DNA of 64,000 bases from Solitalea canadensis DSM 3403 (GTDB taxonomy: Bacteria; Bacteroidota; Bacteroidia; Sphingobacteriales; Sphingobacteriaceae), in assembly GCF_000242635.2 (NCBI RefSeq), contig NC_017770.1:3546669-3610668 (forward strand), read 5' to 3'. Below, piece by piece: positions 1 to 64,000 of this stretch; within the stretch, counting starts at the first letter, position 1; every line of letters begins with the position of its first letter. Position numbers and translations under genes: made by a program. Under the pieces are notes generated by a model. That model made no database searches, had not been told where the DNA came from, and saw nothing but the letters and a program-made list of their open reading frames with translations.

Positions 1-383
1 TTTACAATTTTACCATTTACAGTGATGTGTTTGTGACCGATCAACTGACGTGCAGCAGCACGTGATGAAGCGATACCAAAACGGTAAACAGCATTATCTA
101 AACGAGACTCTAAGAATTTCAATAATAATTCACCTGTAACACCTTGTTTACGTGAAGCTTTATCAAAAATCAAAGCAAACTGTTTTTCTAATACGCCGTA
201 AGTATATTTAGCTTTTTGTTTTTCAGCTAACTGAATTGCGTATTCAGATTTTTTAGCACGTCTTTTTGAAGCGCCATGTTGACCCGGAGGATAGTTTTTC
301 TTTTCTAAAACTTTATCAGGTCCAAAGATAGGTTCGTTAAATTTACGAGCAATCTTTGATTTTGGTCCTATGTATCTAGCCAT
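1..383 (-). CDS. rpsD: 30S ribosomal protein S4 (partial, C-terminus outside window)
   Basis: The start codon is at 383 and the frame stays open to the left edge, giving about 127 residues of a protein normally near 200. The N-terminus ([15 protein letters not shown]) and the S4 RNA-binding segment ([17 protein letters not shown]) are diagnostic. S4 is a primary 16S rRNA binder that nucleates the 30S body. The N-terminal part has no cysteines, so this is the zinc-free form. It follows rpsK by about 70 bp on the same strand, as in the usual alpha operon; rpoA and rplQ would be expected beyond the edge. Confidence 0.97.
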
Positions 384-454
384 TTTGTTGTCTTTAAAGT
401 ATTAACACCCTTTAGGTGTTAAATCTTAGCTTTAAAACCTATAAATAAAATTAA

Positions 455-847
455 TTAAACTCTTCTGCGTTTTGGAGGACGACAACCATTGTGAGGAAGC
501 GGAGTGATATCCTTAATAGATGAGATCTCCAAACCTACAATCTGTAAAGTACGCATTGCTGATTCACGACCAGCACCTGGGCCTTTAACAAATACTTCGA
601 TTTTACGTAAACCAAGGTCGTGCGCAACTTTACCGCAATCAGTAGCAGCTTGTGCAGCAGCGTATGGGGTATTTTTCTTAGAACCTTTGAAACCCATTTT
701 ACCAGCTGAAGACCAAGAAATAGTTTGGCCCGAATTGTTGGTAAGGGTGATAATAATGTTATTAAAAGTAGCGTTAATGTGAGCTTGGCCTTGCGCCTCA
801 ATCACTACAATACGCTTTTTAGTAACCTTTTTTGATGATTTAGCCAT
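455..847 (-). CDS. rpsK: 30S ribosomal protein S11
   Basis: The 130-residue protein has the S11 core ([15 protein letters not shown] near residues 22-36, [15 protein letters not shown] near 88-102) and the basic end [11 protein letters not shown]11 lies on the 30S platform and contacts the 3' part of 16S rRNA and the Shine-Dalgarno duplex region. The N-terminus begins with a short lysine-rich stretch. It lies between rpsM and rpsD in the alpha-operon order, after a 100-bp gap containing a hairpin. Confidence 0.98.
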
Positions 848-872
848 TCTTATAGTTAAACTTAAAAGTATA

Positions 873-903
873 CCCTTAGTAATTCTCTCTAAGGGAGGTG
901 ATC
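873..903 (-). promoter_or_regulatory. Hairpin with a 16S-3'-end-like sequence between rpsM and rpsK
   Basis: On the minus strand the transcript would carry GATCACCTCCCTTAG (903-889), whose first ten bases equal the anti-Shine-Dalgarno end of 16S rRNA. Its last seven bases pair with CTAAGGG (879-873) to form a 7-bp stem with a 9-nt loop. There is no strong U-tract right after it, so a leader or processing element is more likely than a terminator. Any regulatory role is inference. Confidence 0.4.
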
Positions 904-947
904 AGTTATCAAAATCACTTCAATAACCCTAACTTGCTAACCTACTA

Positions 948-1325
948 TTATCTAGTAGCTTTTTTCTTACCTGCAACAGTCTTACGTTTACCTTTACGGG
1001 TACGTGAGTTGTTTTTGGTACGTTGACCACGAAGAGGCAAACCTTTACGGTGACGAACACCACGGTAACAACCAATATCCATCAAGCGTTTGATGTTTAA
1101 CTGCACTTCTGAACGTAATGCACCTTCAACTTTAAAACGTTGATCGATAATTGTACGAATTGCTCCCAATTGATCGTCGTTCCAATCTTGTACTTTAGTA
1201 TTCCAGTCAATACCAGCTTCAGTTAATATATCCTGAGCTGATTTACGACCAATACCAAAAATATAAGTTAGGCCGATTTCTCCGCGTTTGTTTCTTGGTA
1301 AATCAATACCTGCTATCCTTGCCAT
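948..1325 (-). CDS. rpsM: 30S ribosomal protein S13
   Basis: The protein is 125 residues. [17 protein letters not shown] at the N-terminus, the helix-two-turn-helix region ([14 protein letters not shown]) and the basic tail with [14 protein letters not shown] identify S13, the head protein that contacts L5 in bridge B1b and the P-site tRNA. It follows rpmJ by about 27 bp, giving the infA-rpmJ-rpsM-rpsK order. Nothing in it is unusual. Confidence 0.98.
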
Positions 1326-1352
1326 ATTTAATTCAATCTATTAAGTTCTAAA

Positions 1353-1469
1353 TTAACCTTGACGCTGTTTGTACTTAGGATTCTTTTTGTTGATAACATA
1401 AAGTTTCCCGTTTCTGCGAATGATTTTGCAATCAACGCTGCGCTTCTTAATTGATGCTTTAACTTTCAT
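1353..1469 (-). CDS. rpmJ: 50S ribosomal protein L36 (zinc-free form)
   Basis: Translating this short stretch gives 38 residues, beginning [19 protein letters not shown] and ending KYKQRQG, the typical L36 length and C-terminus. Only one cysteine (Cys14) remains of the usual Cys/Cys/Cys/His zinc site, so this is the C-minus form common in Bacteroidota. L36 binds 23S rRNA near the base of the L7/L12 stalk. It begins 1 bp after the infA stop, so the two are probably translationally coupled. Confidence 0.95.
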
Positions 1470-1470
1470 T

Positions 1471-1689
1471 TTATTTATACCTATAAGTTATACGCCCCTT
1501 GGTTAAATCATAAGGCGACATTTCTAATTTAACTTTATCACCAGGCAAAATTTTGATGTAATTCATTCGCATTTTACCTGAAATATGAGCAATAATTTCA
1601 TGTCCGTTTTCAAGTTCTACACGAAACATTGCATTTGATAATGCTTCTCTGATAATTCCGTCCTGCTCAATTGAGGATTGTTTTGCCAT
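1471..1689 (-). CDS. infA: Translation initiation factor IF-1
   Basis: The 72-residue protein matches the family length and has the OB-fold pattern: [20 protein letters not shown], then [18 protein letters not shown] with the YRYK end. IF-1 occupies the ribosomal A site during initiation and modulates IF-2 and IF-3. It lies between map and rpmJ, with 8 bp to map and 1 bp to rpmJ, so all three are probably on one message. Confidence 0.98.
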
Positions 1690-1697
1690 TTAGTATA

Positions 1698-2471
1698 TTA
1701 ATTATTTAATACTTCTTCAATAAATGAGAAAGTTGATAATATATCCGCCTTTCCTTTAGATACAGCTATTGTATGCTCAAAATGCGCAGATGGCTGACGA
1801 TCTTGTGTAAAGATTGTCCATCCATCATTTGCTTGTTTTACGCGATGAGTTCCCATATTGATCATCGGTTCAATTGCAATAACCAGTCCTTCTTGTAATT
1901 TAAGTCCTGAACCACGTTTACCATAATTTGGCACTTGCGGATCTTCGTGCAAATGTTTACCAACTCCATGACCAACAAGCTCTCTCACTACACCATATCC
2001 ATGCTTTTCAGCGTGTTCCTGTACGGCAAAACCAATATCACCCAAACGCATTCCGACAACTGCCTTTTCAATTCCAAGAGTCAAGGACTCTTTTGTAACT
2101 GTTAACAATTGTTGAACTTCAGGAGCAATTTCGCCAACGGCAAATGTATACGCCGAATCACCGTAAAATTTATTCTTTAAAACTCCACAGTCAACAGAAA
2201 TAATATCGCCCTCTTTTAATTCCGCTTTTGATGGGAATCCATGCACCACTACTTCATTAACTGAAATACATAGTGATGCAGGGAATCCTTCATATCCTTT
2301 AAAAGCTGGGATTGCATTATTATCACGGATAAATTGTTCCGCAATCTGATCAAGCTTAAGAGATGTAACACCCGGCTTGATATATTTAGCAACCTCGGCT
2401 AATGTTTTTGAAACTAATAAAGAACTTTCACGGATAAGCTCAATTTCTTCTGCTGATTTGTAATGTACCAT
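1698..2471 (-). CDS. map: Methionine aminopeptidase, type I
   Basis: The 257-residue pita-bread-fold enzyme removes the N-terminal methionine from nascent proteins. Metal-ligand motifs are visible in order: VDCGVLKNKFYGDSA (two Asp), VGHGVG (His), IAIEPMI (Glu) and HFEHTIAV (Glu). There is no N-terminal zinc-finger extension, so it is the short type Ia form. It sits 27 bp after secY, the standard Bacteroidota arrangement secY-map-infA. Confidence 0.97.
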   Translation of the reverse strand: MVHYKSAEEIELIRESSLLVSKTLAEVAKYIKPGVTSLKLDQIAEQFIRDNNAIPAFKGYEGFPASLCISVNEVVVHGFPSKAELKEGDIISVDCGVLKNKFYGDSAYTFAVGEIAPEVQQLLTVTKESLTLGIEKAVVGMRLGDIGFAVQEHAEKHGYGVVRELVGHGVGKHLHEDPQVPNYGKRGSGLKLQEGLVIAIEPMINMGTHRVKQANDGWTIFTQDRQPSAHFEHTIAVSKGKADILSTFSFIEEVLNN

Positions 2472-2498
2472 CCCGGCTTGCCTCTTTCAAATAATAAA

Positions 2499-3821
2499 TT
2501 ATACAGCTGAAGAAGTTACAGGAGTGCGTCCTTGAATTCTTCCGGTTTTCATCAATCCATCATAATGACGCATCAACAAGTGACTTTCTATTTGTTGTAA
2601 AGTATCAAGAACTACACCTACGGTAATTAGCAATGAAGTACCACCAAAGAAGTGAGCAAATCCTGAGTTAACACCTGCCATCATTGCAATTGAAGGCAAA
2701 ATGGCAATTAATGCTAAAAATACTGAACCAGGGAATGTAATACGAGATACAATCTGGTCAATAAACTCTGCTGTTGGACGTCCAGGTTTAACGCCAGGAA
2801 CAAATCCTCCGTTACGTTTCATTTCATCAGCCATCTGTACAGGGTTAACTGAGATAGCAGTATATAAGAAAGTAAACAGGATGATTAAAATAGCAAATGA
2901 AGCATTATAAGTAACTGAAGTAAAATCACGGAACTGAGCCAACAAACCAGAATCAGCTGCACTCGGGAAGAATGAGCCAATAGTTGAAGGAATGAACATG
3001 ATTGCTTGAGCAAAAATGATTGGCATAACACCAGCTGCATTCACTTTTAAAGGAATGTATTGGCGAACACCTCCATATTGCTTGTCACCTACAATACGCT
3101 TAGCATATTGTACAGGAATTTTGCGTGTACCCTGAACAATCAGGATTGCAAACATTACAATACCTAAAAGTATTACGTTTTCAATGATAAAGGTAATAAT
3201 ACCACCTGCACCATTTAAACGAGTTGATAGTTCTTGTACCAACGACAATGGCAAGCGAGCAATGATACCTACCATGATAATGATAGAAATACCGTTACCT
3301 ATACCTTTGTCAGTAATCTTCTCTCCTAACCACATTACAAACATGGTTCCAGAGGTAAGAATTAGCACTGAAGATATTGTGAATAATGTAGAATTCACTA
3401 AAACAGCATTAGCAGGAACCATGGTTTTCAAATAACCAATAGCCTGCGCCGCGGTAATAACAACCGTCAATATACGAGTGATTTTATTGATCTGCTTGCG
3501 ACCACTTTCACCCTCTTTCTGCATCTTCTGGAACGAAGGAACAGCGATAGTTAAAAGTTGGATAACAATGGATGCAGAGATATATGGCATTACACCCAGT
3601 GCAAACACTGATGCACGGGAAAATGAACCACCCGCAAACATATTAAGCAACCCAAGAATACCTTCTTGGGCGCTTTGTTTTAAATGCGATGGGTCAACTC
3701 CCGGTAATACGATATAAGAACCAATACGGTAAATCAACAGGAACAAGAGCGTATTAAGGATACGAGTTCTTAAATCCTCGATATGCCAGATGTTTTTAAG
3801 AGTGCTTACCAGTCGTTTCAT
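2499..3821 (-). CDS. secY: Protein translocase subunit SecY
   Basis: The 440-residue polytopic inner-membrane protein is the channel of the Sec translocon. The sequence shows about ten hydrophobic segments, the plug-region pattern LLNMFAGGSFSRASVFALGVMPYISASI, and the cytosolic loops MADEMKRNGGFVPGVKPGRPT and RKIPVQYAKR that contact the ribosome and SecA. It starts 4 bp after rplO, which places it at the end of the spc part of the cluster. Confidence 0.98.
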   Translation of the reverse strand: MKRLVSTLKNIWHIEDLRTRILNTLLFLLIYRIGSYIVLPGVDPSHLKQSAQEGILGLLNMFAGGSFSRASVFALGVMPYISASIVIQLLTIAVPSFQKMQKEGESGRKQINKITRILTVVITAAQAIGYLKTMVPANAVLVNSTLFTISSVLILTSGTMFVMWLGEKITDKGIGNGISIIIMVGIIARLPLSLVQELSTRLNGAGGIITFIIENVILLGIVMFAILIVQGTRKIPVQYAKRIVGDKQYGGVRQYIPLKVNAAGVMPIIFAQAIMFIPSTIGSFFPSAADSGLLAQFRDFTSVTYNASFAILIILFTFLYTAISVNPVQMADEMKRNGGFVPGVKPGRPTAEFIDQIVSRITFPGSVFLALIAILPSIAMMAGVNSGFAHFFGGTSLLITVGVVLDTLQQIESHLLMRHYDGLMKTGRIQGRTPVTSSAV

Positions 3822-3825
3822 TTGA

Positions 3826-4272
3826 TTACAGCTTTACAACTATACCACCTTGTGCTTCAATCGCTTCTACTGCCTTAGCTGAGAAAGCATGTGCTTTAAC
3901 TTCTAATTTAGCTTTAAGTTCGCCACGGCCTAAGATTTTCACTAAATCAGATTTAGATACTAAACCATGAGCTTTCATAGCTTCGTTATCAATAACTGAT
4001 AAGTTGAATTTCTCCGCTAACCCTTGAAGAACATCCAGATTTACACCTACATACTCAACACGATTAATGTTTTTAAAGCCTACTTTAGGCAAACGACGTT
4101 GTAATGGCATCTGACCACCTTCAAAACCAATTTTGGTTGAAGTACCAGAGCGAGATCCTGCACCTTTGTGACCACGAGTAGAGGTTCCACCTTTACCAGA
4201 TCCGGTACCGCGACCAATACGCTTGCCATTTTTTACAGAACCTTCTGCAGGTTTTAAACTACTTAAGTTCAT
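3826..4272 (-). CDS. rplO: 50S ribosomal protein L15
   Basis: The 148-residue protein begins MNLSSLKPAEGSVKNGKRIG and has the Gly/Arg/Lys-rich unstructured N-terminal half (GRGTGSGKGGTSTRGHKG) that threads into 23S rRNA. The globular C-terminal half ends in GGIVVKL. It is a late-assembly 50S protein. It is packed 3 bp after rpmD and 4 bp before secY. Confidence 0.98.
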   Translation of the reverse strand: MNLSSLKPAEGSVKNGKRIGRGTGSGKGGTSTRGHKGAGSRSGTSTKIGFEGGQMPLQRRLPKVGFKNINRVEYVGVNLDVLQGLAEKFNLSVIDNEAMKAHGLVSKSDLVKILGRGELKAKLEVKAHAFSAKAVEAIEAQGGIVVKL

Positions 4273-4275
4273 ATC

Positions 4276-4455
4276 TTAAATATTTTCTATTGCTACCAAA
4301 TGTGACACTTGTTTAACCATTCCGATAATTGCCGGAGTAGCTTCAACTTCTACACTCTTATTTATCTTGGTCAACCCTAAAGCTACCATCGTTTTCTTTT
4401 GGCGCTCTGAACGGTCGATAACGCTCTTAATTTGGGTAATTTTAATCTTAGCCAT
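4276..4455 (-). CDS. rpmD: 50S ribosomal protein L30
   Basis: The start chosen is the ATG at 4455 (MAKIKITQIKSVIDRSERQK), giving 59 residues, the normal L30 size. A longer in-frame form beginning at 4494 would add 13 residues and overlap rpsE, so it is not preferred. L30 is a small ferredoxin-like-fold protein on 23S rRNA. With this start it lies 4 bp after rpsE and 3 bp before rplO. Confidence 0.95.
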   Translation of the reverse strand: MAKIKITQIKSVIDRSERQKKTMVALGLTKINKSVEVEATPAIIGMVKQVSHLVAIENI

Positions 4456-4459
4456 CTTC

Positions 4460-4978
4460 TTAACCGTTAAATACTTTATCCAAAGAAACCCCACGTTGTT
4501 GAGCTACAGTAACCGCATCACGCATTTTAGTTAATGCGTCAATAGTAGCTTTTACTACGTTGTGAGGATTTGATGATCCTTTTGATTTTGCTAATACGTC
4601 AGTAATACCAGCAGACTCAAGAACTGCACGCATCGCACCACCTGCAAGTACACCAGTACCGTGTGCAGCTGGTTTAATCAATACATAACCACCTGAGAAT
4701 TTACCATGCTGAGCATGTGGAACAGTTCCTTTTAATACAGGAACTTTTACTAACGATTTTTTAGCATCGTCAACACCTTTAGAAATAGCCTCGGTAACTT
4801 CTTTTGCTTTACCTAAACCATATCCAACAACGCCATGCTCATCACCTACCACTACGATAGCTGAAAAACTGAAGGTACGACCACCTTTAGTTACTTTGGC
4901 AACACGTTGAATAGAAACCAAGCGATCTTTCAACTCGATTTCACTAGATTTAACTCTTTTAATATTTGCAGTTGACAT
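4460..4978 (-). CDS. rpsE: 30S ribosomal protein S5
   Basis: The protein is 172 residues. The N-terminal dsRNA-binding-like part contains [20 protein letters not shown] and the [16 protein letters not shown] motif; the C-terminal half has [19 protein letters not shown]5 lines the mRNA entry tunnel and affects decoding accuracy. It is preceded by rplR (10 bp) and followed by rpmD, the usual spc order. Confidence 0.98.
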
Positions 4979-4988
4979 CCTTGTTCAA

Positions 4989-5339
4989 TTAAAAGTTTAA
5001 TCCGCCTTCTCTCGCGCCTTCAGCCAATGATTTAACACGACCGTGGTACAGGTAACCATTACGATCAAATACTACAGAAGTAATACCTGCCGCTACAGCT
5101 TTTTCAGCGATTAATTTACCTACTAATTTTGATTGCTCTGATTTGGTTACAGTTGTAGCCACTTTATCAATTAATGATGAAGCTGAAACTAATGTTTTAC
5201 CTGCAACATCATCAATGATTTGAGCATAGATACCTTTATTGCTACGGAATACAGTTAAACGTGGACGCTCAGTACTGCCGGCAATATTTTTTCTGATACC
5301 TTTTTTTATTCTGTCTCTACGAGATAATTTACTTGCCAT
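4989..5339 (-). CDS. rplR: 50S ribosomal protein L18
   Basis: The 116-residue 5S rRNA-binding protein of the central protuberance has [18 protein letters not shown] in the middle and ends [20 protein letters not shown] plus EGGLNF, the conserved L18 C-terminus. It is placed between rplF (7 bp) and rpsE (10 bp). Confidence 0.98.
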
Positions 5340-5346
5340 GGTTCAA

Positions 5347-5904
5347 TTATTTCTTACCAGCTGATTTACCAGCTTTTCTACGTAAAACTTCACCTTCAAA
5401 CTTAATACCTTTACCTTTGTATGGTTCAGGAGCACGTAAAGAACGAATCTTTGCTGCAACCTGTCCTACCAACTGTTTATCAATACTTTCAAGTATTACA
5501 GTTGGATTCTTACCTTTTTCTGAAGTAGTAGTTACTTTAACTTCAGCTGGTAATTGGAATACATAATGGTGAGAGTATCCTAACACTAAATCAAGGGTGT
5601 TACCTGTGTTTGAAGCACGGTAACCAACACCTACTAATTCTTGTGTAATTTTATATCCTTCGGTCACACCTTTAACCATATTGTTTAACAAAGCGCGGTA
5701 TAAACCGTGTAATGCTTTGTGACGTTTTTGGTCTGTAGGGCGTTGAACGACTAATTTTCCATCTTCAACAGTAACAGTGATATCGGTATCAACGGCTTGA
5801 GTTAACTCGCCTTTAGGACCTTTTACAGTTACTACGTTATCAGGAGAAACAGTTACCTGAACGTTCGAAGCTAGTGCGATTGGTAATTTACCTATACGTG
5901 ACAT
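5347..5904 (-). CDS. rplF: 50S ribosomal protein L6
   Basis: The 185-residue protein begins MSRIGKLPIALASNVQVTVS and has two L6 domains. The signature PEPYKGKGIKFEGEVLRRKAG is in the C-terminal part, followed by the basic tail KSAGKK. L6 lies near the sarcin-ricin loop and the factor-binding site. It follows rpsH by 19 bp. Confidence 0.98.
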   Translation of the reverse strand: MSRIGKLPIALASNVQVTVSPDNVVTVKGPKGELTQAVDTDITVTVEDGKLVVQRPTDQKRHKALHGLYRALLNNMVKGVTEGYKITQELVGVGYRASNTGNTLDLVLGYSHHYVFQLPAEVKVTTTSEKGKNPTVILESIDKQLVGQVAAKIRSLRAPEPYKGKGIKFEGEVLRRKAGKSAGKK

Positions 5905-5923
5905 TTCTTCTACTTCCTCCTAA

Positions 5924-6322
5924 TTAATAAACGAAACATAATACTTCACCGCCAATGTTGTGCTTACGCGCTTCTTTGTCGGTCATAACACCTTTTGAAG
6001 TAGAAAGAATTGCAACACCTAAACCATTCAATACTCTTGGCATACTGTCTGTACCCACGTATTGGCGATGGCCTGGTTTACTAATTCTTTCAATCTTTGT
6101 AATTGCAGAAAGATTATTAATCGGGTTGTACTTCAACGCGATTTTAATAACTCCCTGAGGTCCAGTCTCTTCAAACTTAAAGTTTGCGATGTATCCTTTA
6201 TCAAAAAGTACTTTTGTAATTTCCTTTTTGATATTAGATGCAGGAATTTCGACAACCCGGTGGTTGGCCTTAATGGCATTCCTTACTCTGGTTAAATAGT
6301 CTGCTATTGGATCACCTAACAT
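5924..6322 (-). CDS. rpsH: 30S ribosomal protein S8
   Basis: The 132-residue protein begins MLGDPIADYLTRVRNAIKAN and has the C-terminal signature ILSTSKGVMTDKEARKHNIG, ending GEVLCFVY. S8 binds the central domain of 16S rRNA, and in Escherichia coli it represses its own operon by binding mRNA near rplE. Here an 85-bp gap with a strong hairpin separates it from rpsN, unusually wide for this cluster. Confidence 0.98.
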   Translation of the reverse strand: MLGDPIADYLTRVRNAIKANHRVVEIPASNIKKEITKVLFDKGYIANFKFEETGPQGVIKIALKYNPINNLSAITKIERISKPGHRQYVGTDSMPRVLNGLGVAILSTSKGVMTDKEARKHNIGGEVLCFVY

Positions 6323-6349
6323 TTTATAACAATTAATTCATAAAAAACG

Positions 6350-6380
6350 AGGCGCAAAGATACAAAGTATCCTTGTGCCT
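6350..6380 (-). terminator. Terminator- or attenuator-like hairpin between rpsN and rpsH
   Basis: Arms at 6350-6363 and 6367-6380 form a 14-bp stem around a 3-nt loop, with one wobble and one mismatch. On the minus strand, the direction of the operon, the stem is followed by CG and six T residues (6347-6342). This looks like an intrinsic terminator in the middle of the spc cluster, 20 bp before rpsH. The shape is seen; partial termination or control by an r-protein is inference. A TATCTTTG box (6362-6355) overlaps one arm. Confidence 0.55.
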
Positions 6381-6407
6381 TGAAAATATTTTTGTATATT
6401 TTTTTGA

Positions 6408-6677
6408 TTACCAGCTTGATTTTGTTACACCTGGGATTTTACCATGTGACGCCATCTCGCGGAATAATACCCTTGAAATACCGAATTGACGCATATAACC
6501 GCGTGGACGGCCGGTAATTTTACAACGATTGTGTAAGCGAACCGGAGATGAATTCTTAGGTAATTTATCTAAGGCAGCATAATCACCGGCAGCTTTCAAT
6601 GCTGCACGTTTCTCGGCGTATTTATCAACGAGTTTCTGACGTTTAACCTCGCGTGCTTTTACTGATTCTTTAGCCAT
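6408..6677 (-). CDS. rpsN: 30S ribosomal protein S14 (long, zinc-free form)
   Basis: The 89-residue protein begins [20 protein letters not shown] and carries [19 protein letters not shown], with the C-terminus [10 protein letters not shown]. Length and the single cysteine show the long C-minus S14 type, without the zinc ribbon of the 61-residue form. S14 is in the 30S head near the A site. It lies 5 bp after rplE. Confidence 0.97.
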
Positions 6678-6682
6678 TATAC

Positions 6683-7231
6683 TTATTTTTTAAATGGTAA
6701 ACCGAATTCTTTTAACAGTTCAAACGCTTCAGCATCTGTTTCAGCCGAAGTTACAAAGGTAATATCCATACCCATGATCTTATTGATTTTGTCAATGTTG
6801 ATCTCTGGGAAAATGATTTGTTCAGTAACACCTAAAGTGTAGTTACCGCGTCCATCAAAACCTTTATCGTTAACACCTTTGAAATCACGGATACGAGGTA
6901 ATGCAACAGCGATCAAACGATCAAGGAATTCGAACATATTATTGTCGCGAAGCGTAACACGAACACCGATAGGAACGTTTTTACGTAACTTAAAGTTCGA
7001 AATATCTTTTTTCGACTTTGCAGCTACTGCTTTTTGACCAGAAATGATAGTCATTTCTTCAACAGCATTATCAATAAGTTTCTTATCTGAAACTGCTGAA
7101 CCAACACCTTGGCTCAAACAAATTTTAAGAAGCTTAGGAACTTGCATGCTGCTTTTGTAAGCAAATTTCTCTTTCAAAGCAGGTACTACATCGGTAGTAT
7201 ACTTTGCTTTTAATCTTGGTTCGTATGACAT
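6683..7231 (-). CDS. rplE: 50S ribosomal protein L5
   Basis: The 182-residue 5S rRNA-binding protein of the central protuberance also contacts S13 and P-site tRNA. It has the family sequences [40 protein letters not shown] and [16 protein letters not shown]. Its start codon overlaps the rplX stop by 1 bp, which suggests translational coupling. Confidence 0.98.
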
Positions 7232-7569
7232 TACTTGATAACCTCCCCTGAAATTTTTGCGTAACGTACTAATTTACCATCAACCAATTTACGACCAACG
7301 CGAGTTAATTTACCTGATTTAGGATCAACTAATTTCAAGTTAGAGATATTGATTGGTGCTTCCATCTTAACGATACCACCGTTAGGATTTTTAGCATTAG
7401 GTTTAGTATGCTTAGAAACCATATTTGCACCTTCTACAGTAGCACGGTTTCTTGCGATATCTACAGCTAGTACTTTACCTTGAGTACCTTTCGCATCACC
7501 TGCGATAACTTTAACTAAATCTCCGGTGCGGATTTTCAGCTTAGGCTGTGATTTAACAGTTTTTTTCAT
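7231..7569 (-). CDS. rplX: 50S ribosomal protein L24
   Basis: The 112-residue protein has the KOW motif near residues 18-45 ([20 protein letters not shown]) and [20 protein letters not shown]24 is an assembly initiator for the 50S subunit and lies near the tunnel exit. It begins 1 bp after rplN and overlaps rplE by 1 bp. Confidence 0.98.
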
Positions 7570-7570
7570 A

Positions 7571-7939
7571 TTATAACACCTCCGGAGCTAATGATACAAT
7601 TTTCATGAATTGTTTCTCTCTCAACTCTCTGGCAACAGGACCAAAGATACGAGTTCCACGTGGCTCGTCCTGGTTGTTTAACAACACAGCAGCGTTATCA
7701 TCAAAACGGATATATGAACCGTCTTTACGACGTACTTCTTTTTTGGTACGAACTACTACAGCTTTAGATACAGTTCCTTTTTTAACGTTTCCTGAAGGAA
7801 TAGCGTGTTTTACAGAAACAACGATCTTGTCACCAACAGAAGCGTAACGCTTGCCGGTACCGCCCAGAACTCTAATACATAATACTTCTTTGGCACCACT
7901 GTTATCAGCAACAGTAAGCCTGCTTTCTTGTTGTATCAT
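7571..7939 (-). CDS. rplN: 50S ribosomal protein L14
   Basis: The 122-residue protein begins [20 protein letters not shown] and ends [12 protein letters not shown], both standard for L14. The basic loop [20 protein letters not shown] is intact. L14 contacts L19 and 16S rRNA (bridge B8) and is the docking site for the RsfS silencing factor. It overlaps the rpsQ stop by 1 bp. Confidence 0.98.
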
Positions 7940-8193
7940 TATTTAGCCCTCTCAATAATTTCGATTAATCTCCAGTTTTTATTCTTACTCAGCGGACGAG
8001 TTTCCATAATAGATACAGTATCACCGATACCGCACTCGTTTTTCTCGTCATGAGCCATAAATTTGGTAGTTTTCTTGATAAACTTACCATAAATCGGGTG
8101 TTTTACTTTACGTTCAACAGTAACCACAACAGACTTGTCCATTTTGTTACTGACTACTTTCCCGATCCTAACTTTTCTTAAGTTTCTTTCCAT
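7939..8193 (-). CDS. rpsQ: 30S ribosomal protein S17
   Basis: The 84-residue OB-fold protein begins [20 protein letters not shown] and has [20 protein letters not shown]. It is a primary binder of the 5' domain of 16S rRNA. It lies 19 bp after rpmC and overlaps rplN by 1 bp. Confidence 0.98.
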
Positions 8194-8212
8194 TTTGCTA
8201 AAAATGTATTTA

Positions 8213-8416
8213 TTACTGGTTAGAAGCAGCGTTATTGCGCTGAGTCAACTCAGTGTTTAAACGAGCAATGTCCTTACGAAGAGCCTTGATTTTAAGAGGA
8301 TTTTCAAGAGCTGAAACTGCCTGGCTGAATTTAGCTTTCGTTAAATTCGATTTTTCCTCGGCAATACGCGCTTTGATTTCTTCTGTTGTTAACTCTTTAA
8401 TTTCTGCGTATTTCAT
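8213..8416 (-). CDS. rpmC: 50S ribosomal protein L29
   Basis: The 67-residue helical-hairpin protein begins [20 protein letters not shown] and has the core [18 protein letters not shown]29 lies beside L23 at the peptide tunnel exit. It is placed between rplP and rpsQ, the usual order. Confidence 0.97.
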
Positions 8417-8447
8417 TGTTTTAAATTTTTACCGGTTCAACAATAGA

Positions 8448-8870
8448 TTAAGCTTCAACGTAATCTCTACGAACTACGAACTTAGTTTTTACCGGAAGTT
8501 TCTGAGCTGCTAAACGCAATGCTTCTTTCGCAGTTTCCAGTGATACACCTTCTGCCTCGAACATGATACGACCAGGTTTAACTGGAGCTACCCAATATTC
8601 AGGAGCACCTTTACCTTTACCCATACGTACTTCGGCAGGTTTTTTAGTGATTGGCTTATCAGGGAAAATACGGATCCAAACTTGACCTTCACGTTTCATT
8701 GAACGTGTTACCGCGATACGAGCAGCCTCAATTTGGCGTGCAGTAATCCAGCATTCTTCAAGAGATTTGATTCCGAATGAGCCGAATTCTAGTTCGAAAC
8801 CACGCTTGGCATTGCCTTTCATTTTGCCTTTGTGCGCTTTTCTAAACTTAGTTCTCTTTGGCTGTAACAT
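8448..8870 (-). CDS. rplP: 50S ribosomal protein L16
   Basis: The 140-residue protein begins [20 protein letters not shown] and carries [20 protein letters not shown] and [20 protein letters not shown], the L16 signature that reaches the A-site tRNA elbow. It follows rpsC by 35 bp. Confidence 0.98.
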
Positions 8871-8905
8871 ATTATTATTCTTTAATAATGTTCTCTAAAA
8901 ATAAA

Positions 8906-9742
8906 TTATCGTTTTCCGCCACGGTTTTGACCGCCTTTGCCACGGTTATCGCCACCACGGTTTCCGCCACGGTTATCACCGCCACGACCACCACGGTTAT
9001 CACGACCACGACCACCTTTGTTATCGCGTCCGCCTCTTTCGTTGAATGAAGAAGCACCTTCGCCACGGCCTTTACCAGCAGCTTGTTGTGCGCCTACATT
9101 TGGAGAAAGATCACGTTTACCGTAAACTTCACCTTTACAGATCCAAACTTTAACACCTATTTTACCATAAGTAGTTTGAGCTTCTGCTAAAGCATAGTCA
9201 ATATCAGCACGGAATGTATGCAAAGGCACACGTCCGTCACGATATTGCTCAGTACGTGCCATTTCAGCACCACCTACACGACCAGATACCATTACTTTGA
9301 TACCTTCAGCGCCCATACGCATAGTAGCAGCGATTGAAGTTTTCATAGCACGACGGAAAGAGATACGAGCCTCTAATTGTTTAGCTACGCTTTCAGCTAC
9401 TAAAGTAGCATCCAACTCAGGACGTTTGATCTCAAAAATGTTGATTTGAACATCTTTCTTAGTGATTTTCTTCAACTCTTCTTTGATCTTATCAACTTCC
9501 TGACCGCCTTTACCAATCACGATTCCCGGACGGGCAGTGTGAATAGTAATAGTGATACGTTTTAAAGTACGTTCAATAACAACTTTAGCAACACCACCTT
9601 TAGCGATACGAGCTTTTAAGTATTTGCGGATTTTATCGTCTTCAACCAGTTTATCAGCGTAGTTATTGCCACCAAACCAATTAGAATCCCATCCACGGAT
9701 GATGCCCAAACGAGCACTAATCGGATTAATCTTTTGTCCCAT
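8906..9742 (-). CDS. rpsC: 30S ribosomal protein S3 with Gly/Arg/Asn/Asp-rich C-terminal tail
   Basis: The protein is 278 residues; S3 is commonly about 210-240. The type II KH domain is clear ([17 protein letters not shown] near residues 73-90), as is the C-terminal S3 domain ([20 protein letters not shown], then [15 protein letters not shown]). After about residue 225 comes a tail of about 50 residues built of repeats such as [10 protein letters not shown] and GRGRDNR, ending GGKR. S3 helps form the mRNA entry channel and has helicase activity; the tail resembles RGG-type RNA-binding regions. Its function here is unknown. Confidence 0.97.
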
Positions 9743-9760
9743 GTTTTTTCTAATTAGTTT

Positions 9761-10114
9761 TTAGTTAGCACTGTTTTTACTGTCTACAACTAACGTTACG
9801 TGGTTTGAACGCTTTCTGATACGGTAACCGCGACCTTGAGGTGCAGGACGTAAACGTTTCAACTGACGGCCTCCGTCAACGAAAACAGTTTTTACATACA
9901 ACTCAGCGTCTTCAATGCGAACACCTTCATTTTTTGCCGCCCAGTTAGCTACAGCAGATAATAAAAGTTTCTCAACTCTTACTGAAGCTTCCTTGGTGTT
10001 ATATTTCAAAATATGTAAAGCATGTTCTACCTTTTGACCTCTGATCAGGTCAACTACCAAACGCATCTTACGAGGCGAGGTAGGGCAATCATTTAATTTT
10101 GCTACTGCTTCCAT
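9761..10114 (-). CDS. rplV: 50S ribosomal protein L22
   Basis: The 117-residue protein begins [20 protein letters not shown]. The long beta-hairpin region that lines the exit tunnel ([20 protein letters not shown]) is intact, with no sign of a macrolide-resistance insertion or deletion. It follows rpsS by 6 bp and precedes rpsC. Confidence 0.98.
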
Positions 10115-10120
10115 TTTTTA

Positions 10121-10390
10121 TTATTTCTTTTTATCGCTTCCATGACCACGGAATGTACGTGTAGGAGCAAATTCACCTAATTTGTGTCCAACCATGTTTT
10201 CGGTTACGTACACAGGAATAAATTTATTACCGTTGTGTACTGCGAATGTATGACCTACGAAGTCTGGAGAGATCATTGATCTGCGAGACCAGGTCTTAAT
10301 AACCGATTTTTTACCTGCTTCATTTTGAGAAAGCACTTTGCTTTCCAAGTGATGAGCGATATATGGACCTTTTTTAATTGAACGAGCCAT
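10121..10390 (-). CDS. rpsS: 30S ribosomal protein S19
   Basis: The 89-residue protein begins [20 protein letters not shown], carries [20 protein letters not shown], and ends with [17 protein letters not shown]19 binds the 30S head with S13. Its start overlaps the rplB stop by 1 bp. Confidence 0.98.
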
Positions 10391-11214
10391 TATTTTTTCC
10401 TTCTTTCAATAATGTAACGATTCGATGCTTTTTTCTTTTCGCGGGTTTTGAAACCTTTCGCTAATAAACCTTTGCGTGAGCGAGGGTGGCCTCCTGAGGC
10501 TCTACCTTCACCACCACCCATAGGGTGATCAACAGGGTTCATTGCAACACCACGTACGCGAGGACGTTTACCAACCCAACGATTACGACCAGCTTTACCT
10601 TTTCTTTCAAGCTGATGATCTGAGTTAGATACTGCGCCGATTGTAGCTAAACAAGTTAACAAAATCATACGAGTTTCTCCTGAAGGCATTTTGACAACGG
10701 CATATTTACCGTCACGAGCTGCCAACTGAGCATATGATCCTGCTGAACGAGCTAACGTTCCGCCTTGTCCAGGGTGTAATTCGATGTTATGAATTACTGA
10801 ACCTAAAGGAATATTTTTTAATGGTAATGCATTACCGATTTCCGGTGCTGCACTCTCTCCCGATACAACTTTTTGTCCGGCTTTTAAGCCTTCAGGAGCG
10901 ATAATATAACGTTTCTCACCATCAGCATAGTGCAATAATGCGATAAATGCTGTACGGTTAGGATCGTATTCAATTGAAGCTACTGTAGCAGGGATTTCAG
11001 CTTTATTACGCTTGAAATCAATGATACGATAGGCTTTTTTATGACCACCACCGATGTAGCGCATAGTCATTTTACCATCGTGGTTACGACCACCAGATTT
11101 TTTAATACTGGTTACCAGTGACTTTTCAGGTTTGTTGGTAGTGATTTCAGAGAAATCAGCACCAATTCTGAAACGAGTTCCTGGAGTAATTGGTTTATAT
11201 CTTTTAATAGCCAT
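10390..11214 (-). CDS. rplB: 50S ribosomal protein L2
   Basis: The 274-residue protein is one of the most conserved of the 50S subunit and is needed for peptidyl transfer and subunit joining. The signature [20 protein letters not shown], containing the conserved His near the catalytic centre, is intact. The C-terminus is basic ([15 protein letters not shown]). It lies 12 bp after rplW. Confidence 0.98.
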
Positions 11215-11226
11215 TTCTCAAATCAA

Positions 11227-11517
11227 TTAAACTGTTCCGTAAAAATCGATGGTTTCGCCTTTAGCTACTGTTACCACCGCTTTCTTGTATGACGGGGTTC
11301 TACCCACTACAAAGCCACGTTTTGTACCACGCGATTTAACTTTACCGCTATAACGCATTGTGTTTACTGATTCAACAGTAACACCGTACATTTTCTGAAT
11401 GGCGTCTTTAATCTGTATTTTGTTGGCATTTTTGTCGACAACAAAAACGAAGCGATTTAACTTTTCAGTTAAGCCCGCAACTTTTTCTGTCAATACCGGT
11501 TTTTTTAAGATTTCCAT
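11227..11517 (-). CDS. rplW: 50S ribosomal protein L23
   Basis: The 96-residue protein begins MEILKKPVLTEKVAGLTEKL, then KIQIKDAIQKMYGVTVESVN. L23 is at the tunnel exit and docks trigger factor, SRP and the translocon. It lies between rplD (8 bp) and rplB. Confidence 0.98.
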   Translation of the reverse strand: MEILKKPVLTEKVAGLTEKLNRFVFVVDKNANKIQIKDAIQKMYGVTVESVNTMRYSGKVKSRGTKRGFVVGRTPSYKKAVVTVAKGETIDFYGTV

Positions 11518-11525
11518 TGTTACTG

Positions 11526-12155
11526 TTACTTAGCAAATGACTCTTCGATAGTTTTAACTGAACTCGTAGTAAGCAAAAGCTTCGAAGCATTCAATAAAGC
11601 GTAAGTGCTCAATTCAGAAGCGGTGATTACTTTTGCTTTCGGTAAATTACGGCTTGATAAGTAAACGTTTTTGTTAGCATCAGCAATAACTAATAAAGTT
11701 TTAGTGTTTGCTAATTTTAAACCGCTTACTAAGCTTGAGTAATTTTTAGTTTTAGGAGTATCGAAAGAAAAATCTTCTAAAACCACGATGTTACTTTCAA
11801 TAGCTTTGTAAGTCAATGCTGACTGACGAGCTAAAGATTTGAGTTTTTTGTTTAGCTTAAAGCTATAGTCACGAGGTTGTGGACCAAAAATACGACCTCC
11901 ACCACGGAACAACGGGTTTTTGATGCTACCTTTACGAGAACCACCGGTACCTTTTTGCTTATGAAGCTTGCGGGTAGAACCTGAGATTTCGTTACGTTGT
12001 TTCGATTTGTGAGTACCTTGACGTTGGTTAGCTAAATATTGCTTAACGTCTAAGTAAATAGCATGGTCATTAGGCTCGATGCCGAATATATTGTCAGCAA
12101 GAGTAACGGTCTTGCCTGTTTCTTTTCCTGTAATATCTACTACTTTTACTTCCAT
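11526..12155 (-). CDS. rplD: 50S ribosomal protein L4
   Basis: The 209-residue protein has the long tunnel-lining loop (residues about 45-100: [20 protein letters not shown], then [20 protein letters not shown] and [16 protein letters not shown]). In Escherichia coli L4 represses the S10 operon; whether it does so here is not known. It starts 2 bp after rplC. Confidence 0.98.
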
Positions 12156-12157
12156 GG

Positions 12158-12775
12158 CTATTTCTCCAAAATTACATAAGAACCTTTAGCACCAGGAACT
12201 GATCCGCTGATAACTAATAAATTCTGCTCAGTGAACACTTTTAAAACTTGTAAGTTTTGAATTTTCACGCGGTTACCACCCATACGACCAGCCATACGCA
12301 TACCTTTGAATACACGTGAAGGCCATGAAGATGCACCTAATGAACCAGGAGCTCTCAAACGGTTGTGCTGACCGTGAGTTTGGCCACCTACCCCTGAGAA
12401 ACCATGACGTTTAACTACGCCTTGGAAACCTTTACCTTTTGAAGTACCTACAACTTCTACGTAGTCGCCTTCTGCGAAAAGGTCTACGGAAATTACTTCA
12501 CCCAATGCTTTCTCTTCTTCAAAGTGCTTGAATTCCACCAGCTTACGCTTAGGAGAGGTATTAGCCTTTTTGAAGTGACCTAACAACTGTTTAGAAGTGT
12601 TTTTCTCCTTCTTCTCGTCGTAGGCCAACTGGATCGCTGAGTATCCGTCTTTTTCTAAAGTTTTTACTTGCGTAACTACGCAAGGACCAGCTTCGATAAC
12701 TGTGCATGGAATGTTTTTTCCATCGGCACCGAAGATGCTGGTCATTCCAACTTTCTTACCTATAATACCAGACAT
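12158..12775 (-). CDS. rplC: 50S ribosomal protein L3
   Basis: The 205-residue protein begins [20 protein letters not shown] and has the L3 signature [20 protein letters not shown] and the loop [20 protein letters not shown] near the peptidyl transferase centre. It is the first gene of this block. The usual upstream neighbour rpsJ is about 12.5 kb away, beyond an unrelated module, and a consensus promoter lies just upstream. Confidence 0.98.
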
Positions 12776-12885
12776 TCTAAAAATTGATTAATTAATTAAT
12801 TTTTCTCTCTCCTTTATTGCTTCTGCTTCACAAACTGCAAACATTTTGGTTTTTAGAATGTTACACTTCACGCGTTAAAGGACCG

Positions 12886-12916
12886 CAAAGGTAGAAAACT
12901 GTTATCTAATTTCAAA
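12886..12916 (-). promoter_or_regulatory. Predicted Bacteroidota promoter for the rplC-led S10 operon
   Basis: On the minus strand TTTG (12916-12913) is followed by 19 bp and TACCTTTG (12893-12886), an exact fit to the Bacteroidota sigma consensus TTTG-N19/21-TAnnTTTG. The predicted transcript would begin near 12879, leaving a leader of about 100 nt before the rplC start at 12775. The leader has a small stem (AATGTT/AACATT at 12857-12862 and 12840-12845). Confidence 0.75.
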
Positions 12917-12998
12917 GAGTTAATCAATTAATTTTCAATATTTTTTATCATTCAAATAAGTCCACTTTCTGTTCTTGATTTTCATTCCTGAAAAATGA

Positions 12999-13026
12999 AA
13001 GTCCCGGATATTTCTACCCGGGACTT
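12999..13026 (-). terminator. Intrinsic terminator after the PorP/SprF gene
   Basis: AAGTCCCGG (12999-13007) and CCGGGACTT (13018-13026) form a perfect 9-bp stem with a 10-nt loop. On the minus strand it is followed by TTTCATTTTT. It ends transcription from the module at 13-21 kb just before the rplC promoter. Confidence 0.8.
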
Positions 13027-13072
13027 CGATCCCAAAATGAATGAATAGATAATTATTCAATTATTATTTTCA

Positions 13073-14041
13073 TTATTTACCCATGCTAAACAATAATGAA
13101 ATATCGTGAGCTCCTGTATTTAATCCGGTCTCTCTTCCTATACTAAAGTTATAGGCATATCCAACTTTTAAAAATTGATTATTCTTGCCAGTATTTAATT
13201 TAAACCTGATCATTGGTCGAAATGATGATTGACCATTCCCGTTTTCATCTGTTGTTACATTCTTAATTTCACTCAGATAACGGTAACCAATCCCTGCATC
13301 AATTCCTTCCGTTAATGTTGCCATAACATTGAGATCATATGCATTCATTCCTTTAAATGTTTTCATTATTAATAGGCCCGATTCAAGCTTATTGACATCA
13401 TTAAGTCGAATCTCTCCCCCTCCTATTATATACATACTGATCTTCCTAAACATTGGAGGTATTTGATTTTCGAGATCTTGCTTATTGGTGTAAAAGGATA
13501 ATATATTGTCAAAGGAAACCCCAACATAGTAGTTATTATTGAAGGTGGCACTAAGTCCATAGCGCGCATTCATTTTAGAGCTATAAATGTTTTGCTTTTC
13601 TAAAGGATCATTGGGATTTACTGTTGTTAGGTCGGCCAGATTAATTTGAAATTGCTGTAAACCCAAACTTAATCCTGACGATAAACCAACTTTTTCCGAA
13701 ACCTGAAGATGATAGGCATAATTAATATATGCAGTAGTATAATGATCATTTCCAAATACCATACTCATAACATTTACTCCTATTCCTGATTTAATTTTAG
13801 ATAGGTAGAAATTTCCTGCTGCATTAATATTATATGATTTACCCGGATTCTGACTTATTTCTTTTAGCTGGAAGTTCGCACTAGCAGCGATCAATCCACT
13901 GCTTCCTGAAAAAGCTGGATTAACATAGGTTTTATCAAATAAGTACTGGCTCCCTTGCATTTCCACTTGTGCAAAAGCCGGCATAGTAAAACTTAACAGT
14001 ATTACTGTTATCCTTACTGTGCTATTATATATAGTTTTCAT
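13073..14041 (-). CDS. PorP/SprF family type IX secretion membrane protein
   Basis: The 322-residue protein has a signal peptide ending near PAFAQ (residue about 25), then the family opening EMQGSQYLFDKTYVNPAFSG and repeated amphipathic strands of an outer-membrane beta-barrel, with GIGYRYLSEIKN and FLKVGYAYNFSIG near the C-terminus. In Flavobacterium johnsoniae sprF lies downstream of sprB and is needed for export or anchoring of SprB. Here the gene follows the giant type-B-CTD protein by 60 bp on the same strand, the same arrangement. That it serves this cargo is inference from position. Confidence 0.88.
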   Translation of the reverse strand: MKTIYNSTVRITVILLSFTMPAFAQVEMQGSQYLFDKTYVNPAFSGSSGLIAASANFQLKEISQNPGKSYNINAAGNFYLSKIKSGIGVNVMSMVFGNDHYTTAYINYAYHLQVSEKVGLSSGLSLGLQQFQINLADLTTVNPNDPLEKQNIYSSKMNARYGLSATFNNNYYVGVSFDNILSFYTNKQDLENQIPPMFRKISMYIIGGGEIRLNDVNKLESGLLIMKTFKGMNAYDLNVMATLTEGIDAGIGYRYLSEIKNVTTDENGNGQSSFRPMIRFKLNTGKNNQFLKVGYAYNFSIGRETGLNTGAHDISLLFSMGK

Positions 14042-14101
14042 AATAATTTTTAAGGTTTAATAAATCAACAATCACCCATTCAAGTTTTGCTGATTTAGTT
14101 T

Positions 14102-17100
14102 TTAATAAACAATTGTTATATATCCCTTAAATACCTGTTCAACTCCATCCTTGCCTTTAACCTTAAGAATGTAGCCATATGAACCCATTGGTAAATTATC
14201 GCCAGTCCAATCATTCTGATAATTATCCTTCTTAAAAATCTGGTTATAGGCTTTATTAAAAATGATTAAGGTATTAGATGCATAAAACTCATTCACTCCA
14301 ACAATTTCAAACAGATCATTTATGCCATCTCCATTTGGAGTAAACAAAGAAGGTATCAATAGCTTAGCACTATTTGATCGGTTATCAATCACCCTTAGTG
14401 ATTGAGGTTTCAGTGAGTTATTACTAAGGTTTACATCATTATTAACAACTATATTTCCTTTACCGAGGTATGTATCACCTATCTTGTTCGCCTTCAACAC
14501 TAGAATGATCTCCTGTTCAGCCTCTGCTTCTAATTTTGCCAGTTGAATCTCCATAACATTCTCGACATCGTTAAAAGAGGTATTAGCAAATGAAGACGAT
14601 ATGTAATTAATGCTTGCGTCAAGTGTATCTTTCAAGATTGCATTAACAGCTAGATCTTTACCTACATTTTTAATCCTAATGATGTAGTTAAAGTTTTCAC
14701 CCTTATTTACTTCCGAAGATTCAACTATATTTTCCACCTTCAAATCTGCATTTCCTTCTAATACTAATATTACAGGATGGTCAATATTTCCGGTGATTTG
14801 ATCTCCTTGCTGTTTTAGAGGTTCTTCTACTTTGGCTGTGTACTCTTTCTTTTCCACTTTATCATAAACCTTAATTTCCACTGTTTTGCCATCATCTGTT
14901 TTATCACCATTCACCGGAATAAATCCAACCGATTTTCCATCCGGCAGCACAACTTGGTTTACAATATTTACCAGTTTATTTTCTACATATACATAAGTTT
15001 CATAGCGGTTGTTGGTGTTGTTTATAATCTGTCCACCTTGATTTATCACCGAGGTAACCGACATGTTATTTTCATAATTAACCGTATTTACCGATGTATT
15101 TTGATAAACTGTACTGGTAACTGTTGTATTGTTATTATTGATGATCGTTGGCGCTGCTGGATTATAAACTGGGGCCGTCTGGATATTTCCTTGATCTTCG
15201 CCTGGATTTGGAGCATATGGAATAACTGGAATAGTAAAGGTGTCGGTTCCACTGTAAATCTTGTACCCTTTGCCTGGTCGTAAATATTTCAAACTACCCG
15301 ACCATGTTTTGGTTACCGCATTATATTGAGCAAATTCCTCCTGACTAACTACCTTTAATCCGTCTGATGGGTTAAAATTTTTCAAGTATGTACCCAATTC
15401 CATATTTATAGCCATAGGATATCCTGTCCAGTTCCAACCTTTATTTAATACCACGTTGGCCGGTTGAGTCATGAAATTACCCAGCACTCGTAATGTATCA
15501 GGTTTAGCTACATAAATCATATAACTATTATATAAGTTGATTTTATCGAACGTTCCAACCCAACCTAATTTTGATGAATACTGACTGTATGTATTATTAT
15601 TGCTGAGTGTTTTAATAATATCACCTTCTGTGGGCTTCAATGAGCTTAAAATCTTTTTCAAACTCATATCCGAGTTCTCCACATTTAATGAAATCCAGGT
15701 CCAACCTTTCTTTAAAGGAATTGTTTGAATTACGCCTTCCGGATGTAGAATGATGGGGTTTGTTAAATTACCTATTGTACCATTGGCCACAAAGGAAAGT
15801 AGTTCCTTGCCTTGATACTCAACTCCTGGGTAAGCATCCCAAAAACGAATAGTTAGCTCCTCTCCTGCTGTATTCGAATAAGCAGTAATATACGCGATGT
15901 ATTTATTTGCATCGCTATCATATTCTATAGGTGCGATGCCTCTACATTCATTTCCTACGAAAACACCTATTTTGTCTCTAATGTCTTTTGAAGTAAGCGT
16001 ATCAGTTTGATTAAGACTAAACTGGGCAGTCACGGCCATATTGTATTTGAACGCGGAAGGATTCACCGTCCAGACAGGGGGAGTTTTCGAAACATTTACT
16101 TTTACATACAGGAACTGTCTTTTACCATCAATTAATGCAATAACTGTATCTGCATAAGTTCCGGTATTAAGATTTTTGTTCAACTCAAAGTCGATGTTTT
16201 CCTGACCCTGTGCCACAATTTTGCTTGATTTAATTGTTGGACGCAGCCATTCGGGGTATTTAATTAATGAAAAGTTTTGGGGTGTGCCCGATTTGTTTAT
16301 CAACTTAGCTCCAAAACTAGTTTGCTGGTTTTCTATTGCATTGATTGTAATGTTAGCGGGCGACCAATAAACAGGACTTAAATTGACTACAAAGCTCCAG
16401 CTTATGCTGTCTGCCACTTTATTTCCTATTACATCGGTTAAATTCTTAATGGTTGCAATCAGTTCAACATTTTCATAATCGTTAATTGCATTGGCGGGAA
16501 TAGTCCTGATCTCAAAGTTTTTACCGTCACTTAAAAAAGTAGCAGGAATAAGCTGACCATTATCTTTACGCTTCAGTGTGACCTTCACCGGATTTGAAAT
16601 ATCTGCATACACGATATCTTTATTAAAGGTTATTCCGATAATATCGGCTACCGTTAATATTCCATTCTTCGGACTTGGTACACCAAATGCTACGGCCGAC
16701 TTTCGATCTATTTTGCCCTTATACACTGGTGAATAATTTACATCCACACCCTGGCAAATAGCGATTGCTCTTAGCTCATAATTACCATCCGGCAATCCGC
16801 TAACATCGAATGTATAATCATAATACTTGTCTTTTAAATTAGCTTTAGGAACAGTAATAACAGTTTGCCATAATCCATTTTCATAATCAGTATTTATTTT
16901 GCGGTACTGCAAACCCACGGTGGTAAGTGGCGATGATTCTGAGGCATCATACTTACTAAAGGCAACAAATAATTGATTATTGTTTGACTGATTTACCACC
17001 CAATTATCTCCAGGCACAAAGAGATCAACATCACTGCATCTATTTTGGAAATAGGCGTTAAATTTAACTTTTGGTTTAGCTAGTGTATCAAATTCTGAAA

Positions 17101-20100
17101 TATCATCTAAGGTGTTATCACAAGTTGAGAAAATTACCAATGTTAGATTTTCATAAGTGCTTGTTAACGGACCTCTATACACCTCAACAGGAAGTTTAAA
17201 GCTTTTGCCTGTTGGAATATAATAAGTAGCTGCCTTATTGGTTACATCCTGACCACCCACTAAAACTTTTGCTCCATCCAGATTAGATAATGGATCTAAT
17301 TTAATGGCATACTCAACAGTTTCATCACTTTCGCTTCTGTTAGAAATTAGAATTTCAAATTTCGCAGGTTTATCAGAAGGAACATTTCGCTGTTCACTCA
17401 CACCGGCAATTTGCATTGCAGGTAAATGCCTGAACTGCGTATTATTTTCATGAGGACAGCTTGAAGAGCCCGAAACGGTTTTAAAAACAGGGGTTCCATA
17501 AACCTGATCCTCTGCTAATCCTACTGAGAAGAAATCACCTATATCATTATCTTCTAAATGATAACTGGTTGTGGTGCTGGTGGTAGTACTGTTTTCCTTA
17601 TTCTTGCTATGGTTAAACCTAAAAGTGACTAACCCTCCGGCATTAGTTTCATTTGCCTCACCTCCATGCATTGAAATACCTACTTTAACATATCCATTAA
17701 GGTAAACTGAAACTTCATCAAACGTTGTAGTATCAGCATCAATGCTTATCGTATTATCATAGATCGCACCAGAACTAAAAGAAATATTACCTCCAACAAC
17801 ACCCTTCACCCCATCAGGCAGTTTTCGATCCTTAGCATTTTTTCTGTTTGCTTCATTTTTTACTAAGGCGGACTTCCAGGCATCAATATTAGCTTTATAC
17901 TCCAACTGCTGTTGGTTCATTTTCTCCAACACTTCATTACTAATACTGTTGTCTCCACTTTTCACTTTCTGGTAAGCTACATCATAATCTGATTTTGAAA
18001 TACTATAAAGCGTACTCAGTTGTGCCAGTAAAGTATTTTTAATATGTTTCTCGGTGTATAAGAAAGTGGTATTGAAACCATCATTATTTACAGCTAATGA
18101 GGTATCTCTATCCATATCTTGTTTGGATTCATTGTAGTATAACTTATCCGTTAAAGCATAAGTCATATTAAGAGAGGCACCCACATATAAATCACCTTCA
18201 TTGCCAACCAATGTTTCCTCTCCTGAAGTAGAGAAATCTTCCGTAAACGTAATTGTTCTATTAGTAGTAGTGCCTGAGTTTTTGTCGGCCCCCGCTTCTA
18301 CTTCACTCTGTATCTGTATAGCTGCTCCTATTTTACCAATAATAGGTAACACCACCCCTTTACCAGTTTTTACATCAGCATAAGCTCCTCCCCCTGCTCC
18401 ACCGCCATACTGAGTAGTGCTTGTGGTTGAAATGGTTGTCCCTTTAGATATTTTTGAAAAGGATTTATCTCCCGGAGGATCATGTAATACAAAGAATGGT
18501 ATTTCAGGAGTTTTTGTAACAAAAGTTTCTCGTCGGGGTCTTTCACCTTCAACAACAGCTTTTACAATAACACTTGTTTGTCGGCCTCCAACCTTACCTA
18601 CAAATTGAATTGATTTTTCATAAGGAGCTTCTAATACAGGTTGTCCGACTTTGACAAAGTACTTTACAAACCCAGAATCCATTTTTAACTCCTGGCGATC
18701 AGTACTATCAGAAATAGCATCATAAATATATACGGTACCGGTATCAAGTGCACAATTGTATTGAACGCCATCATACTCATAAGTTTCTCTTATTTTAATG
18801 TTTACCGGGTACTTATCATTTTGAGCCACTAAAAATTTATCCTGACCAGTTGGCCTGAATTTCTTTTTCTCAGAGAAGATGTCATTACCGTTATTTAATA
18901 GAACCTCAAGGTCTTTATGATAAATAAAATCAGCTTGTCTAATTACTGCTTTTCCATCAATGGTATCTCTTTTTCCTAAATCTGCACTTTGTACATTGTA
19001 CTCACGTGTAAAATATTCAAGCTTATTGCTATTAATCCCATTGAGCTCCCTTACCTCTACTACCTGAACATTAAACTGGGTTGCAGGTAAAATTAAAGAG
19101 GTTATGCCCGGTTCCTTTTGGCCGAATGTAGTTCCTCTCGAAAAGGCTTTTGAACTAATCTTAATGGGTTTTCCATAAATCAGCTTATCTCCTGTAGGTG
19201 TTACACCAGCAACTGCGGAAGTCAACTTTACCAACGCATACTCACCAATAAAGGCATCACAACTTGCTGCTACATGTATATTTAAGGTATCTGTTGTTAA
19301 ATCTTCAAAGTCAACTCCATTAACCAAACTATAAACGCTTACTCTTTTACTGCTTACTATTTCTCCAACTGCTTTTATAGTATGATTCTTAAACTTTGCT
19401 TCAACTGTATAAACACCTCCATTTATAATTGTAGTGCTATAGCTACCATCAGGACTGGTTTTTGTTTGCGTATTTTTACCATCTACCCATATTTCTGCAT
19501 CCTTCAATGGAAGTTTAATACTTACTCCATTTGAATCTATCAAACTCGAAAAATAAACCTTTCCACTAATTGCAAAGGAAGCTGTGTCAGAGAAATTTAC
19601 CTGGCTTTGATTAAAGTTATCAATATCTAGTTTACGAATTAGGCTGTCCGGATCAAACCGAGGCTTATCGTAACCAGGCATTTTAGGTTTTACAATATAT
19701 TCAGCAGATGCTGCAAAAAAGATATTGCTAATTTCATAATAGCCATCAGCCCCTGATGTTGTTGTATAAGAATAGGTTTGAGCTGTTTCTTTATCAGACA
19801 AGTTGGTTTTAGAGGTTACTGTAATTTCTACTCCTGGTACACCACCATTAGTCTTTCCTTTAACATAACCGCTTATTTTCCCTTTGGGTAAACTTCTCCC
19901 CTTGGCAATATTGGATGTCCAGTTGTTAACATCAATTGCTGGTGTATTAGGATCTTCATCCTCAATTAAACCCAAGCGATAGGAATAATACATGCCTGGC
20001 ATAACATCCGGATCATTATAAGTTTTTGTTGTTTTAGTAAGCTCAGTTATTACTTCACCATCCCTAAAAATAGCAATGCGCTCTAATCCCTTAATACTAC

Positions 20101-20926
20101 TTAGCGTTGGCCATGTTAACTTTATTCTACCAACATCTGTTTGGGTTGCCGTTAACTGAAATGATTGGGAAGAGATTGTTGTAGAAACAGCATCTGAAAC
20201 ATCTCTAATCCAATCTCCGGGAGCATTAGGACCAACAATTGTTTGAACCGTATAAGAATAACCCATCCCTGGCAAAATCCCGGTGTCAACAAACTCAACA
20301 GATCCACCACTCGCTCTGGCAATCTCGGTTCCATTACGCTTAATGAGGTATTGGATGTTATTGTTATCGATAGACGTACCTTTATTCCAAGTCAGTTTAA
20401 CGGAATAATTTGGTGAAGTTTGAAAGGAAGCTAACAGGTTGACTGGCGCTTTGATTTTAGCGGTTGTTCCCGAAAAAGATGAATACCCCCAATGCAAATT
20501 ACAACCGGTAGAGTTACTTCCGGTTTCGTATTTGAAAACGATTGTATACGGCATACTTGGGCCTAATTGTATAGCCCCGTTTCCGGCTCCGGCAGAAGCA
20601 GAACTTAATGAACCACTATCAAAACCGGCCCATCCGGGAGACGTTCCAGACCAAGTTTTCAAAATGTGACTGTTCTCACTATCTACATTATCACACCACA
20701 CCTTACCGTCGGTATCGTAACGCGCAAAGCCCCACCAGTTGAAGTGAAAATATTGATCATCTACAGAGCTCGACATTTTACCCTGAATATTCAGGTCACC
20801 TTGAGCTAATGTTTTCTGATTTGTTGCGAAAAGCAGTAACATAAGTAAAGGAAGAAAACGAAATAGTCGCTTCCTTAATTGAAACCGTTTAAGGCAATTA
20901 CAATTTTTAAGTAAATGTGCAATCAT
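14102..20926 (-). CDS. Giant secreted multidomain protein with T9SS type B sorting domain
   Basis: The protein is 2274 residues. A basic N-terminus and hydrophobic stretch (FLPLLMLLLFATNQKTLAQ) form a signal peptide ending near residue 42. Fibronectin-III-like modules lie at about 160-345, carboxypeptidase-regulatory-like Ig folds (GKISGYVKGKTNGGVPGVEI and a second copy) at about 350-540, a bacterial Ig-like domain at about 1450-1550, an Asn/Thr-rich linker near 1905-1975, and a DUF11-like repeat (NADLKVENIVESSEVNKGEN) near 2070-2180. The last 85 residues (SLFTPNGDGINDLFEIVG to FKGYITIVY) are the gliding-motility-associated type B C-terminal domain used for type IX export. It is probably a cell-surface adhesin or matrix protein like SprB; the ligand is unknown. 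A PorP/SprF gene follows. Confidence 0.9.
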   Translation of the reverse strand: MIAHLLKNCNCLKRFQLRKRLFRFLPLLMLLLFATNQKTLAQGDLNIQGKMSSSVDDQYFHFNWWGFARYDTDGKVWCDNVDSENSHILKTWSGTSPGWAGFDSGSLSSASAGAGNGAIQLGPSMPYTIVFKYETGSNSTGCNLHWGYSSFSGTTAKIKAPVNLLASFQTSPNYSVKLTWNKGTSIDNNNIQYLIKRNGTEIARASGGSVEFVDTGILPGMGYSYTVQTIVGPNAPGDWIRDVSDAVSTTISSQSFQLTATQTDVGRIKLTWPTLSSIKGLERIAIFRDGEVITELTKTTKTYNDPDVMPGMYYSYRLGLIEDEDPNTPAIDVNNWTSNIAKGRSLPKGKISGYVKGKTNGGVPGVEITVTSKTNLSDKETAQTYSYTTTSGADGYYEISNIFFAASAEYIVKPKMPGYDKPRFDPDSLIRKLDIDNFNQSQVNFSDTASFAISGKVYFSSLIDSNGVSIKLPLKDAEIWVDGKNTQTKTSPDGSYSTTIINGGVYTVEAKFKNHTIKAVGEIVSSKRVSVYSLVNGVDFEDLTTDTLNIHVAASCDAFIGEYALVKLTSAVAGVTPTGDKLIYGKPIKISSKAFSRGTTFGQKEPGITSLILPATQFNVQVVEVRELNGINSNKLEYFTREYNVQSADLGKRDTIDGKAVIRQADFIYHKDLEVLLNNGNDIFSEKKKFRPTGQDKFLVAQNDKYPVNIKIRETYEYDGVQYNCALDTGTVYIYDAISDSTDRQELKMDSGFVKYFVKVGQPVLEAPYEKSIQFVGKVGGRQTSVIVKAVVEGERPRRETFVTKTPEIPFFVLHDPPGDKSFSKISKGTTISTTSTTQYGGGAGGGAYADVKTGKGVVLPIIGKIGAAIQIQSEVEAGADKNSGTTTNRTITFTEDFSTSGEETLVGNEGDLYVGASLNMTYALTDKLYYNESKQDMDRDTSLAVNNDGFNTTFLYTEKHIKNTLLAQLSTLYSISKSDYDVAYQKVKSGDNSISNEVLEKMNQQQLEYKANIDAWKSALVKNEANRKNAKDRKLPDGVKGVVGGNISFSSGAIYDNTISIDADTTTFDEVSVYLNGYVKVGISMHGGEANETNAGGLVTFRFNHSKNKENSTTTSTTTSYHLEDNDIGDFFSVGLAEDQVYGTPVFKTVSGSSSCPHENNTQFRHLPAMQIAGVSEQRNVPSDKPAKFEILISNRSESDETVEYAIKLDPLSNLDGAKVLVGGQDVTNKAATYYIPTGKSFKLPVEVYRGPLTSTYENLTLVIFSTCDNTLDDISEFDTLAKPKVKFNAYFQNRCSDVDLFVPGDNWVVNQSNNNQLFVAFSKYDASESSPLTTVGLQYRKINTDYENGLWQTVITVPKANLKDKYYDYTFDVSGLPDGNYELRAIAICQGVDVNYSPVYKGKIDRKSAVAFGVPSPKNGILTVADIIGITFNKDIVYADISNPVKVTLKRKDNGQLIPATFLSDGKNFEIRTIPANAINDYENVELIATIKNLTDVIGNKVADSISWSFVVNLSPVYWSPANITINAIENQQTSFGAKLINKSGTPQNFSLIKYPEWLRPTIKSSKIVAQGQENIDFELNKNLNTGTYADTVIALIDGKRQFLYVKVNVSKTPPVWTVNPSAFKYNMAVTAQFSLNQTDTLTSKDIRDKIGVFVGNECRGIAPIEYDSDANKYIAYITAYSNTAGEELTIRFWDAYPGVEYQGKELLSFVANGTIGNLTNPIILHPEGVIQTIPLKKGWTWISLNVENSDMSLKKILSSLKPTEGDIIKTLSNNNTYSQYSSKLGWVGTFDKINLYNSYMIYVAKPDTLRVLGNFMTQPANVVLNKGWNWTGYPMAINMELGTYLKNFNPSDGLKVVSQEEFAQYNAVTKTWSGSLKYLRPGKGYKIYSGTDTFTIPVIPYAPNPGEDQGNIQTAPVYNPAAPTIINNNNTTVTSTVYQNTSVNTVNYENNMSVTSVINQGGQIINNTNNRYETYVYVENKLVNIVNQVVLPDGKSVGFIPVNGDKTDDGKTVEIKVYDKVEKKEYTAKVEEPLKQQGDQITGNIDHPVILVLEGNADLKVENIVESSEVNKGENFNYIIRIKNVGKDLAVNAILKDTLDASINYISSSFANTSFNDVENVMEIQLAKLEAEAEQEIILVLKANKIGDTYLGKGNIVVNNDVNLSNNSLKPQSLRVIDNRSNSAKLLIPSLFTPNGDGINDLFEIVGVNEFYASNTLIIFNKAYNQIFKKDNYQNDWTGDNLPMGSYGYILKVKGKDGVEQVFKGYITIVY

Positions 20927-21129
20927 AGTTTAAGTGGTGAATGATTTAGATTGAATAGTATATAGAACCACCAACAAGGCCTATAAACCAAACCCAAACC
21001 TAATCATCACTACTTCTTAACTATTAACAATGTATGTGAAAGGAATACTTTAGCATGTGAACAGCAAAATTATTGCTGTAAAGAATAATGATTAACCTTA
21101 CTTTTTAAGTATCTTATAGAGAGGAATGA
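20927..21129. other. Spacer between response regulator and giant surface protein gene
   Basis: This 203-bp A/T-rich stretch has no gene. A TAGGTTTG box (minus strand, 21002-20995) matches the Bacteroidota -7 element, but no TTTG is found at the right distance, so a promoter for the giant gene is only possible. No terminator-like stem is apparent, so read-through from the LytTR gene into the giant gene is possible. Confidence 0.35.
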
Positions 21130-21903
21130 TTAACGAAAATCAAAACATTTGAAAAATTCATCTTTATAATTTCTACCTAATGGAACCTCATTTTTCCCAA
21201 TATTTAAGAAGACATCATTAAATGTGGTTAAATGATCGAGATTTACTGCATAGGATCGATGGACACGAATAAGTCCGGGCATTTCAAGTTTCTCAAGAAT
21301 AGCATTTAATGATAAACGAAGCGAATATTGCTTATCGACAGTATATATATTGGTGTAGTTATTTTCAGCTTCCAGATAGTATATGTCTTCGAGTTTAATC
21401 TTTAAAAAACGATAATTCTGTTTAATAAAAACATGTCCATTAAAATGCAAGATAGATTCTTTCCCGCTCTGCTCCTTTTCTTTGCCTTGCAGCGTAAAAA
21501 CAGGAGTTGAATCCACCTCTTTCCGAACTGCAAAATTATTGAGAGCCATCTCAATTGCTATTCTCAGGTTTGCAATTTGAAAAGGTTTTACCAAATAGGC
21601 TGATGGGAAGGTTTCCTTAGCTCGCTCAATAGTCGCTGCATCCGTAAATGCAGTTAAATAAATAAACGGAACTTCTCGCATTGATAAAATTCTCTTTATT
21701 GTTTCGATGCCGTCACAATCACCTTTAATACTCACATCCATTAATAAAAGGTCAACCGCATTATTTTTGAATATTGATAATGCTTCATCTGCATTATCGG
21801 CAACTCCGGCAATTGTAAAGCCCTCCAACAATAGTTTCTCTTCCAAATCCATCGCAAGAATGGCCTCGTCTTCCACTATCATTACATTAATATTGTCTTT
21901 CAT
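21130..21903 (-). CDS. LytTR-family response regulator
   Basis: The protein is 257 residues. The receiver domain (about 5-122) has the acidic pair Glu11/Asp12, phosphoacceptor Asp56 (DLLLMDVS), the Thr of YLTAF and the Lys of LVKPF. The LytTR DNA-binding domain (about 150-257) has KLEDIYYLEAENNYTNIYT, then RVHRSYAVNLDHL and VPLGRNYKDEFF. It is divergent from a HisKA_2 kinase at 22083 and lies upstream of the giant surface protein in the same direction, so it may regulate that gene. The pairing with the kinase is inferred from position. Confidence 0.92.
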   Translation of the reverse strand: MKDNINVMIVEDEAILAMDLEEKLLLEGFTIAGVADNADEALSIFKNNAVDLLLMDVSIKGDCDGIETIKRILSMREVPFIYLTAFTDAATIERAKETFPSAYLVKPFQIANLRIAIEMALNNFAVRKEVDSTPVFTLQGKEKEQSGKESILHFNGHVFIKQNYRFLKIKLEDIYYLEAENNYTNIYTVDKQYSLRLSLNAILEKLEMPGLIRVHRSYAVNLDHLTTFNDVFLNIGKNEVPLGRNYKDEFFKCFDFR

Positions 21904-22082
21904 AAGAATGATAAATGAGGAGAGCTTAATAGAAATAAATGATATTTAAATATTTTTACAATTGCGAAAATAAATAAAACAACAGACTTAAACGCTTAAC
22001 TCATTCGCATTATTTATTATTTTTGTTTGACTATTAACTAGTTATTACTGCTCTCCTTAAGTTATCAACCTAAATCTATCCA
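21904..22082. other. Divergent control region between response regulator and kinase
   Basis: This 179-bp A/T-rich spacer lies between two divergently transcribed regulators. On the plus strand TATTTTTG (22018-22025) fits the -7 element, about 57 bp before the kinase start, but a -33 TTTG at the expected distance is absent. I see no clear direct repeats for LytTR binding. Confidence 0.35.
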
Positions 22083-23870
22083 ATGAACCATTGCTCAGTC
22101 AGGTACCCAATATTGGCATTTTGCTTTATTTTAACAGGATTTATGATTGCCTGCAAAAAGGAAAATCCACCATTTAATGAATTCAAAAAGGTTTTATCTC
22201 CTATAGCAATTGAAGAGTTATATAAAAAAGGAAATAGAACTTCATTAAGCGATTCCATTAATTATTATTCAAAACATTTGCTAGAGGTTTCAACAGATAA
22301 TAACGATGCTTATATCAAAGGGAAAACTCTTGAAGCCAAATATTTATGGAGAACGGGGCAACATCAAAAGGCGATTACCTCAGCAATGGAAGGATTAAAA
22401 GAGGCACATCTAAATAACAATACAAAGCAAATTCCTTGGTTACATGCCATTTTAGCTAATGTTTTCAAAGAGAAAGAGAGCTATTCATTAGCAATGGAAA
22501 ATGCAAAAAAAGGTCTTGATCAGGCAATTACTTCAAAAGACACTGTAAATATTATTTACCTGATGAGGGTAAATGCTATGATCTGGAGGGGTTATGGTAT
22601 GGTGACAAATAATGAAAACTATATTAATAAATCTATCACCACACATCTTGAAGGATTAAAACTTGCAGAAAGCTCACCTAAGTATAAACTTGAACGTCCC
22701 GGATATTATAGTAATATTTCTCAGTTTTATCTTGAACATAGGAATGATTTTGAAAGTGCTATATATTATGGATTAAAAGGTCATGAAATAAGTACCAAGA
22801 ATAACGACTTTAGTAACCTGTCATACATAAGTAGTTGGTTAGGAATTGCTTATTACAAGAAAGGTGACAATAAAAGAGGTGAGCATTATTTAAATGAAGC
22901 ACTAATTGCTTCACAAAAAACCAAACGTATTTTCAGGGAGATGGAGATTTATAGGGAATTCTCAGAATATAATGCCCTTAATGGTAACTATAAAGCTTCA
23001 TTAGATTATCTGAAAAGATACAACTCCATCCATGATTCACTTGGTGTAGTTGATAATCTTAAAGCAATTAATGAGTTGGAAGTTCAATATAAATCAGAAC
23101 TGAAGGACAAACAAATTGCGCTGTTGAATCAGATCGAGAAGAATAATACTGCTAAGTTCACCTTAGCAATTGTAGTACTTTCCATTGTAGTAATATCTAT
23201 CATCATATTAAGTTTTCAATATCGCCAGATTAGAAATAACAATAAAAAAATTGTTCAACAGGCAGATAAACTTCAGTTACTACTTAAAGAACTTCATCAT
23301 CGTGTAAAAAACAACCTTCAAATCATATCAAGTCTGCTCAGCTTGCAGTCGAACCGACTGGTGGATGAGGATGTAAAAAAGGTTGTGCAAACCGGACAGC
23401 AACGTATTGAAGCAATGTCGCTTATTCACCGTAATCTCTATCAGCTCAATAATCCCGGAATGGTGAACATGAAAGAATACATTACTGATTTATGTGAGAG
23501 TTTGTCCAAAAGCTTCGGTTTTTCATTAGATGACCTTCAACTAAAAATTGAGATTGATCTGGATGAACTAGATGTTGATAAGGCCATTCCTTTAGGTTTG
23601 ATTATTAATGAATGGATTACCAATGCATTTAAATATGCTTATGAAGATGTAAAAAGGCCGGAATTAACCATAAGTTTGACGCTTGAAGAAGGAATTAAAT
23701 TATCAATTGAAGACAACGGACCTGGTTTACCAACGGAAAAATGGGAGAATCCTCAATCATCATTTGGTTTAAAACTGGTTAAAGTGTTAAGTAAACAACT
23801 AAATGGACATTTCAAACTTGATAATACTAAAGGAACATTGTTTAGTTTAAATATTCCAATGGCTAGCTAA
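22083..23870 (+). CDS. TPR-containing HisKA_2 sensor histidine kinase
   Basis: The protein is 595 residues. The N-terminus (ILAFCFILTGFMIACKKEN) ends in a lipobox-like MIAC, so Cys24 could be lipidated. TPR-like helices fill about 50-335. A single membrane segment (FTLAIVVLSIVVISIIILSF) is near 360-380. The HisKA_2 dimerisation motif LKELHHRVKNNLQIISSLLS carries His405/His406, followed by the HATPase region with INEWITNAFKYAY (N box) and EDNGPGLP (G box). It probably phosphorylates the adjacent LytTR regulator. The IS3 element begins 31 bp after its stop. Confidence 0.92.
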   Translation: MNHCSVRYPILAFCFILTGFMIACKKENPPFNEFKKVLSPIAIEELYKKGNRTSLSDSINYYSKHLLEVSTDNNDAYIKGKTLEAKYLWRTGQHQKAITSAMEGLKEAHLNNNTKQIPWLHAILANVFKEKESYSLAMENAKKGLDQAITSKDTVNIIYLMRVNAMIWRGYGMVTNNENYINKSITTHLEGLKLAESSPKYKLERPGYYSNISQFYLEHRNDFESAIYYGLKGHEISTKNNDFSNLSYISSWLGIAYYKKGDNKRGEHYLNEALIASQKTKRIFREMEIYREFSEYNALNGNYKASLDYLKRYNSIHDSLGVVDNLKAINELEVQYKSELKDKQIALLNQIEKNNTAKFTLAIVVLSIVVISIIILSFQYRQIRNNNKKIVQQADKLQLLLKELHHRVKNNLQIISSLLSLQSNRLVDEDVKKVVQTGQQRIEAMSLIHRNLYQLNNPGMVNMKEYITDLCESLSKSFGFSLDDLQLKIEIDLDELDVDKAIPLGLIINEWITNAFKYAYEDVKRPELTISLTLEEGIKLSIEDNGPGLPTEKWENPQSSFGLKLVKVLSKQLNGHFKLDNTKGTLFSLNIPMAS

Positions 23871-23930
23871 TTCAGCATAAGATGAATTTTCCTGAACAGT
23901 CTGAATGGTCCTGAAATAAGTTGACAGATT

Positions 23931-24626
23931 TTATACAGATCCCAGTTGCATAAGTAGCTGGGATTTTTGTTTATAAACACACTGAGGTGTTTGCATTTGC
24001 AAAGATAAATGCGGACGATAGTTGTTGTATAAATTTACGGCTTCTTCTGCTAATAATTTTGCATGAAGCTTAGATTTCAGCCTATTCCCTAAGCCAAATT
24101 CTTCTTTTAACGTTCTGTTCATTCGCTCTGCCAGCGCATTTTCATACGGATCGGACTGTTCGGTCATGCTCATGGTAATTGCATGTGAACTGGCAAGGCC
24201 CACGTATTCTGCACTACAGTATTGCAATCCTCTGTCTGAATGATGAATCAATCCATCCGTTTTTGTTTGGCGGTGTTTAATGGCCATTTGAAGGGCTTGC
24301 TTCATCTGGACTGCTTCCATGCTATCTGCTACTACATAACCCATAATCTTTCGGCTATAGACGTCGGTCACCAAGTTTAGATAGCAGTTGCCCTCATCCG
24401 TTTTTAAATAGGTGATATCACTTACCCAAACCTGATCAGGCTGATCAACCGTTCTGTTTTTAAGCAAATTGGGATATTTCCTGAGCCAATGTTTGGACAT
24501 AGTGGTTTGCACATACCGCCGTTTAGGCCAAATCAACAACTGATGATTACGTAAGAAGTCAAAGAGTTTATCCCTGCCCATTTTGATCTGCTGAGCCTGA
24601 AAGCTATCCCGAAGCTGATGATGCAA
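23931..24626 (-). CDS. IS3-family transposase OrfB (DDE integrase), copy 1
   Basis: The rve integrase core shows the DDE residues in context: WVSDITYL (Asp), HHSDRGLQYCS (Asp) and ENALAERMNRTLKEEFG (Glu). The frame is open upstream to about 24839, with LHHQLRD preceded by sequence including FVANTLGYSRQYFYKHCKEQ, so the product is most likely made as an OrfAB fusion of about 413 residues by -1 frameshifting. The given start is a TTG used only to mark the frame. It is intact and identical to the second copy. Confidence 0.92.
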   Translation of the reverse strand: MHHQLRDSFQAQQIKMGRDKLFDFLRNHQLLIWPKRRYVQTTMSKHWLRKYPNLLKNRTVDQPDQVWVSDITYLKTDEGNCYLNLVTDVYSRKIMGYVVADSMEAVQMKQALQMAIKHRQTKTDGLIHHSDRGLQYCSAEYVGLASSHAITMSMTEQSDPYENALAERMNRTLKEEFGLGNRLKSKLHAKLLAEEAVNLYNNYRPHLSLQMQTPQCVYKQKSQLLMQLGSV

Positions 24627-24763
24627 TTTCCGTCCACCTAAGCGTGATAAAACTTTCCGTTCTTTTTCAACCAGTTTCTTTACGGCAGCTTCTTGCGCTG
24701 CTTGTAAAGCCTGCTCTTTACAGTGCTTGTAAAAGTATTGTCGGCTATAACCTAAAGTGTTTG

Positions 24764-25171
24764 CTACAAATTTGACGGGATATCCTCCTCTGACTGAGCC
24801 TGCTTTGTAGCTTCGGATAACAGGCTCAAATACTTTTTTCGAATATCGGTATGAAACTGGCTGTCGGCTATATCGATGGCCCGGTTCAGTATTTCCTTTT
24901 CCTGTTCCAGCCGTTTGAGCTTTTTCTCCAGTTCTTTTATTTTTTTACTAGGCGTATCGCGTTTCATGAGCTCTGATTCTTTCCAGTCTAATCTACCATG
25001 TTTTCGCAACCAAACCAAAACAGTGCTTCTTCCCTGGATTCCGTAACGAAGCTGCGCCTGCTTATATGTAAGTTCGCCTTTTTCTACCGCGTCCACAATC
25101 TCCAGTTTAAAGGCTAAACTGTAATCTTTTTGAGTCCTTCGATGGTAACTCTTAATTTCCTGATCTTTCAT
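24764..25171 (-). CDS. IS3-family transposase OrfA, copy 1
   Basis: The 135-residue protein has an N-terminal helix-turn-helix (YSLAFKLEIVDAVEKGELTY, RYGIQGRSTVLVWLRKHG) that would bind the inverted repeats. A leucine-zipper-like coiled coil follows (IKELEKKLKRLEQEKEILNR). Near its end lies the heptamer A AAA AAG (24839-24833, minus strand), in phase for a -1 shift into OrfB. Confidence 0.92.
   Translation of the reverse strand: MKDQEIKSYHRRTQKDYSLAFKLEIVDAVEKGELTYKQAQLRYGIQGRSTVLVWLRKHGRLDWKESELMKRDTPSKKIKELEKKLKRLEQEKEILNRAIDIADSQFHTDIRKKYLSLLSEATKQAQSEEDIPSNL
24833..24839 (-). other. Programmed -1 frameshift heptamer of IS copy 1
   Basis: A AAA AAG is read as CGA AAA AAG in the orfA frame, and the -1 frame stays open from here through orfB. 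This is the standard IS3-family arrangement for making OrfAB. Frameshifting itself is inferred. Confidence 0.75.
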
Positions 25172-25225
25172 ATAGTTAACTCTTGTTGTGTCAACTTATT
25201 TCAGGACGGAACAGTCCAAAAACAA

Positions 25226-25251
25226 AAAAGGCCGACATAAGTCGGCCTTTT
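25226..25251 (-). terminator. Intrinsic terminator of the rpsL-rpsG-fusA-rpsJ operon
   Basis: AAAAGGCCGAC (25226-25236) and GTCGGCCTTTT (25241-25251) form a perfect stem with loop ATAA. It has A- and T-runs on both sides, so it can act in both directions. It lies 17 bp after the rpsJ stop and shows that the str transcript ends here instead of continuing to rplC. The IS copy 1 end is 12 bp away. Confidence 0.85.
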
Positions 25252-25268
25252 CTTTTCAGTATCTACTA

Positions 25269-25574
25269 TCACACTTTGATCTCAACTTCAACACCTGAAG
25301 GTAATTCAAGTTTCATCAACGCGTCAACAGTTTTAGCGTTAGAGCTATAGATATCCAATAAACGTTTGTAAGAACATAATTGGAACTGCTCACGTGCTTT
25401 TTTGTTAACGTGTGGAGAACGAAGTACAGTGAAGATTTTTTTCTCTGTTGGTAACGGAAGTGGTCCGCTAACTACTGCGCCAGTAGGCTTAACAGTTTTT
25501 ACGATTTTATCAGCTGATTTATCAACTAAGTTGTAATCGTAAGATTTTAATTTAATACGAATTCTTTGGCTCAT
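25269..25574 (-). CDS. rpsJ: 30S ribosomal protein S10
   Basis: The 101-residue protein begins [20 protein letters not shown] and has [20 protein letters not shown], the S10 loop region, and [11 protein letters not shown] at the end. S10 is in the 30S head and also binds NusB in antitermination. It is normally directly followed by rplC; here it is the last gene before a terminator, separated from rplC by the IS and the T9SS module. Confidence 0.98.
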
Positions 25575-25640
25575 CTTTTTGTTTTATTAAATTTTCGCAC
25601 CGTAAGAGCTATTTACTACGGATTGAAGTTTATCTTTTTG

Positions 25641-25706
25641 GATATGAGAGATGAGATTTGAGAAGTGAGAAAAGTCTCAAATCACAAATCCCAATACTCA
25701 CATCTT
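25641..25706. repeat. Purine-rich hairpin repeat between fusA and rpsJ
   Basis: The stretch is built of 7-8-nt units of the type GATATGAGA, GATGAGATT and TGAGAAGTGAGA, and their complements. GATTTGAGA (25655-25663) and TCTCAAATC (25675-25683) form a perfect 9-bp stem. It lies in a 136-bp gap inside the str operon. It looks like a dispersed intergenic repeat of the REP/MITE kind; only this copy is visible in the window. Confidence 0.5.
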
Positions 25707-25710
25707 AAAT

Positions 25711-27819
25711 TTATGCGTTAGCTTTTTTGCCTTTTACTTTAGCAATTACTTCTTCAGCTACGTTTTTAGGAGCTTCTGCATAATGCGAGAACTCCATAGT
25801 AGAAGTAGCACGACCAGAGGTAATGGTACGTAAAATGGTTACATAACCAAACATTTCGCTCAATGGAACTTTAGCTTTGATTACTTGTGCACCAGCACGA
25901 GTATCCATACCTTCAAGTTGACCACGACGTTTGTTCAAGTCACCCATAACATCACCCATATTCTCTTCAGGTGTAAGAACTTCTACCTTCATGATAGGCT
26001 CCATTAACACAGGACGAGCTTTTGGTAATGCTTCACGGAATGCAGAACGAGCACAGATCTCAAATGACAAGGCATCTGAATCGACAGCGTGGAATGAACC
26101 ATCGAACAAGCGAACTTTCATATCTGTAACTTCGTAACCAGCTAATACACCATTCGCCATTGCTGATTTGAAACCTTTCTCAATTGAAGGGATAAATTCA
26201 CGAGGAATTGATCCACCCACAATTTCGTTAACGAATTGTAAGCCTGATTTACCTTCTTCAGTAATTGGAGAAATTTCAATTTGGATATCAGCAAATTTAC
26301 CGCGACCACCTGATTGTTTTTTGTAAACCTCACGGTGAGTAACTGAACCAGTGATAGCCTCTTTGTAAGAAACTTGAGGAGCACCTTGGTTACACTCAAC
26401 TTTAAACTCACGTCTCAAACGGTCAACGATGATTTCTAAGTGAAGCTCACCCATACCTGAGATAACTGTTTGACCAGTATCTTCGTCAGTTTGAACACGG
26501 AAGGTAGGATCTTCCTCAGCTAATTTAGCTAAAGCCATACCTAACTTATCAACGTCAGCCTGAGTTTTAGGCTCAATTGCTAAACCGATAACTGGCTCAG
26601 GGAAATCCATCGCTTCAAGAACGATTGGGTTTTTCTCATCACACAAAGTATCACCGGTTTTGATATCTTTAAATCCAACGATTGCAGCAATATCACCTGC
26701 TCCTACATTAGGAATAGGGTTTTGCTTATTAGCGTGCATTTGGAAGATACGAGAAATACGCTCTTTATTCTCTGAACGAGCATTATAAACGTAAGAACCT
26801 GCTTCTAAGTTACCTGAGTAAACACGGATAAAACACAAACGACCTACAAATGGGTCAGTTGCAATTTTAAATGCTAAAGCTGCAAATGGCTCTTTAACAT
26901 CTGGCTTACGAGAAATTTCTTCACCGGTATCAGGGTTAGTACCTTTAACGGCTTCCTGATCCATTGGAGAAGGCAATAATTCCATTACGTAATCCAACAT
27001 GGTTTGTACACCTTTATTTTTGAAAGATGAACCACAAACCATTGGAACGATTTTAGCATCCAATACAGCCTGACGTAAAGCGTCTAATACTTCACGCTCA
27101 GTAATTGAATTAGGATCTTCGAAGAATTTCTCCATCAAAGTCTCATCGTATTCCGCAACAGATTCTAATAATTTCTCTCTCCACTCAGCAACTTCATCAA
27201 GCATATCTTCAGGAATAGGCACTTCAGTAAAGGTCATACCTTTATCGTGCTCATTCCATACAAGACCACGGTTGTTGATCAAGTCAACTACACCTTTGAA
27301 TGATTCTTCCGCTCCGATAGGTAACTGCAAAGGAATTGCGTTGCTACCTAACATATCTTTAACCTGTTTAACAACTTTTAAGAAGTCAGCTCCAGAACGA
27401 TCCATTTTGTTAACGAAACCGATACGAGCTACATTATAGTTGTCAGCCAAGCGCCAGTTAGTCTCTGATTGAGGCTCAACACCATCAACAGCTGAGAACA
27501 AGAACACTAATCCGTCCAATACACGAAGTGAGCGGTTTACCTCTACGGTAAAGTCCACGTGACCTGGGGTATCGATAACGTTTACCTGGTATTTGTTACC
27601 TCTGTACGGCCAGAAAACTGTAGTAGCCGCTGAAGTGATAGTGATACCACGTTCTGCTTCCTGTACCATCCAGTCCATTGTTGAAGCACCTTCGTGTACC
27701 TCACCAATTTTGTGGTTCACACCTGCATAATAAAGGATACGCTCAGTTGTTGTGGTTTTACCAGCATCAATGTGAGCTGCGATCCCGATGTTTCTTGTGT
27801 ATTTTAAATCTCTTGACAT
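25711..27819 (-). CDS. fusA: Translation elongation factor G
   Basis: The 702-residue GTPase catalyses ribosomal translocation and, with RRF, recycling. The G1 motif [14 protein letters not shown] (about 16-29), G3 DTPGHVDF and G4 NKMD are intact. The later domains contain [34 protein letters not shown] and the C-terminal [20 protein letters not shown]. It is transcribed after rpsG by 30 bp. Resistance-type changes cannot be judged from sequence alone. Confidence 0.98.
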
Positions 27820-27849
27820 CGTCTTATGATTTCTCTTTTGTATTAGTTC

Positions 27850-28317
27850 TTAGAAACGGAAGTGTGAGAATGCTTTGTTAGCCTCAGCCATTTTGTGAGT
27901 ATCCTCTTTTTTCTTAACTGCCGCACCTTCACCTTTAGCTGCTGCAATGATTTCACCCGCTAAACGCTCGTTCATAGTTTTCTCACCACGACGACGAGCA
28001 TAAAGGATCATCCATTTCATTCCTAAAGCCGTTTTACGACCAGGACGAACTTCTGTAGGAACCTGGAAGTTAGCTCCACCTACACGGCGGCTTTTAACCT
28101 CTACAGCTGGCATAATGTTAGCCAATGCTTTTTTCCAAGTCTCTAATCCGTTTTCACTTGTTTTTTTCTCTACTAACTCAACTGCTTTGTAGAAAATATC
28201 GTACGCAATACTCTTTTTACCATCCCACATCATATGATTAACGAAACGGGTTACCATTACGTCATTGAATTTAGGATCAGGCAAAATAATGCGCTTTTTA
28301 GGGGTTGCCTTTCTCAT
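27850..28317 (-). CDS. rpsG: 30S ribosomal protein S7
   Basis: The 155-residue protein begins [20 protein letters not shown], with [20 protein letters not shown] in the beta-hairpin region that reaches the E site, and ends [11 protein letters not shown]7 nucleates assembly of the 30S head. It is placed between rpsL (35 bp) and fusA. Confidence 0.98.
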
Positions 28318-28352
28318 TTTGTTTTCTTAATGTCTTTGTTGCCTTGAATTAA

Positions 28353-28763
28353 TTACTTCTTCTTTTTACCGGCTGCTGCTGGAGCTTGACCTGGTTTAGG
28401 ACGTTTTGTACCGTACTTCGAACGACGTTGGTTACGGCCATCAACACCTGAAGTATCCAATGCTCCACGAACGATGTGGTAACGTACACCTGGTAAATCT
28501 TTCACACGACCACCACGAATCAATACGATCGAGTGCTCTTGTAAGTTGTGACCTTCACCTGGGATGTATGCGTTAACCTCTTTACCGTTTGTTAAACGAA
28601 CACGGGCAACTTTACGCATTGCTGAGTTAGGTTTTTTTGGGGTAGTGGTATATACACGGGTACATACTCCTCTTCGCTGTGGACATGAATCCAACGCTGG
28701 CGACTTACTCTTGTCAACCAGAGCTACTCTACCTTTTCTTACTAATTGCTGAATAGTAGGCAT
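28353..28763 (-). CDS. rpsL: 30S ribosomal protein S12
   Basis: The start chosen is the ATG at 28763 ([20 protein letters not shown]), giving 136 residues. An in-frame extension to 28823 would read through the predicted promoter and has no S12 similarity. The decoding-centre loops are wild type in form ([20 protein letters not shown] with Lys at the streptomycin position, and [19 protein letters not shown]). The tail is Ala/Lys-rich. It is the first gene of the str operon. Confidence 0.97.
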
Positions 28764-28808
28764 TTTTCTCTTTAAATAATTAAATACTACACCCAAATTT
28801 GGGGTTTG

Positions 28809-28839
28809 CAAAGGTAGACACAATATTTATATTTCACAA
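28809..28839 (-). promoter_or_regulatory. Predicted promoter of the str operon (rpsL)
   Basis: On the minus strand TACCTTTG (28816-28809) is an exact -7 element, the same octamer as at rplC. A degenerate -33 element, TTGTG (28839-28835), lies about 19 bp upstream. The transcript would start near 28802, about 40 nt before the rpsL start. Confidence 0.55.
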
Positions 28840-28917
28840 CACTAGGTAGAAATTTAATTCTCAGATAATTATAGATTGATATTCTTCACTAAAAGGTAAG
28901 TGATTATGTATTATTTC

Positions 28918-29490
28918 TTAATAAAGCATCTTCCCTGTTGTTGGTAATTTTATGGGTTGAGAAAACCTGATCAATTTATCCTGATCCGAAAAAACAATTC
29001 CGTAAGTTTTCAGATCACTTGAAGATAACCTGTTTAAGTCAATAACTTTATAACTAGAATTTCTGTTAAAAATACATATGGCTTCAGGCAACTGAGGTTT
29101 ACTATCCTGAACCGGCACTCTCATCAATACTTTAAACCGACCGGTTGAAAAAACCTTAGCTTCCCCATCATCGATAAAAAACTTGGTTTGCTCAACCGAA
29201 TTTGTTTCCAGTTGACCTTCCATAGTCCAAACTTCTGATGCTTTTTCAAATGAAATAATCCGCTCCTTTAATGCTGAGTTTTCACTTAATAATGAATTAT
29301 TTGCATAAGTAAAGCCCATTAACGATATAAACAATAGGAAATAGGCTGCAAATGCTCCCGACAAATTTAAGGTTAATCCTTTAAAAGGTCCTGCAACTGA
29401 AGTTTTAGAAGGAAGTGTTTTATATAATATATAGGAAGGAACAAGTGGTAGAATAGTTATTACAATTAAGTAAATCAATTGAGTATTCAT
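28918..29490 (-). CDS. Predicted small membrane protein of unknown function
   Basis: The protein is 190 residues. Two hydrophobic segments are seen (LIYLIVITILPLVPSYILY at about 5-23, GAFAAYFLLFISLMGFTYA at about 45-63), then a short coiled-coil stretch (NSLLSENSALKERIISFEKA) and a soluble beta-rich C-terminal domain of about 110 residues (KVFSTGRFKVLMRVPVQDSK). I do not recognise a family. It stands alone downstream of and divergent from the alpha/beta hydrolase. Confidence 0.65.
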   Translation of the reverse strand: MNTQLIYLIVITILPLVPSYILYKTLPSKTSVAGPFKGLTLNLSGAFAAYFLLFISLMGFTYANNSLLSENSALKERIISFEKASEVWTMEGQLETNSVEQTKFFIDDGEAKVFSTGRFKVLMRVPVQDSKPQLPEAICIFNRNSSYKVIDLNRLSSSDLKTYGIVFSDQDKLIRFSQPIKLPTTGKMLY

Positions 29491-29623
29491 AACAAAAAAC
29501 GTTTATCCTACTTAAATTTACAAAGATTTATCGTGTATTTTCGTTATCATAACTTTCAATTAAACTATACAAACATTAACTTCTAAAGTTTCCTTTACAT
29601 TTGGGTTTAATTATACATTCAAT

Positions 29624-30628
29624 ATGAGAAAAGCTATTAGACTACTTATTGCCGTTCTTTTTATTATCGGCGTTGTTTATTTCCTTGGACCAACACCTGA
29701 GAAACCTGTGTATAACGCAAGTTTACCTATCGTTCCGGCAGACACAGAACAATTGCAGTTGTATGTTAAGAACATTGATAGTCCGCATAAAATAAAACCC
29801 GGTAATGAATCGCAAATTATCTGGAATGATAGTACTAAATCAAAAACGACGTATGTTATTCTTTATTTACATGGATTTTCGGCCAGCCAGGAAGAAGGAA
29901 ATCCGGTACATAAGGAATTTGCCAAGCGATATGGTTGCAATCTTTACCTGGCTCGTCTTTCAGAACATGGAATCGATACCAGTGATGCACTGGCAAATCT
30001 AACTGCTGAAAAATACTGGAGAAGCGCTGTACAAGCTTATGCAGTTGCTAAACAACTAGGTGAAAAGGTTATTATACTTAGCACTTCAACAGGAGGTACG
30101 TTGGCATTAAAATTAGCAGCAACTTACCCGGAGATTTATGGACTTATAAATCTTTCTCCCAATGTTGCAATTAATGATCCTGCGGCTTTTATCACCAATG
30201 ATCCCTGGGGATTGCAGTTAACAAAACTTGTAACAGGAAGTGATTTTAAAAGCTCCCCTGTTGATAATCCTGAATTAACAAAATACTGGTATTACTCTTA
30301 TCGCTGTGAGGCCGTTCCTGCTTTAGAAGAATTGGTAGAAACTTCAATGACCAAAAAGACTTTTGAAAAAGTAAAATGTCCTGTGCTGATAGTATGTTAT
30401 TATAAGGATGAAAAAAATCAAGATCCTACGGTAAAAGTATCAGCTATGAAAGAAATGATGAGCCAGCTGGGAACACCCGATTCAGAAAAAGAATTTAAAC
30501 CTTTACCTGGACCCGAAACGCATGTCATTGGCAACCACATAAGAAGTAAGGATGTAAAAAGTGTTCAATCAGCCTGTTATGAGTTTGCTGAAAAGGTATT
30601 GAAACTTCATCCACAACCAACTGTTTAA
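29624..30628 (+). CDS. Alpha/beta hydrolase (serine hydrolase fold)
   Basis: The 334-residue protein has an N-terminal membrane anchor or signal (IRLLIAVLFIIGVVYFLG). The fold is shown by LYLHGFSASQEEGNPVHKEF (oxyanion HGF region), the nucleophile elbow ILSTSTGGTLALKLA, and CPVLIVCYYKDEKNQDP followed by ETHVIGN for the Asp and His. The elbow is STSTG instead of the usual GxSxG, so the first Gly is replaced by Ser. The substrate is unknown; esterase or lipase activity is the best guess. A TACATTTG box (29596-29603) may be its -7 element. pgi follows by 42 bp. Confidence 0.8.
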   Translation: MRKAIRLLIAVLFIIGVVYFLGPTPEKPVYNASLPIVPADTEQLQLYVKNIDSPHKIKPGNESQIIWNDSTKSKTTYVILYLHGFSASQEEGNPVHKEFAKRYGCNLYLARLSEHGIDTSDALANLTAEKYWRSAVQAYAVAKQLGEKVIILSTSTGGTLALKLAATYPEIYGLINLSPNVAINDPAAFITNDPWGLQLTKLVTGSDFKSSPVDNPELTKYWYYSYRCEAVPALEELVETSMTKKTFEKVKCPVLIVCYYKDEKNQDPTVKVSAMKEMMSQLGTPDSEKEFKPLPGPETHVIGNHIRSKDVKSVQSACYEFAEKVLKLHPQPTV

Positions 30629-30670
30629 TTGTGTATTTTTGACACTTAGAAAATAACACAAACAATTATA

Positions 30671-32320
30671 ATGGCACTTAAAAGTATTAATCCAACCTCA
30701 ACTCAGGCATGGAAAAAGCTTGAGAAACACTATGAGGAATTTAAAAACGTCAGTTTACGTGATCTTTTTGCAAACGATATCAATCGTTTCCAAACTCACC
30801 ATATTCAATTTAATGATCTGTTAATAGATTATTCTAAGAATAGAGTAAATGATACGACGTTAGCACTTTTGTTTGAACTTGCTACAGAGTGTGGCTTGCA
30901 AGAGGCTATTGAAAAACAGTTTTCCGGGGATGTAATTAATGCAACTGAGAACAGAGCTGTATTACATACTGCCTTACGTAATCGCAAAAACTCACCTGTT
31001 TTAGTAGATGGAAAAGATGTAATGCCTGATGTTAATGCTGTACTTTCTCAAATGAAAGCATTCTCTGCTCAGGTTATCTCAGGCGAATGGAAAGGTTTTT
31101 CCGGCAAAGAAATTACTGATGTAGTTAACATCGGTATTGGAGGCTCAGATCTTGGTCCGTATATGGTTTGTGAAGCATTGAAGCATTACAAAACCCGCCT
31201 GAACCTTCACTTTGTTTCTAACGTTGACGGAGCACATCTTGCAGAAACTGTAAAAACGTTAAATCCGGAAACTACTTTATTCATTATTGCTTCAAAAACA
31301 TTTACAACTCAAGAAACTATGAGCAATGCGTTAAGCGCACGTGACTGGTTCTTGAACATTGCAAAAGATAATGCTGCGGTTGCAAAACACTTTGTCGCCT
31401 TATCAACTAATAAAACAAAAGTTACTGAGTTCGGCATTGATGAAAACAATATGTTCGGTTTTTGGGACTGGGTTGGTGGTCGCTACTCATTATGGAGTGC
31501 CATTGGTTTATCCATTTGCTTAAGTGTCGGATTTGAAAAGTTTGAAGAATTATTGAGTGGTGCTCATGCAATGGATGAGCATTTCAAAACTGCTGACTTC
31601 TCTAAAAACATTCCGGTTGTTTTAGCTTTGTTAGGTATTTGGTATAACAACTTCTTTGGAGCCGAAAGTCATGCATTACTCCCTTATGATCAATATTTAC
31701 ATCGTTTTGCAGCCTATTTCCAACAAGGGGATATGGAGAGTAACGGTAAATATGTAGACCGTTCGGGTAATAAAGTTAGTTATCAAACCGGACCTATTAT
31801 TTGGGGTGAACCTGGAACTAACGGACAACATGCATTTTATCAATTAATTCACCAGGGCACCAAATTGATTCCTGCTGATTTTCTTGCTGCTGCCCAGCCT
31901 TTAAATGACATGGGTGATCATCATGAGAAATTACTGTCCAACTTTTTTGCTCAAACGGAAGCATTAGCTTTTGGAAAAACTGAAAAAGATGTAAGAGATG
32001 AGTTCTTAGGCTCAGGTAAATCACAGGAAGAAATTGACTTTATTACTCCGTATAAAGTATTTGAAGGCAACCGTCCGACCAACTCAATTATTTACAAGCG
32101 TTTGACTCCTTTTAATTTAGGTGCGTTGTTAGCAATGTACGAGCAAAAGATCTACGTTCAGGGTGTTATCTGGAATATCTTCAGCTTTGATCAATGGGGT
32201 GTTGAATTAGGTAAGCAGTTAGCCAATGTTATTTTACCTGAATTAAAATCATCTGATAAGATCACTTCACATGACTCATCAACTAATGGGTTGATTAATG
32301 CCTGGAAAGAGATGAGATAG
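30671..32320 (+). CDS. pgi: Glucose-6-phosphate isomerase
   Basis: The 549-residue enzyme interconverts glucose-6-phosphate and fructose-6-phosphate in glycolysis and gluconeogenesis. Seen are the phosphosugar-binding sequence [13 protein letters not shown], the PGI signatures [13 protein letters not shown] and [20 protein letters not shown], and the catalytic Glu/His context [12 protein letters not shown]. Its length matches the classic family. A TATTTTTG box at 30634-30641 may be a -7 element. A strong terminator follows the stop immediately. Confidence 0.97.
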
Positions 32321-32322
32321 AC

Positions 32323-32355
32323 AAAAAAAGTCCATGGTTTCCATGGACTTTTTTT
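32323..32355. terminator. Bidirectional terminator between pgi and cytochrome gene
   Basis: Seven A residues plus GTCCATGG (32323-32337) and CCATGGAC plus seven T residues (32341-32355) form a perfect 15-bp stem with loop TTT. It starts 2 bp after the pgi stop and lies 4 bp beyond the end of the convergent minus-strand gene. Confidence 0.9.
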
Positions 32356-32359
32356 ATGC

Positions 32360-32710
32360 TTATTTATTCGCTGTTACAGGAGCAGAACTCATGGTTATTA
32401 AGTATTTCATAATGGCTTCCTGTGTTTTCGGGTTAATCACGTCACTTCCGGCCTTACGATTTGCCTTTTTGACCATTTTTGGAACGATCATACTCCACTG
32501 TGTTTCGCTAAAATCTTGTGGATTCTTTAACGCATGACATCCACTGCAAAACTTTTGGTTAGCAGCATTACCCTCTTTATACTCTTCCAAAGTATATCCG
32601 GGAAATTTCAAAGCACCTCTTTCAACATCTGCATTTTTGGTAGAAGCAACTTTAGATGTACCACATGCTACTAAAACAATGGCACTAATAACAATTAAAC
32701 TTTTATTCAT
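32360..32710 (-). CDS. Cytochrome c-like lipoprotein
   Basis: The 116-residue protein has a lipoprotein signal with the lipobox LVAC (Cys16). A single haem c attachment site CSGCH (Cys55-His59) follows, with possible Met axial ligands in MIVPKMVKKA and later. The small size suggests a monohaem class I-like periplasmic or membrane-anchored cytochrome carrying electrons. The redox partner is not evident from its neighbours, pgi and pth, both convergent or separated by terminators. Confidence 0.8.
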   Translation of the reverse strand: MNKSLIVISAIVLVACGTSKVASTKNADVERGALKFPGYTLEEYKEGNAANQKFCSGCHALKNPQDFSETQWSMIVPKMVKKANRKAGSDVINPKTQEAIMKYLITMSSAPVTANK

Positions 32711-32806
32711 TGATTTTTGGGTTTGGAAATCTTATTTTTTTCGAATCCAATATAAAATTAAATCTTTCATAAAAGTTAAAAGTTTATCAAATTATGCAAG
32801 TAAACA

Positions 32807-32842
32807 AAAGAGCGGCTATTAAAAATTTAATAGCCGCTCTTT
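32807..32842 (-). terminator. Terminator after pth
   Basis: A 17-bp perfect stem (32807-32823 with 32826-32842, core GAGCGGCTATT) has A- and T-rich ends. It lies 29 bp beyond the pth stop and separates it from the cytochrome gene. Confidence 0.8.
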
Positions 32843-32871
32843 ATAATTACTTAAAAATATTCCCGCTTAAC

Positions 32872-33432
32872 TTACTTATTCAACCGCGTCATCGCCAATT
32901 CAATTCCAATGGTTGAAAAGGCTTTGATCATTTCAATGCTTTTATCAATTAATAAGGGCAATTGAGGACTTTCATCATCATCAAAGCCACTTAATACGTA
33001 ATCGACCTGTCTACCCCTTGGAAAGTTATCGCCAATACCAAAACGGATACGTGGATAAGCCTGAGTGCCGATCATAGATTCAATATTCTTTAACCCGTTA
33101 TGTCCGGCGTTACCTCCCTTTGGTTTCAATTGAACGCGACCAAATGGTAATGCAAGCTCATCAACGATAACCAACGTATTTTCAACAGGAATTTTCAGTG
33201 TCTGCATCCAATAATTAAGTGCCTTACCACTTAAATTCATGTAAGTTGTGGGCTTTATTAAATGCAATGTTCTACCCTTAAAGTTTACTTCAGTGTAATA
33301 TGCATGACGTTCTGTGGTAAATTTCACACCTTCTTCCTTTGCAAATTGGTCTAAAACCATAAAGCCTATATTATGACGGGTATCTGCATATTCAGGACCT
33401 ATATTTCCAAGTCCGGCAATTAAGTATTTCAT
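32872..33432 (-). CDS. pth: Peptidyl-tRNA hydrolase
   Basis: The 186-residue enzyme hydrolyses the ester of peptidyl-tRNA released from stalled ribosomes. Motifs seen: [20 protein letters not shown] with catalytic His near residue 20, [12 protein letters not shown], and [20 protein letters not shown] with Asn/His of the active site. It is collinear with rplY and prs upstream, the common Bacteroidota order prs-rplY-pth, now interrupted by IS copy 2. A TAGATTTG box (33463-33456) may be its -7 element. Confidence 0.96.
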
Positions 33433-33474
33433 TTATTAAGATATGATTCGGGGCACAAATCTAACAAAATAAAA

Positions 33475-33504
33475 AAGCAGTCCCGGGTTTAACCAAGACT
33501 GCTT
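33475..33504 (-). terminator. Terminator originally downstream of rplY, now cut off by the IS
   Basis: AAGCAGTC (33475-33482) and GACTGCTT (33497-33504) pair across a 14-nt loop. A-runs lie on the left (T-run on the minus strand) and a T-run on the right, so it can work both ways. It would have ended rplY transcription. IS copy 2 now lies between the rplY stop and this stem. Confidence 0.65.
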
Positions 33505-33561
33505 AATTTTTTAAAGGAGTGTTCCGTCCTGAAATAAGTTGACACAACAAGAGTTAACTAT

Positions 33562-33969
33562 ATGAAAGATCAGGAAATTAAGAGTTACCATCGAAGGACT
33601 CAAAAAGATTACAGTTTAGCCTTTAAACTGGAGATTGTGGACGCGGTAGAAAAAGGCGAACTTACATATAAGCAGGCGCAGCTTCGTTACGGAATCCAGG
33701 GAAGAAGCACTGTTTTGGTTTGGTTGCGAAAACATGGTAGATTAGACTGGAAAGAATCAGAGCTCATGAAACGCGATACGCCTAGTAAAAAAATAAAAGA
33801 ACTGGAGAAAAAGCTCAAACGGCTGGAACAGGAAAAGGAAATACTGAACCGGGCCATCGATATAGCCGACAGCCAGTTTCATACCGATATTCGAAAAAAG
33901 TATTTGAGCCTGTTATCCGAAGCTACAAAGCAGGCTCAGTCAGAGGAGGATATCCCGTCAAATTTGTAG
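33562..33969 (+). CDS. IS3-family transposase OrfA, copy 2
   Basis: The 135-residue protein is identical in sequence to the OrfA of copy 1: helix-turn-helix domain, then coiled coil (KKLKRLEQEKEILNRAIDIA). Codons CGA AAA AAG at 33892-33900 hold the slippery heptamer; the stop lies 67 bp beyond it. Confidence 0.92.
   Translation: MKDQEIKSYHRRTQKDYSLAFKLEIVDAVEKGELTYKQAQLRYGIQGRSTVLVWLRKHGRLDWKESELMKRDTPSKKIKELEKKLKRLEQEKEILNRAIDIADSQFHTDIRKKYLSLLSEATKQAQSEEDIPSNL
33894..33900 (+). other. Programmed -1 frameshift heptamer of IS copy 2
   Basis: A AAA AAG is in phase with orfA. The -1 frame reads on without a stop (VFEPVIRSYKAGSVRGGYPV, then KFVANTLGYSRQ) into OrfB, giving a fusion of about 413 residues. 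Frameshifting is inferred from the family. Confidence 0.75.
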
Positions 33970-34106
33970 CAAACACTTTAGGTTATAGCCGACAATACTT
34001 TTACAAGCACTGTAAAGAGCAGGCTTTACAAGCAGCGCAAGAAGCTGCCGTAAAGAAACTGGTTGAAAAAGAACGGAAAGTTTTATCACGCTTAGGTGGA
34101 CGGAAA

Positions 34107-34802
34107 TTGCATCATCAGCTTCGGGATAGCTTTCAGGCTCAGCAGATCAAAATGGGCAGGGATAAACTCTTTGACTTCTTACGTAATCATCAGTTGTTGA
34201 TTTGGCCTAAACGGCGGTATGTGCAAACCACTATGTCCAAACATTGGCTCAGGAAATATCCCAATTTGCTTAAAAACAGAACGGTTGATCAGCCTGATCA
34301 GGTTTGGGTAAGTGATATCACCTATTTAAAAACGGATGAGGGCAACTGCTATCTAAACTTGGTGACCGACGTCTATAGCCGAAAGATTATGGGTTATGTA
34401 GTAGCAGATAGCATGGAAGCAGTCCAGATGAAGCAAGCCCTTCAAATGGCCATTAAACACCGCCAAACAAAAACGGATGGATTGATTCATCATTCAGACA
34501 GAGGATTGCAATACTGTAGTGCAGAATACGTGGGCCTTGCCAGTTCACATGCAATTACCATGAGCATGACCGAACAGTCCGATCCGTATGAAAATGCGCT
34601 GGCAGAGCGAATGAACAGAACGTTAAAAGAAGAATTTGGCTTAGGGAATAGGCTGAAATCTAAGCTTCATGCAAAATTATTAGCAGAAGAAGCCGTAAAT
34701 TTATACAACAACTATCGTCCGCATTTATCTTTGCAAATGCAAACACCTCAGTGTGTTTATAAACAAAAATCCCAGCTACTTATGCAACTGGGATCTGTAT
34801 AA
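34107..34802 (+). CDS. IS3-family transposase OrfB (DDE integrase), copy 2
   Basis: The protein is identical to OrfB of copy 1, with the DDE residues in WVSDITYL, HHSDRGLQYC and ERMNRTLKEEF. The frame is open from the slippery site at 33894, so this segment is the catalytic part of OrfAB and need not start separately at the TTG given here. Confidence 0.92.
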   Translation: MHHQLRDSFQAQQIKMGRDKLFDFLRNHQLLIWPKRRYVQTTMSKHWLRKYPNLLKNRTVDQPDQVWVSDITYLKTDEGNCYLNLVTDVYSRKIMGYVVADSMEAVQMKQALQMAIKHRQTKTDGLIHHSDRGLQYCSAEYVGLASSHAITMSMTEQSDPYENALAERMNRTLKEEFGLGNRLKSKLHAKLLAEEAVNLYNNYRPHLSLQMQTPQCVYKQKSQLLMQLGSV

Positions 34803-34841
34803 AATCTGTCAACTTATTTCAGGACCATTCAGAGATTAAAA

Positions 34842-35438
34842 TTATTTTTTACCACCTTTAGTTGCTGCCGCAGCTTCAGCATCAGCCTGACGTGTAGCAC
34901 GTGAAGCAAGAACTGAAACCATAGTATCAACTTTCGCATTTAAGATTTCAAGATTTTCTAACTTGATTTCTCCAACACGGATGTTCTTTCCTAATTCTAA
35001 TTTGCTGATATCAACAGGAACATAATCAACGAAGTTTTTAGGTAAACCTTTAACTTTCAGTTTGCGGTATTTTTGATTCAATTTACCACCGATACGTACA
35101 CCTGGAGAAGTACCCTCCAAACGAATTGGCAATTCCATAACAACTTCTTTGTCATCAAATAACTCTAAAAAGTCAACGTGAACAACAACGTCAGTTAGTG
35201 GGTGGAATTGAGCATCTTTTACAATTGCAGTGTGTTTTGCACCTTCGATGGTCAATTCAACGAACATTGCATCTGGAGTATACAACACTGGACGTAAATC
35301 TGCAGCGGATACAGAGAAGTGAGTTTGTTCTTTACCACCGTACAATACAGCTGGTACTAAACCCTCATAGCGTAACTCCTTAGCATCACGTTTCCCTACG
35401 TTCGATCTTTTCGAACCGCTAATAGCTATAGATTTCAT
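34842..35438 (-). CDS. rplY: 50S ribosomal protein L25/general stress protein Ctc
   Basis: The 198-residue protein has an N-terminal 5S rRNA-binding L25 domain (SKRSNVGKRDAKELRYEGLV, PAVLYGGKEQTHFSV) and a C-terminal TL5/Ctc beta domain (VDISKLELGKNIRVGEIKLE), ending in an Ala/Lys tail. This is the long Ctc form. prs lies 26 bp upstream on the same strand, so the two are probably co-transcribed. The IS now begins 10 bp after the stop. Confidence 0.96.
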   Translation of the reverse strand: MKSIAISGSKRSNVGKRDAKELRYEGLVPAVLYGGKEQTHFSVSAADLRPVLYTPDAMFVELTIEGAKHTAIVKDAQFHPLTDVVVHVDFLELFDDKEVVMELPIRLEGTSPGVRIGGKLNQKYRKLKVKGLPKNFVDYVPVDISKLELGKNIRVGEIKLENLEILNAKVDTMVSVLASRATRQADAEAAAATKGGKK

Positions 35439-35464
35439 TTGCTTAAATATAAATTATTAAAAAA

Positions 35465-36436
35465 TTAAAATTTCACTGTTGCTTGCACACCGTCACCCAT
35501 ACGGAACAAATCGCTGATTGAGCCGTGCTCGTATACGTTTGCGATGGCTTTTGAGAATAAATCAGCTACTGAAAGTACTCTGATTTTGTCAGAAGCACGT
35601 TTCAAAGGAATTGTATCACAAATGATCAACTCTTCCAATACTGAATTCTCAATATTCTCATATGCTTTACCAGAAAGAACTCCGTGAGTACAAACAGCAC
35701 GAACACTGTTTGCTCCCTTTTCTATTAATAAAGCAGCTGCTTTAGTTAAAGTACCTGCAGTATCACAGATATCATCAACCAAAACAATATCTTTTCCTTT
35801 TACGTCTCCAATAACCGACATTGACTCGATTTCATTGGCACGTTTACGTTGTTTATCACAAATTACTACTTCAGCGTTTAATGCCTTTGCAAAAACACGA
35901 GCACGAGCGGTACCACCCATATCCGGAGAAGCAATAGTCAGGTTCGGTAGCTTCAATGATTTGATATACGGAACCATGATAACAGAAGCGTCAAGGTGGT
36001 CAACCGGAATATCAAAAAAGCCCTGAATCTGAGCAGCGTGCAAATCCATCGTCATAATGCGGTGAGCGCCGGCCGCTGCTAATAAGTTAGCAACCATTTT
36101 AGCACCAATTGCAACACGAGGTTTGTCTTTACGATCTTGACGTGCCAATCCGAAATAAGGGATCACAGCAGTAATGTAGTGTGCGGAAGCACGTTTAGCT
36201 GCATCAATCATCAGCAGCAACTCCATTAAATTATCTGACGGTGCATAAGTTGACTGAATCAAGAACACATCGCAGCCGCGAACCGATTCATTATAAATAG
36301 GTTGGAATTCACCATCGCTGAAACGCGAAAGTGTGCTATCACCTAGCTCACGAGCACTGGCTTGAGCAATTTGATCTGCCAGGCCACTCGAAGCTGAGCC
36401 GGCAAATAACTTAACGGGATTAAAACGAGAAGGCAT
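35465..36436 (-). CDS. prs: Ribose-phosphate pyrophosphokinase
   Basis: The 323-residue enzyme makes PRPP from ribose-5-phosphate and ATP for purine, pyrimidine, His, Trp and NAD synthesis. Visible motifs are SDGEFQPIYNESVRG, PYFGLARQDRKDKPRVAIGA (catalytic flexible loop), DLHAAQIQGFFD, and the PRPP loop VLVDDICDTAGTLTKAA. It is followed by rplY in the common prs-rplY-pth order, and lies 83 bp from the upstream tRNA-Gln. Confidence 0.97.
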   Translation of the reverse strand: MPSRFNPVKLFAGSASSGLADQIAQASARELGDSTLSRFSDGEFQPIYNESVRGCDVFLIQSTYAPSDNLMELLLMIDAAKRASAHYITAVIPYFGLARQDRKDKPRVAIGAKMVANLLAAAGAHRIMTMDLHAAQIQGFFDIPVDHLDASVIMVPYIKSLKLPNLTIASPDMGGTARARVFAKALNAEVVICDKQRKRANEIESMSVIGDVKGKDIVLVDDICDTAGTLTKAAALLIEKGANSVRAVCTHGVLSGKAYENIENSVLEELIICDTIPLKRASDKIRVLSVADLFSKAIANVYEHGSISDLFRMGDGVQATVKF

Positions 36437-36463
36437 TTTTTTTAGCTAGCTTTAAAACTAAAA

Positions 36464-36501
36464 TTGCGAAATACGAAATCTTTAAAACTCGTATTTCGCA
36501 A
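36464..36501 (-). terminator. Long hairpin between tRNA-Gln and prs
   Basis: TTGCGAAATACGA (36464-36476) and TCGTATTTCGCAA (36489-36501) form a perfect 13-bp stem with a 12-nt loop. On the minus strand it is followed by TTTTAGTTTT. It most likely ends the tRNA transcript, but could also be a leader structure of prs. Confidence 0.55.
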
Positions 36502-36519
36502 TCACTTGCTTTTTTTAAG

Positions 36520-36590
36520 TAGCCCGACCTGGATTCGAACCAAGACTAAATGAACCAAAATCACTTGTACTACCCTTATACTATCGGGCT
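36520..36590 (-). tRNA. tRNA-Gln (anticodon TTG)
   Basis: On the minus strand AGCCCGA pairs with TCGGGCT as the 7-bp acceptor stem, with discriminator A. The anticodon arm AGTGA-TTTTGGT-TCATT gives anticodon TTG, which reads CAA/CAG. The T-arm contains GGTTCGAATCC. The CCA end is not encoded. Confidence 0.95.
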
Positions 36591-36926
36591 ATCTCCTTTT
36601 AAACAACTCTCCGTTTAGGGATCGTTGTCGTTTGGGACTGCAAAAGTAGAAATCAATTTTATTTATGCAAAAACTTTTTTCACTTTTTCTGAAGGCTTTT
36701 TAAAACCTTCTGATTGTCAGTCTCAAATTTTTTTATTTCAAATTTTAAAAGAAGCCCTTCTGGCCTCTAAGCGGGTGCAAAGATAGTATTTACCTCCATT
36801 TTAAGAAATTGTTAATTAAAAAAACTAATAAAATTTACAATATCCCCGATCCTCCATACCATGAGCTACTGTTTAAGCGTTATTTAGAAATCTTCATCAC
36901 GCCTACTGACTATCAACCTTTTAACT
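36591..36926. other. Intergenic region between tRNA-Gln and the first DUF2723 gene
   Basis: This 336-bp stretch has no protein gene. It holds the tRNA promoter (36641-36671), a small stem with arms GAAGG/CCTTC around 36691-36710, and a second -7-like octamer TATCTTTG on the minus strand (36785-36778) without a good -33 partner. No clear promoter for the plus-strand gene at 36927 was found. Confidence 0.5.
36641..36671 (-). promoter_or_regulatory. Predicted promoter for tRNA-Gln
   Basis: On the minus strand TTTG (36671-36668), 19 bp, then TACTTTTG (36648-36641) match the Bacteroidota consensus exactly. The predicted start, near 36634, is about 45 bp before the tRNA 5' end. Confidence 0.7.
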
Positions 36927-39900
36927 ATGACAAACTACGCTAAACTAAACAATGTGCTTGGCTGGCTTGCTTTTATGATTGCAGCCATCGTGTATTCGCT
37001 AACCATGGAACGAACTGTAAGTTACTGGGATTGTGGAGAATTTGTAGCTTCTGTTTATAAACTCCAGGTTTGCCATCAACCGGGCGCTCCGCTCTATTTA
37101 ATAATCAGCAAAATACTATCATTGTTATCGGGAGATTCAACTCAAGTTGCCTGGTGGATCAATTTAGGTTCCGTTCTTGCGAGTGCCGCAACAATTATGT
37201 TTTTGTTCTGGACCATTACCCACCTTGCAAAGAAACTCCTAAAAACCGATCAACAACTAGGCACAATTCAGTTAATCACCATATTTGGGGCTGGTTTTAC
37301 AGGTGCCCTTGCATACGCCTTTTCCGATACTTTCTGGTTTTCTGCAGTGGAGGCCGAGGTATATGCCCTGTCATCGCTATTCACAGCCATTACTTTCTGG
37401 GCAATCTTAAAATGGGAAAACGAGGCAGATCAACCCAGAGCAAATAGATGGTTACTATTTATTGCCTACTTAATTGGGCTATCAATTGGCGTGCATTTAC
37501 TCAACTTGCTGGCTATTCCGGCAGTTGGAATGGTTTATTATTTCAAAAAAATAAACAAAGGCTGGAAGGGAGCCTTGTTAACATTTGTTATATCCTGCCT
37601 AATATTAGTTTTCATTCAATATGGAGTTATCCCTGGTACAGTTTCACTCGCTGCAAAATTTGAGCTGCTATTCGTGAATGGAATTGCCCTTTCATTTGGA
37701 AGCGGGGTAACGTTTTTTATCATTTTACTAGCTGTTAGTTTTGCATGGATACTCCATTATTCATTCAAAAAGCAAAAGGTTTGGTTAAACACCGCTACAT
37801 TATGTTTATGCTTTATTTATATCGGCTATGCTTCATATGCATTGATCATTATCAGGGCAAAAGCTGATACAAGTTTAAATAACACATCTCCGGACAATAT
37901 ATTCTCTTTTTTAGACTACCTGAACCGTGAGCAGTTTGGGGCCGGAGACGAGTTGGTTGTTGGGCCGACTTTTACTAGCAAAATTTATTATACTAAGTCT
38001 GACCAGAATATATACGTTAAAGGGGATAGCAAGTATGAAGTTGTGGGTAAAAAGTATGAGAAAAAAATCCCGGACGGACAGAAAATGCTTTTTCCAAGAA
38101 TTGCCAACCAGAAGTATGAGAGTTTTTATCGTTCATGGCTAAATAAACCTTCAGGTAATCCCAACTTTGGAGATAACATCAACTACTTCACCACTTATCA
38201 GCTAGGTCATTTATACTGGCGCTATTTTATGTGGAATTTTGCAGGTCGACAAAATAACATTCAAGGTGAGGGCGAACCCAACAAAGGAAACTGGGTAAGT
38301 GGGGTTAAGCCAATTGACGCCATCGCATTGGGAGACCAAAGTCAACTCCCTCCTAGCATTGCTAATAATGAAGCCTATAACAGGTTATATTTTCTTCCTT
38401 TGCTATTAGGTATTGCAGGGCTTATCTATCAACTTAAAAAGAATAATAAAGACTTTATAGCCACTGCATTGCTATTTCTTTTTACAGGTATTGCAATAAT
38501 TATTTACCTCAATCAAACCCCGCAGCAGGTACGTGATCGGGATTATGCTTATGCTGCTTCATTTTACGCTTTTGCCATTTGGATTGGATTAGGCGTTTTA
38601 TTTATAAAAGATTTCTTGAGTAAGCGATGGAACAATGTAGCGATAGCTAGTCTTAGTTCGGCGATCTGCATGGTAGCGGTTCCGATTTTAATGTTGAACC
38701 AGGAATGGGATGACCATGATCGTTCTCAGCGTACACTTGTTCGCGATATTGCCAAAAACACACTCGACAGTTGTGCTCCCAATGCAATTCTTTTCGTTGC
38801 CGGAGATAATGAAACTTTTCCATTGTGGTATATGCAGGAAGTTGAAAACTATCGTCCGGATATCCGTATTGTCAATCTGCAACTAATTGGGATGGGATGG
38901 TATGGCAAACAACTATTAAAACCGGTAAATAAAGCTGCCGAAGTAAAGTTGTCATACACCTACAAGCAATTTGCCAACAGTAACAGAGACTATACCCCTT
39001 TATTTGATCAGCATATTAAAGATCCGGTTGAACTGCAGGAGTTATTAGATTTTATAGGAAGTGATGATGAACGAGCTAAAGCACAATTAGACTCAGGAGA
39101 CTTTATCAATTACTTGCCAACAAAACAATTGAAGTTAACAGTTAATAAGCAAAAGATGGTTAACAATGGAACCGTACCTAAGGCCGATGAAAATAAAGTT
39201 GTTAATGAAATGGTTTGGCAATTACCGCAGGATATGTTACTAAAAAATCAATTGTTAACGCTAAACATTATCGCTAATAATATAGAGAATCGGCCGATTT
39301 ACTTTCACCAGTTCCTGGGAGAAGAAGATTTTTGCGGACTCGATAATTACTTCCGCAAAGATGGAATCGTTTATCGTTTGGTACCAATTAAGGATGATGG
39401 AATAAACCATGGTATTGCCGAGAAAGGCAGCGTAAATACTTCGATCTTATATAGCAACCTGATGAATAAATATACCTGGGGTACTATAAACAATGGAAAA
39501 ACATACATTGATCCTACTTTTGCGCGCAATGTAAGTTGGTATAGAGATTCCTATAATGTATTGGCAAAGGCACTATTAAACGAAGGCAAAGTAAAAGAAT
39601 GTGAAAAGATACTTGATCGGATGGAACATGATCTACCCGTGAGCAATACTGGAATAGGTTTATCCCAATTTACCCGTCTTGATACCTCTACCTTATACTA
39701 CAACTGCAAAGCTTTAAAAAAAGCAAATGCTATAGTACAGGACACCAGCGAGTATATTACTAAAGAATTAAATTACCTGTATGCTATCCGTGGCAAAGAC
39801 AGCAAGTTTGTTGCTAATGAAGTGCAGACTGGATTATATATTTTGCAGTTATTAGCTGAAGAAAGCCGCAAACACGGACAAACTGCACTTAGTAACAAGA

Positions 39901-39950
39901 TTGAAACAAGACTGGGTGAATTTGTTCAAAAGTTTGGCCTTAATGGATAA
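36927..39950 (+). CDS. DUF2723 family polytopic membrane protein (GT-C-like), paralogue 1
   Basis: The protein is 1007 residues. The N-terminal half has about ten or more membrane segments and the family opening SYWDCGEFVASVYKLQVCHQ, where the Asp/Glu pair in the first outer loop resembles that of GT-C glycosyltransferases such as protein O-mannosyltransferases. The motif TPQQVRDRDYAYAASFYAFA is conserved with the paralogue. The second half is a large soluble domain ending in TPR-like helices. The family is usually described as probable protein O-mannosyltransferases or TMEM260-like; acceptor and sugar are unknown. A terminator separates it from the paralogue. Confidence 0.85.
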   Translation: MTNYAKLNNVLGWLAFMIAAIVYSLTMERTVSYWDCGEFVASVYKLQVCHQPGAPLYLIISKILSLLSGDSTQVAWWINLGSVLASAATIMFLFWTITHLAKKLLKTDQQLGTIQLITIFGAGFTGALAYAFSDTFWFSAVEAEVYALSSLFTAITFWAILKWENEADQPRANRWLLFIAYLIGLSIGVHLLNLLAIPAVGMVYYFKKINKGWKGALLTFVISCLILVFIQYGVIPGTVSLAAKFELLFVNGIALSFGSGVTFFIILLAVSFAWILHYSFKKQKVWLNTATLCLCFIYIGYASYALIIIRAKADTSLNNTSPDNIFSFLDYLNREQFGAGDELVVGPTFTSKIYYTKSDQNIYVKGDSKYEVVGKKYEKKIPDGQKMLFPRIANQKYESFYRSWLNKPSGNPNFGDNINYFTTYQLGHLYWRYFMWNFAGRQNNIQGEGEPNKGNWVSGVKPIDAIALGDQSQLPPSIANNEAYNRLYFLPLLLGIAGLIYQLKKNNKDFIATALLFLFTGIAIIIYLNQTPQQVRDRDYAYAASFYAFAIWIGLGVLFIKDFLSKRWNNVAIASLSSAICMVAVPILMLNQEWDDHDRSQRTLVRDIAKNTLDSCAPNAILFVAGDNETFPLWYMQEVENYRPDIRIVNLQLIGMGWYGKQLLKPVNKAAEVKLSYTYKQFANSNRDYTPLFDQHIKDPVELQELLDFIGSDDERAKAQLDSGDFINYLPTKQLKLTVNKQKMVNNGTVPKADENKVVNEMVWQLPQDMLLKNQLLTLNIIANNIENRPIYFHQFLGEEDFCGLDNYFRKDGIVYRLVPIKDDGINHGIAEKGSVNTSILYSNLMNKYTWGTINNGKTYIDPTFARNVSWYRDSYNVLAKALLNEGKVKECEKILDRMEHDLPVSNTGIGLSQFTRLDTSTLYYNCKALKKANAIVQDTSEYITKELNYLYAIRGKDSKFVANEVQTGLYILQLLAEESRKHGQTALSNKIETRLGEFVQKFGLNG

Positions 39951-40031
39951 AACATAATCACAAGCGTTTTTTATCCTGTTGATTACTGCATTTAGTAATT
40001 TGAAAAAACTGAATAATATTCAGGAAACAAC

Positions 40032-40064
40032 AAATGAGTCGTAAAAATCACTTGCGACTCATTT
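40032..40064 (+). terminator. Terminator between the two DUF2723 genes
   Basis: AAATGAGTCG (40032-40041) and CGACTCATTT (40055-40064) form a 10-bp stem with a 13-nt loop, followed by ATTTTT. It suggests that the two paralogues are transcribed separately. Confidence 0.75.
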
Positions 40065-40148
40065 ATTTTTCCTTACACCACAAAATAATTTCTAAATTCG
40101 GCGTTTTGAAATAGAGTAAAAATAAAAACCTTAGGTTGAACATAAATT

Positions 40149-43100
40149 ATGACAAATTACACACGGTTAAATAACCTGTTTGGATGGATTACCTTCCTCA
40201 TTGCAACTACCGTTTACACATTAACCCTTGAACCTACCGGAAGCTTTTGGGATTGCGGAGAGTTTATTTCATCAGCATTTAAATTACAAGTTTGCCATCA
40301 ACCGGGAGCTCCTTTGTTCCTGATGATCTCTAAAGTGCTTTCTTTATTTGCCGGTGACGTTACTCAGGTTGCCTGGTGGACCAACTTTGGTTCTGCTGTA
40401 TCGAGTGGTGCAACTATTATGTTCTTGTTCTGGAGCATTACACACCTGGCTAAGAAACTAATTTTTACTGAAGGCTCAACAATCAATGGCGGACAAACAC
40501 TTGCTATTATTGGAGCTGGTTTGGTTGGCTCATTAGCTTACACTTTTTCAGATACATTTTGGTTTTCGGCAGTTGAGTCGGAGGTGTATGCCATGTCTTC
40601 ATTATGTACAGCAATTGTTTTCTGGGCTATTTTAAAGTGGGAAAATGAAGCTAACGATAAACATGCTGATCGTTGGTTGATATTTATCGCTTACATGATG
40701 GGATTATCAATAGGTGTTCACTTGCTGAACTTATTGGCCATCCCTGCTCTTGCATTTGTTTATTATTTCAAAAAACACGAAGCAACAACGAAAGGTGTAC
40801 TATTCACATTCATTATTTCTTGTGTCATTTTAGTTTTTGTACAATACGGACTTATACCGGGTACTATTTCATTTGCTGCTAAGTTCGACTTATTCTTTGT
40901 TAACAGCTTGGGAATGAACTTTGGTACCGGAGTTGTTGTGTTTGGAATTTTGTTTGTTTTACTATTAGTAAGCCTTCTTCTTTATAGCATTTCAAAAAGC
41001 AACATTCAACTTTATATTGCAGCTATCAGCTTAGGCCTTATTTTATTTTTGGGATGGGGAATTATTGCTGGCTTTTTATATTTAATCGCAGCTGCCGTTA
41101 CACTATTCTATTGGAAACCAGCTGTTAACCAATACATTTTAAACACCGCTGTACTTTGTACAATGTTTATTATGATTGGTTATGCTTCTTTTGCAATGAT
41201 CGTTATCCGTGCAAAAGCAAATCCTAACTTAAACAATAATGATCCTTCAAATGCCTATAGCTTCTTGAGTTATTTAAATCGTGAGCAATATGGCGATCGC
41301 CCGTTAGGTTTCGGTCCTTATTACTCTGCCGAAATGACTGGTCAGGAAAAAGGTGATATGATCTACCGTAAAGGCGATCATAAATATGAAGAAGTTGGTC
41401 AAAAACCAATTCCTGTTTATGATAAAAACAAGACTATTCCTTTCCCTCGTATTTATAGTGATGATGCAAATCACGTTCAGTTTTATAAAAGCTGGTTAGG
41501 AATTAAAGGGGAACCAACTTACTTTGACAACATAAGCTTCTTTGTAAGTTACCAGGTTAACTATATGTACTTCCGTTACTTTATGTGGAACTTCGCCGGG
41601 CGTCAGAATGATGTTCAAGGAGCAGGAAGTGTGCACGAAGGGAACTGGATCAGTGGAATAAAACCAATAGATGCTGTTCGCTTAGGCAACCAGAATCAAT
41701 TGCCTAAGAGTATTACGGAAAACAAAGCTTACAATAGATTATACTTCTTACCATTGATTTTAGGATTAGTTGGTTTATTCTTCCAGTATAAACGTAACCT
41801 AAAAGATTTCTCAGTAGTATTTCTACTATTCTTTATGACAGGGTTAGCTATTGTACTTTATCTAAATCAAACTCCTTTACAGCCACGTGAGCGTGATTAT
41901 GCTTACGCAGGATCTTTTTATGCTTTCACCATCTGGATTGGACTTGGTGTATTAGCAATTTATGAGTTCTTAGCTAAACGAATTAACTTAATGGCTTCTG
42001 CCGGAATCGCTACGGTGATTTGCCTGGTTGCAGTTCCGTATGTAATGGCAAAAGAAGAATGGGATGATCATGATCGTTCTAATCGCTACACTTCACGTGA
42101 TCTTGCGGCTAATTACCTGAACAGCTGTGCTCCAAATGCCATTATCTTCACTTACGGTGATAACGACACCTATCCTCTTTGGTATTGCCAGGAAGTTGAG
42201 AATATCCGTCCGGATATCCGTATTGTAAACTTAAGTTTATTAGGTACAGATTGGTATGGTCGTCAGATGAAAGGTAAAATGAATGAATCTGCTCCAATAA
42301 AGATTTCATTAGATAATCATCAGTTTGCAGCAGGTATTCGTGATTATACACCTTTGTTTGAACAAAACATACAAGGTAATGCCGAATTAAAAGAGGTAAT
42401 GCAGTTTGTGGGAAGTGATAGTCAGGATGCAAAAGCGCAGACCCAAAGCGGCGAGTATATCAATTACTTACCAACTAAAAACTTTAAAATTACAGTTGAT
42501 AAAGATGCTGTGATCAAAAACAAAGTGGTTGATCCGTCTCAGTATAACAAAATTCTACCTGAGATTGACTGGACCTACCCTTCAAATGGTTTATACAAAA
42601 ATGACCTATTAGCATTAGACATTATTGCTAATAACATATGGGAACGCCCTATTTACTTTGCTATTACTGTTCCAGACCGTAACTTCTATGGGTTACAGAA
42701 ATTCTTCCAAAATGAAGGCTTTGCTTATCGTTTAGTTCCAATGAAGAGCGATTCAACAGAAGCTGTTTTAGGTCGTGAAGGAAGCGTTAACAGCAACATT
42801 CTTTATAATAACATTCACAATAAATTTAAGTGGGGTAATTATAACAGCGGTAAAATTTACGTTGATCCGGAAAGCTCACGCATGACCACAACTTGTAAGA
42901 GCACCTTCACTATTTTAGCTCAAGCCTGTTTAAATGAAGGCAAAATTGATTCTTGTGTGAAGACATTGGATAAAATGAATGAATCTATTCCATTCATCAA
43001 TAATCAAATTGGCTATAATCTAGTACCAGATTTAATGGCAGCAGATCTTTACTATAAATCAAAAGTCCCTGCCAAAGCCAACAAACAGATTGAACTGGTA

Positions 43101-43310
43101 AATAACTTTATCACTAATCAGTTGGATTACTATCATTCATTAGGAATGCCTCGAATGGGTCGTTTTGGTGAAGAGATCAATTTCGGACTCAGTTTAATCC
43201 ATGAACTTGCTGATATGGCTTCGAAAAATAACCAGCCAGCATTAGCTCAGAAATTACAAAATGAATTAAAAACACTAGAAGGTAAATTTAGCGCAGTGCT
43301 AGAAGAATAA
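40149..43310 (+). CDS. DUF2723 family polytopic membrane protein (GT-C-like), paralogue 2
   Basis: The 1053-residue protein is similar to the gene before it over its full length: GSFWDCGEFISSAFKLQVCH near the N-terminus, TPLQPRERDYAYAGSFYAFT in the middle, and EEWDDHDRSNRYTSRDLAAN in the soluble part. It is longer mainly by an added pair of membrane segments (SLGLILFLGWGIIAGFLYLI, about residues 300-320). It probably acts in the envelope as a glycosyltransferase. It may have a different acceptor from paralogue 1; this is inference. Confidence 0.85.
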   Translation: MTNYTRLNNLFGWITFLIATTVYTLTLEPTGSFWDCGEFISSAFKLQVCHQPGAPLFLMISKVLSLFAGDVTQVAWWTNFGSAVSSGATIMFLFWSITHLAKKLIFTEGSTINGGQTLAIIGAGLVGSLAYTFSDTFWFSAVESEVYAMSSLCTAIVFWAILKWENEANDKHADRWLIFIAYMMGLSIGVHLLNLLAIPALAFVYYFKKHEATTKGVLFTFIISCVILVFVQYGLIPGTISFAAKFDLFFVNSLGMNFGTGVVVFGILFVLLLVSLLLYSISKSNIQLYIAAISLGLILFLGWGIIAGFLYLIAAAVTLFYWKPAVNQYILNTAVLCTMFIMIGYASFAMIVIRAKANPNLNNNDPSNAYSFLSYLNREQYGDRPLGFGPYYSAEMTGQEKGDMIYRKGDHKYEEVGQKPIPVYDKNKTIPFPRIYSDDANHVQFYKSWLGIKGEPTYFDNISFFVSYQVNYMYFRYFMWNFAGRQNDVQGAGSVHEGNWISGIKPIDAVRLGNQNQLPKSITENKAYNRLYFLPLILGLVGLFFQYKRNLKDFSVVFLLFFMTGLAIVLYLNQTPLQPRERDYAYAGSFYAFTIWIGLGVLAIYEFLAKRINLMASAGIATVICLVAVPYVMAKEEWDDHDRSNRYTSRDLAANYLNSCAPNAIIFTYGDNDTYPLWYCQEVENIRPDIRIVNLSLLGTDWYGRQMKGKMNESAPIKISLDNHQFAAGIRDYTPLFEQNIQGNAELKEVMQFVGSDSQDAKAQTQSGEYINYLPTKNFKITVDKDAVIKNKVVDPSQYNKILPEIDWTYPSNGLYKNDLLALDIIANNIWERPIYFAITVPDRNFYGLQKFFQNEGFAYRLVPMKSDSTEAVLGREGSVNSNILYNNIHNKFKWGNYNSGKIYVDPESSRMTTTCKSTFTILAQACLNEGKIDSCVKTLDKMNESIPFINNQIGYNLVPDLMAADLYYKSKVPAKANKQIELVNNFITNQLDYYHSLGMPRMGRFGEEINFGLSLIHELADMASKNNQPALAQKLQNELKTLEGKFSAVLEE

Positions 43311-43329
43311 ACCTGACAGATAGATTTAT

Positions 43330-43372
43330 AAAGAGAAAGGCCATACAGAAATTCTGCATGGCCTTTCTCTTT
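43330..43372. terminator. Bidirectional terminator after the DUF2723 pair
   Basis: Arms at 43330-43344 and 43358-43372 (core GAGAAAGGCCAT) are a perfect 15-bp stem with an inner small stem CAGA/TCTG, followed by TTTT. It serves the plus-strand DUF2723 gene. Confidence 0.85.
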
Positions 43373-43466
43373 TATTTGTTTTGAAGTATTAAAAAGTTCT
43401 CAATGAAAATGTTTTTACGGTCTTGTATAGAACACATTCAATCTTAACTAAGCTCTCTTAATAAGA

Positions 43467-44318
43467 TTAAAAACTTAATTTACAAACAACCGGAAAGTGA
43501 TCTGATGGAAAACGTTGCTCTTGTGTATCAGTAAGAACACCGTATTTCAATACATCAAACAAACTATTTACAAAAACGAAATCGATACGTTCTTTTATCG
43601 GATCATTATATTTAAATGCATTAAATGTTCCATTCGGACCATAAGGTTTTGTTTTAGAGATCAGTTTTGCATCATTAAATCGCTCAGTAATTGTTCCGTA
43701 AGCTTTAGTTTCAGGACTTGAGTTAAAATCACCAGTAACAACTACCGGAATATTCCCTGAAACCAATTCTTCAATTTTTTCAAGAATTAATTTAGCAGAG
43801 TTTTCTCTCGCCTTCTCACTTATATGATCGAAATGAGTATTAAACATGAAGAATGATTTCCCAGAACTAATTTCTTTAAAATAAGCCCACGTACAAACTC
43901 TAGGATAAGCAGCGTCCCATCCTTTTGAAGGTTTCTCAGGAGTTGGTGAAAGCCAGAATGTACCTGTTTTGATTACCGAATATTTTTTAGTGTTATAAAA
44001 AATAGCCGAATATTCTCCACCATGCTTCCCGTCATCACGACCAGCACCCACATAATCAAATCCTGGAATTGAATCCAGATCCATCATTTGATCATATAAA
44101 GCTTCCTGTACTCCAAAAATATCAAAACCGTGATATTGAATAAGACCCATTACCCATTCTTTACGGTTTGGCCATGCATTAACTCCGTCAGATGCGATAT
44201 TCAGCCTTAAGTTGTAAGTAGCTAAGGTAACTTCGCTCTTACCCTGACCGAACATAAACAAAGGATTAAGCAATAAAATAAGTAGAAGAAAGCGTTTAAG
44301 AAAGATAGTTTGTCTCAT
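43467..44318 (-). CDS. Secreted endonuclease/exonuclease/phosphatase family protein
   Basis: The 283-residue protein has a signal peptide (FLLLILLLNPLFMFGQ). The DNase I-like fold motifs are complete: ATYNLR (Asn), GVQEAL (Glu, metal), FNTHFDH, VVTGDFNSSPE (Asp/Asn) and FPSDHFPVVCKL (Asp/His). Members cleave phosphodiesters in nucleic acids, lipids or sugar phosphates; the substrate cannot be told here. It stands alone. Confidence 0.9.
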   Translation of the reverse strand: MRQTIFLKRFLLLILLLNPLFMFGQGKSEVTLATYNLRLNIASDGVNAWPNRKEWVMGLIQYHGFDIFGVQEALYDQMMDLDSIPGFDYVGAGRDDGKHGGEYSAIFYNTKKYSVIKTGTFWLSPTPEKPSKGWDAAYPRVCTWAYFKEISSGKSFFMFNTHFDHISEKARENSAKLILEKIEELVSGNIPVVVTGDFNSSPETKAYGTITERFNDAKLISKTKPYGPNGTFNAFKYNDPIKERIDFVFVNSLFDVLKYGVLTDTQEQRFPSDHFPVVCKLSF

Positions 44319-44428
44319 TATATGGAATATTAAAAATTACAAAAACAATATTCAGTTATTTTTTTATAAGTATAAGTATATATACAAATATATTACAACG
44401 CTCAAACTTAAAACATGACATTAAACTA

Positions 44429-44463
44429 AAAAAGCTACTCTACGTTAAATAGAATAGCTTTTT
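44429..44463 (-). terminator. Terminator after the 44.5-kb lipoprotein gene
   Basis: AAAAAGCTA (44429-44437) and TAGCTTTTT (44455-44463) pair, with an inner TCTA/TAGA extension. It lies 19 bp beyond the stop of the minus-strand gene. Confidence 0.65.
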
Positions 44464-44482
44464 AGTCTGGCTGAACTATGAT

Positions 44483-44956
44483 TTATTTAGTTATGGGCAA
44501 AACTGTGTTCATGACTACTTTTGTAGTAGGGCTGAATTTTCGATTTATGGTCGCCATACGATTATCATCACTAGGGCGCTTAAACACAAACTCATTATCG
44601 GTTAAGCTTACAATTTGAATTTCTTCACGAATTGAATCTCTGTGATCTGGAAGACCAACCGGGTAAGCAATATAAAGCTTGTTGTTGGTTTTCAAACTCC
44701 ACTTGCCTTTATAGTTATAGACGGTGTCACGACTATTGATCATCTGTTTGGTACATGTAAAATCTTTAGAGAAATTGTAAGTCACTCTTGTAGTAATCAT
44801 ATATCCGTTTGCATTTCCACTATACTCCTCACCTTTCCAGATATAATTTGTTAATTGGTCAGCATCAACAATACCATCGTTATCATCACTTTTTTTACAT
44901 GATGCAGCTACTGTAATTCCAATAATAAGCAGCAACACCCACTTAATTTTTTTCAT
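44483..44956 (-). CDS. Small lipoprotein, lipocalin-like, unknown function
   Basis: The 157-residue protein has a lipoprotein signal (KWVLLLIIGITVAASCKKSD) with Cys at the lipobox. The rest is strand-rich (NYIWKGEEYSGNANGYMITT, KGKWSLKTNNKLYIAYPVGL), a pattern often seen in lipocalin-like Bacteroidota lipoproteins. I cannot assign a family with certainty. Confidence 0.65.
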   Translation of the reverse strand: MKKIKWVLLLIIGITVAASCKKSDDNDGIVDADQLTNYIWKGEEYSGNANGYMITTRVTYNFSKDFTCTKQMINSRDTVYNYKGKWSLKTNNKLYIAYPVGLPDHRDSIREEIQIVSLTDNEFVFKRPSDDNRMATINRKFSPTTKVVMNTVLPITK

Positions 44957-45190
44957 TTGTCGTTTAAATTTAAGAGCCTAATCTATTTGATTGAGAGGTT
45001 TCTATTTTATACGCTGAGCAATGAAACTAGTTACATAATTTTTATAATAATCTAATTATCAATACTATATATAATCAATGGTGTTTTTTATTGCTTAATA
45101 AAAAATAAAAATTATTAATAATAAAACTTAAAACTATAGCATCTTTCCAAAAATGTTGGTAGATTGAATTAGTTAAATCATTATAAACTT

Positions 45191-45694
45191 ATGCGCTCTA
45201 AAATCTCAAACTGGTTACCATCAGTATTGATACTGTTGTTAACAACCGCTATTTTAACCTCCTGTGGACCAAAAGATTCTGAAATTTCTTCAGAGGTAAA
45301 TAAAACAATTACTGCTTATGGCCCCAACGTTAGTGCTACCGTTGAAAAAGGTGTAGTAACTCTAATCGGAGAAGTGAATGACGAAAGCAGTAAGACTGCC
45401 CTTGAAGCCTCTGTAAAAGGAATTAAAGGAGTTAAATCCGTTGTCAACAATACTACTGTAAAACCAGCTCCTGCTCCAGAACCAACAGTAACGATCAATC
45501 CTGACGATGTGCTAAAAACTACTATTGAAAATTCCTTTACACAAAAAGGAATTACGGGTGTTTCGTTTGCAATTGCCGATGGCGTAGTTACACTCACAGG
45601 CAAAGTAAAGAAAGACGATCTGATGAAGGTTATGCAAGCTGTAAATGAGGCAAAGCCTCGTAAAGTAGTTAATCAACTTACAATTGTTAAATAA
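45191..45694 (+). CDS. BON-domain lipoprotein (two BON domains)
   Basis: The 167-residue protein has a lipobox in TTAILTSCGP. Two BON domains are seen: about 36-88 (VSATVEKGVVTLIGEVNDES...VKGIKGVKSVVNN) and about 103-165 (VSFAIADGVVTLTGKVKKDD). They are joined by a Pro-rich linker (KPAPAPEPT). BON domains bind phospholipid or peptidoglycan-associated surfaces. It is followed by a LysM protein after 7 bp, so the pair is probably one operon. Confidence 0.9.
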   Translation: MRSKISNWLPSVLILLLTTAILTSCGPKDSEISSEVNKTITAYGPNVSATVEKGVVTLIGEVNDESSKTALEASVKGIKGVKSVVNNTTVKPAPAPEPTVTINPDDVLKTTIENSFTQKGITGVSFAIADGVVTLTGKVKKDDLMKVMQAVNEAKPRKVVNQLTIVK

Positions 45695-45701
45695 TAGAGA
45701 C

Positions 45702-46073
45702 ATGGCACTACAAGATAAATATAAAGAGCTGATAGATTTCGCCCAAAGTAATGGAGTAAGTGATTTATCGGTACAAGAGCAAAACAATGTTTTGTATGTT
45801 ACAGGTACCGCTCCGGGAGATGGAATAAAGCAGCAGATCTGGAGTATTTATGAAAAACTGGATCCGGAAATGCGATCAGCAGATATGGTTCTAAACATCG
45901 GAGTTGCGGCAGGTGCCAGTACTACCTACACTGTACAACCAGGCGACAACTTGAGTAAGATAGCTCAAAAGTATAGTGGATTAACCTGGCAGAAAATATT
46001 TGAAGCCAATAAAGATCAGATTAGTAATCCGGACCTGATAAAACCCGGTCAAGTACTTAAGATACCTCAATAA
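45702..46073 (+). CDS. LysM domain protein with BON-like N-terminal half
   Basis: The start chosen is the ATG at 45702 (MALQDKYKELIDFAQSNGVS), giving 123 residues; an earlier in-frame start would overlap the BON gene. The N-terminal half is BON-like (DLSVQEQNNVLYVTGTAPGD). The C-terminal LysM domain (about 75-123: YTVQPGDNLSKIAQKYSGLT) would bind peptidoglycan. No signal peptide is visible. The layout resembles the E. coli YgaU/Kbp (potassium-binding, BON+LysM) family. Confidence 0.88.
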   Translation: MALQDKYKELIDFAQSNGVSDLSVQEQNNVLYVTGTAPGDGIKQQIWSIYEKLDPEMRSADMVLNIGVAAGASTTYTVQPGDNLSKIAQKYSGLTWQKIFEANKDQISNPDLIKPGQVLKIPQ

Positions 46074-46121
46074 CAATTAAAAGCCGGCTTTAGTTCGCAG
46101 GGGCGGCTTGGCTTATTTATC

Positions 46122-46478
46122 ATGGCAGTTATAACGATTAAAAAGATATATGCTCCTATTAACAAAGCTGACGGTTTTCGTGTATTTGTCGACCGACTTT
46201 GGCCCAGGGGTCTAAAAAAGGAGAATGCCCATTTTAATATATGGATGAAAGACATTGCTCCTACTCCTGAATTAAGAAAATGGTTTAACCATGAACCTGA
46301 AAAGTTTAATCTATTTGGGATTAAGTATAAGGAAGAATTACAACGTAACCCAGTAGTTCAGGAACTTTTGGATGATACACAAAACCATGCAACTGTAACA
46401 CTGCTTTATGCCGCAAAGGATGAACATTGTAATCACGCGTTGGTATTGAAAGAATATTTGGAAGGATTGCAAGGTTAA
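46122..46478 (+). CDS. DUF488 family protein
   Basis: The 118-residue protein has DGFRVFVDRLWPRGLKKENA and LLYAAKDEHCNHALVLKEYL, typical of the YeaO-like DUF488 family. It is cytoplasmic and biochemically uncharacterised. It starts 48 bp after the LysM gene and may be co-transcribed with it. Confidence 0.88.
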   Translation: MAVITIKKIYAPINKADGFRVFVDRLWPRGLKKENAHFNIWMKDIAPTPELRKWFNHEPEKFNLFGIKYKEELQRNPVVQELLDDTQNHATVTLLYAAKDEHCNHALVLKEYLEGLQG

Positions 46479-46501
46479 AAATTACAAATGGAACCTCCTG
46501 A

Positions 46502-46541
46502 AACAAAGAGAGCCTGGATAAAAACCCAGGCTCTCTTTGTT
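46502..46541. terminator. Bidirectional terminator between DUF488 gene and accA
   Basis: AACAAAGAGAGCCTGG (46502-46517) and CCAGGCTCTCTTTGTT (46526-46541) are a perfect 16-bp stem with an 8-nt loop. It lies between convergent genes. Long U-tracts are lacking but the stem is very stable. Confidence 0.75.
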
Positions 46542-46563
46542 AGTATAAATTTATAGCTAGTTC

Positions 46564-47520
46564 TTAATGCTCATTAACAACTCCCATTGACGAGAATTTA
46601 TCGATACGTTCAGAAACTACTTTTTTAATATCTTTTTTAGTTAACGTTTCCAGATCTGAAACGATTTGTTGTTTTAAAGTAGACGCAATTGCAGCCGGAT
46701 CATTTTGAGCTCCACCCAATGGTTCTTTGATGATACCGTCGATAAGTTTGTTAGCATACATATCATCTGCTGTTAACTTTAATGCATCTGCTGCCTTCTC
46801 CTTATAATCCCAGCTTCTCCACAAAATAGAAGAACATGATTCAGGAGAAATCACCGAATACCATGAATATTCCAACATGTAAACTCTATCGCCAATTCCT
46901 ATACCTAATGCACCACCAGAAGCTCCTTCACCAACGATGAAACAAAGAATCGGAACTTTTAGTACCGACATTTCAAGTAAATTACGTGCAATAGCTTCAC
47001 CTTGTCCACGTTCTTCGGCTTCAAGGCCTGGGTATGCACCCATTGTATCAATTAAGCAAACAACAGGAACATTAAATTTCTCTGCCATGCGCATTAAACG
47101 CAATGCCTTACGATAACCTTCCGGATTTGCCATGCCGAAGTTTCGGAATTGACGCTCCTTTGTATTTTTTCCCTTTTGATGACCAATAATCATTACTGGT
47201 TTACCATCAATCGTTGCAAAGCCCCCTACAATAGCTTTATCGTCCTTTACCGTACGATCACCGTGTAGCTCAATAAAATCTTCACACATCATCGCTATAT
47301 AATCAAGCGTTTGTGGACGCTCCGGATGACGCGACATTTGTACTTTCTGCCAACCTGTTAAGTTATTATACACGTCTTTTTGTGTTTGATCTATTTTTGC
47401 TTCTATTTCACGTATGGTTGCCGAAAAATCTACTTTGGTTTTTTCTTGTGCCTGCTTAACCTTTTCCAGCTCTTCCATCAATATGGCAATCGGCTTTTCA
47501 AAATCAAAAGTTGGTTTCAT
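46564..47520 (-). CDS. accA: Acetyl-CoA carboxylase carboxyltransferase subunit alpha
   Basis: The 318-residue protein pairs with AccD to transfer CO2 from biotin to acetyl-CoA, the first step of fatty acid synthesis. The N-terminal coiled coil ([15 protein letters not shown]) is followed by the crotonase-like core with [40 protein letters not shown] and [20 protein letters not shown]. It is a single gene, not in an operon with accD here. Confidence 0.97.
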
Positions 47521-47689
47521 TAATTTTCTTTAGTCTTTTAATGCTGTAAATCATTTATGGAAAGCGCTATTCTAAGATTTACTGTGGTTAAAATTGAGGG
47601 GTAAAAGTAAGAAACATTTTTAAAATCAATGTACTACTAACCCCCTAACAATCGTCTTAACTCATTACTTCAGATTAAACAGCTGACTA

Positions 47690-48082
47690 TCAATGAGTAG
47701 AATCATACATTATGATTGCTTTATATTTTGATTGCCCTTGTGGTGATTTAAATGAATTAATGATGGTTGAAAGTTGATTACTCGTAACTTGGTTAGCTAC
47801 AAAAGATATTTGCGCAGTATTTAACTCATAATTAACCTGAACTTTTACTACTCCTTTTTGCTTCTGCAATTCGCTGGTGAGCTGCTGAGCCTGTTTTCGT
47901 GTTAACCTGTCACCACTTATCTTTACAGACAATGAATCGGCACCTTGCGTTTTTTTGAATTTTACAGGATGAAGAACAACTACCCCTTTTCTCGACTGTT
48001 CGGGATAATAGCTATTAGCGGCTGACTGAAAACATATTGTTATCAGGATAACGAATGTAATGATGCTCCTAAATGTTTTCAT
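47690..48082 (-). CDS. Small secreted protein with HMA-like half, unknown function
   Basis: The 130-residue protein has a signal peptide (FVILITICFQSAANS). The C-terminal half (SVKISGDRLTRKQAQQLTSE, GVVKVQVNYELNTAQISFVA) has the beta-alpha-beta-beta spacing of heavy-metal-associated domains but no CxxC, so metal binding is not supported. It is divergent from the ECF sigma gene at 48287. I do not recognise the family. Confidence 0.55.
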   Translation of the reverse strand: MKTFRSIITFVILITICFQSAANSYYPEQSRKGVVVLHPVKFKKTQGADSLSVKISGDRLTRKQAQQLTSELQKQKGVVKVQVNYELNTAQISFVANQVTSNQLSTIINSFKSPQGQSKYKAIIMYDSTH

Positions 48083-48214
48083 AGTACGGAAGTTTAGTTT
48101 TCTGATAAATTAGTTTGTGCATTTATGATTATAATTAAACGAATTTATCCCTTAACTATTACATAGTTAATCTACTAAATATCTATTTAATTATTGTGGG
48201 ATAGCTGCATATGT

Positions 48215-48245
48215 TTTGTTAGGCATCAGGTTTTTGTTAGTTTTG
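48215..48245 (+). promoter_or_regulatory. Predicted housekeeping promoter of the ECF sigma gene
   Basis: TTTG (48215-48218), 19 bp, and TAGTTTTG (48238-48245) match the Bacteroidota consensus. The start would be near 48252, about 35 nt before the ATG. The sigma factor thus seems to be made from the main sigma and held in check by FecR. Confidence 0.7.
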
Positions 48246-48286
48246 ATTTTCGCGCTTTCTTCCGCCCACATTTTTAAGCTATAAGG

Positions 48287-48922
48287 ATGACATCAGACAA
48301 TGAAAATGGAGCATTATCCGATGAGCAAATAGCAGAAAGATTATTAGAAAGAGATCATTCGGTATTTACAAGCTTATACCGCAATTACTTTCAAAACTTA
48401 TTAATGCTGGCTCATAAATATGTTAAGGATCAATTACAGGCTGAAGAAATCATTCAAGATGTATTTTTGCGGCTCTGGGAGAGTCCTATTGCCCTTGAAA
48501 ATCCTGCAGCAATGCGCTCCTATTTATATAGAGCTGTTATCAATCAATCTATTAATCATATCAACAAGCAGAAAAACATTTCAAAACATCATTCTATTAT
48601 TGCTGAACAATTAACAGAAGAATATATCGATACCCTTCATGAGGAAAATGAACTAAAACTGTTAATACACCGTGAAATAGAACTTTTGCCTGAGCAATGC
48701 AAAAAGGTATTCAAGATGAGTCGTTTTGATCATATGAAATACCGTGAAATTGCACAGGAACTTAATATTGCAGAAAAAACAGTAGAAAATCATATTAAAA
48801 ATGCACTTAAAACCTTGCGTGAGCGTTTATTTATTGATACCGAGAATGGTAATAAACATTACTCTGTTCGTTTAAAAATGTCGATTGCATTTCTATTGCT
48901 TTGCGAAAAAACTCGAAACTAA
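48287..48922 (+). CDS. ECF RNA polymerase sigma factor (FecI-like)
   Basis: The protein is 211 residues. Region 2 spans about 25-90 (FTSLYRNYFQNLLMLAHKYV, AEEIIQDVFLRLWESP). Region 4 spans about 130-185 (LPEQCKKVFKMSRFDHMKYR, EIAQELNIAEKTVENHIKNA). The short C-terminal extension is typical of Bacteroidota ECFs that control SusCD loci. It is followed by a FecR gene and a SusC with a signalling domain, so it should respond to that transporter's ligand. Confidence 0.93.
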   Translation: MTSDNENGALSDEQIAERLLERDHSVFTSLYRNYFQNLLMLAHKYVKDQLQAEEIIQDVFLRLWESPIALENPAAMRSYLYRAVINQSINHINKQKNISKHHSIIAEQLTEEYIDTLHEENELKLLIHREIELLPEQCKKVFKMSRFDHMKYREIAQELNIAEKTVENHIKNALKTLRERLFIDTENGNKHYSVRLKMSIAFLLLCEKTRN

Positions 48923-49047
48923 CTCCCTCCCACTTCTCCTCAAACCGAATAAAATAGGGCATTCTGAAAAAAAATAAAAAAATTATACCGTTTCTTTAGT
49001 GGTATGCCTACCCATTGTTTGTCTATATACTAAACACCAAAAGTTAT

Positions 49048-50025
49048 ATGGATATAAACAATAACATGCTGGATAAAATAGTGCAGTGGTTTAATGCTCC
49101 AACAAATAAAGAATTAGAGCAAGCGATCGCGAACTGGAGGAATGAATCAAAACAAAACGAAGAGGCCTTCCAGCAACTGCTAACCGTTTGGCAATTTTCA
49201 GAAAAAACCAAAGTTCTCGATCAAGTCCCTGTTCAACAGTCGACCGATACATTCTCGTTATTGCTTGAAGAAAACAGTTTATCACGTCAAAAAAGAACAA
49301 GAATTATCAGCTGGATTCGCAGTGCAGCAGCCGCAGCTATTATTAGTGGTGTTGGCTATTGGGCATACACTTCACAGGAAGTTAACTACCTTGAGAAAAA
49401 CACATTGGCAGCTATAGATTCAGTTAGACTTAGCGATGGCTCAATGATCTATGTTGCGGCCAATAGTTCGATAAAATATCCTGAAAAACTTAAAGGAGGA
49501 TTTCGTAAAGTCTACCTCAATAAAGGTGAAGCCTTTTTTAAGGTTGCTAAAGATTCATCACACCCTTTCATTGTACAAATGCATGAGGCAAGCGTAAAGG
49601 TATTAGGAACATCTTTTAATATAAATACCGAAGCAAGTTCAATTGTATTAAGTGTAAAAACCGGAAAAGTAGGTTTTACGCCCTCTAAAAGTTCTACCCA
49701 AACTATCCTGATAAAAGGGAGTGGCTTAGTATTTAATAAGGCAACCGGAACAATCAGTCCTTTTCAAACACAAAACCGTAACGAAGAAGCTTGGTTAACC
49801 CAACAACTTGTCTTCGAAGATGCACCGTTAGCAGATGTTTGCAAAAGCCTTGAATCCCACTACAATGTTAAAATTATCATCAAAGCCAACGTTTCTGACT
49901 ATAAAAAGCTAAATGTAAGATTTGATAATAGTTCATTAACAGAGGTACTTGAAATACTCGAAGCAACTTATCCTATTACTATTTCAAAGGAAGGAGATAG
50001 TGTAATCATTAAAGGTATCCATTAA
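49048..50025 (+). CDS. FecR family anti-sigma factor
   Basis: The start chosen is the ATG at 49048 (MDINNNMLDKIVQWFNAPTN), giving 325 residues; a longer in-frame form from 49015 looks unlikely. The cytoplasmic N-terminal sigma-binding region is about 1-80, one membrane segment (SAAAAAIISGVGYWAY) near 93-108, then a periplasmic FecR domain (SVRLSDGSMIYVAANSSIKY, AFFKVAKDSSHPFIVQ) and a C-terminal DUF4974-like part (EDAPLADVCKSLESHYNVKI). It would hold the ECF sigma and receive the signal from the STN domain of SusC. Confidence 0.93.
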   Translation: MDINNNMLDKIVQWFNAPTNKELEQAIANWRNESKQNEEAFQQLLTVWQFSEKTKVLDQVPVQQSTDTFSLLLEENSLSRQKRTRIISWIRSAAAAAIISGVGYWAYTSQEVNYLEKNTLAAIDSVRLSDGSMIYVAANSSIKYPEKLKGGFRKVYLNKGEAFFKVAKDSSHPFIVQMHEASVKVLGTSFNINTEASSIVLSVKTGKVGFTPSKSSTQTILIKGSGLVFNKATGTISPFQTQNRNEEAWLTQQLVFEDAPLADVCKSLESHYNVKIIIKANVSDYKKLNVRFDNSSLTEVLEILEATYPITISKEGDSVIIKGIH

Positions 50026-50080
50026 TATAATAAAGAAGAAAAGAATCAGATTTAATAACCCCAATCTAATCCATGTAAAA

Positions 50081-53000
50081 ATGTACAAAAACCAGAGAGC
50101 AAAGTTAAAATTGCTTTTGTTCTTATCTGTTCTGGCACCTTGCACAGCTATGGCAAAGCTCGACGAACCGATACAGGCAAAAGTCGACTCATTTGAAAAA
50201 CTTCCTGACTTCCTTAAAAAGTTAGAAAAAAAACACAATGTAAGTTTTGTTTATGATGCTTCTGAAGTATCAAAAGATATAGATGTATCAGAAAGCAAAA
50301 ATTTAAGCTTAGAATCAGCTTTAAAGCAATTAGAAAGTAAAGGCATTAGCTCAAAAATTATTGGAAATAAAATTATACTTAAAAAAATAGTAGTGCAGCC
50401 GGCTGAAGCTCACAAAGCTGATGTAATTATTATTAAAGGTAAAGTTACATCAAGCAATAAAAACGCAGAGCCGTTGGCAGGAATCAGCATTCTGGAAAAA
50501 GGTACTACAAATGGCACTTCAACAGATGGTGAAGGTAATTTCTCTATTAAAGTAAAAGAAGGAGCTACACTTGTTTTTTCAAGTATAGGTTTTAAAACGA
50601 AGGAAATAAAAGTTACTTCGGCAAATATCAACCTTAATGTTCAACTGGATGAAGATGTCAATAAATTAACCGAGGTTGAGGTTGTTAGTACCGGTTATCA
50701 ACAGATTGATCGTAAATTATTTACAGGTTCGGCGGTTAAACTAAAGGCTGAAGATGTAAAAATTGCCGGGGTAACAGACGTTAGCCGTATGCTTGAAGGT
50801 AGAGCGGCTGGCGTATCGGTTCAAAACGTTTCCGGAACATTTGGATCTGCTCCAAAAATCCGCGTGCGTGGGGTTACCTCAATTACCGGTAACAACAAAC
50901 CATTATGGGTGGTAGATGGTGTTACCCTTGAAGATATAGTTGATATCTCAATGGACCAGCTTACCTCCGGTGATGCCAATACACTTATTGGTTCAGCAGT
51001 AGCCGGCATCAACTCTGATGACATTGAAAGCTTCCAGATTTTGAAAGATGCTTCGGCAACTGCATTATACGGAGCCCGCGCAATGAACGGTGTAATTGTA
51101 ATTACTACTAAAAGAGGAACCAAAGGCAAACCGTTGTTTTCTTATTCAGGAAATTATGCGATGAGTACTAAACCAAATTACTCTTCATACGATTTAATGA
51201 ACTCTGCGGACCAAATGTCTGTTTATCTTGAACTTGACAGAAAAGGATGGTTGGGTATGAACCGCCTTACCAATAGTGGAAACTCAGGTGTATTTGGTAA
51301 AATGTACGATCAAATCAATGCCTATGATCCCGCCACCGACACTTATGGGTTAGCTAATAACTATGAAGCAAAAACCAACTTTTTGAAGCGTTATGCAATG
51401 GCAAATACGGATTGGTTTGATTTATTATTTCATAATTCATTAGCTCAGGATCATTCAATTTCACTTCAATCAGGGACCGAACAATCTCAATATTACGGTT
51501 CATTAGGTTTTTACGATGACAATGGATGGACTGTAGCTGACAATGTGAAGAGATACACCGCTTCAATGCGTGCAAATTATAAACTTTCTGAAAGAGTAAA
51601 CCTCGGTTTAAACACTGTGGGATCAGTTCGTCAGCAACGTGCACCTGGTACTCTATCTCGTTTAAGCAATGTGGTGGAGGGCTCATATGAACGTAAATTC
51701 GATATCAACCCATTCAGCTATGCGTTAAATACAAGCCGCACTTTAACAGCTTATGATGAATACGGCAATTTGGAATACTTCAAACGCAACTTTGCTCCTT
51801 TCAACATTCTGAATGAAATGGATAACAATTACATCAATCTGAATGTAATGGACTTGAAATTCCAGAGTGATTTAGGTTGGAAAATCAACAAGAATATCCG
51901 TTATGATGTAATTGGTTCAGTGAGATATGTTAAAAGCAGTAGAAAACACAATGTTACTGAAAACTCCAACATGTCTGCTGCTTATCGTGCTGATGAAACT
52001 TCAACGATTCGTCAAAATAATCCTTACTTATATTCTGATCCGGATGATCCGAATGCAGAACCGTACAGTGTTTTACCCCAAGGAGGTATTTATTATCGCT
52101 TTGAAGATGAAATGACCAGTTATTACCTGCGAAACTCATTTAACTGGGACAAAACTTTTAACGACAAACACATGACCAACTTCTTACTTGGTCAGGAGAT
52201 CAAATCTGCCAACAGAGAAAAAATGAACTCTAATGGCTATGGATACCAGTATAATAAAGGAGGAGTTCCTTATACTGACTATCGTATGCTTAAAATGCTT
52301 TCAGAAAACAATATTGATTATTATGGCTTAAGCCAGAATTATGACCGTGCTGTATCATTCTTTGCAACCGGTAGTTACTCATATAAAGGCAAGTATACAT
52401 TTGGTGCAACAGGTCGCTATGACGGTTCAAACCAATTAGGTAAATCAACTAGTGCCCGTTGGATGCCTACCTGGAACATTAGTGGATCTTGGAACTTAAC
52501 TGAAGAAAACTGGATGCAAAAACAGAATATTTTCAATCAGTTAACTCTTCGCGCTACTTATGGATTAACAGCATCTATGGGTAATGCCAACAACTCTGCT
52601 GTATTGTTAAAGAACATTGTTACCGATCGTCCTTTCTTAACTGAAAAAGAAAGTGCCATTATTATCGACGCACTTGAAAACTCAGACCTTACCTGGGAAA
52701 AGCAATACGAAACAAACGTAGGTGTAGATATGACTGTATTGTCTAATCGCTTAAACATTACAATGGACTACTATACCCGTAAAGGTTTTGACCTAATCAG
52801 CCCTATACGCACTGATGGTATTAGCGGTGAAACCATTCGTTTAGCTAACTATGCTGATATGAAATCTCATGGTTTTGAATTTGCATTCGGTTACACAGTT
52901 GTTAAAAACAAGAACTGGGATTATCGTGCTAACTTCACCTTTGGTTTCAATAAAAACGAGATCACAAATCTAAAGAGCCAGCCACGAATCTTCGACCTTG

Positions 53001-53695
53001 TACGTCAGGAAGGTGGAGCTAAAGAAGGATATCCGGTAAGAGGTCTTTACTCAATCGTTTCAAAAGGTTTAGACCCGGATAATGGAGTTCCGTTGTTTGT
53101 TAATGAAGAAGGAAAAGTGTCTAATGACGTTTATTTGCAATCTAAAGAAACTAGCTATCTTAAATATGAAGGCTCTGTCGACCCTACAACTACCGGTGGT
53201 TTAAGTAACAACATCCGCTACAAAAACTTCACATTAAATGTATTTTTCTCTTATCAGCTTGGCAATAAGATTCGTTTGAACCCTTATTACAGAATCGGAA
53301 TGAACGATTTAGATGTAACATCCAATGAATTCTTTGATCGTTGGATGCAGCCTGGTGATGAGAAATACACTAACATCCCTGCTATTGCATCTAACATGCA
53401 AAATGAACAACTAGAGGGAACATATCCTTACAATAACTACAACTATTCAGATGCACGCATTGTTGATGGTGGTTTTGTAAGACTTAAATCGGTTTCATTA
53501 GCCTATAATCTTCCATCTCACTGGATGAAAAGATTCGGTATGAATGCAGTGTCTATCCAATTATTAGCAATGAATCCATGGTTAATCTATGCTGATAAAA
53601 AACTTAACGGACAAGACCCTGAATTCTTTAGTGCCGGTGGTGTTGCGCTACCAGTTGCAAAACAATACACCTTGTCTTTAAAAGTAAGCTTATAA
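50081..53695 (+). CDS. SusC/RagA-family TonB-dependent receptor with STN signalling domain
   Basis: The protein is 1204 residues. Signal peptide to about residue 25 (LFLSVLAPCTAMA), then an STN domain (about 30-108: KKHNVSFVYDASEVSKDIDV), carboxypeptidase-regulatory-like domain (about 118-205), TonB plug (GRAAGVSVQNVSGTFGSAPK, then VRGVTSITGNNKPLWVVDGV), and a barrel ending VAKQYTLSLKVSL. SusC proteins import bulky substrates through the outer membrane with a SusD lid. The STN domain and adjacent FecR/ECF indicate trans-envelope signalling. No carbohydrate-active gene is adjacent, so the cargo may not be glycan. Confidence 0.95.
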   Translation: MYKNQRAKLKLLLFLSVLAPCTAMAKLDEPIQAKVDSFEKLPDFLKKLEKKHNVSFVYDASEVSKDIDVSESKNLSLESALKQLESKGISSKIIGNKIILKKIVVQPAEAHKADVIIIKGKVTSSNKNAEPLAGISILEKGTTNGTSTDGEGNFSIKVKEGATLVFSSIGFKTKEIKVTSANINLNVQLDEDVNKLTEVEVVSTGYQQIDRKLFTGSAVKLKAEDVKIAGVTDVSRMLEGRAAGVSVQNVSGTFGSAPKIRVRGVTSITGNNKPLWVVDGVTLEDIVDISMDQLTSGDANTLIGSAVAGINSDDIESFQILKDASATALYGARAMNGVIVITTKRGTKGKPLFSYSGNYAMSTKPNYSSYDLMNSADQMSVYLELDRKGWLGMNRLTNSGNSGVFGKMYDQINAYDPATDTYGLANNYEAKTNFLKRYAMANTDWFDLLFHNSLAQDHSISLQSGTEQSQYYGSLGFYDDNGWTVADNVKRYTASMRANYKLSERVNLGLNTVGSVRQQRAPGTLSRLSNVVEGSYERKFDINPFSYALNTSRTLTAYDEYGNLEYFKRNFAPFNILNEMDNNYINLNVMDLKFQSDLGWKINKNIRYDVIGSVRYVKSSRKHNVTENSNMSAAYRADETSTIRQNNPYLYSDPDDPNAEPYSVLPQGGIYYRFEDEMTSYYLRNSFNWDKTFNDKHMTNFLLGQEIKSANREKMNSNGYGYQYNKGGVPYTDYRMLKMLSENNIDYYGLSQNYDRAVSFFATGSYSYKGKYTFGATGRYDGSNQLGKSTSARWMPTWNISGSWNLTEENWMQKQNIFNQLTLRATYGLTASMGNANNSAVLLKNIVTDRPFLTEKESAIIIDALENSDLTWEKQYETNVGVDMTVLSNRLNITMDYYTRKGFDLISPIRTDGISGETIRLANYADMKSHGFEFAFGYTVVKNKNWDYRANFTFGFNKNEITNLKSQPRIFDLVRQEGGAKEGYPVRGLYSIVSKGLDPDNGVPLFVNEEGKVSNDVYLQSKETSYLKYEGSVDPTTTGGLSNNIRYKNFTLNVFFSYQLGNKIRLNPYYRIGMNDLDVTSNEFFDRWMQPGDEKYTNIPAIASNMQNEQLEGTYPYNNYNYSDARIVDGGFVRLKSVSLAYNLPSHWMKRFGMNAVSIQLLAMNPWLIYADKKLNGQDPEFFSAGGVALPVAKQYTLSLKVSL

Positions 53696-53713
53696 TACTA
53701 ATTGATTTGCGTA

Positions 53714-55150
53714 ATGAAAAAAACACTCATATATACTTGCATCCTTAGCACTTCAATGCTATTTAGTTGCAACAATTTTCTGGATCAATTGCCTGATAGT
53801 CGCTCTCCTTTAAATAATAAAGAACAAATTGCTGAATTATTAACGTCTGCATATCCAAAAGCAAGCTACATTGGATTTTGCGAGGTGATGTCTGATAATG
53901 CCGGAGAGGCTTCTGAAGGTTCATTTTATGATTCTAATGCCAGAGCCTTTGCCTGGAGCGATAATTATCAACCAGATGCTTATGATTCACCTCAAACCTA
54001 TTGGAGTGCCTGTTATGCGGCAATAGCAGTAGCTAATCAAGCGCTTGAAGCAATTCCGGAGAACGATAAACTATACAATGCACAAAGAGGTGAAGCGTTA
54101 GTTGCCCGTGCTTACTCACACTTTATGTTAGTAAACTTATTCTCAAAGTTTTATGATCAGGCAACAGCAGGAAACGACCCTGGTATTCCCTATCTGACCA
54201 AGCCTGACACTAAAATGCTCACGAAGTATGATCGTAAATCAGTTGCTTACGTGTACGAAATGATTGAAAAGGATCTTGTTGCTGGGATGCCTTTGATTGA
54301 CAACAATGAGTATAAAGTACCTGGATTCCATTTTAATAGGTCTGCGACTTATGCTTTTGCTACACGTTTTTATCTTTTCAAAAAAGATTATGATAATGCG
54401 CTGAAGTATGCACAATTAGCATTTCCGGGCAATACAATTGGAGATTATATGCGTCCTACAAAACTTTACAGGTCAAAAGATGCAGCTTATATCCGCGAAA
54501 ACTTTACCCGTGCAAGCGAACCATCTAATCTTTTGTTAGGTGAAGCAGCTTCAATGTGGTACAGAATGAACAGAGCGTACACATTTGGAGTAAACAGCGA
54601 GAAAATTTCGAACATAATTACCGGTTCAAACGTTAATGGAGCCGCTTGGGCTATCAGTACTTATCAGGTATATGGAGATGGGGTAAAATTTGCGATCAAG
54701 TTCAGAGAACATTTTGTTACTACATCTATCGGCGCCACCACCGGAGAGCCTTATATTATGGCCCCATTATTTGTTACCGATGAAGTATTATTCAATAGAG
54801 CTGAAGCTAAAATCTATAAACAGGACTACGACGGAGCTCTTAATGATCTAAACATCTTCGTGGCAAAAAACAGTAATGCGACAAGCCCATTGACTTATCA
54901 GAAGATTGAAAACTTTTATGGCTCTGATCTTTCAAAAGAACAGGGATTGCTGGCTACCTTGTTAGATTTTAAACGTGTTGCATTTATTCATGAAGGTATG
55001 CGCTGGTTTGACAATATTAGATACAATATGCCAATTGAGCATGTTTATTATAATGGCTCCAGAATTCAGTTAGCTACTAATGATCCAAGAAGAATCATGC
55101 AGCTGCCTCCAGAAGCTACCTTATCAGGTTTGGAACTAAATCCACGGTAA
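53714..55150 (+). CDS. SusD/RagB-family outer-membrane lipoprotein
   Basis: The start chosen is the ATG at 53714 (MKKTLIYTCILSTSMLFSCN), giving 478 residues; the frame opens 12 bp earlier with TTG. The lipobox LFSC gives a surface lipoprotein. SusD features are seen: NNFLDQLPDSRSP at the N-terminus, TPR-like helices (EALVARAYSHFMLVNLFSKF), LFVTDEVLFNRAEAKIYKQD, and a C-terminus with EGMRWFDNIRY and RRIMQLPPEATLSG. It forms the lid of the SusC transporter, 18 bp upstream. Confidence 0.95.
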   Translation: MKKTLIYTCILSTSMLFSCNNFLDQLPDSRSPLNNKEQIAELLTSAYPKASYIGFCEVMSDNAGEASEGSFYDSNARAFAWSDNYQPDAYDSPQTYWSACYAAIAVANQALEAIPENDKLYNAQRGEALVARAYSHFMLVNLFSKFYDQATAGNDPGIPYLTKPDTKMLTKYDRKSVAYVYEMIEKDLVAGMPLIDNNEYKVPGFHFNRSATYAFATRFYLFKKDYDNALKYAQLAFPGNTIGDYMRPTKLYRSKDAAYIRENFTRASEPSNLLLGEAASMWYRMNRAYTFGVNSEKISNIITGSNVNGAAWAISTYQVYGDGVKFAIKFREHFVTTSIGATTGEPYIMAPLFVTDEVLFNRAEAKIYKQDYDGALNDLNIFVAKNSNATSPLTYQKIENFYGSDLSKEQGLLATLLDFKRVAFIHEGMRWFDNIRYNMPIEHVYYNGSRIQLATNDPRRIMQLPPEATLSGLELNPR

Positions 55151-55172
55151 CATCTATTAAATTATTTAAGAA

Positions 55173-56039
55173 ATGAAGAAACTATATAATTATATCTATC
55201 TCCTGGCTTTCTCAACAATCATTGTAACTGGTTGTCAAAAGGAGGATGATTTAGTAATGCCAAGCTTTGAACAATTGGAAGGTGAAACCTGGACTAAAAC
55301 GGATCTGGATATATGGATTGAGCAACAGTTGGGGATCCCTTATAACATTGAGGCAAAATATCGTTGGGACAAGAATGAAGTTAAGCCAAACAAATCATTT
55401 ATCCCACCAGATACAGCATCTGTACGCGAGGTATTTAATGTATTAATCAATGGAATGATTGACCCTTACGTTGAAAACGTAGGTTCTTATTTTGTAAAAA
55501 CCTATTTACCAAGACAGTATGTTATTGTTGGCAGTTACGAATGGAACTCTAATCAGACAATCACATTAGGTACTGCCGAAGGTGGAAGAAAAATCACCTT
55601 GTATGGCATCAGAAATTATGTTGCTGCTAATGATCAAGGGTTAACCAGACAACTATTACATACGTTGCATCATGAGTTTGCTCACATCCTGCATCAGAAT
55701 ATAATGTATCCAAAAGAATTCAAGACCATTACCGGTAGTGAATACAGTGCCGATTGGAACAATTTATCACTTGCTGAAGCTTATCAAAAAGGGTTTATCA
55801 GTCAATATTCGCGCAGTAATCCGGATGATGATTTTGTAGAAATGGTGTCTATAATGCTTGTAAATGGAAAAGATTGGTTTGAGGCCCTATTGGCAAGCGA
55901 TAAAACCAATGCGGATTCAAGAGCACTGCTTAGAAGAAAAGAAGCTATTGTAAGAAACTATTTCAGAGATGTTTATAAAGTCAACTTTGACGACTTACAA
56001 AATTCAGTGCAAAAAGGAATTAATGAAGGTATTTTTTAG
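55173..56039 (+). CDS. SusCD-associated zinc metallohydrolase lipoprotein
   Basis: The 288-residue protein has a lipoprotein signal (YLLAFSTIIVTGCQKEDD). The zincin motif HHEFAHILHQ contains HEFAH (His167-His171), with likely further ligands downstream. It fits the family described as substrate import-associated zinc metallohydrolase lipoprotein, found beside SusC/SusD genes. It may cut a peptide or protein substrate before uptake. It follows susD by 22 bp. Confidence 0.88.
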   Translation: MKKLYNYIYLLAFSTIIVTGCQKEDDLVMPSFEQLEGETWTKTDLDIWIEQQLGIPYNIEAKYRWDKNEVKPNKSFIPPDTASVREVFNVLINGMIDPYVENVGSYFVKTYLPRQYVIVGSYEWNSNQTITLGTAEGGRKITLYGIRNYVAANDQGLTRQLLHTLHHEFAHILHQNIMYPKEFKTITGSEYSADWNNLSLAEAYQKGFISQYSRSNPDDDFVEMVSIMLVNGKDWFEALLASDKTNADSRALLRRKEAIVRNYFRDVYKVNFDDLQNSVQKGINEGIF

Positions 56040-56055
56040 ACTTTAAGAAATTAAC

Positions 56056-57315
56056 ATGAAAAAACTAGCATTACTAAGCATTGCCGCCCTTTTTGCGATC
56101 TCTGCTTGTAAAAAAGACGACCATATATTTGATAAATCACCCGACGAACGTGTCAATGAATCATTGAAAGGTTATAAGCAAAAGTTAACCGAATCTGCTC
56201 ATGGCTGGAAAGCATTTCTGTTTCCAAAAGAAGGAGGAGGCTACACGTTTATGATGAAATTTAATGCTGAAGGAAACGTAAGCATGACAATGGATTTCAG
56301 TGATGCATCTCTTTACAATCCGGAGGAAAGTACTTATCGCTTGCGTGCATTGGAAGCCCCTGCATTAGTATTTGATACCTATTCGCCGTACATACACCTT
56401 TTAAGCAATCCGGATAACTTCGAATCTCCTTCTGCTTACGAAACGGATTTTGAGTTCATCTTTAAAGAATCAAAAGGCGATACCATTAAACTGATTGGAG
56501 TACACTACAAGAATGAGTTATTGTTAGTTAAAGCAAATCAGGAAGATGATAACAAGCTGAAAAAGACGCATGAAGTGTTTGGCAATATGAATGGCATCAC
56601 AACATACTTTAAAGATCTAGATGTAGACGGACAAAAGTATCAGATCACCTATTCAACTACTTTGCCAAGAAATATCAATTTCTCCTATATTGAAAATAGC
56701 CAGGTTAAAACATTTTCGACGGGGTATTACTTTAACGAAAACGGCTTGCAACTGGTTGAGCCTTTCAATACAGGAAAATCTGCTATAGCAGGATTAAACT
56801 TCACTGAATTCGATCCCACTACTCAGATTGTTAGCTTAATCACTAATTCTGGAAAAGCAGGTACCATAAAGGGAGGAACAGCACCATTACAGTACGATCT
56901 TAATACAGCTAAAGAATTCTATAATAATCCTTCAAATGGTTCTTACTGGATTTCGACCGGGGGATTTACAATTGACGGAGTAGCTGACGCTTATAATGTG
57001 CAATCAATCCCAGGCTTTAATTTTCTGTTGTTCTGGCCTAAGTACAACCCTGCATACAGCCGTCTTGGCTACATTGTAAATGGAGGCTGGGCTTCATACG
57101 GACCTGCTCCTATTGCTAAGTTCACTGAAGATGGTCTTATTTCATTTACAAGTGCCGGATCATTCGGAACTCCTCCTGCCACAATTAAACCAATTGTAGA
57201 CAAGGTAACGGCTAAATGGATTGATCCGAGTGGATATTATGTTATTAAGACTGGTAACAAAACCTATGACCTTGTAAGCGCAAAAGACGCCAGAACATGG
57301 ATCTCATTTGAATAA
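56056..57315 (+). CDS. DUF4302 domain lipoprotein
   Basis: The 419-residue protein has a lipoprotein signal (LLSIAALFAISACKKDD), and the DUF4302 pattern with ESAHGWKAFLFPKEGGGYTF near the N-terminus. The remainder is strand-rich. The family is uncharacterised but recurs with SusC/SusD and zinc-hydrolase lipoproteins, so it is probably an accessory surface-binding protein. It is the last gene before two terminators. Confidence 0.87.
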   Translation: MKKLALLSIAALFAISACKKDDHIFDKSPDERVNESLKGYKQKLTESAHGWKAFLFPKEGGGYTFMMKFNAEGNVSMTMDFSDASLYNPEESTYRLRALEAPALVFDTYSPYIHLLSNPDNFESPSAYETDFEFIFKESKGDTIKLIGVHYKNELLLVKANQEDDNKLKKTHEVFGNMNGITTYFKDLDVDGQKYQITYSTTLPRNINFSYIENSQVKTFSTGYYFNENGLQLVEPFNTGKSAIAGLNFTEFDPTTQIVSLITNSGKAGTIKGGTAPLQYDLNTAKEFYNNPSNGSYWISTGGFTIDGVADAYNVQSIPGFNFLLFWPKYNPAYSRLGYIVNGGWASYGPAPIAKFTEDGLISFTSAGSFGTPPATIKPIVDKVTAKWIDPSGYYVIKTGNKTYDLVSAKDARTWISFE

Positions 57316-57360
57316 AGCTTTTATTATCTAAAAACCCTCTTCATACTCCTAATACGCAGT

Positions 57361-57395
57361 TAAGTTCCGGGCCGATTGTTGGTCGGCCCGACTTA
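57361..57395 (+). terminator. First terminator after the SusCD locus
   Basis: CGGGCCGA (57368-57375) and TCGGCCCG (57383-57390) pair, extended by TAAGT/ACTTA flanks. It lies about 45 bp after the DUF4302 stop. Confidence 0.65.
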
Positions 57396-57409
57396 GTTAG
57401 TGGTTAAAG

Positions 57410-57447
57410 AAAAAGTGCGGTACTGAATGATCAGTACCGCACTTTTT
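57410..57447. terminator. Second, bidirectional terminator before the WG-repeat gene
   Basis: Arms 57410-57426 and 57431-57447 (core GTGCGGTACTGA) form a 17-bp perfect stem with loop ATGA, flanked by A- and T-runs. It serves the convergent genes on both sides. Confidence 0.85.
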
Positions 57448-57460
57448 TTAAGATATCAAT

Positions 57461-60022
57461 CTATTGGAACAGTTTTCCAAAGAAACCCTTTTTATTTTTT
57501 GCGGCAAGCTCCTTGGCGCCTTCCACATCTGCTGCTAAAGCTTCTTTCAGGTGTTGACGCGCCTTCACTTCATTTTTAACTTCAGGATGAGCAAAATAAA
57601 GCCGTGCTAACAACAAGTGACTTTCACTATCGTCCAAGCTTAAAGCCTTATTATAATAGTCAATCGCTTTATGTACATTTTCCTTACAACCTAATCCTAA
57701 AGCATAAAATTCTCCTACACGTTTGGTTGCATAGTCATAGCCATTGTTTGCATCCTCAAGGTAATACCTGAACGCATTGTTAAAATCGCCTTTTTGTTCA
57801 TAAGTATAACCCAATGGTGTTACAGCCTCCTTATCTCCCGCTGTGTATACTCTTAACCATAAGTCCAATGTTTTTTCTGCATCATACTCATTATTTACAT
57901 CATAATAGTAATAATAAGCAAGATTTTTCAACGCTTGCGTACTACCGTTATTAATGGCCAGGTTATACCAGTACTTTGCCTTGGCGTAATCAATATCGAT
58001 ACCAGTGCCTTTTTTATAACACTCAGCAAGATTATTCATAGCATCGGCACTACCTGCATCGGCTCCCTTTTTATACCACTGAACCGCCAAGGCCTCATCC
58101 TTATAAACTTCTTCAAATTCATATAAGTAGCCCAGGTTATTCATGGCATCCTTATTCCCCATCTCAGCAGCTTTACTATATAACTCAATAGCTGTATCAA
58201 AATCTCTTGCATCATTGGCATCCCATGCTTTTGTAAAAATATCCTCCGATTGCCTCAGCGGACTACTATTATTAGTTAAAATTTCTATTTCAGCAGCAGT
58301 GTAGTAATTAGAAGCAATGTCAAGATAACGGATTTCAGATTCCGCCTCGGCCTCTGTCAACAACCTAACTTCTCCATCATTTTCTATTATAAAAGCTTTG
58401 TTATCCTTAAACCCGATGCCAATGGCTGACTCAATATATCCCATTCTATTACTCATACTCTCAAATTCAGCTGGCAACATTAGCTTGTTATCACTCCTTA
58501 TTACCCCCCATAAATTATCCTGTTTAAAGCTAAAGAAGTTGTTATTCAGCCAGGAAATCAATTCATATTCACATGGAATTCTCCAATCCGGATTCTTACC
58601 TGTATAGTATAGGCCATACATTTTCCCTTTTTTAACTATTGCGTAACCTCCGTTTGCTCGGGTTGAATTATAATGTGTTACTGTTGTGATCTTATCATAA
58701 TCACAATCTAATAAAAACCCTTCATCGGCTTTATAGAAACCGGCTTTTTTACCATCCCGTACAATGAAGCACGCAAGAAGGTAGTCAAACGTTATTTTTG
58801 TGTACTTAACAGGCAGTAATTCATTCCCTTTGCTATCCTTTACTCCAAAAAGTTTACTCTTTTCGGTCTTTTCACTTACAATGTAAAATGTTGCCTCATT
58901 ATAGGTAATCGCCTCAACCTCTTCAGATAAATAGGTTCCAATTGAAAAAAAATCTTTTGAAAGATAAATGGTCTTTTCTGCACCTGGTGCTAATGCGGTA
59001 TAAAAATCAGTTCCATAATTATCGCTATCATCCAATTTTTCGTATTGAAAGTCGAGCTTAACTGTCCCTTCATTGTCAATAATTCCCCATAGGCCATTCA
59101 ATTTCATCGCCCAGTACTTTCCAATCGGGACTAGGTAATGGGAATCTTCATAAATACATTCAACGACAATCTCTCCTTGCTTATTAATCAATCCACGTTT
59201 ACCATTAATGCCAACTTGTGCATAATTAACATCAAAGTCGTAAGCATCATCAAATTTGCATTCTATTACTTCCGTACCTAAACGATTAATGTAACCAAAC
59301 TTGTTATTATTATTAACAACTGCCCATCCTGAGTTGTCATCAAAGCCGAACATTTCGGTATATTGTGGAGGGAGGATAATGGTTCCCTCAGTATCTTTCA
59401 ATCCCCAAAGCCCATTTTCTTCGAATTGTATGAGGTCATCTGTTTCATCCGGAAAGTACCCCGACTCAATTACTCCCCACCCGTAGTCATAAACCTCATA
59501 ATTCAGCAAATCACGAAACTCTTTAAATGCACTAAACTTATCATTGAACATCGGCGTCAAGTTCAGAATTGCAGGATTATTTGCTTCTATGGCTTGCTGT
59601 ATAATAGAATTGCTTAATGAAATTTCTTCCAATAAATCTTTTGCTTGCTCATGATGGGACTCATCACTCATGTTAAAAACATCCCAGGCATCAAGGTGGA
59701 AATATTTTTTATTGGCTTTATTATCGAGAAAGTTAAAAACCTTTTCTTTCGCAATCTCATAAGCTTCCACATTCGTAATCAGTTTATCTTTATGCGCATC
59801 TATAAACTCATAGAATCGTTTTAAAGCTTCTATCCCCGATTCTGTATCAGCATACAACCCTCCCTCTACACCATTATAAACAGGGGCCTGAATTTCAGGA
59901 GTATTCATAAACAGTGGATGGAAAAACAAAGGGAATTCGTATTTCCATTCCATCATCATTAAATCATCATGATTCTGCTCTGCAACTGTGGAAAGGTTGT
60001 AGAGATACATTCTATGCGACAT
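57461..60022 (-). CDS. WG-repeat and Sel1-repeat protein
   Basis: The protein is 853 residues. No signal peptide is seen. An N-terminal alpha-rich domain covers about 1-195. Several WG beta-propeller-like repeats follow at about 205-560 (FEENGLWGLKDTEGTIILPP, MKLNGLWGIIDNEGTVKLDF, FKQDNLWGVIRSDNKLMLPA). About six Sel1/TPR repeats cover 600-835 (AAEMGNKDAMNNLGYLYEFE, AADAGSADAMNNLAECYKKG-like). The short tail is GFFGKLFQ. Both repeat types are protein-binding scaffolds; partner and role are unknown. Confidence 0.85.
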   Translation of the reverse strand: MSHRMYLYNLSTVAEQNHDDLMMMEWKYEFPLFFHPLFMNTPEIQAPVYNGVEGGLYADTESGIEALKRFYEFIDAHKDKLITNVEAYEIAKEKVFNFLDNKANKKYFHLDAWDVFNMSDESHHEQAKDLLEEISLSNSIIQQAIEANNPAILNLTPMFNDKFSAFKEFRDLLNYEVYDYGWGVIESGYFPDETDDLIQFEENGLWGLKDTEGTIILPPQYTEMFGFDDNSGWAVVNNNNKFGYINRLGTEVIECKFDDAYDFDVNYAQVGINGKRGLINKQGEIVVECIYEDSHYLVPIGKYWAMKLNGLWGIIDNEGTVKLDFQYEKLDDSDNYGTDFYTALAPGAEKTIYLSKDFFSIGTYLSEEVEAITYNEATFYIVSEKTEKSKLFGVKDSKGNELLPVKYTKITFDYLLACFIVRDGKKAGFYKADEGFLLDCDYDKITTVTHYNSTRANGGYAIVKKGKMYGLYYTGKNPDWRIPCEYELISWLNNNFFSFKQDNLWGVIRSDNKLMLPAEFESMSNRMGYIESAIGIGFKDNKAFIIENDGEVRLLTEAEAESEIRYLDIASNYYTAAEIEILTNNSSPLRQSEDIFTKAWDANDARDFDTAIELYSKAAEMGNKDAMNNLGYLYEFEEVYKDEALAVQWYKKGADAGSADAMNNLAECYKKGTGIDIDYAKAKYWYNLAINNGSTQALKNLAYYYYYDVNNEYDAEKTLDLWLRVYTAGDKEAVTPLGYTYEQKGDFNNAFRYYLEDANNGYDYATKRVGEFYALGLGCKENVHKAIDYYNKALSLDDSESHLLLARLYFAHPEVKNEVKARQHLKEALAADVEGAKELAAKNKKGFFGKLFQ

Positions 60023-60191
60023 AGTAGAAAAGAGGTTTGTTTAAGTGCAATTACAAACTAGCGTCTATAATTACTCAAAGTTAATCATACACTACTTTTA
60101 TGGAAGAGTTGTTAATTATTTAGCAAGTTTTCAACAACTAATAATACTTGATAAATAAATTTTCGGGGGATATAAAAATGATAATCAGAGA

Positions 60192-61484
60192 TTACAATCC
60201 AATAAAAATAAACGTTGAACCATATTTAATCAGGGTTGCAATGAGCCATAAGAAAGCCGCCATACCTAATAGTCCCCATGTTTTATAATCTTTCCAATAC
60301 CAGTTCCAGAAACCTGGTAGTTCCCAGTACTTTATTATAGCAAAGACCACCAGAAATAATACCCCAATTGTAGAAAGCAACTGCATTGATAAAATTGCTC
60401 CTGCAAACATGCATCCTATAAAATAAAGCATACTAACTAGTTGTACATAAACATAATTACTAATGAGATCGCCGGAAGCTTCTTTGGAAGAAATGATCAA
60501 TAGCCAACATGCCGATAGTACTCCCAAAGTTAACGGAATTGAACGGTGGATATTGGGGATAAACAAACTGATCACCCCTAAAATAATTGTTAGTGTTATA
60601 TAGGGAAGTATTCGTGGATTTATCTTATTTAATTCATACGTAACGGGAAGGATTAAACGTCCGAGCGGACGACAAACTGAATAGACTAAAGGAATTGTAT
60701 AAAATGTAATAAGTCCGATTATCACCAATTCGTAATAATACCATTCATCCGCTATTTTAGTTGTAGTTATAAAAAGAGCAACTGCAGTTGTAAAACATGG
60801 CACACAGATCTGAATAAATGTACTTCGGTTTGGAATCCATTCGGAACTACTATTAAATACCTTTTTATAACAAGCTTTAAAGTTCAATTCAGCCGCTACC
60901 AATTCTGTTACCTGGCTCCACAAAAGAAACAAGCCCACATGAATAATAATTGTTCGGATAGTGACATCCTTAATTGATGGACCAAACCATATTCCCGCAG
61001 CACCCAATAGAAGCAGTTCAAACGTAAGCATTCGAGGTGCAAACAGAATTTTAAATAATGGGGCAAATATCCGGAGGAAAAACACGGAAATAACACTCCA
61101 GTATTTATAAATAAGCATGATAATGGCGTATGCAGCAATAAGCGATGCAAAGCTTAGAATTAACCCTGTTGCAGTAAACAACCTCTCCAAAAACCGGAAT
61201 GAAGAAGGTTTCTTTACCTTATAAACCAGTTCAACATTCATTAGCAATTCATTGGCTAATGAATCTCGCTGAGCATTAGCCAAATGAGGCATTAATTGTT
61301 TATGTTGAGTCCAGAAGTTTTCAGCCTGAGGTGCTGATGCAAGTTTTTTGAGTGTTCCGTACTGATATAGAACCGTTTTCTGATCAGCTGATAACGAATC
61401 GATTAATTGAGGCCGATCATTGGAAAAAGTTCTCGTTGAAAGGCATAAAAGGACCAAAATTAACAATAGCGATCTCATGGACAT
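60192..61484 (-). CDS. Polytopic membrane protein of unknown function
   Basis: The 430-residue protein has a signal peptide (SLLLILVLLCLSTRTFS), a soluble periplasmic stretch of about 80 residues (DRPQLIDSLSADQKTVLYQY), then about nine to ten membrane segments, the last being LLGMAAFLWLIATLIKYGST. No family is recognised. Its start codon directly abuts the stop of the upstream gene (TAA then ATG at 61485/61484), so the pair is translationally linked. A second Met two codons in is an alternative start. Confidence 0.7.
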   Translation of the reverse strand: MSMRSLLLILVLLCLSTRTFSNDRPQLIDSLSADQKTVLYQYGTLKKLASAPQAENFWTQHKQLMPHLANAQRDSLANELLMNVELVYKVKKPSSFRFLERLFTATGLILSFASLIAAYAIIMLIYKYWSVISVFFLRIFAPLFKILFAPRMLTFELLLLGAAGIWFGPSIKDVTIRTIIIHVGLFLLWSQVTELVAAELNFKACYKKVFNSSSEWIPNRSTFIQICVPCFTTAVALFITTTKIADEWYYYELVIIGLITFYTIPLVYSVCRPLGRLILPVTYELNKINPRILPYITLTIILGVISLFIPNIHRSIPLTLGVLSACWLLIISSKEASGDLISNYVYVQLVSMLYFIGCMFAGAILSMQLLSTIGVLFLVVFAIIKYWELPGFWNWYWKDYKTWGLLGMAAFLWLIATLIKYGSTFIFIGL

Positions 61485-62594
61485 TTACTTATTGAACAAA
61501 GTAGGATTATACTTTTTTAAGACTGTATACGGAACAACAGACCACTCCGGATTATCACAAGGACGCGCAGCACGGTAAAAATAAGCTCCAAGGTATAAGC
61601 CTTTATCTGTTAAGTACCAAACGCCAAAATCCCATACTTCCGGATCAGTATAATCGCAGTAATCATCTTTATCTGTGGGCTTTTGCATCTCAACAGGATA
61701 AAGCTTCTTAAATAGTTCAACCACTTTGGGAGCGAAAACATCGCTCCTGTATTTATACCATCCGTCTGAATCTCTCTTTGGCTTAACGCCTTTGCCAAAC
61801 CATAAAACATCTTCCAATTCCATTTCCTTTCCTGTTTTTGCATTAATCGTTGTTCCCGATTCACCAAAGTCAGGATGAGCAGCTCTATTACAATACCAAC
61901 TGCTGTTAATGCAGTAACTGATAAACTGGTCATTAAGAAAACAACTTGAGACCTCCATTATGTCAAATCCAGAGCTGCCATTTCCTCCTGCACAAGAAAA
62001 GTAAGCTTCTATATTAGCGTAAAAATCTCTATCGATTATCTGATTAACAGATTTCAATATATTCTCCGGATAACCGGCAACCACTTTAAACATCGTTAGT
62101 TTTGAAGTAGGCTCTGAATACCACTGTAGGGTATACTTTTTACTAACGACTTCCTGTTTACCGGGAACAAGTTTAACCTCTGCTAGTCGAAGTTTAGAGT
62201 AATCAGAAAGCGCTCTTTCAAATTTTAGATGAGGAAATGGATTTTTTACACTTCCTCCATTCACAATAGTTAACTGAACGGCTAAAGAAGCACCTTTAGC
62301 GTTTTTATAGGTTCCCACATAAGTATCTCCGTTTTTTGTCAACGAAAATTTATCGCCTGTATCTTCCGACGCTAATCGAATTAAATTTCCTGAAACAGAC
62401 CCTGTTAATGGGATATCTTGTTTAAATTTCTTATAGAAATAAGTACCATATAGCGAACTTTCATCTCCTTCAAACTCCATTACAATTGGATATTTCCCAA
62501 TTGTTCCCTGAAGCGTAACAGATTGACCGCTAGCATTAAAAACAAGTATTGTAAAGCAGAAATACAGGAAAAGTTGTTGAACCAGTTTTTTCAT
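61485..62594 (-). CDS. Secreted DUF3298/RsiV-like protein
   Basis: The 369-residue protein has a signal peptide (FLYFCFTILVFNASGQ). The N-terminal part is strand-rich with repeated GTY motifs (SLYGTYFYKKF, YVGTYKNAKG). The C-terminal half resembles DUF3298/RsiV-type domains (INAKTGKEMELEDVLWFGKG, LYLGAYFYRAARPCDNPEWS). It is followed without gap by the polytopic membrane protein. The function is unknown. Confidence 0.7.
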   Translation of the reverse strand: MKKLVQQLFLYFCFTILVFNASGQSVTLQGTIGKYPIVMEFEGDESSLYGTYFYKKFKQDIPLTGSVSGNLIRLASEDTGDKFSLTKNGDTYVGTYKNAKGASLAVQLTIVNGGSVKNPFPHLKFERALSDYSKLRLAEVKLVPGKQEVVSKKYTLQWYSEPTSKLTMFKVVAGYPENILKSVNQIIDRDFYANIEAYFSCAGGNGSSGFDIMEVSSCFLNDQFISYCINSSWYCNRAAHPDFGESGTTINAKTGKEMELEDVLWFGKGVKPKRDSDGWYKYRSDVFAPKVVELFKKLYPVEMQKPTDKDDYCDYTDPEVWDFGVWYLTDKGLYLGAYFYRAARPCDNPEWSVVPYTVLKKYNPTLFNK

Positions 62595-62620
62595 AAATGG
62601 AATGAATAGCTTGATTAAAT

Positions 62621-62656
62621 GAAGAGGTCAATAACCCGTTCGTTATCGACCTCTTC
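62621..62656 (-). terminator. Hairpin after the partial thioredoxin-like gene
   Basis: GAAGAGGTC (62621-62629) pairs with GACCTCTTC (62648-62656), with an inner ATAAC/GTTAT. The U-tract is weak (ATTTAATC), so it may be only a partial terminator. Confidence 0.55.
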
Positions 62657-62665
62657 AGATAAGTA

Positions 62666-64000
62666 TTATAATGTACCTGCTTTCATTTTTTGCAGATCAC
62701 CTTTCATATTGGATAACATATCTTCTTGGATATAGTATCCCGATTTTTTATCCGCTGCTTTCGCTACTGCTAATTGCTGTTGCTTTAAAGCCTCTACCTT
62801 GTTACCTAAACGATATAACAGATGTGCATAAGTATCGAGATAGTATGGATTATTTTTCTCCAATACTAATGATGATTTCGACCAGTTTAAGGCTTTTTTC
62901 AGCAGCTCATCATTTACTTTATTCTCAAAGAAACTCCATGCGGCAGTATTTAATGTAGCTGCCATTACCTGATCAAAGCAAGCTTTATCGCCTTTTTCTG
63001 AATTACAATATTCGCCCAGAATCGCATAATGATTATCACTTAGTGAAACATCAAAAGCTTTCTTTTGAAAACTGGCTAGCTTAGTGTAAACCCCATCAAC
63101 GATACCTCTTACGGCCTCCGGATTTTTAGCAATTGCTTCACAGTAATTAATAGCCACCTCTTCAAACATTGGTTGAAGGCTTAATTTACCTGCGTAAAAA
63201 TTCAGGTTGTTTATCAAAACAGGTGTTTCAAAATGCTCTACTTCGGGAGTTTGCCTGATAAATTCTTGTTGAAAGGCGAGCATTTTACGTTGGCCTTCTT
63301 CTGTTTCAGCCGCATATAGCGCCCGTTTGATACGCTCACTGATAATTTCATATAATGAACGACCTTCATCATCATAATAAGAATCAGCTGAGGTTTTATA
63401 CTGATAATTTTTCAACTCCGCATAGTTTTTCAATAAGTATTGCATTGCCGGAGAAACCTTCATTTGTCCATCTACTGAAGCAATGTACTGACTGGTCATT
63501 AGCGGACAGTAGGTTTCATCGGTATTTATCATTACCTCTGCGATCAGGTTAACTGTTGCAGTGTCGGGCGGACTGTTCAACTTATATTTTGCGATAAGCG
63601 TATCCAGATAGTGTACCACTCTTAATGTATCATATGCGGTTTCAAGCGGAGAAGAAAAATTATTCAGATCTTTTTTAGCTGATTCAGCATGGTAACCATC
63701 ATAAGCAGGAGTTGTAGCATCTGCATACTGCTCACTTTTAACTAATGCAGATTCTTTTAGATAATTCACTAACTCTGGTTCACTGTATCCAGACTTTTCA
63801 ACTCGCGCGGGTAGTACTACATTAACCTGTTGCATTTTTAGGTTGTTAACAAAATCAGTATAATAGGTAAATACCTTATCCAACTGCGTTTTGTTATCCG
63901 GACCGTAACCATAGTATAGTAATTCTTCTTGCGGAGTCAGAATTACCATAGCCGGAAATTTCTTTATCGTATATTTTTTGAATCTGTTCTTATCTGCTTC
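62666..64000 (-). CDS. Thioredoxin-like/TPR protein (partial, N-terminus outside window)
   Basis: The frame is open to the right edge. Residues just before the first in-window Met read EADKNRFKKYTIKKFPAMVI, so the true start lies beyond 64000. The FPAMVILTPQEELLYYGYGP segment, with a cis-Pro, resembles the second half of a thioredoxin fold; the CxxC part would be outside. The rest (about 400 residues) is helical and TPR-like near the end (WSKSSLVLEKNNPYYLDTYA, HLLYRLGNKVEALKQQ). It is probably an envelope protein; redox function cannot be judged. Confidence 0.75.
   Translation of the reverse strand, partial: EADKNRFKKYTIKKFPAMVILTPQEELLYYGYGPDNKTQLDKVFTYYTDFVNNLKMQQVNVVLPARVEKSGYSEPELVNYLKESALVKSEQYADATTPAYDGYHAESAKKDLNNFSSPLETAYDTLRVVHYLDTLIAKYKLNSPPDTATVNLIAEVMINTDETYCPLMTSQYIASVDGQMKVSPAMQYLLKNYAELKNYQYKTSADSYYDDEGRSLYEIISERIKRALYAAETEEGQRKMLAFQQEFIRQTPEVEHFETPVLINNLNFYAGKLSLQPMFEEVAINYCEAIAKNPEAVRGIVDGVYTKLASFQKKAFDVSLSDNHYAILGEYCNSEKGDKACFDQVMAATLNTAAWSFFENKVNDELLKKALNWSKSSLVLEKNNPYYLDTYAHLLYRLGNKVEALKQQQLAVAKAADKKSGYYIQEDMLSNMKGDLQKMKAGTL

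Follow-up and report, generated by a model that had tools for sequence, protein, structure and literature searches.

Type B substrates of the T9SS with a PorP-like carrier have precedents (PMC9143113, PMC12618676), the closest being SprB/SprF of Flavobacterium johnsoniae, Fjoh_3952/3951/3950, and PG1035/PorP/PorE of P. gingivalis. In F. johnsoniae, a neighbouring sprF-like gene is found at 9 of 12 type B genes, and the cognate carrier has been shown to be necessary in the pairs tested (PMC12618676). Published carriers are also able to cross-talk, so an adjoining PorP need not be the sole carrier (PMC12618676). In SprF, a Cys-X-Cys motif in the C-tail forms a disulfide with GldK that is needed for gliding and dispensable for export (PMC12635249).

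We analyzed a window of 64,000 nucleotides from the complete, 5.2-Mb genome of Solitalea canadensis DSM 3403, in which a gene for a 2274 aa secreted protein (hereafter the giant) is followed 60 bp downstream by a gene for a 322 aa PorP/SprF-family protein (the carrier). As at F. johnsoniae SprB/SprF, a giant with a type B C-terminal domain (CTD) is directly followed by a PorP/SprF-family gene; unlike SprB/SprF, the carrier is without the CXC C-tail, the body of the giant has other domains, and DUF11 lies ahead of the CTD. As in PG1035/PorP/PorE and Fjoh_3952/3951/3950, a type B substrate stands beside a PorP-like barrel, which here would hold it; in contrast to both of those systems, no PorE-like gene was recognized in the locus by ORF inspection, and the giant belongs to a different, unnamed family. 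The locus also resembles giants that carry a type A signal, such as Flammeovirga kamogawensis WP_144077269.1 (annotated as having a LamG-like jellyroll fold), whose core is homologous and whose two WxVNP domains are arranged alike; however, these giants have a TIGR04183 signal, presumably take the PorV route, and are not followed by a PorP gene. The features of the locus, in window positions, are as follows.

20801..20926, minus strand: signal-peptide-like N-terminus of the giant, residues 1-42 (read from the sequence by eye, without a predictor)
14102..20926, minus strand: giant secreted protein, 2274 aa (ORF, Pfam, NCBIfam)
19892..20446, minus strand: two Fn3-like domains, residues ~161-345 (Pfam fn3 at the aligned place in relatives L033 and L036)
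19664..19876, minus strand: CarboxypepD_reg, residues 351-421 (PF13620, E 1.2e-10)
19388..19510, minus strand: second carboxypeptidase-regulatory-like domain, residues 473-513 (PF13715, weak, E 0.014)
17447..18766, minus strand: HDPPGD core, unnamed and family-conserved, residues 721-1160 (profile searches and family conservation)
15767..16114, minus strand: WxVNP copy 1, residues ~1605-1720 (custom HMM, match 1605-1774, E 2e-51)
15257..15745, minus strand: GW(N/T)W double repeat, residues ~1728-1890 (conservation in the family alignment)
14756..15130, minus strand: degenerate WxVNP copy 2 with an Asn/Thr-rich stretch, residues ~1933-2057 (custom HMM, match 1933-2086, E 1e-26)
14414..14746, minus strand: DUF11, residues 2061-2171 (PF01345, E 1.5e-10)
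14111..14356, minus strand: type B T9SS sorting domain CHU_C, residues 2191-2272 (PF13585 and TIGR04131)
13073..14041, minus strand: carrier of the PorP/SprF family, 322 aa, predicted to form a 14-strand barrel with no C-tail (Pfam, NCBIfam, AF2)
12998..13027, minus strand: terminator-like hairpin 3' of the carrier gene (13 pairs, 6 of them G-C, with a T-run; consensus match)
21130..21903, minus strand: LytTR response regulator linked to the body family (PF00072, PF04397; linkage across loci)
22083..23870, plus strand: divergent TPR-HisKA_2 histidine kinase (PF07568, PF02518; linkage across loci)

A sequence-only reading had delimited the two ORFs and their 60 bp spacing, and we found both ORFs on the minus strand exactly where it placed them. 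The hairpin and T-run lie ~45 bp past the carrier stop, ahead of a gene that we take to encode ribosomal protein L3. Since this hairpin lies between the carrier and the putative L3 gene, the giant and carrier genes probably form one short transcription unit; promoter-like sites at the locus were no more numerous than in shuffled sequence. Elsewhere in the window (36927-43310), there are two tandem large TMEM260-like (PF11028) proteins, of a family named for protein O-mannosyltransferase.

The C-terminus of the giant is recognized by PF13585 (E 1.3e-18; 67.3 bits against a cut-off of 27) and by TIGR04131, whose cut-off of 35 bits it passes with 37.2 (41.8 with the last 130 aa alone), which confirms the type B T9SS CTD of the earlier proposal. 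Together, DUF11 and CHU_C make a unit of 214 residues, a length that agrees with published type B signals, which span 150-235 residues (PMC12618676). The CarboxypepD-like and DUF11 domains of the earlier reading were recovered by our Pfam search; the Fn3 domains were not called in the window protein itself (E up to 1) and are called in relatives L033 (weakly, E 0.0038) and L036 (clearly, 3.1e-9). The stretch that had been described as an Asn/Thr linker overlaps the degenerate WxVNP copy 2 (residues 1933-2086) and is hence only partly linker. Leaving aside the last 214 residues, we found no entry in Pfam, NCBIfam or PDB that covers the core and C-terminal half of the giant; neither the giant, the carrier nor the core profile gave a credible match when searched against PDB sequences, and structure prediction of the HDPPGD core from its single sequence gave a mean pLDDT of 33 and was unusable. 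From its size, domains and location, we infer that the giant is an adhesin.

The carrier matches PF11751 (E 5.6e-37) and TIGR03519 (142 bits, cut-off 90.55), so the assignment of the neighbouring gene to the PorP/SprF family holds. Its AF2 model (mean pLDDT 77) has 14 strands, the last of which ends at residue 320 of 322, and shows no visible periplasmic C-tail. When this model was searched with Foldseek, the top matches were FadL, and chain 8gl6_F of the T9SS-RemA-CTD complex, which we take to be PorV, was found at rank 31; the carrier is thus predicted to be a FadL/PorV-like 14-strand barrel. The carrier contains zero cysteines and no Cys-X-Cys C-tail motif, and the motif is also absent from the other ten PorPs of the genome. 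Several PorP paralogues (among L132, L133 and L135-L138) end in a conserved PRYF tail, and L135 has a Lys/Glu-rich tail of ~280 residues; these are possibly periplasmic docking tails. Unlike the PRYF-tailed paralogues, the window carrier's group of PorPs ends with the barrel.

If the pair were a true SprB/SprF counterpart, the giant would be a gliding adhesin, and a GldK-bonded carrier would move it along the cell. The gene order and the protein families are the same, and the genome encodes a GldK (607 bits, above cut-off) with two internal cysteines at a spacing of 56 residues, which is near the 58 that separate Cys285 from Cys343 in the F. johnsoniae protein. However, the carrier lacks both the C-tail and any cysteine, and no PorP of the genome has CXC; the best GldJ match falls below cut-off (369 bits against 458), and family searches show no SprB feature in the body. 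We regard this counterpart as very unlikely, and with no cysteine the carrier was rejected as SprF in the strict sense. The earlier label of an SprB/SprF-like pair survives for the general type B/PorP scheme of export and holding, and not for the CXC C-tail or the body, whose domain set, as that reading had noted, is not that of SprB and which belongs to a separate unnamed family.

It is possible, if rather doubtful, that a PorE-like protein from another locus keeps the giant static at the cell wall, the arrangement put forward for PG1035 and Fjoh_3952. Static PorE-PorP-type B complexes are published (PMC9143113, PMC12618676), and the large size of the giant suits a cell-surface adhesin; on the other hand, inspection of the ORFs in the loci read recognized no PorE-like gene adjoining the pair, and the carrier is without a periplasmic tail.

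A profile of residues 721-1520 detected the body in 12 of the 201 genomes from the same family and in 30 of the 395 from the same class. The HDPPGD core, the WxVNP domain (two copies) and the GW(N/T)W repeats are conserved among the members. Judged by sequence, the body is a family of its own, unnamed in both Pfam and NCBIfam, that is scattered in Bacteroidota and present as multiple copies in some genomes. Our HMMs for PorP, the CTDs, the core and WxVNP were custom and built from few sequences each, and the CTD calls were checked with NCBIfam. One genome (G037) has at least 7 body copies, most of them in one region; several giant genes of ~2160 aa each lie at ~15-98 kb of its contig C61 (L037-L040, L150), an unusual expansion. 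Two body relatives were found in plasmid records, L041 (Flammeovirga kamogawensis) and L042 (Aureibacter tunicatorum), both on large plasmids. Viral contigs searched for the HDPPGD core gave none, and a scan of genome contigs with the entire giant as query gave C-terminal relatives only.

For 53 body-family members, we fetched the surroundings and determined the C-terminal signal with NCBIfam: 43 are type A (TIGR04183), 6 are type B (TIGR04131) and 4 are neither. A PorP gene comes directly after each of the six type B members (gaps 0-60 bp) and after none of the 47 others (Fisher p 4.4e-8); the six share one origin, and the 6/6 count is one evolutionary event rather than independent tests. Within the genome of the window, which encodes SprA (TIGR04189, 2540 bits against a cut-off of 200), 11 genes score above the PorP cut-off and 18 domains are of type B; eight of these PorP genes come immediately after a type B gene, 2 come immediately before one and 1 stands alone. 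Because PorP genes adjoin type B genes both across the genome and in the body family, the adjacency of giant and PorP is more than chance. Taken alone, the pair is ordinary, since such pairing is already known (PMC12618676).

The body tree, built on residues 1161-1895, unites the six type B giants in one clade (100/100), with type A giants as the sister group and further out. Their carriers likewise form one clade in the PorP tree (100/100), and the branching order in both trees is (L035,(L034,((window,L033),(L112,L113)))), although such matching trees could also mirror the species tree. The CTDs of the six giants also form one clade (support 99). A tree from the core alone places L035 outside the type B clade, with weak support. 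The architecture, the kept adjacency and the matching trees give good support to the cargo and partner pairing that had been proposed for the two genes. They also bear on whether another PorP of the genome, and not the neighbour, is the main carrier of the giant: ten further PorPs are present, and F. johnsoniae provides examples of cross-talk and of an orphan carrier that is shared (PMC12618676), but the adjacency is retained in six genomes and giants and PorPs share their branching order, which makes another main carrier very improbable.

WxVNP copy 2 lies upstream of both signal types. Because it precedes type A and type B signals alike, the exchange point would lie just after ~residue 2057. 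Type A signals occur in many families including this one, and type B was found only in this family in the sample; by parsimony, and with the root of the body tree not inferred, we infer that type A is the ancestral state. DUF11-CHU_C together with PorP most likely replaced a type A signal once.

As for where the new end came from, 12 of the 47 members without a type B signal are followed by a gene for a type B protein, often with porP after it where this is visible. In those examined, these type B neighbours mostly have an N-terminal WxVNP domain and cadherin repeats; the W-x-V-N-P domain, which is absent from Pfam results, is common to the giants and to the N-termini of smaller secreted type B neighbours. 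A run of type A giant, type B protein (WxVNP, cadherin repeats) and porP is kept at L094, L101-L107 and L109, and at L094, L102, L103, L107 and L109 it ends with a small (158-230 aa), probably secreted protein; the products of the run possibly form one surface complex. Such neighbours suggested that the giant had gained its type B end by fusion with the downstream cadherin-type B gene. In the trees, however, the PorPs and CTDs of the cadherin-type B genes fall in clades separate from those of the giants, and we disfavour this fusion as highly improbable. Instead, the PorPs of the giants cluster (99/98) with other PorPs encoded in the window genome, and in several partners of the latter DUF11 precedes CHU_C. 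Given this clustering with the genome's own PorPs, sequence comparison makes a resident DUF11-type type B/PorP pair a likelier source of the cassette than the fusion.

Taken together, these data suggest, and we think it quite probable, that the locus is a two-gene unit, in which a type B T9SS substrate is paired with a PorP-like carrier dedicated to it, and that it arose from one exchange of a type A for a type B module. The giant would be exported by Sec and then pass through SprA; the adjacent PorP-like 14-strand barrel would recognize the DUF11-CHU_C end, draw the giant from the translocon and keep it bound at the cell surface. By analogy with published F. johnsoniae and P. gingivalis work, the carrier would thus serve in both export and anchoring. 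The ancestor would have had a type A signal and used the PorV route, and its whole C-terminal sorting module would have been exchanged once, together with the porP gene, for one taken from the DUF11-type pairs common in the lineage. More tentatively, a surface-protein body may have been re-anchored by this cassette from the PorV to the type B route, with a tail-less carrier that would be tied neither to the gliding track nor to PorE and would represent a third mode of holding.

LytTR and HisKA_2 genes are found near giant-family members at window positions 21130-23870 and at L034, L036, L105, L107, L115, L124, L128 and L150. Clear LytTR orthologues lie beside the giant in three genomes (G004, G009 and G037; E 3e-51 to 8e-95, where the best paralogue from the genome of the window reaches 4e-17), and further orthologues were found at L105, L107, L124, L128 and L150, with a HisKA_2-type kinase alongside each. 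The linkage is not universal, as G003 (same genus) has a giant without the regulator. Since the linkage holds for type A and type B members, the regulator tracks the body while PorP tracks the signal. From its position, the HisKA_2/LytTR pair may control expression of the giant.

Swaps of type A and type B signals in the laboratory alter the destination of T9SS proteins (PMC12618676), and in a search limited to open papers we found no natural switch between the two. The apparent natural swap described here, in which the signal would have come with its carrier, lets evolution test the rule by which the two act as one unit. The tail-less carriers also make it possible to ask whether a large protein can be retained by a PorP barrel that lacks any periplasmic link.
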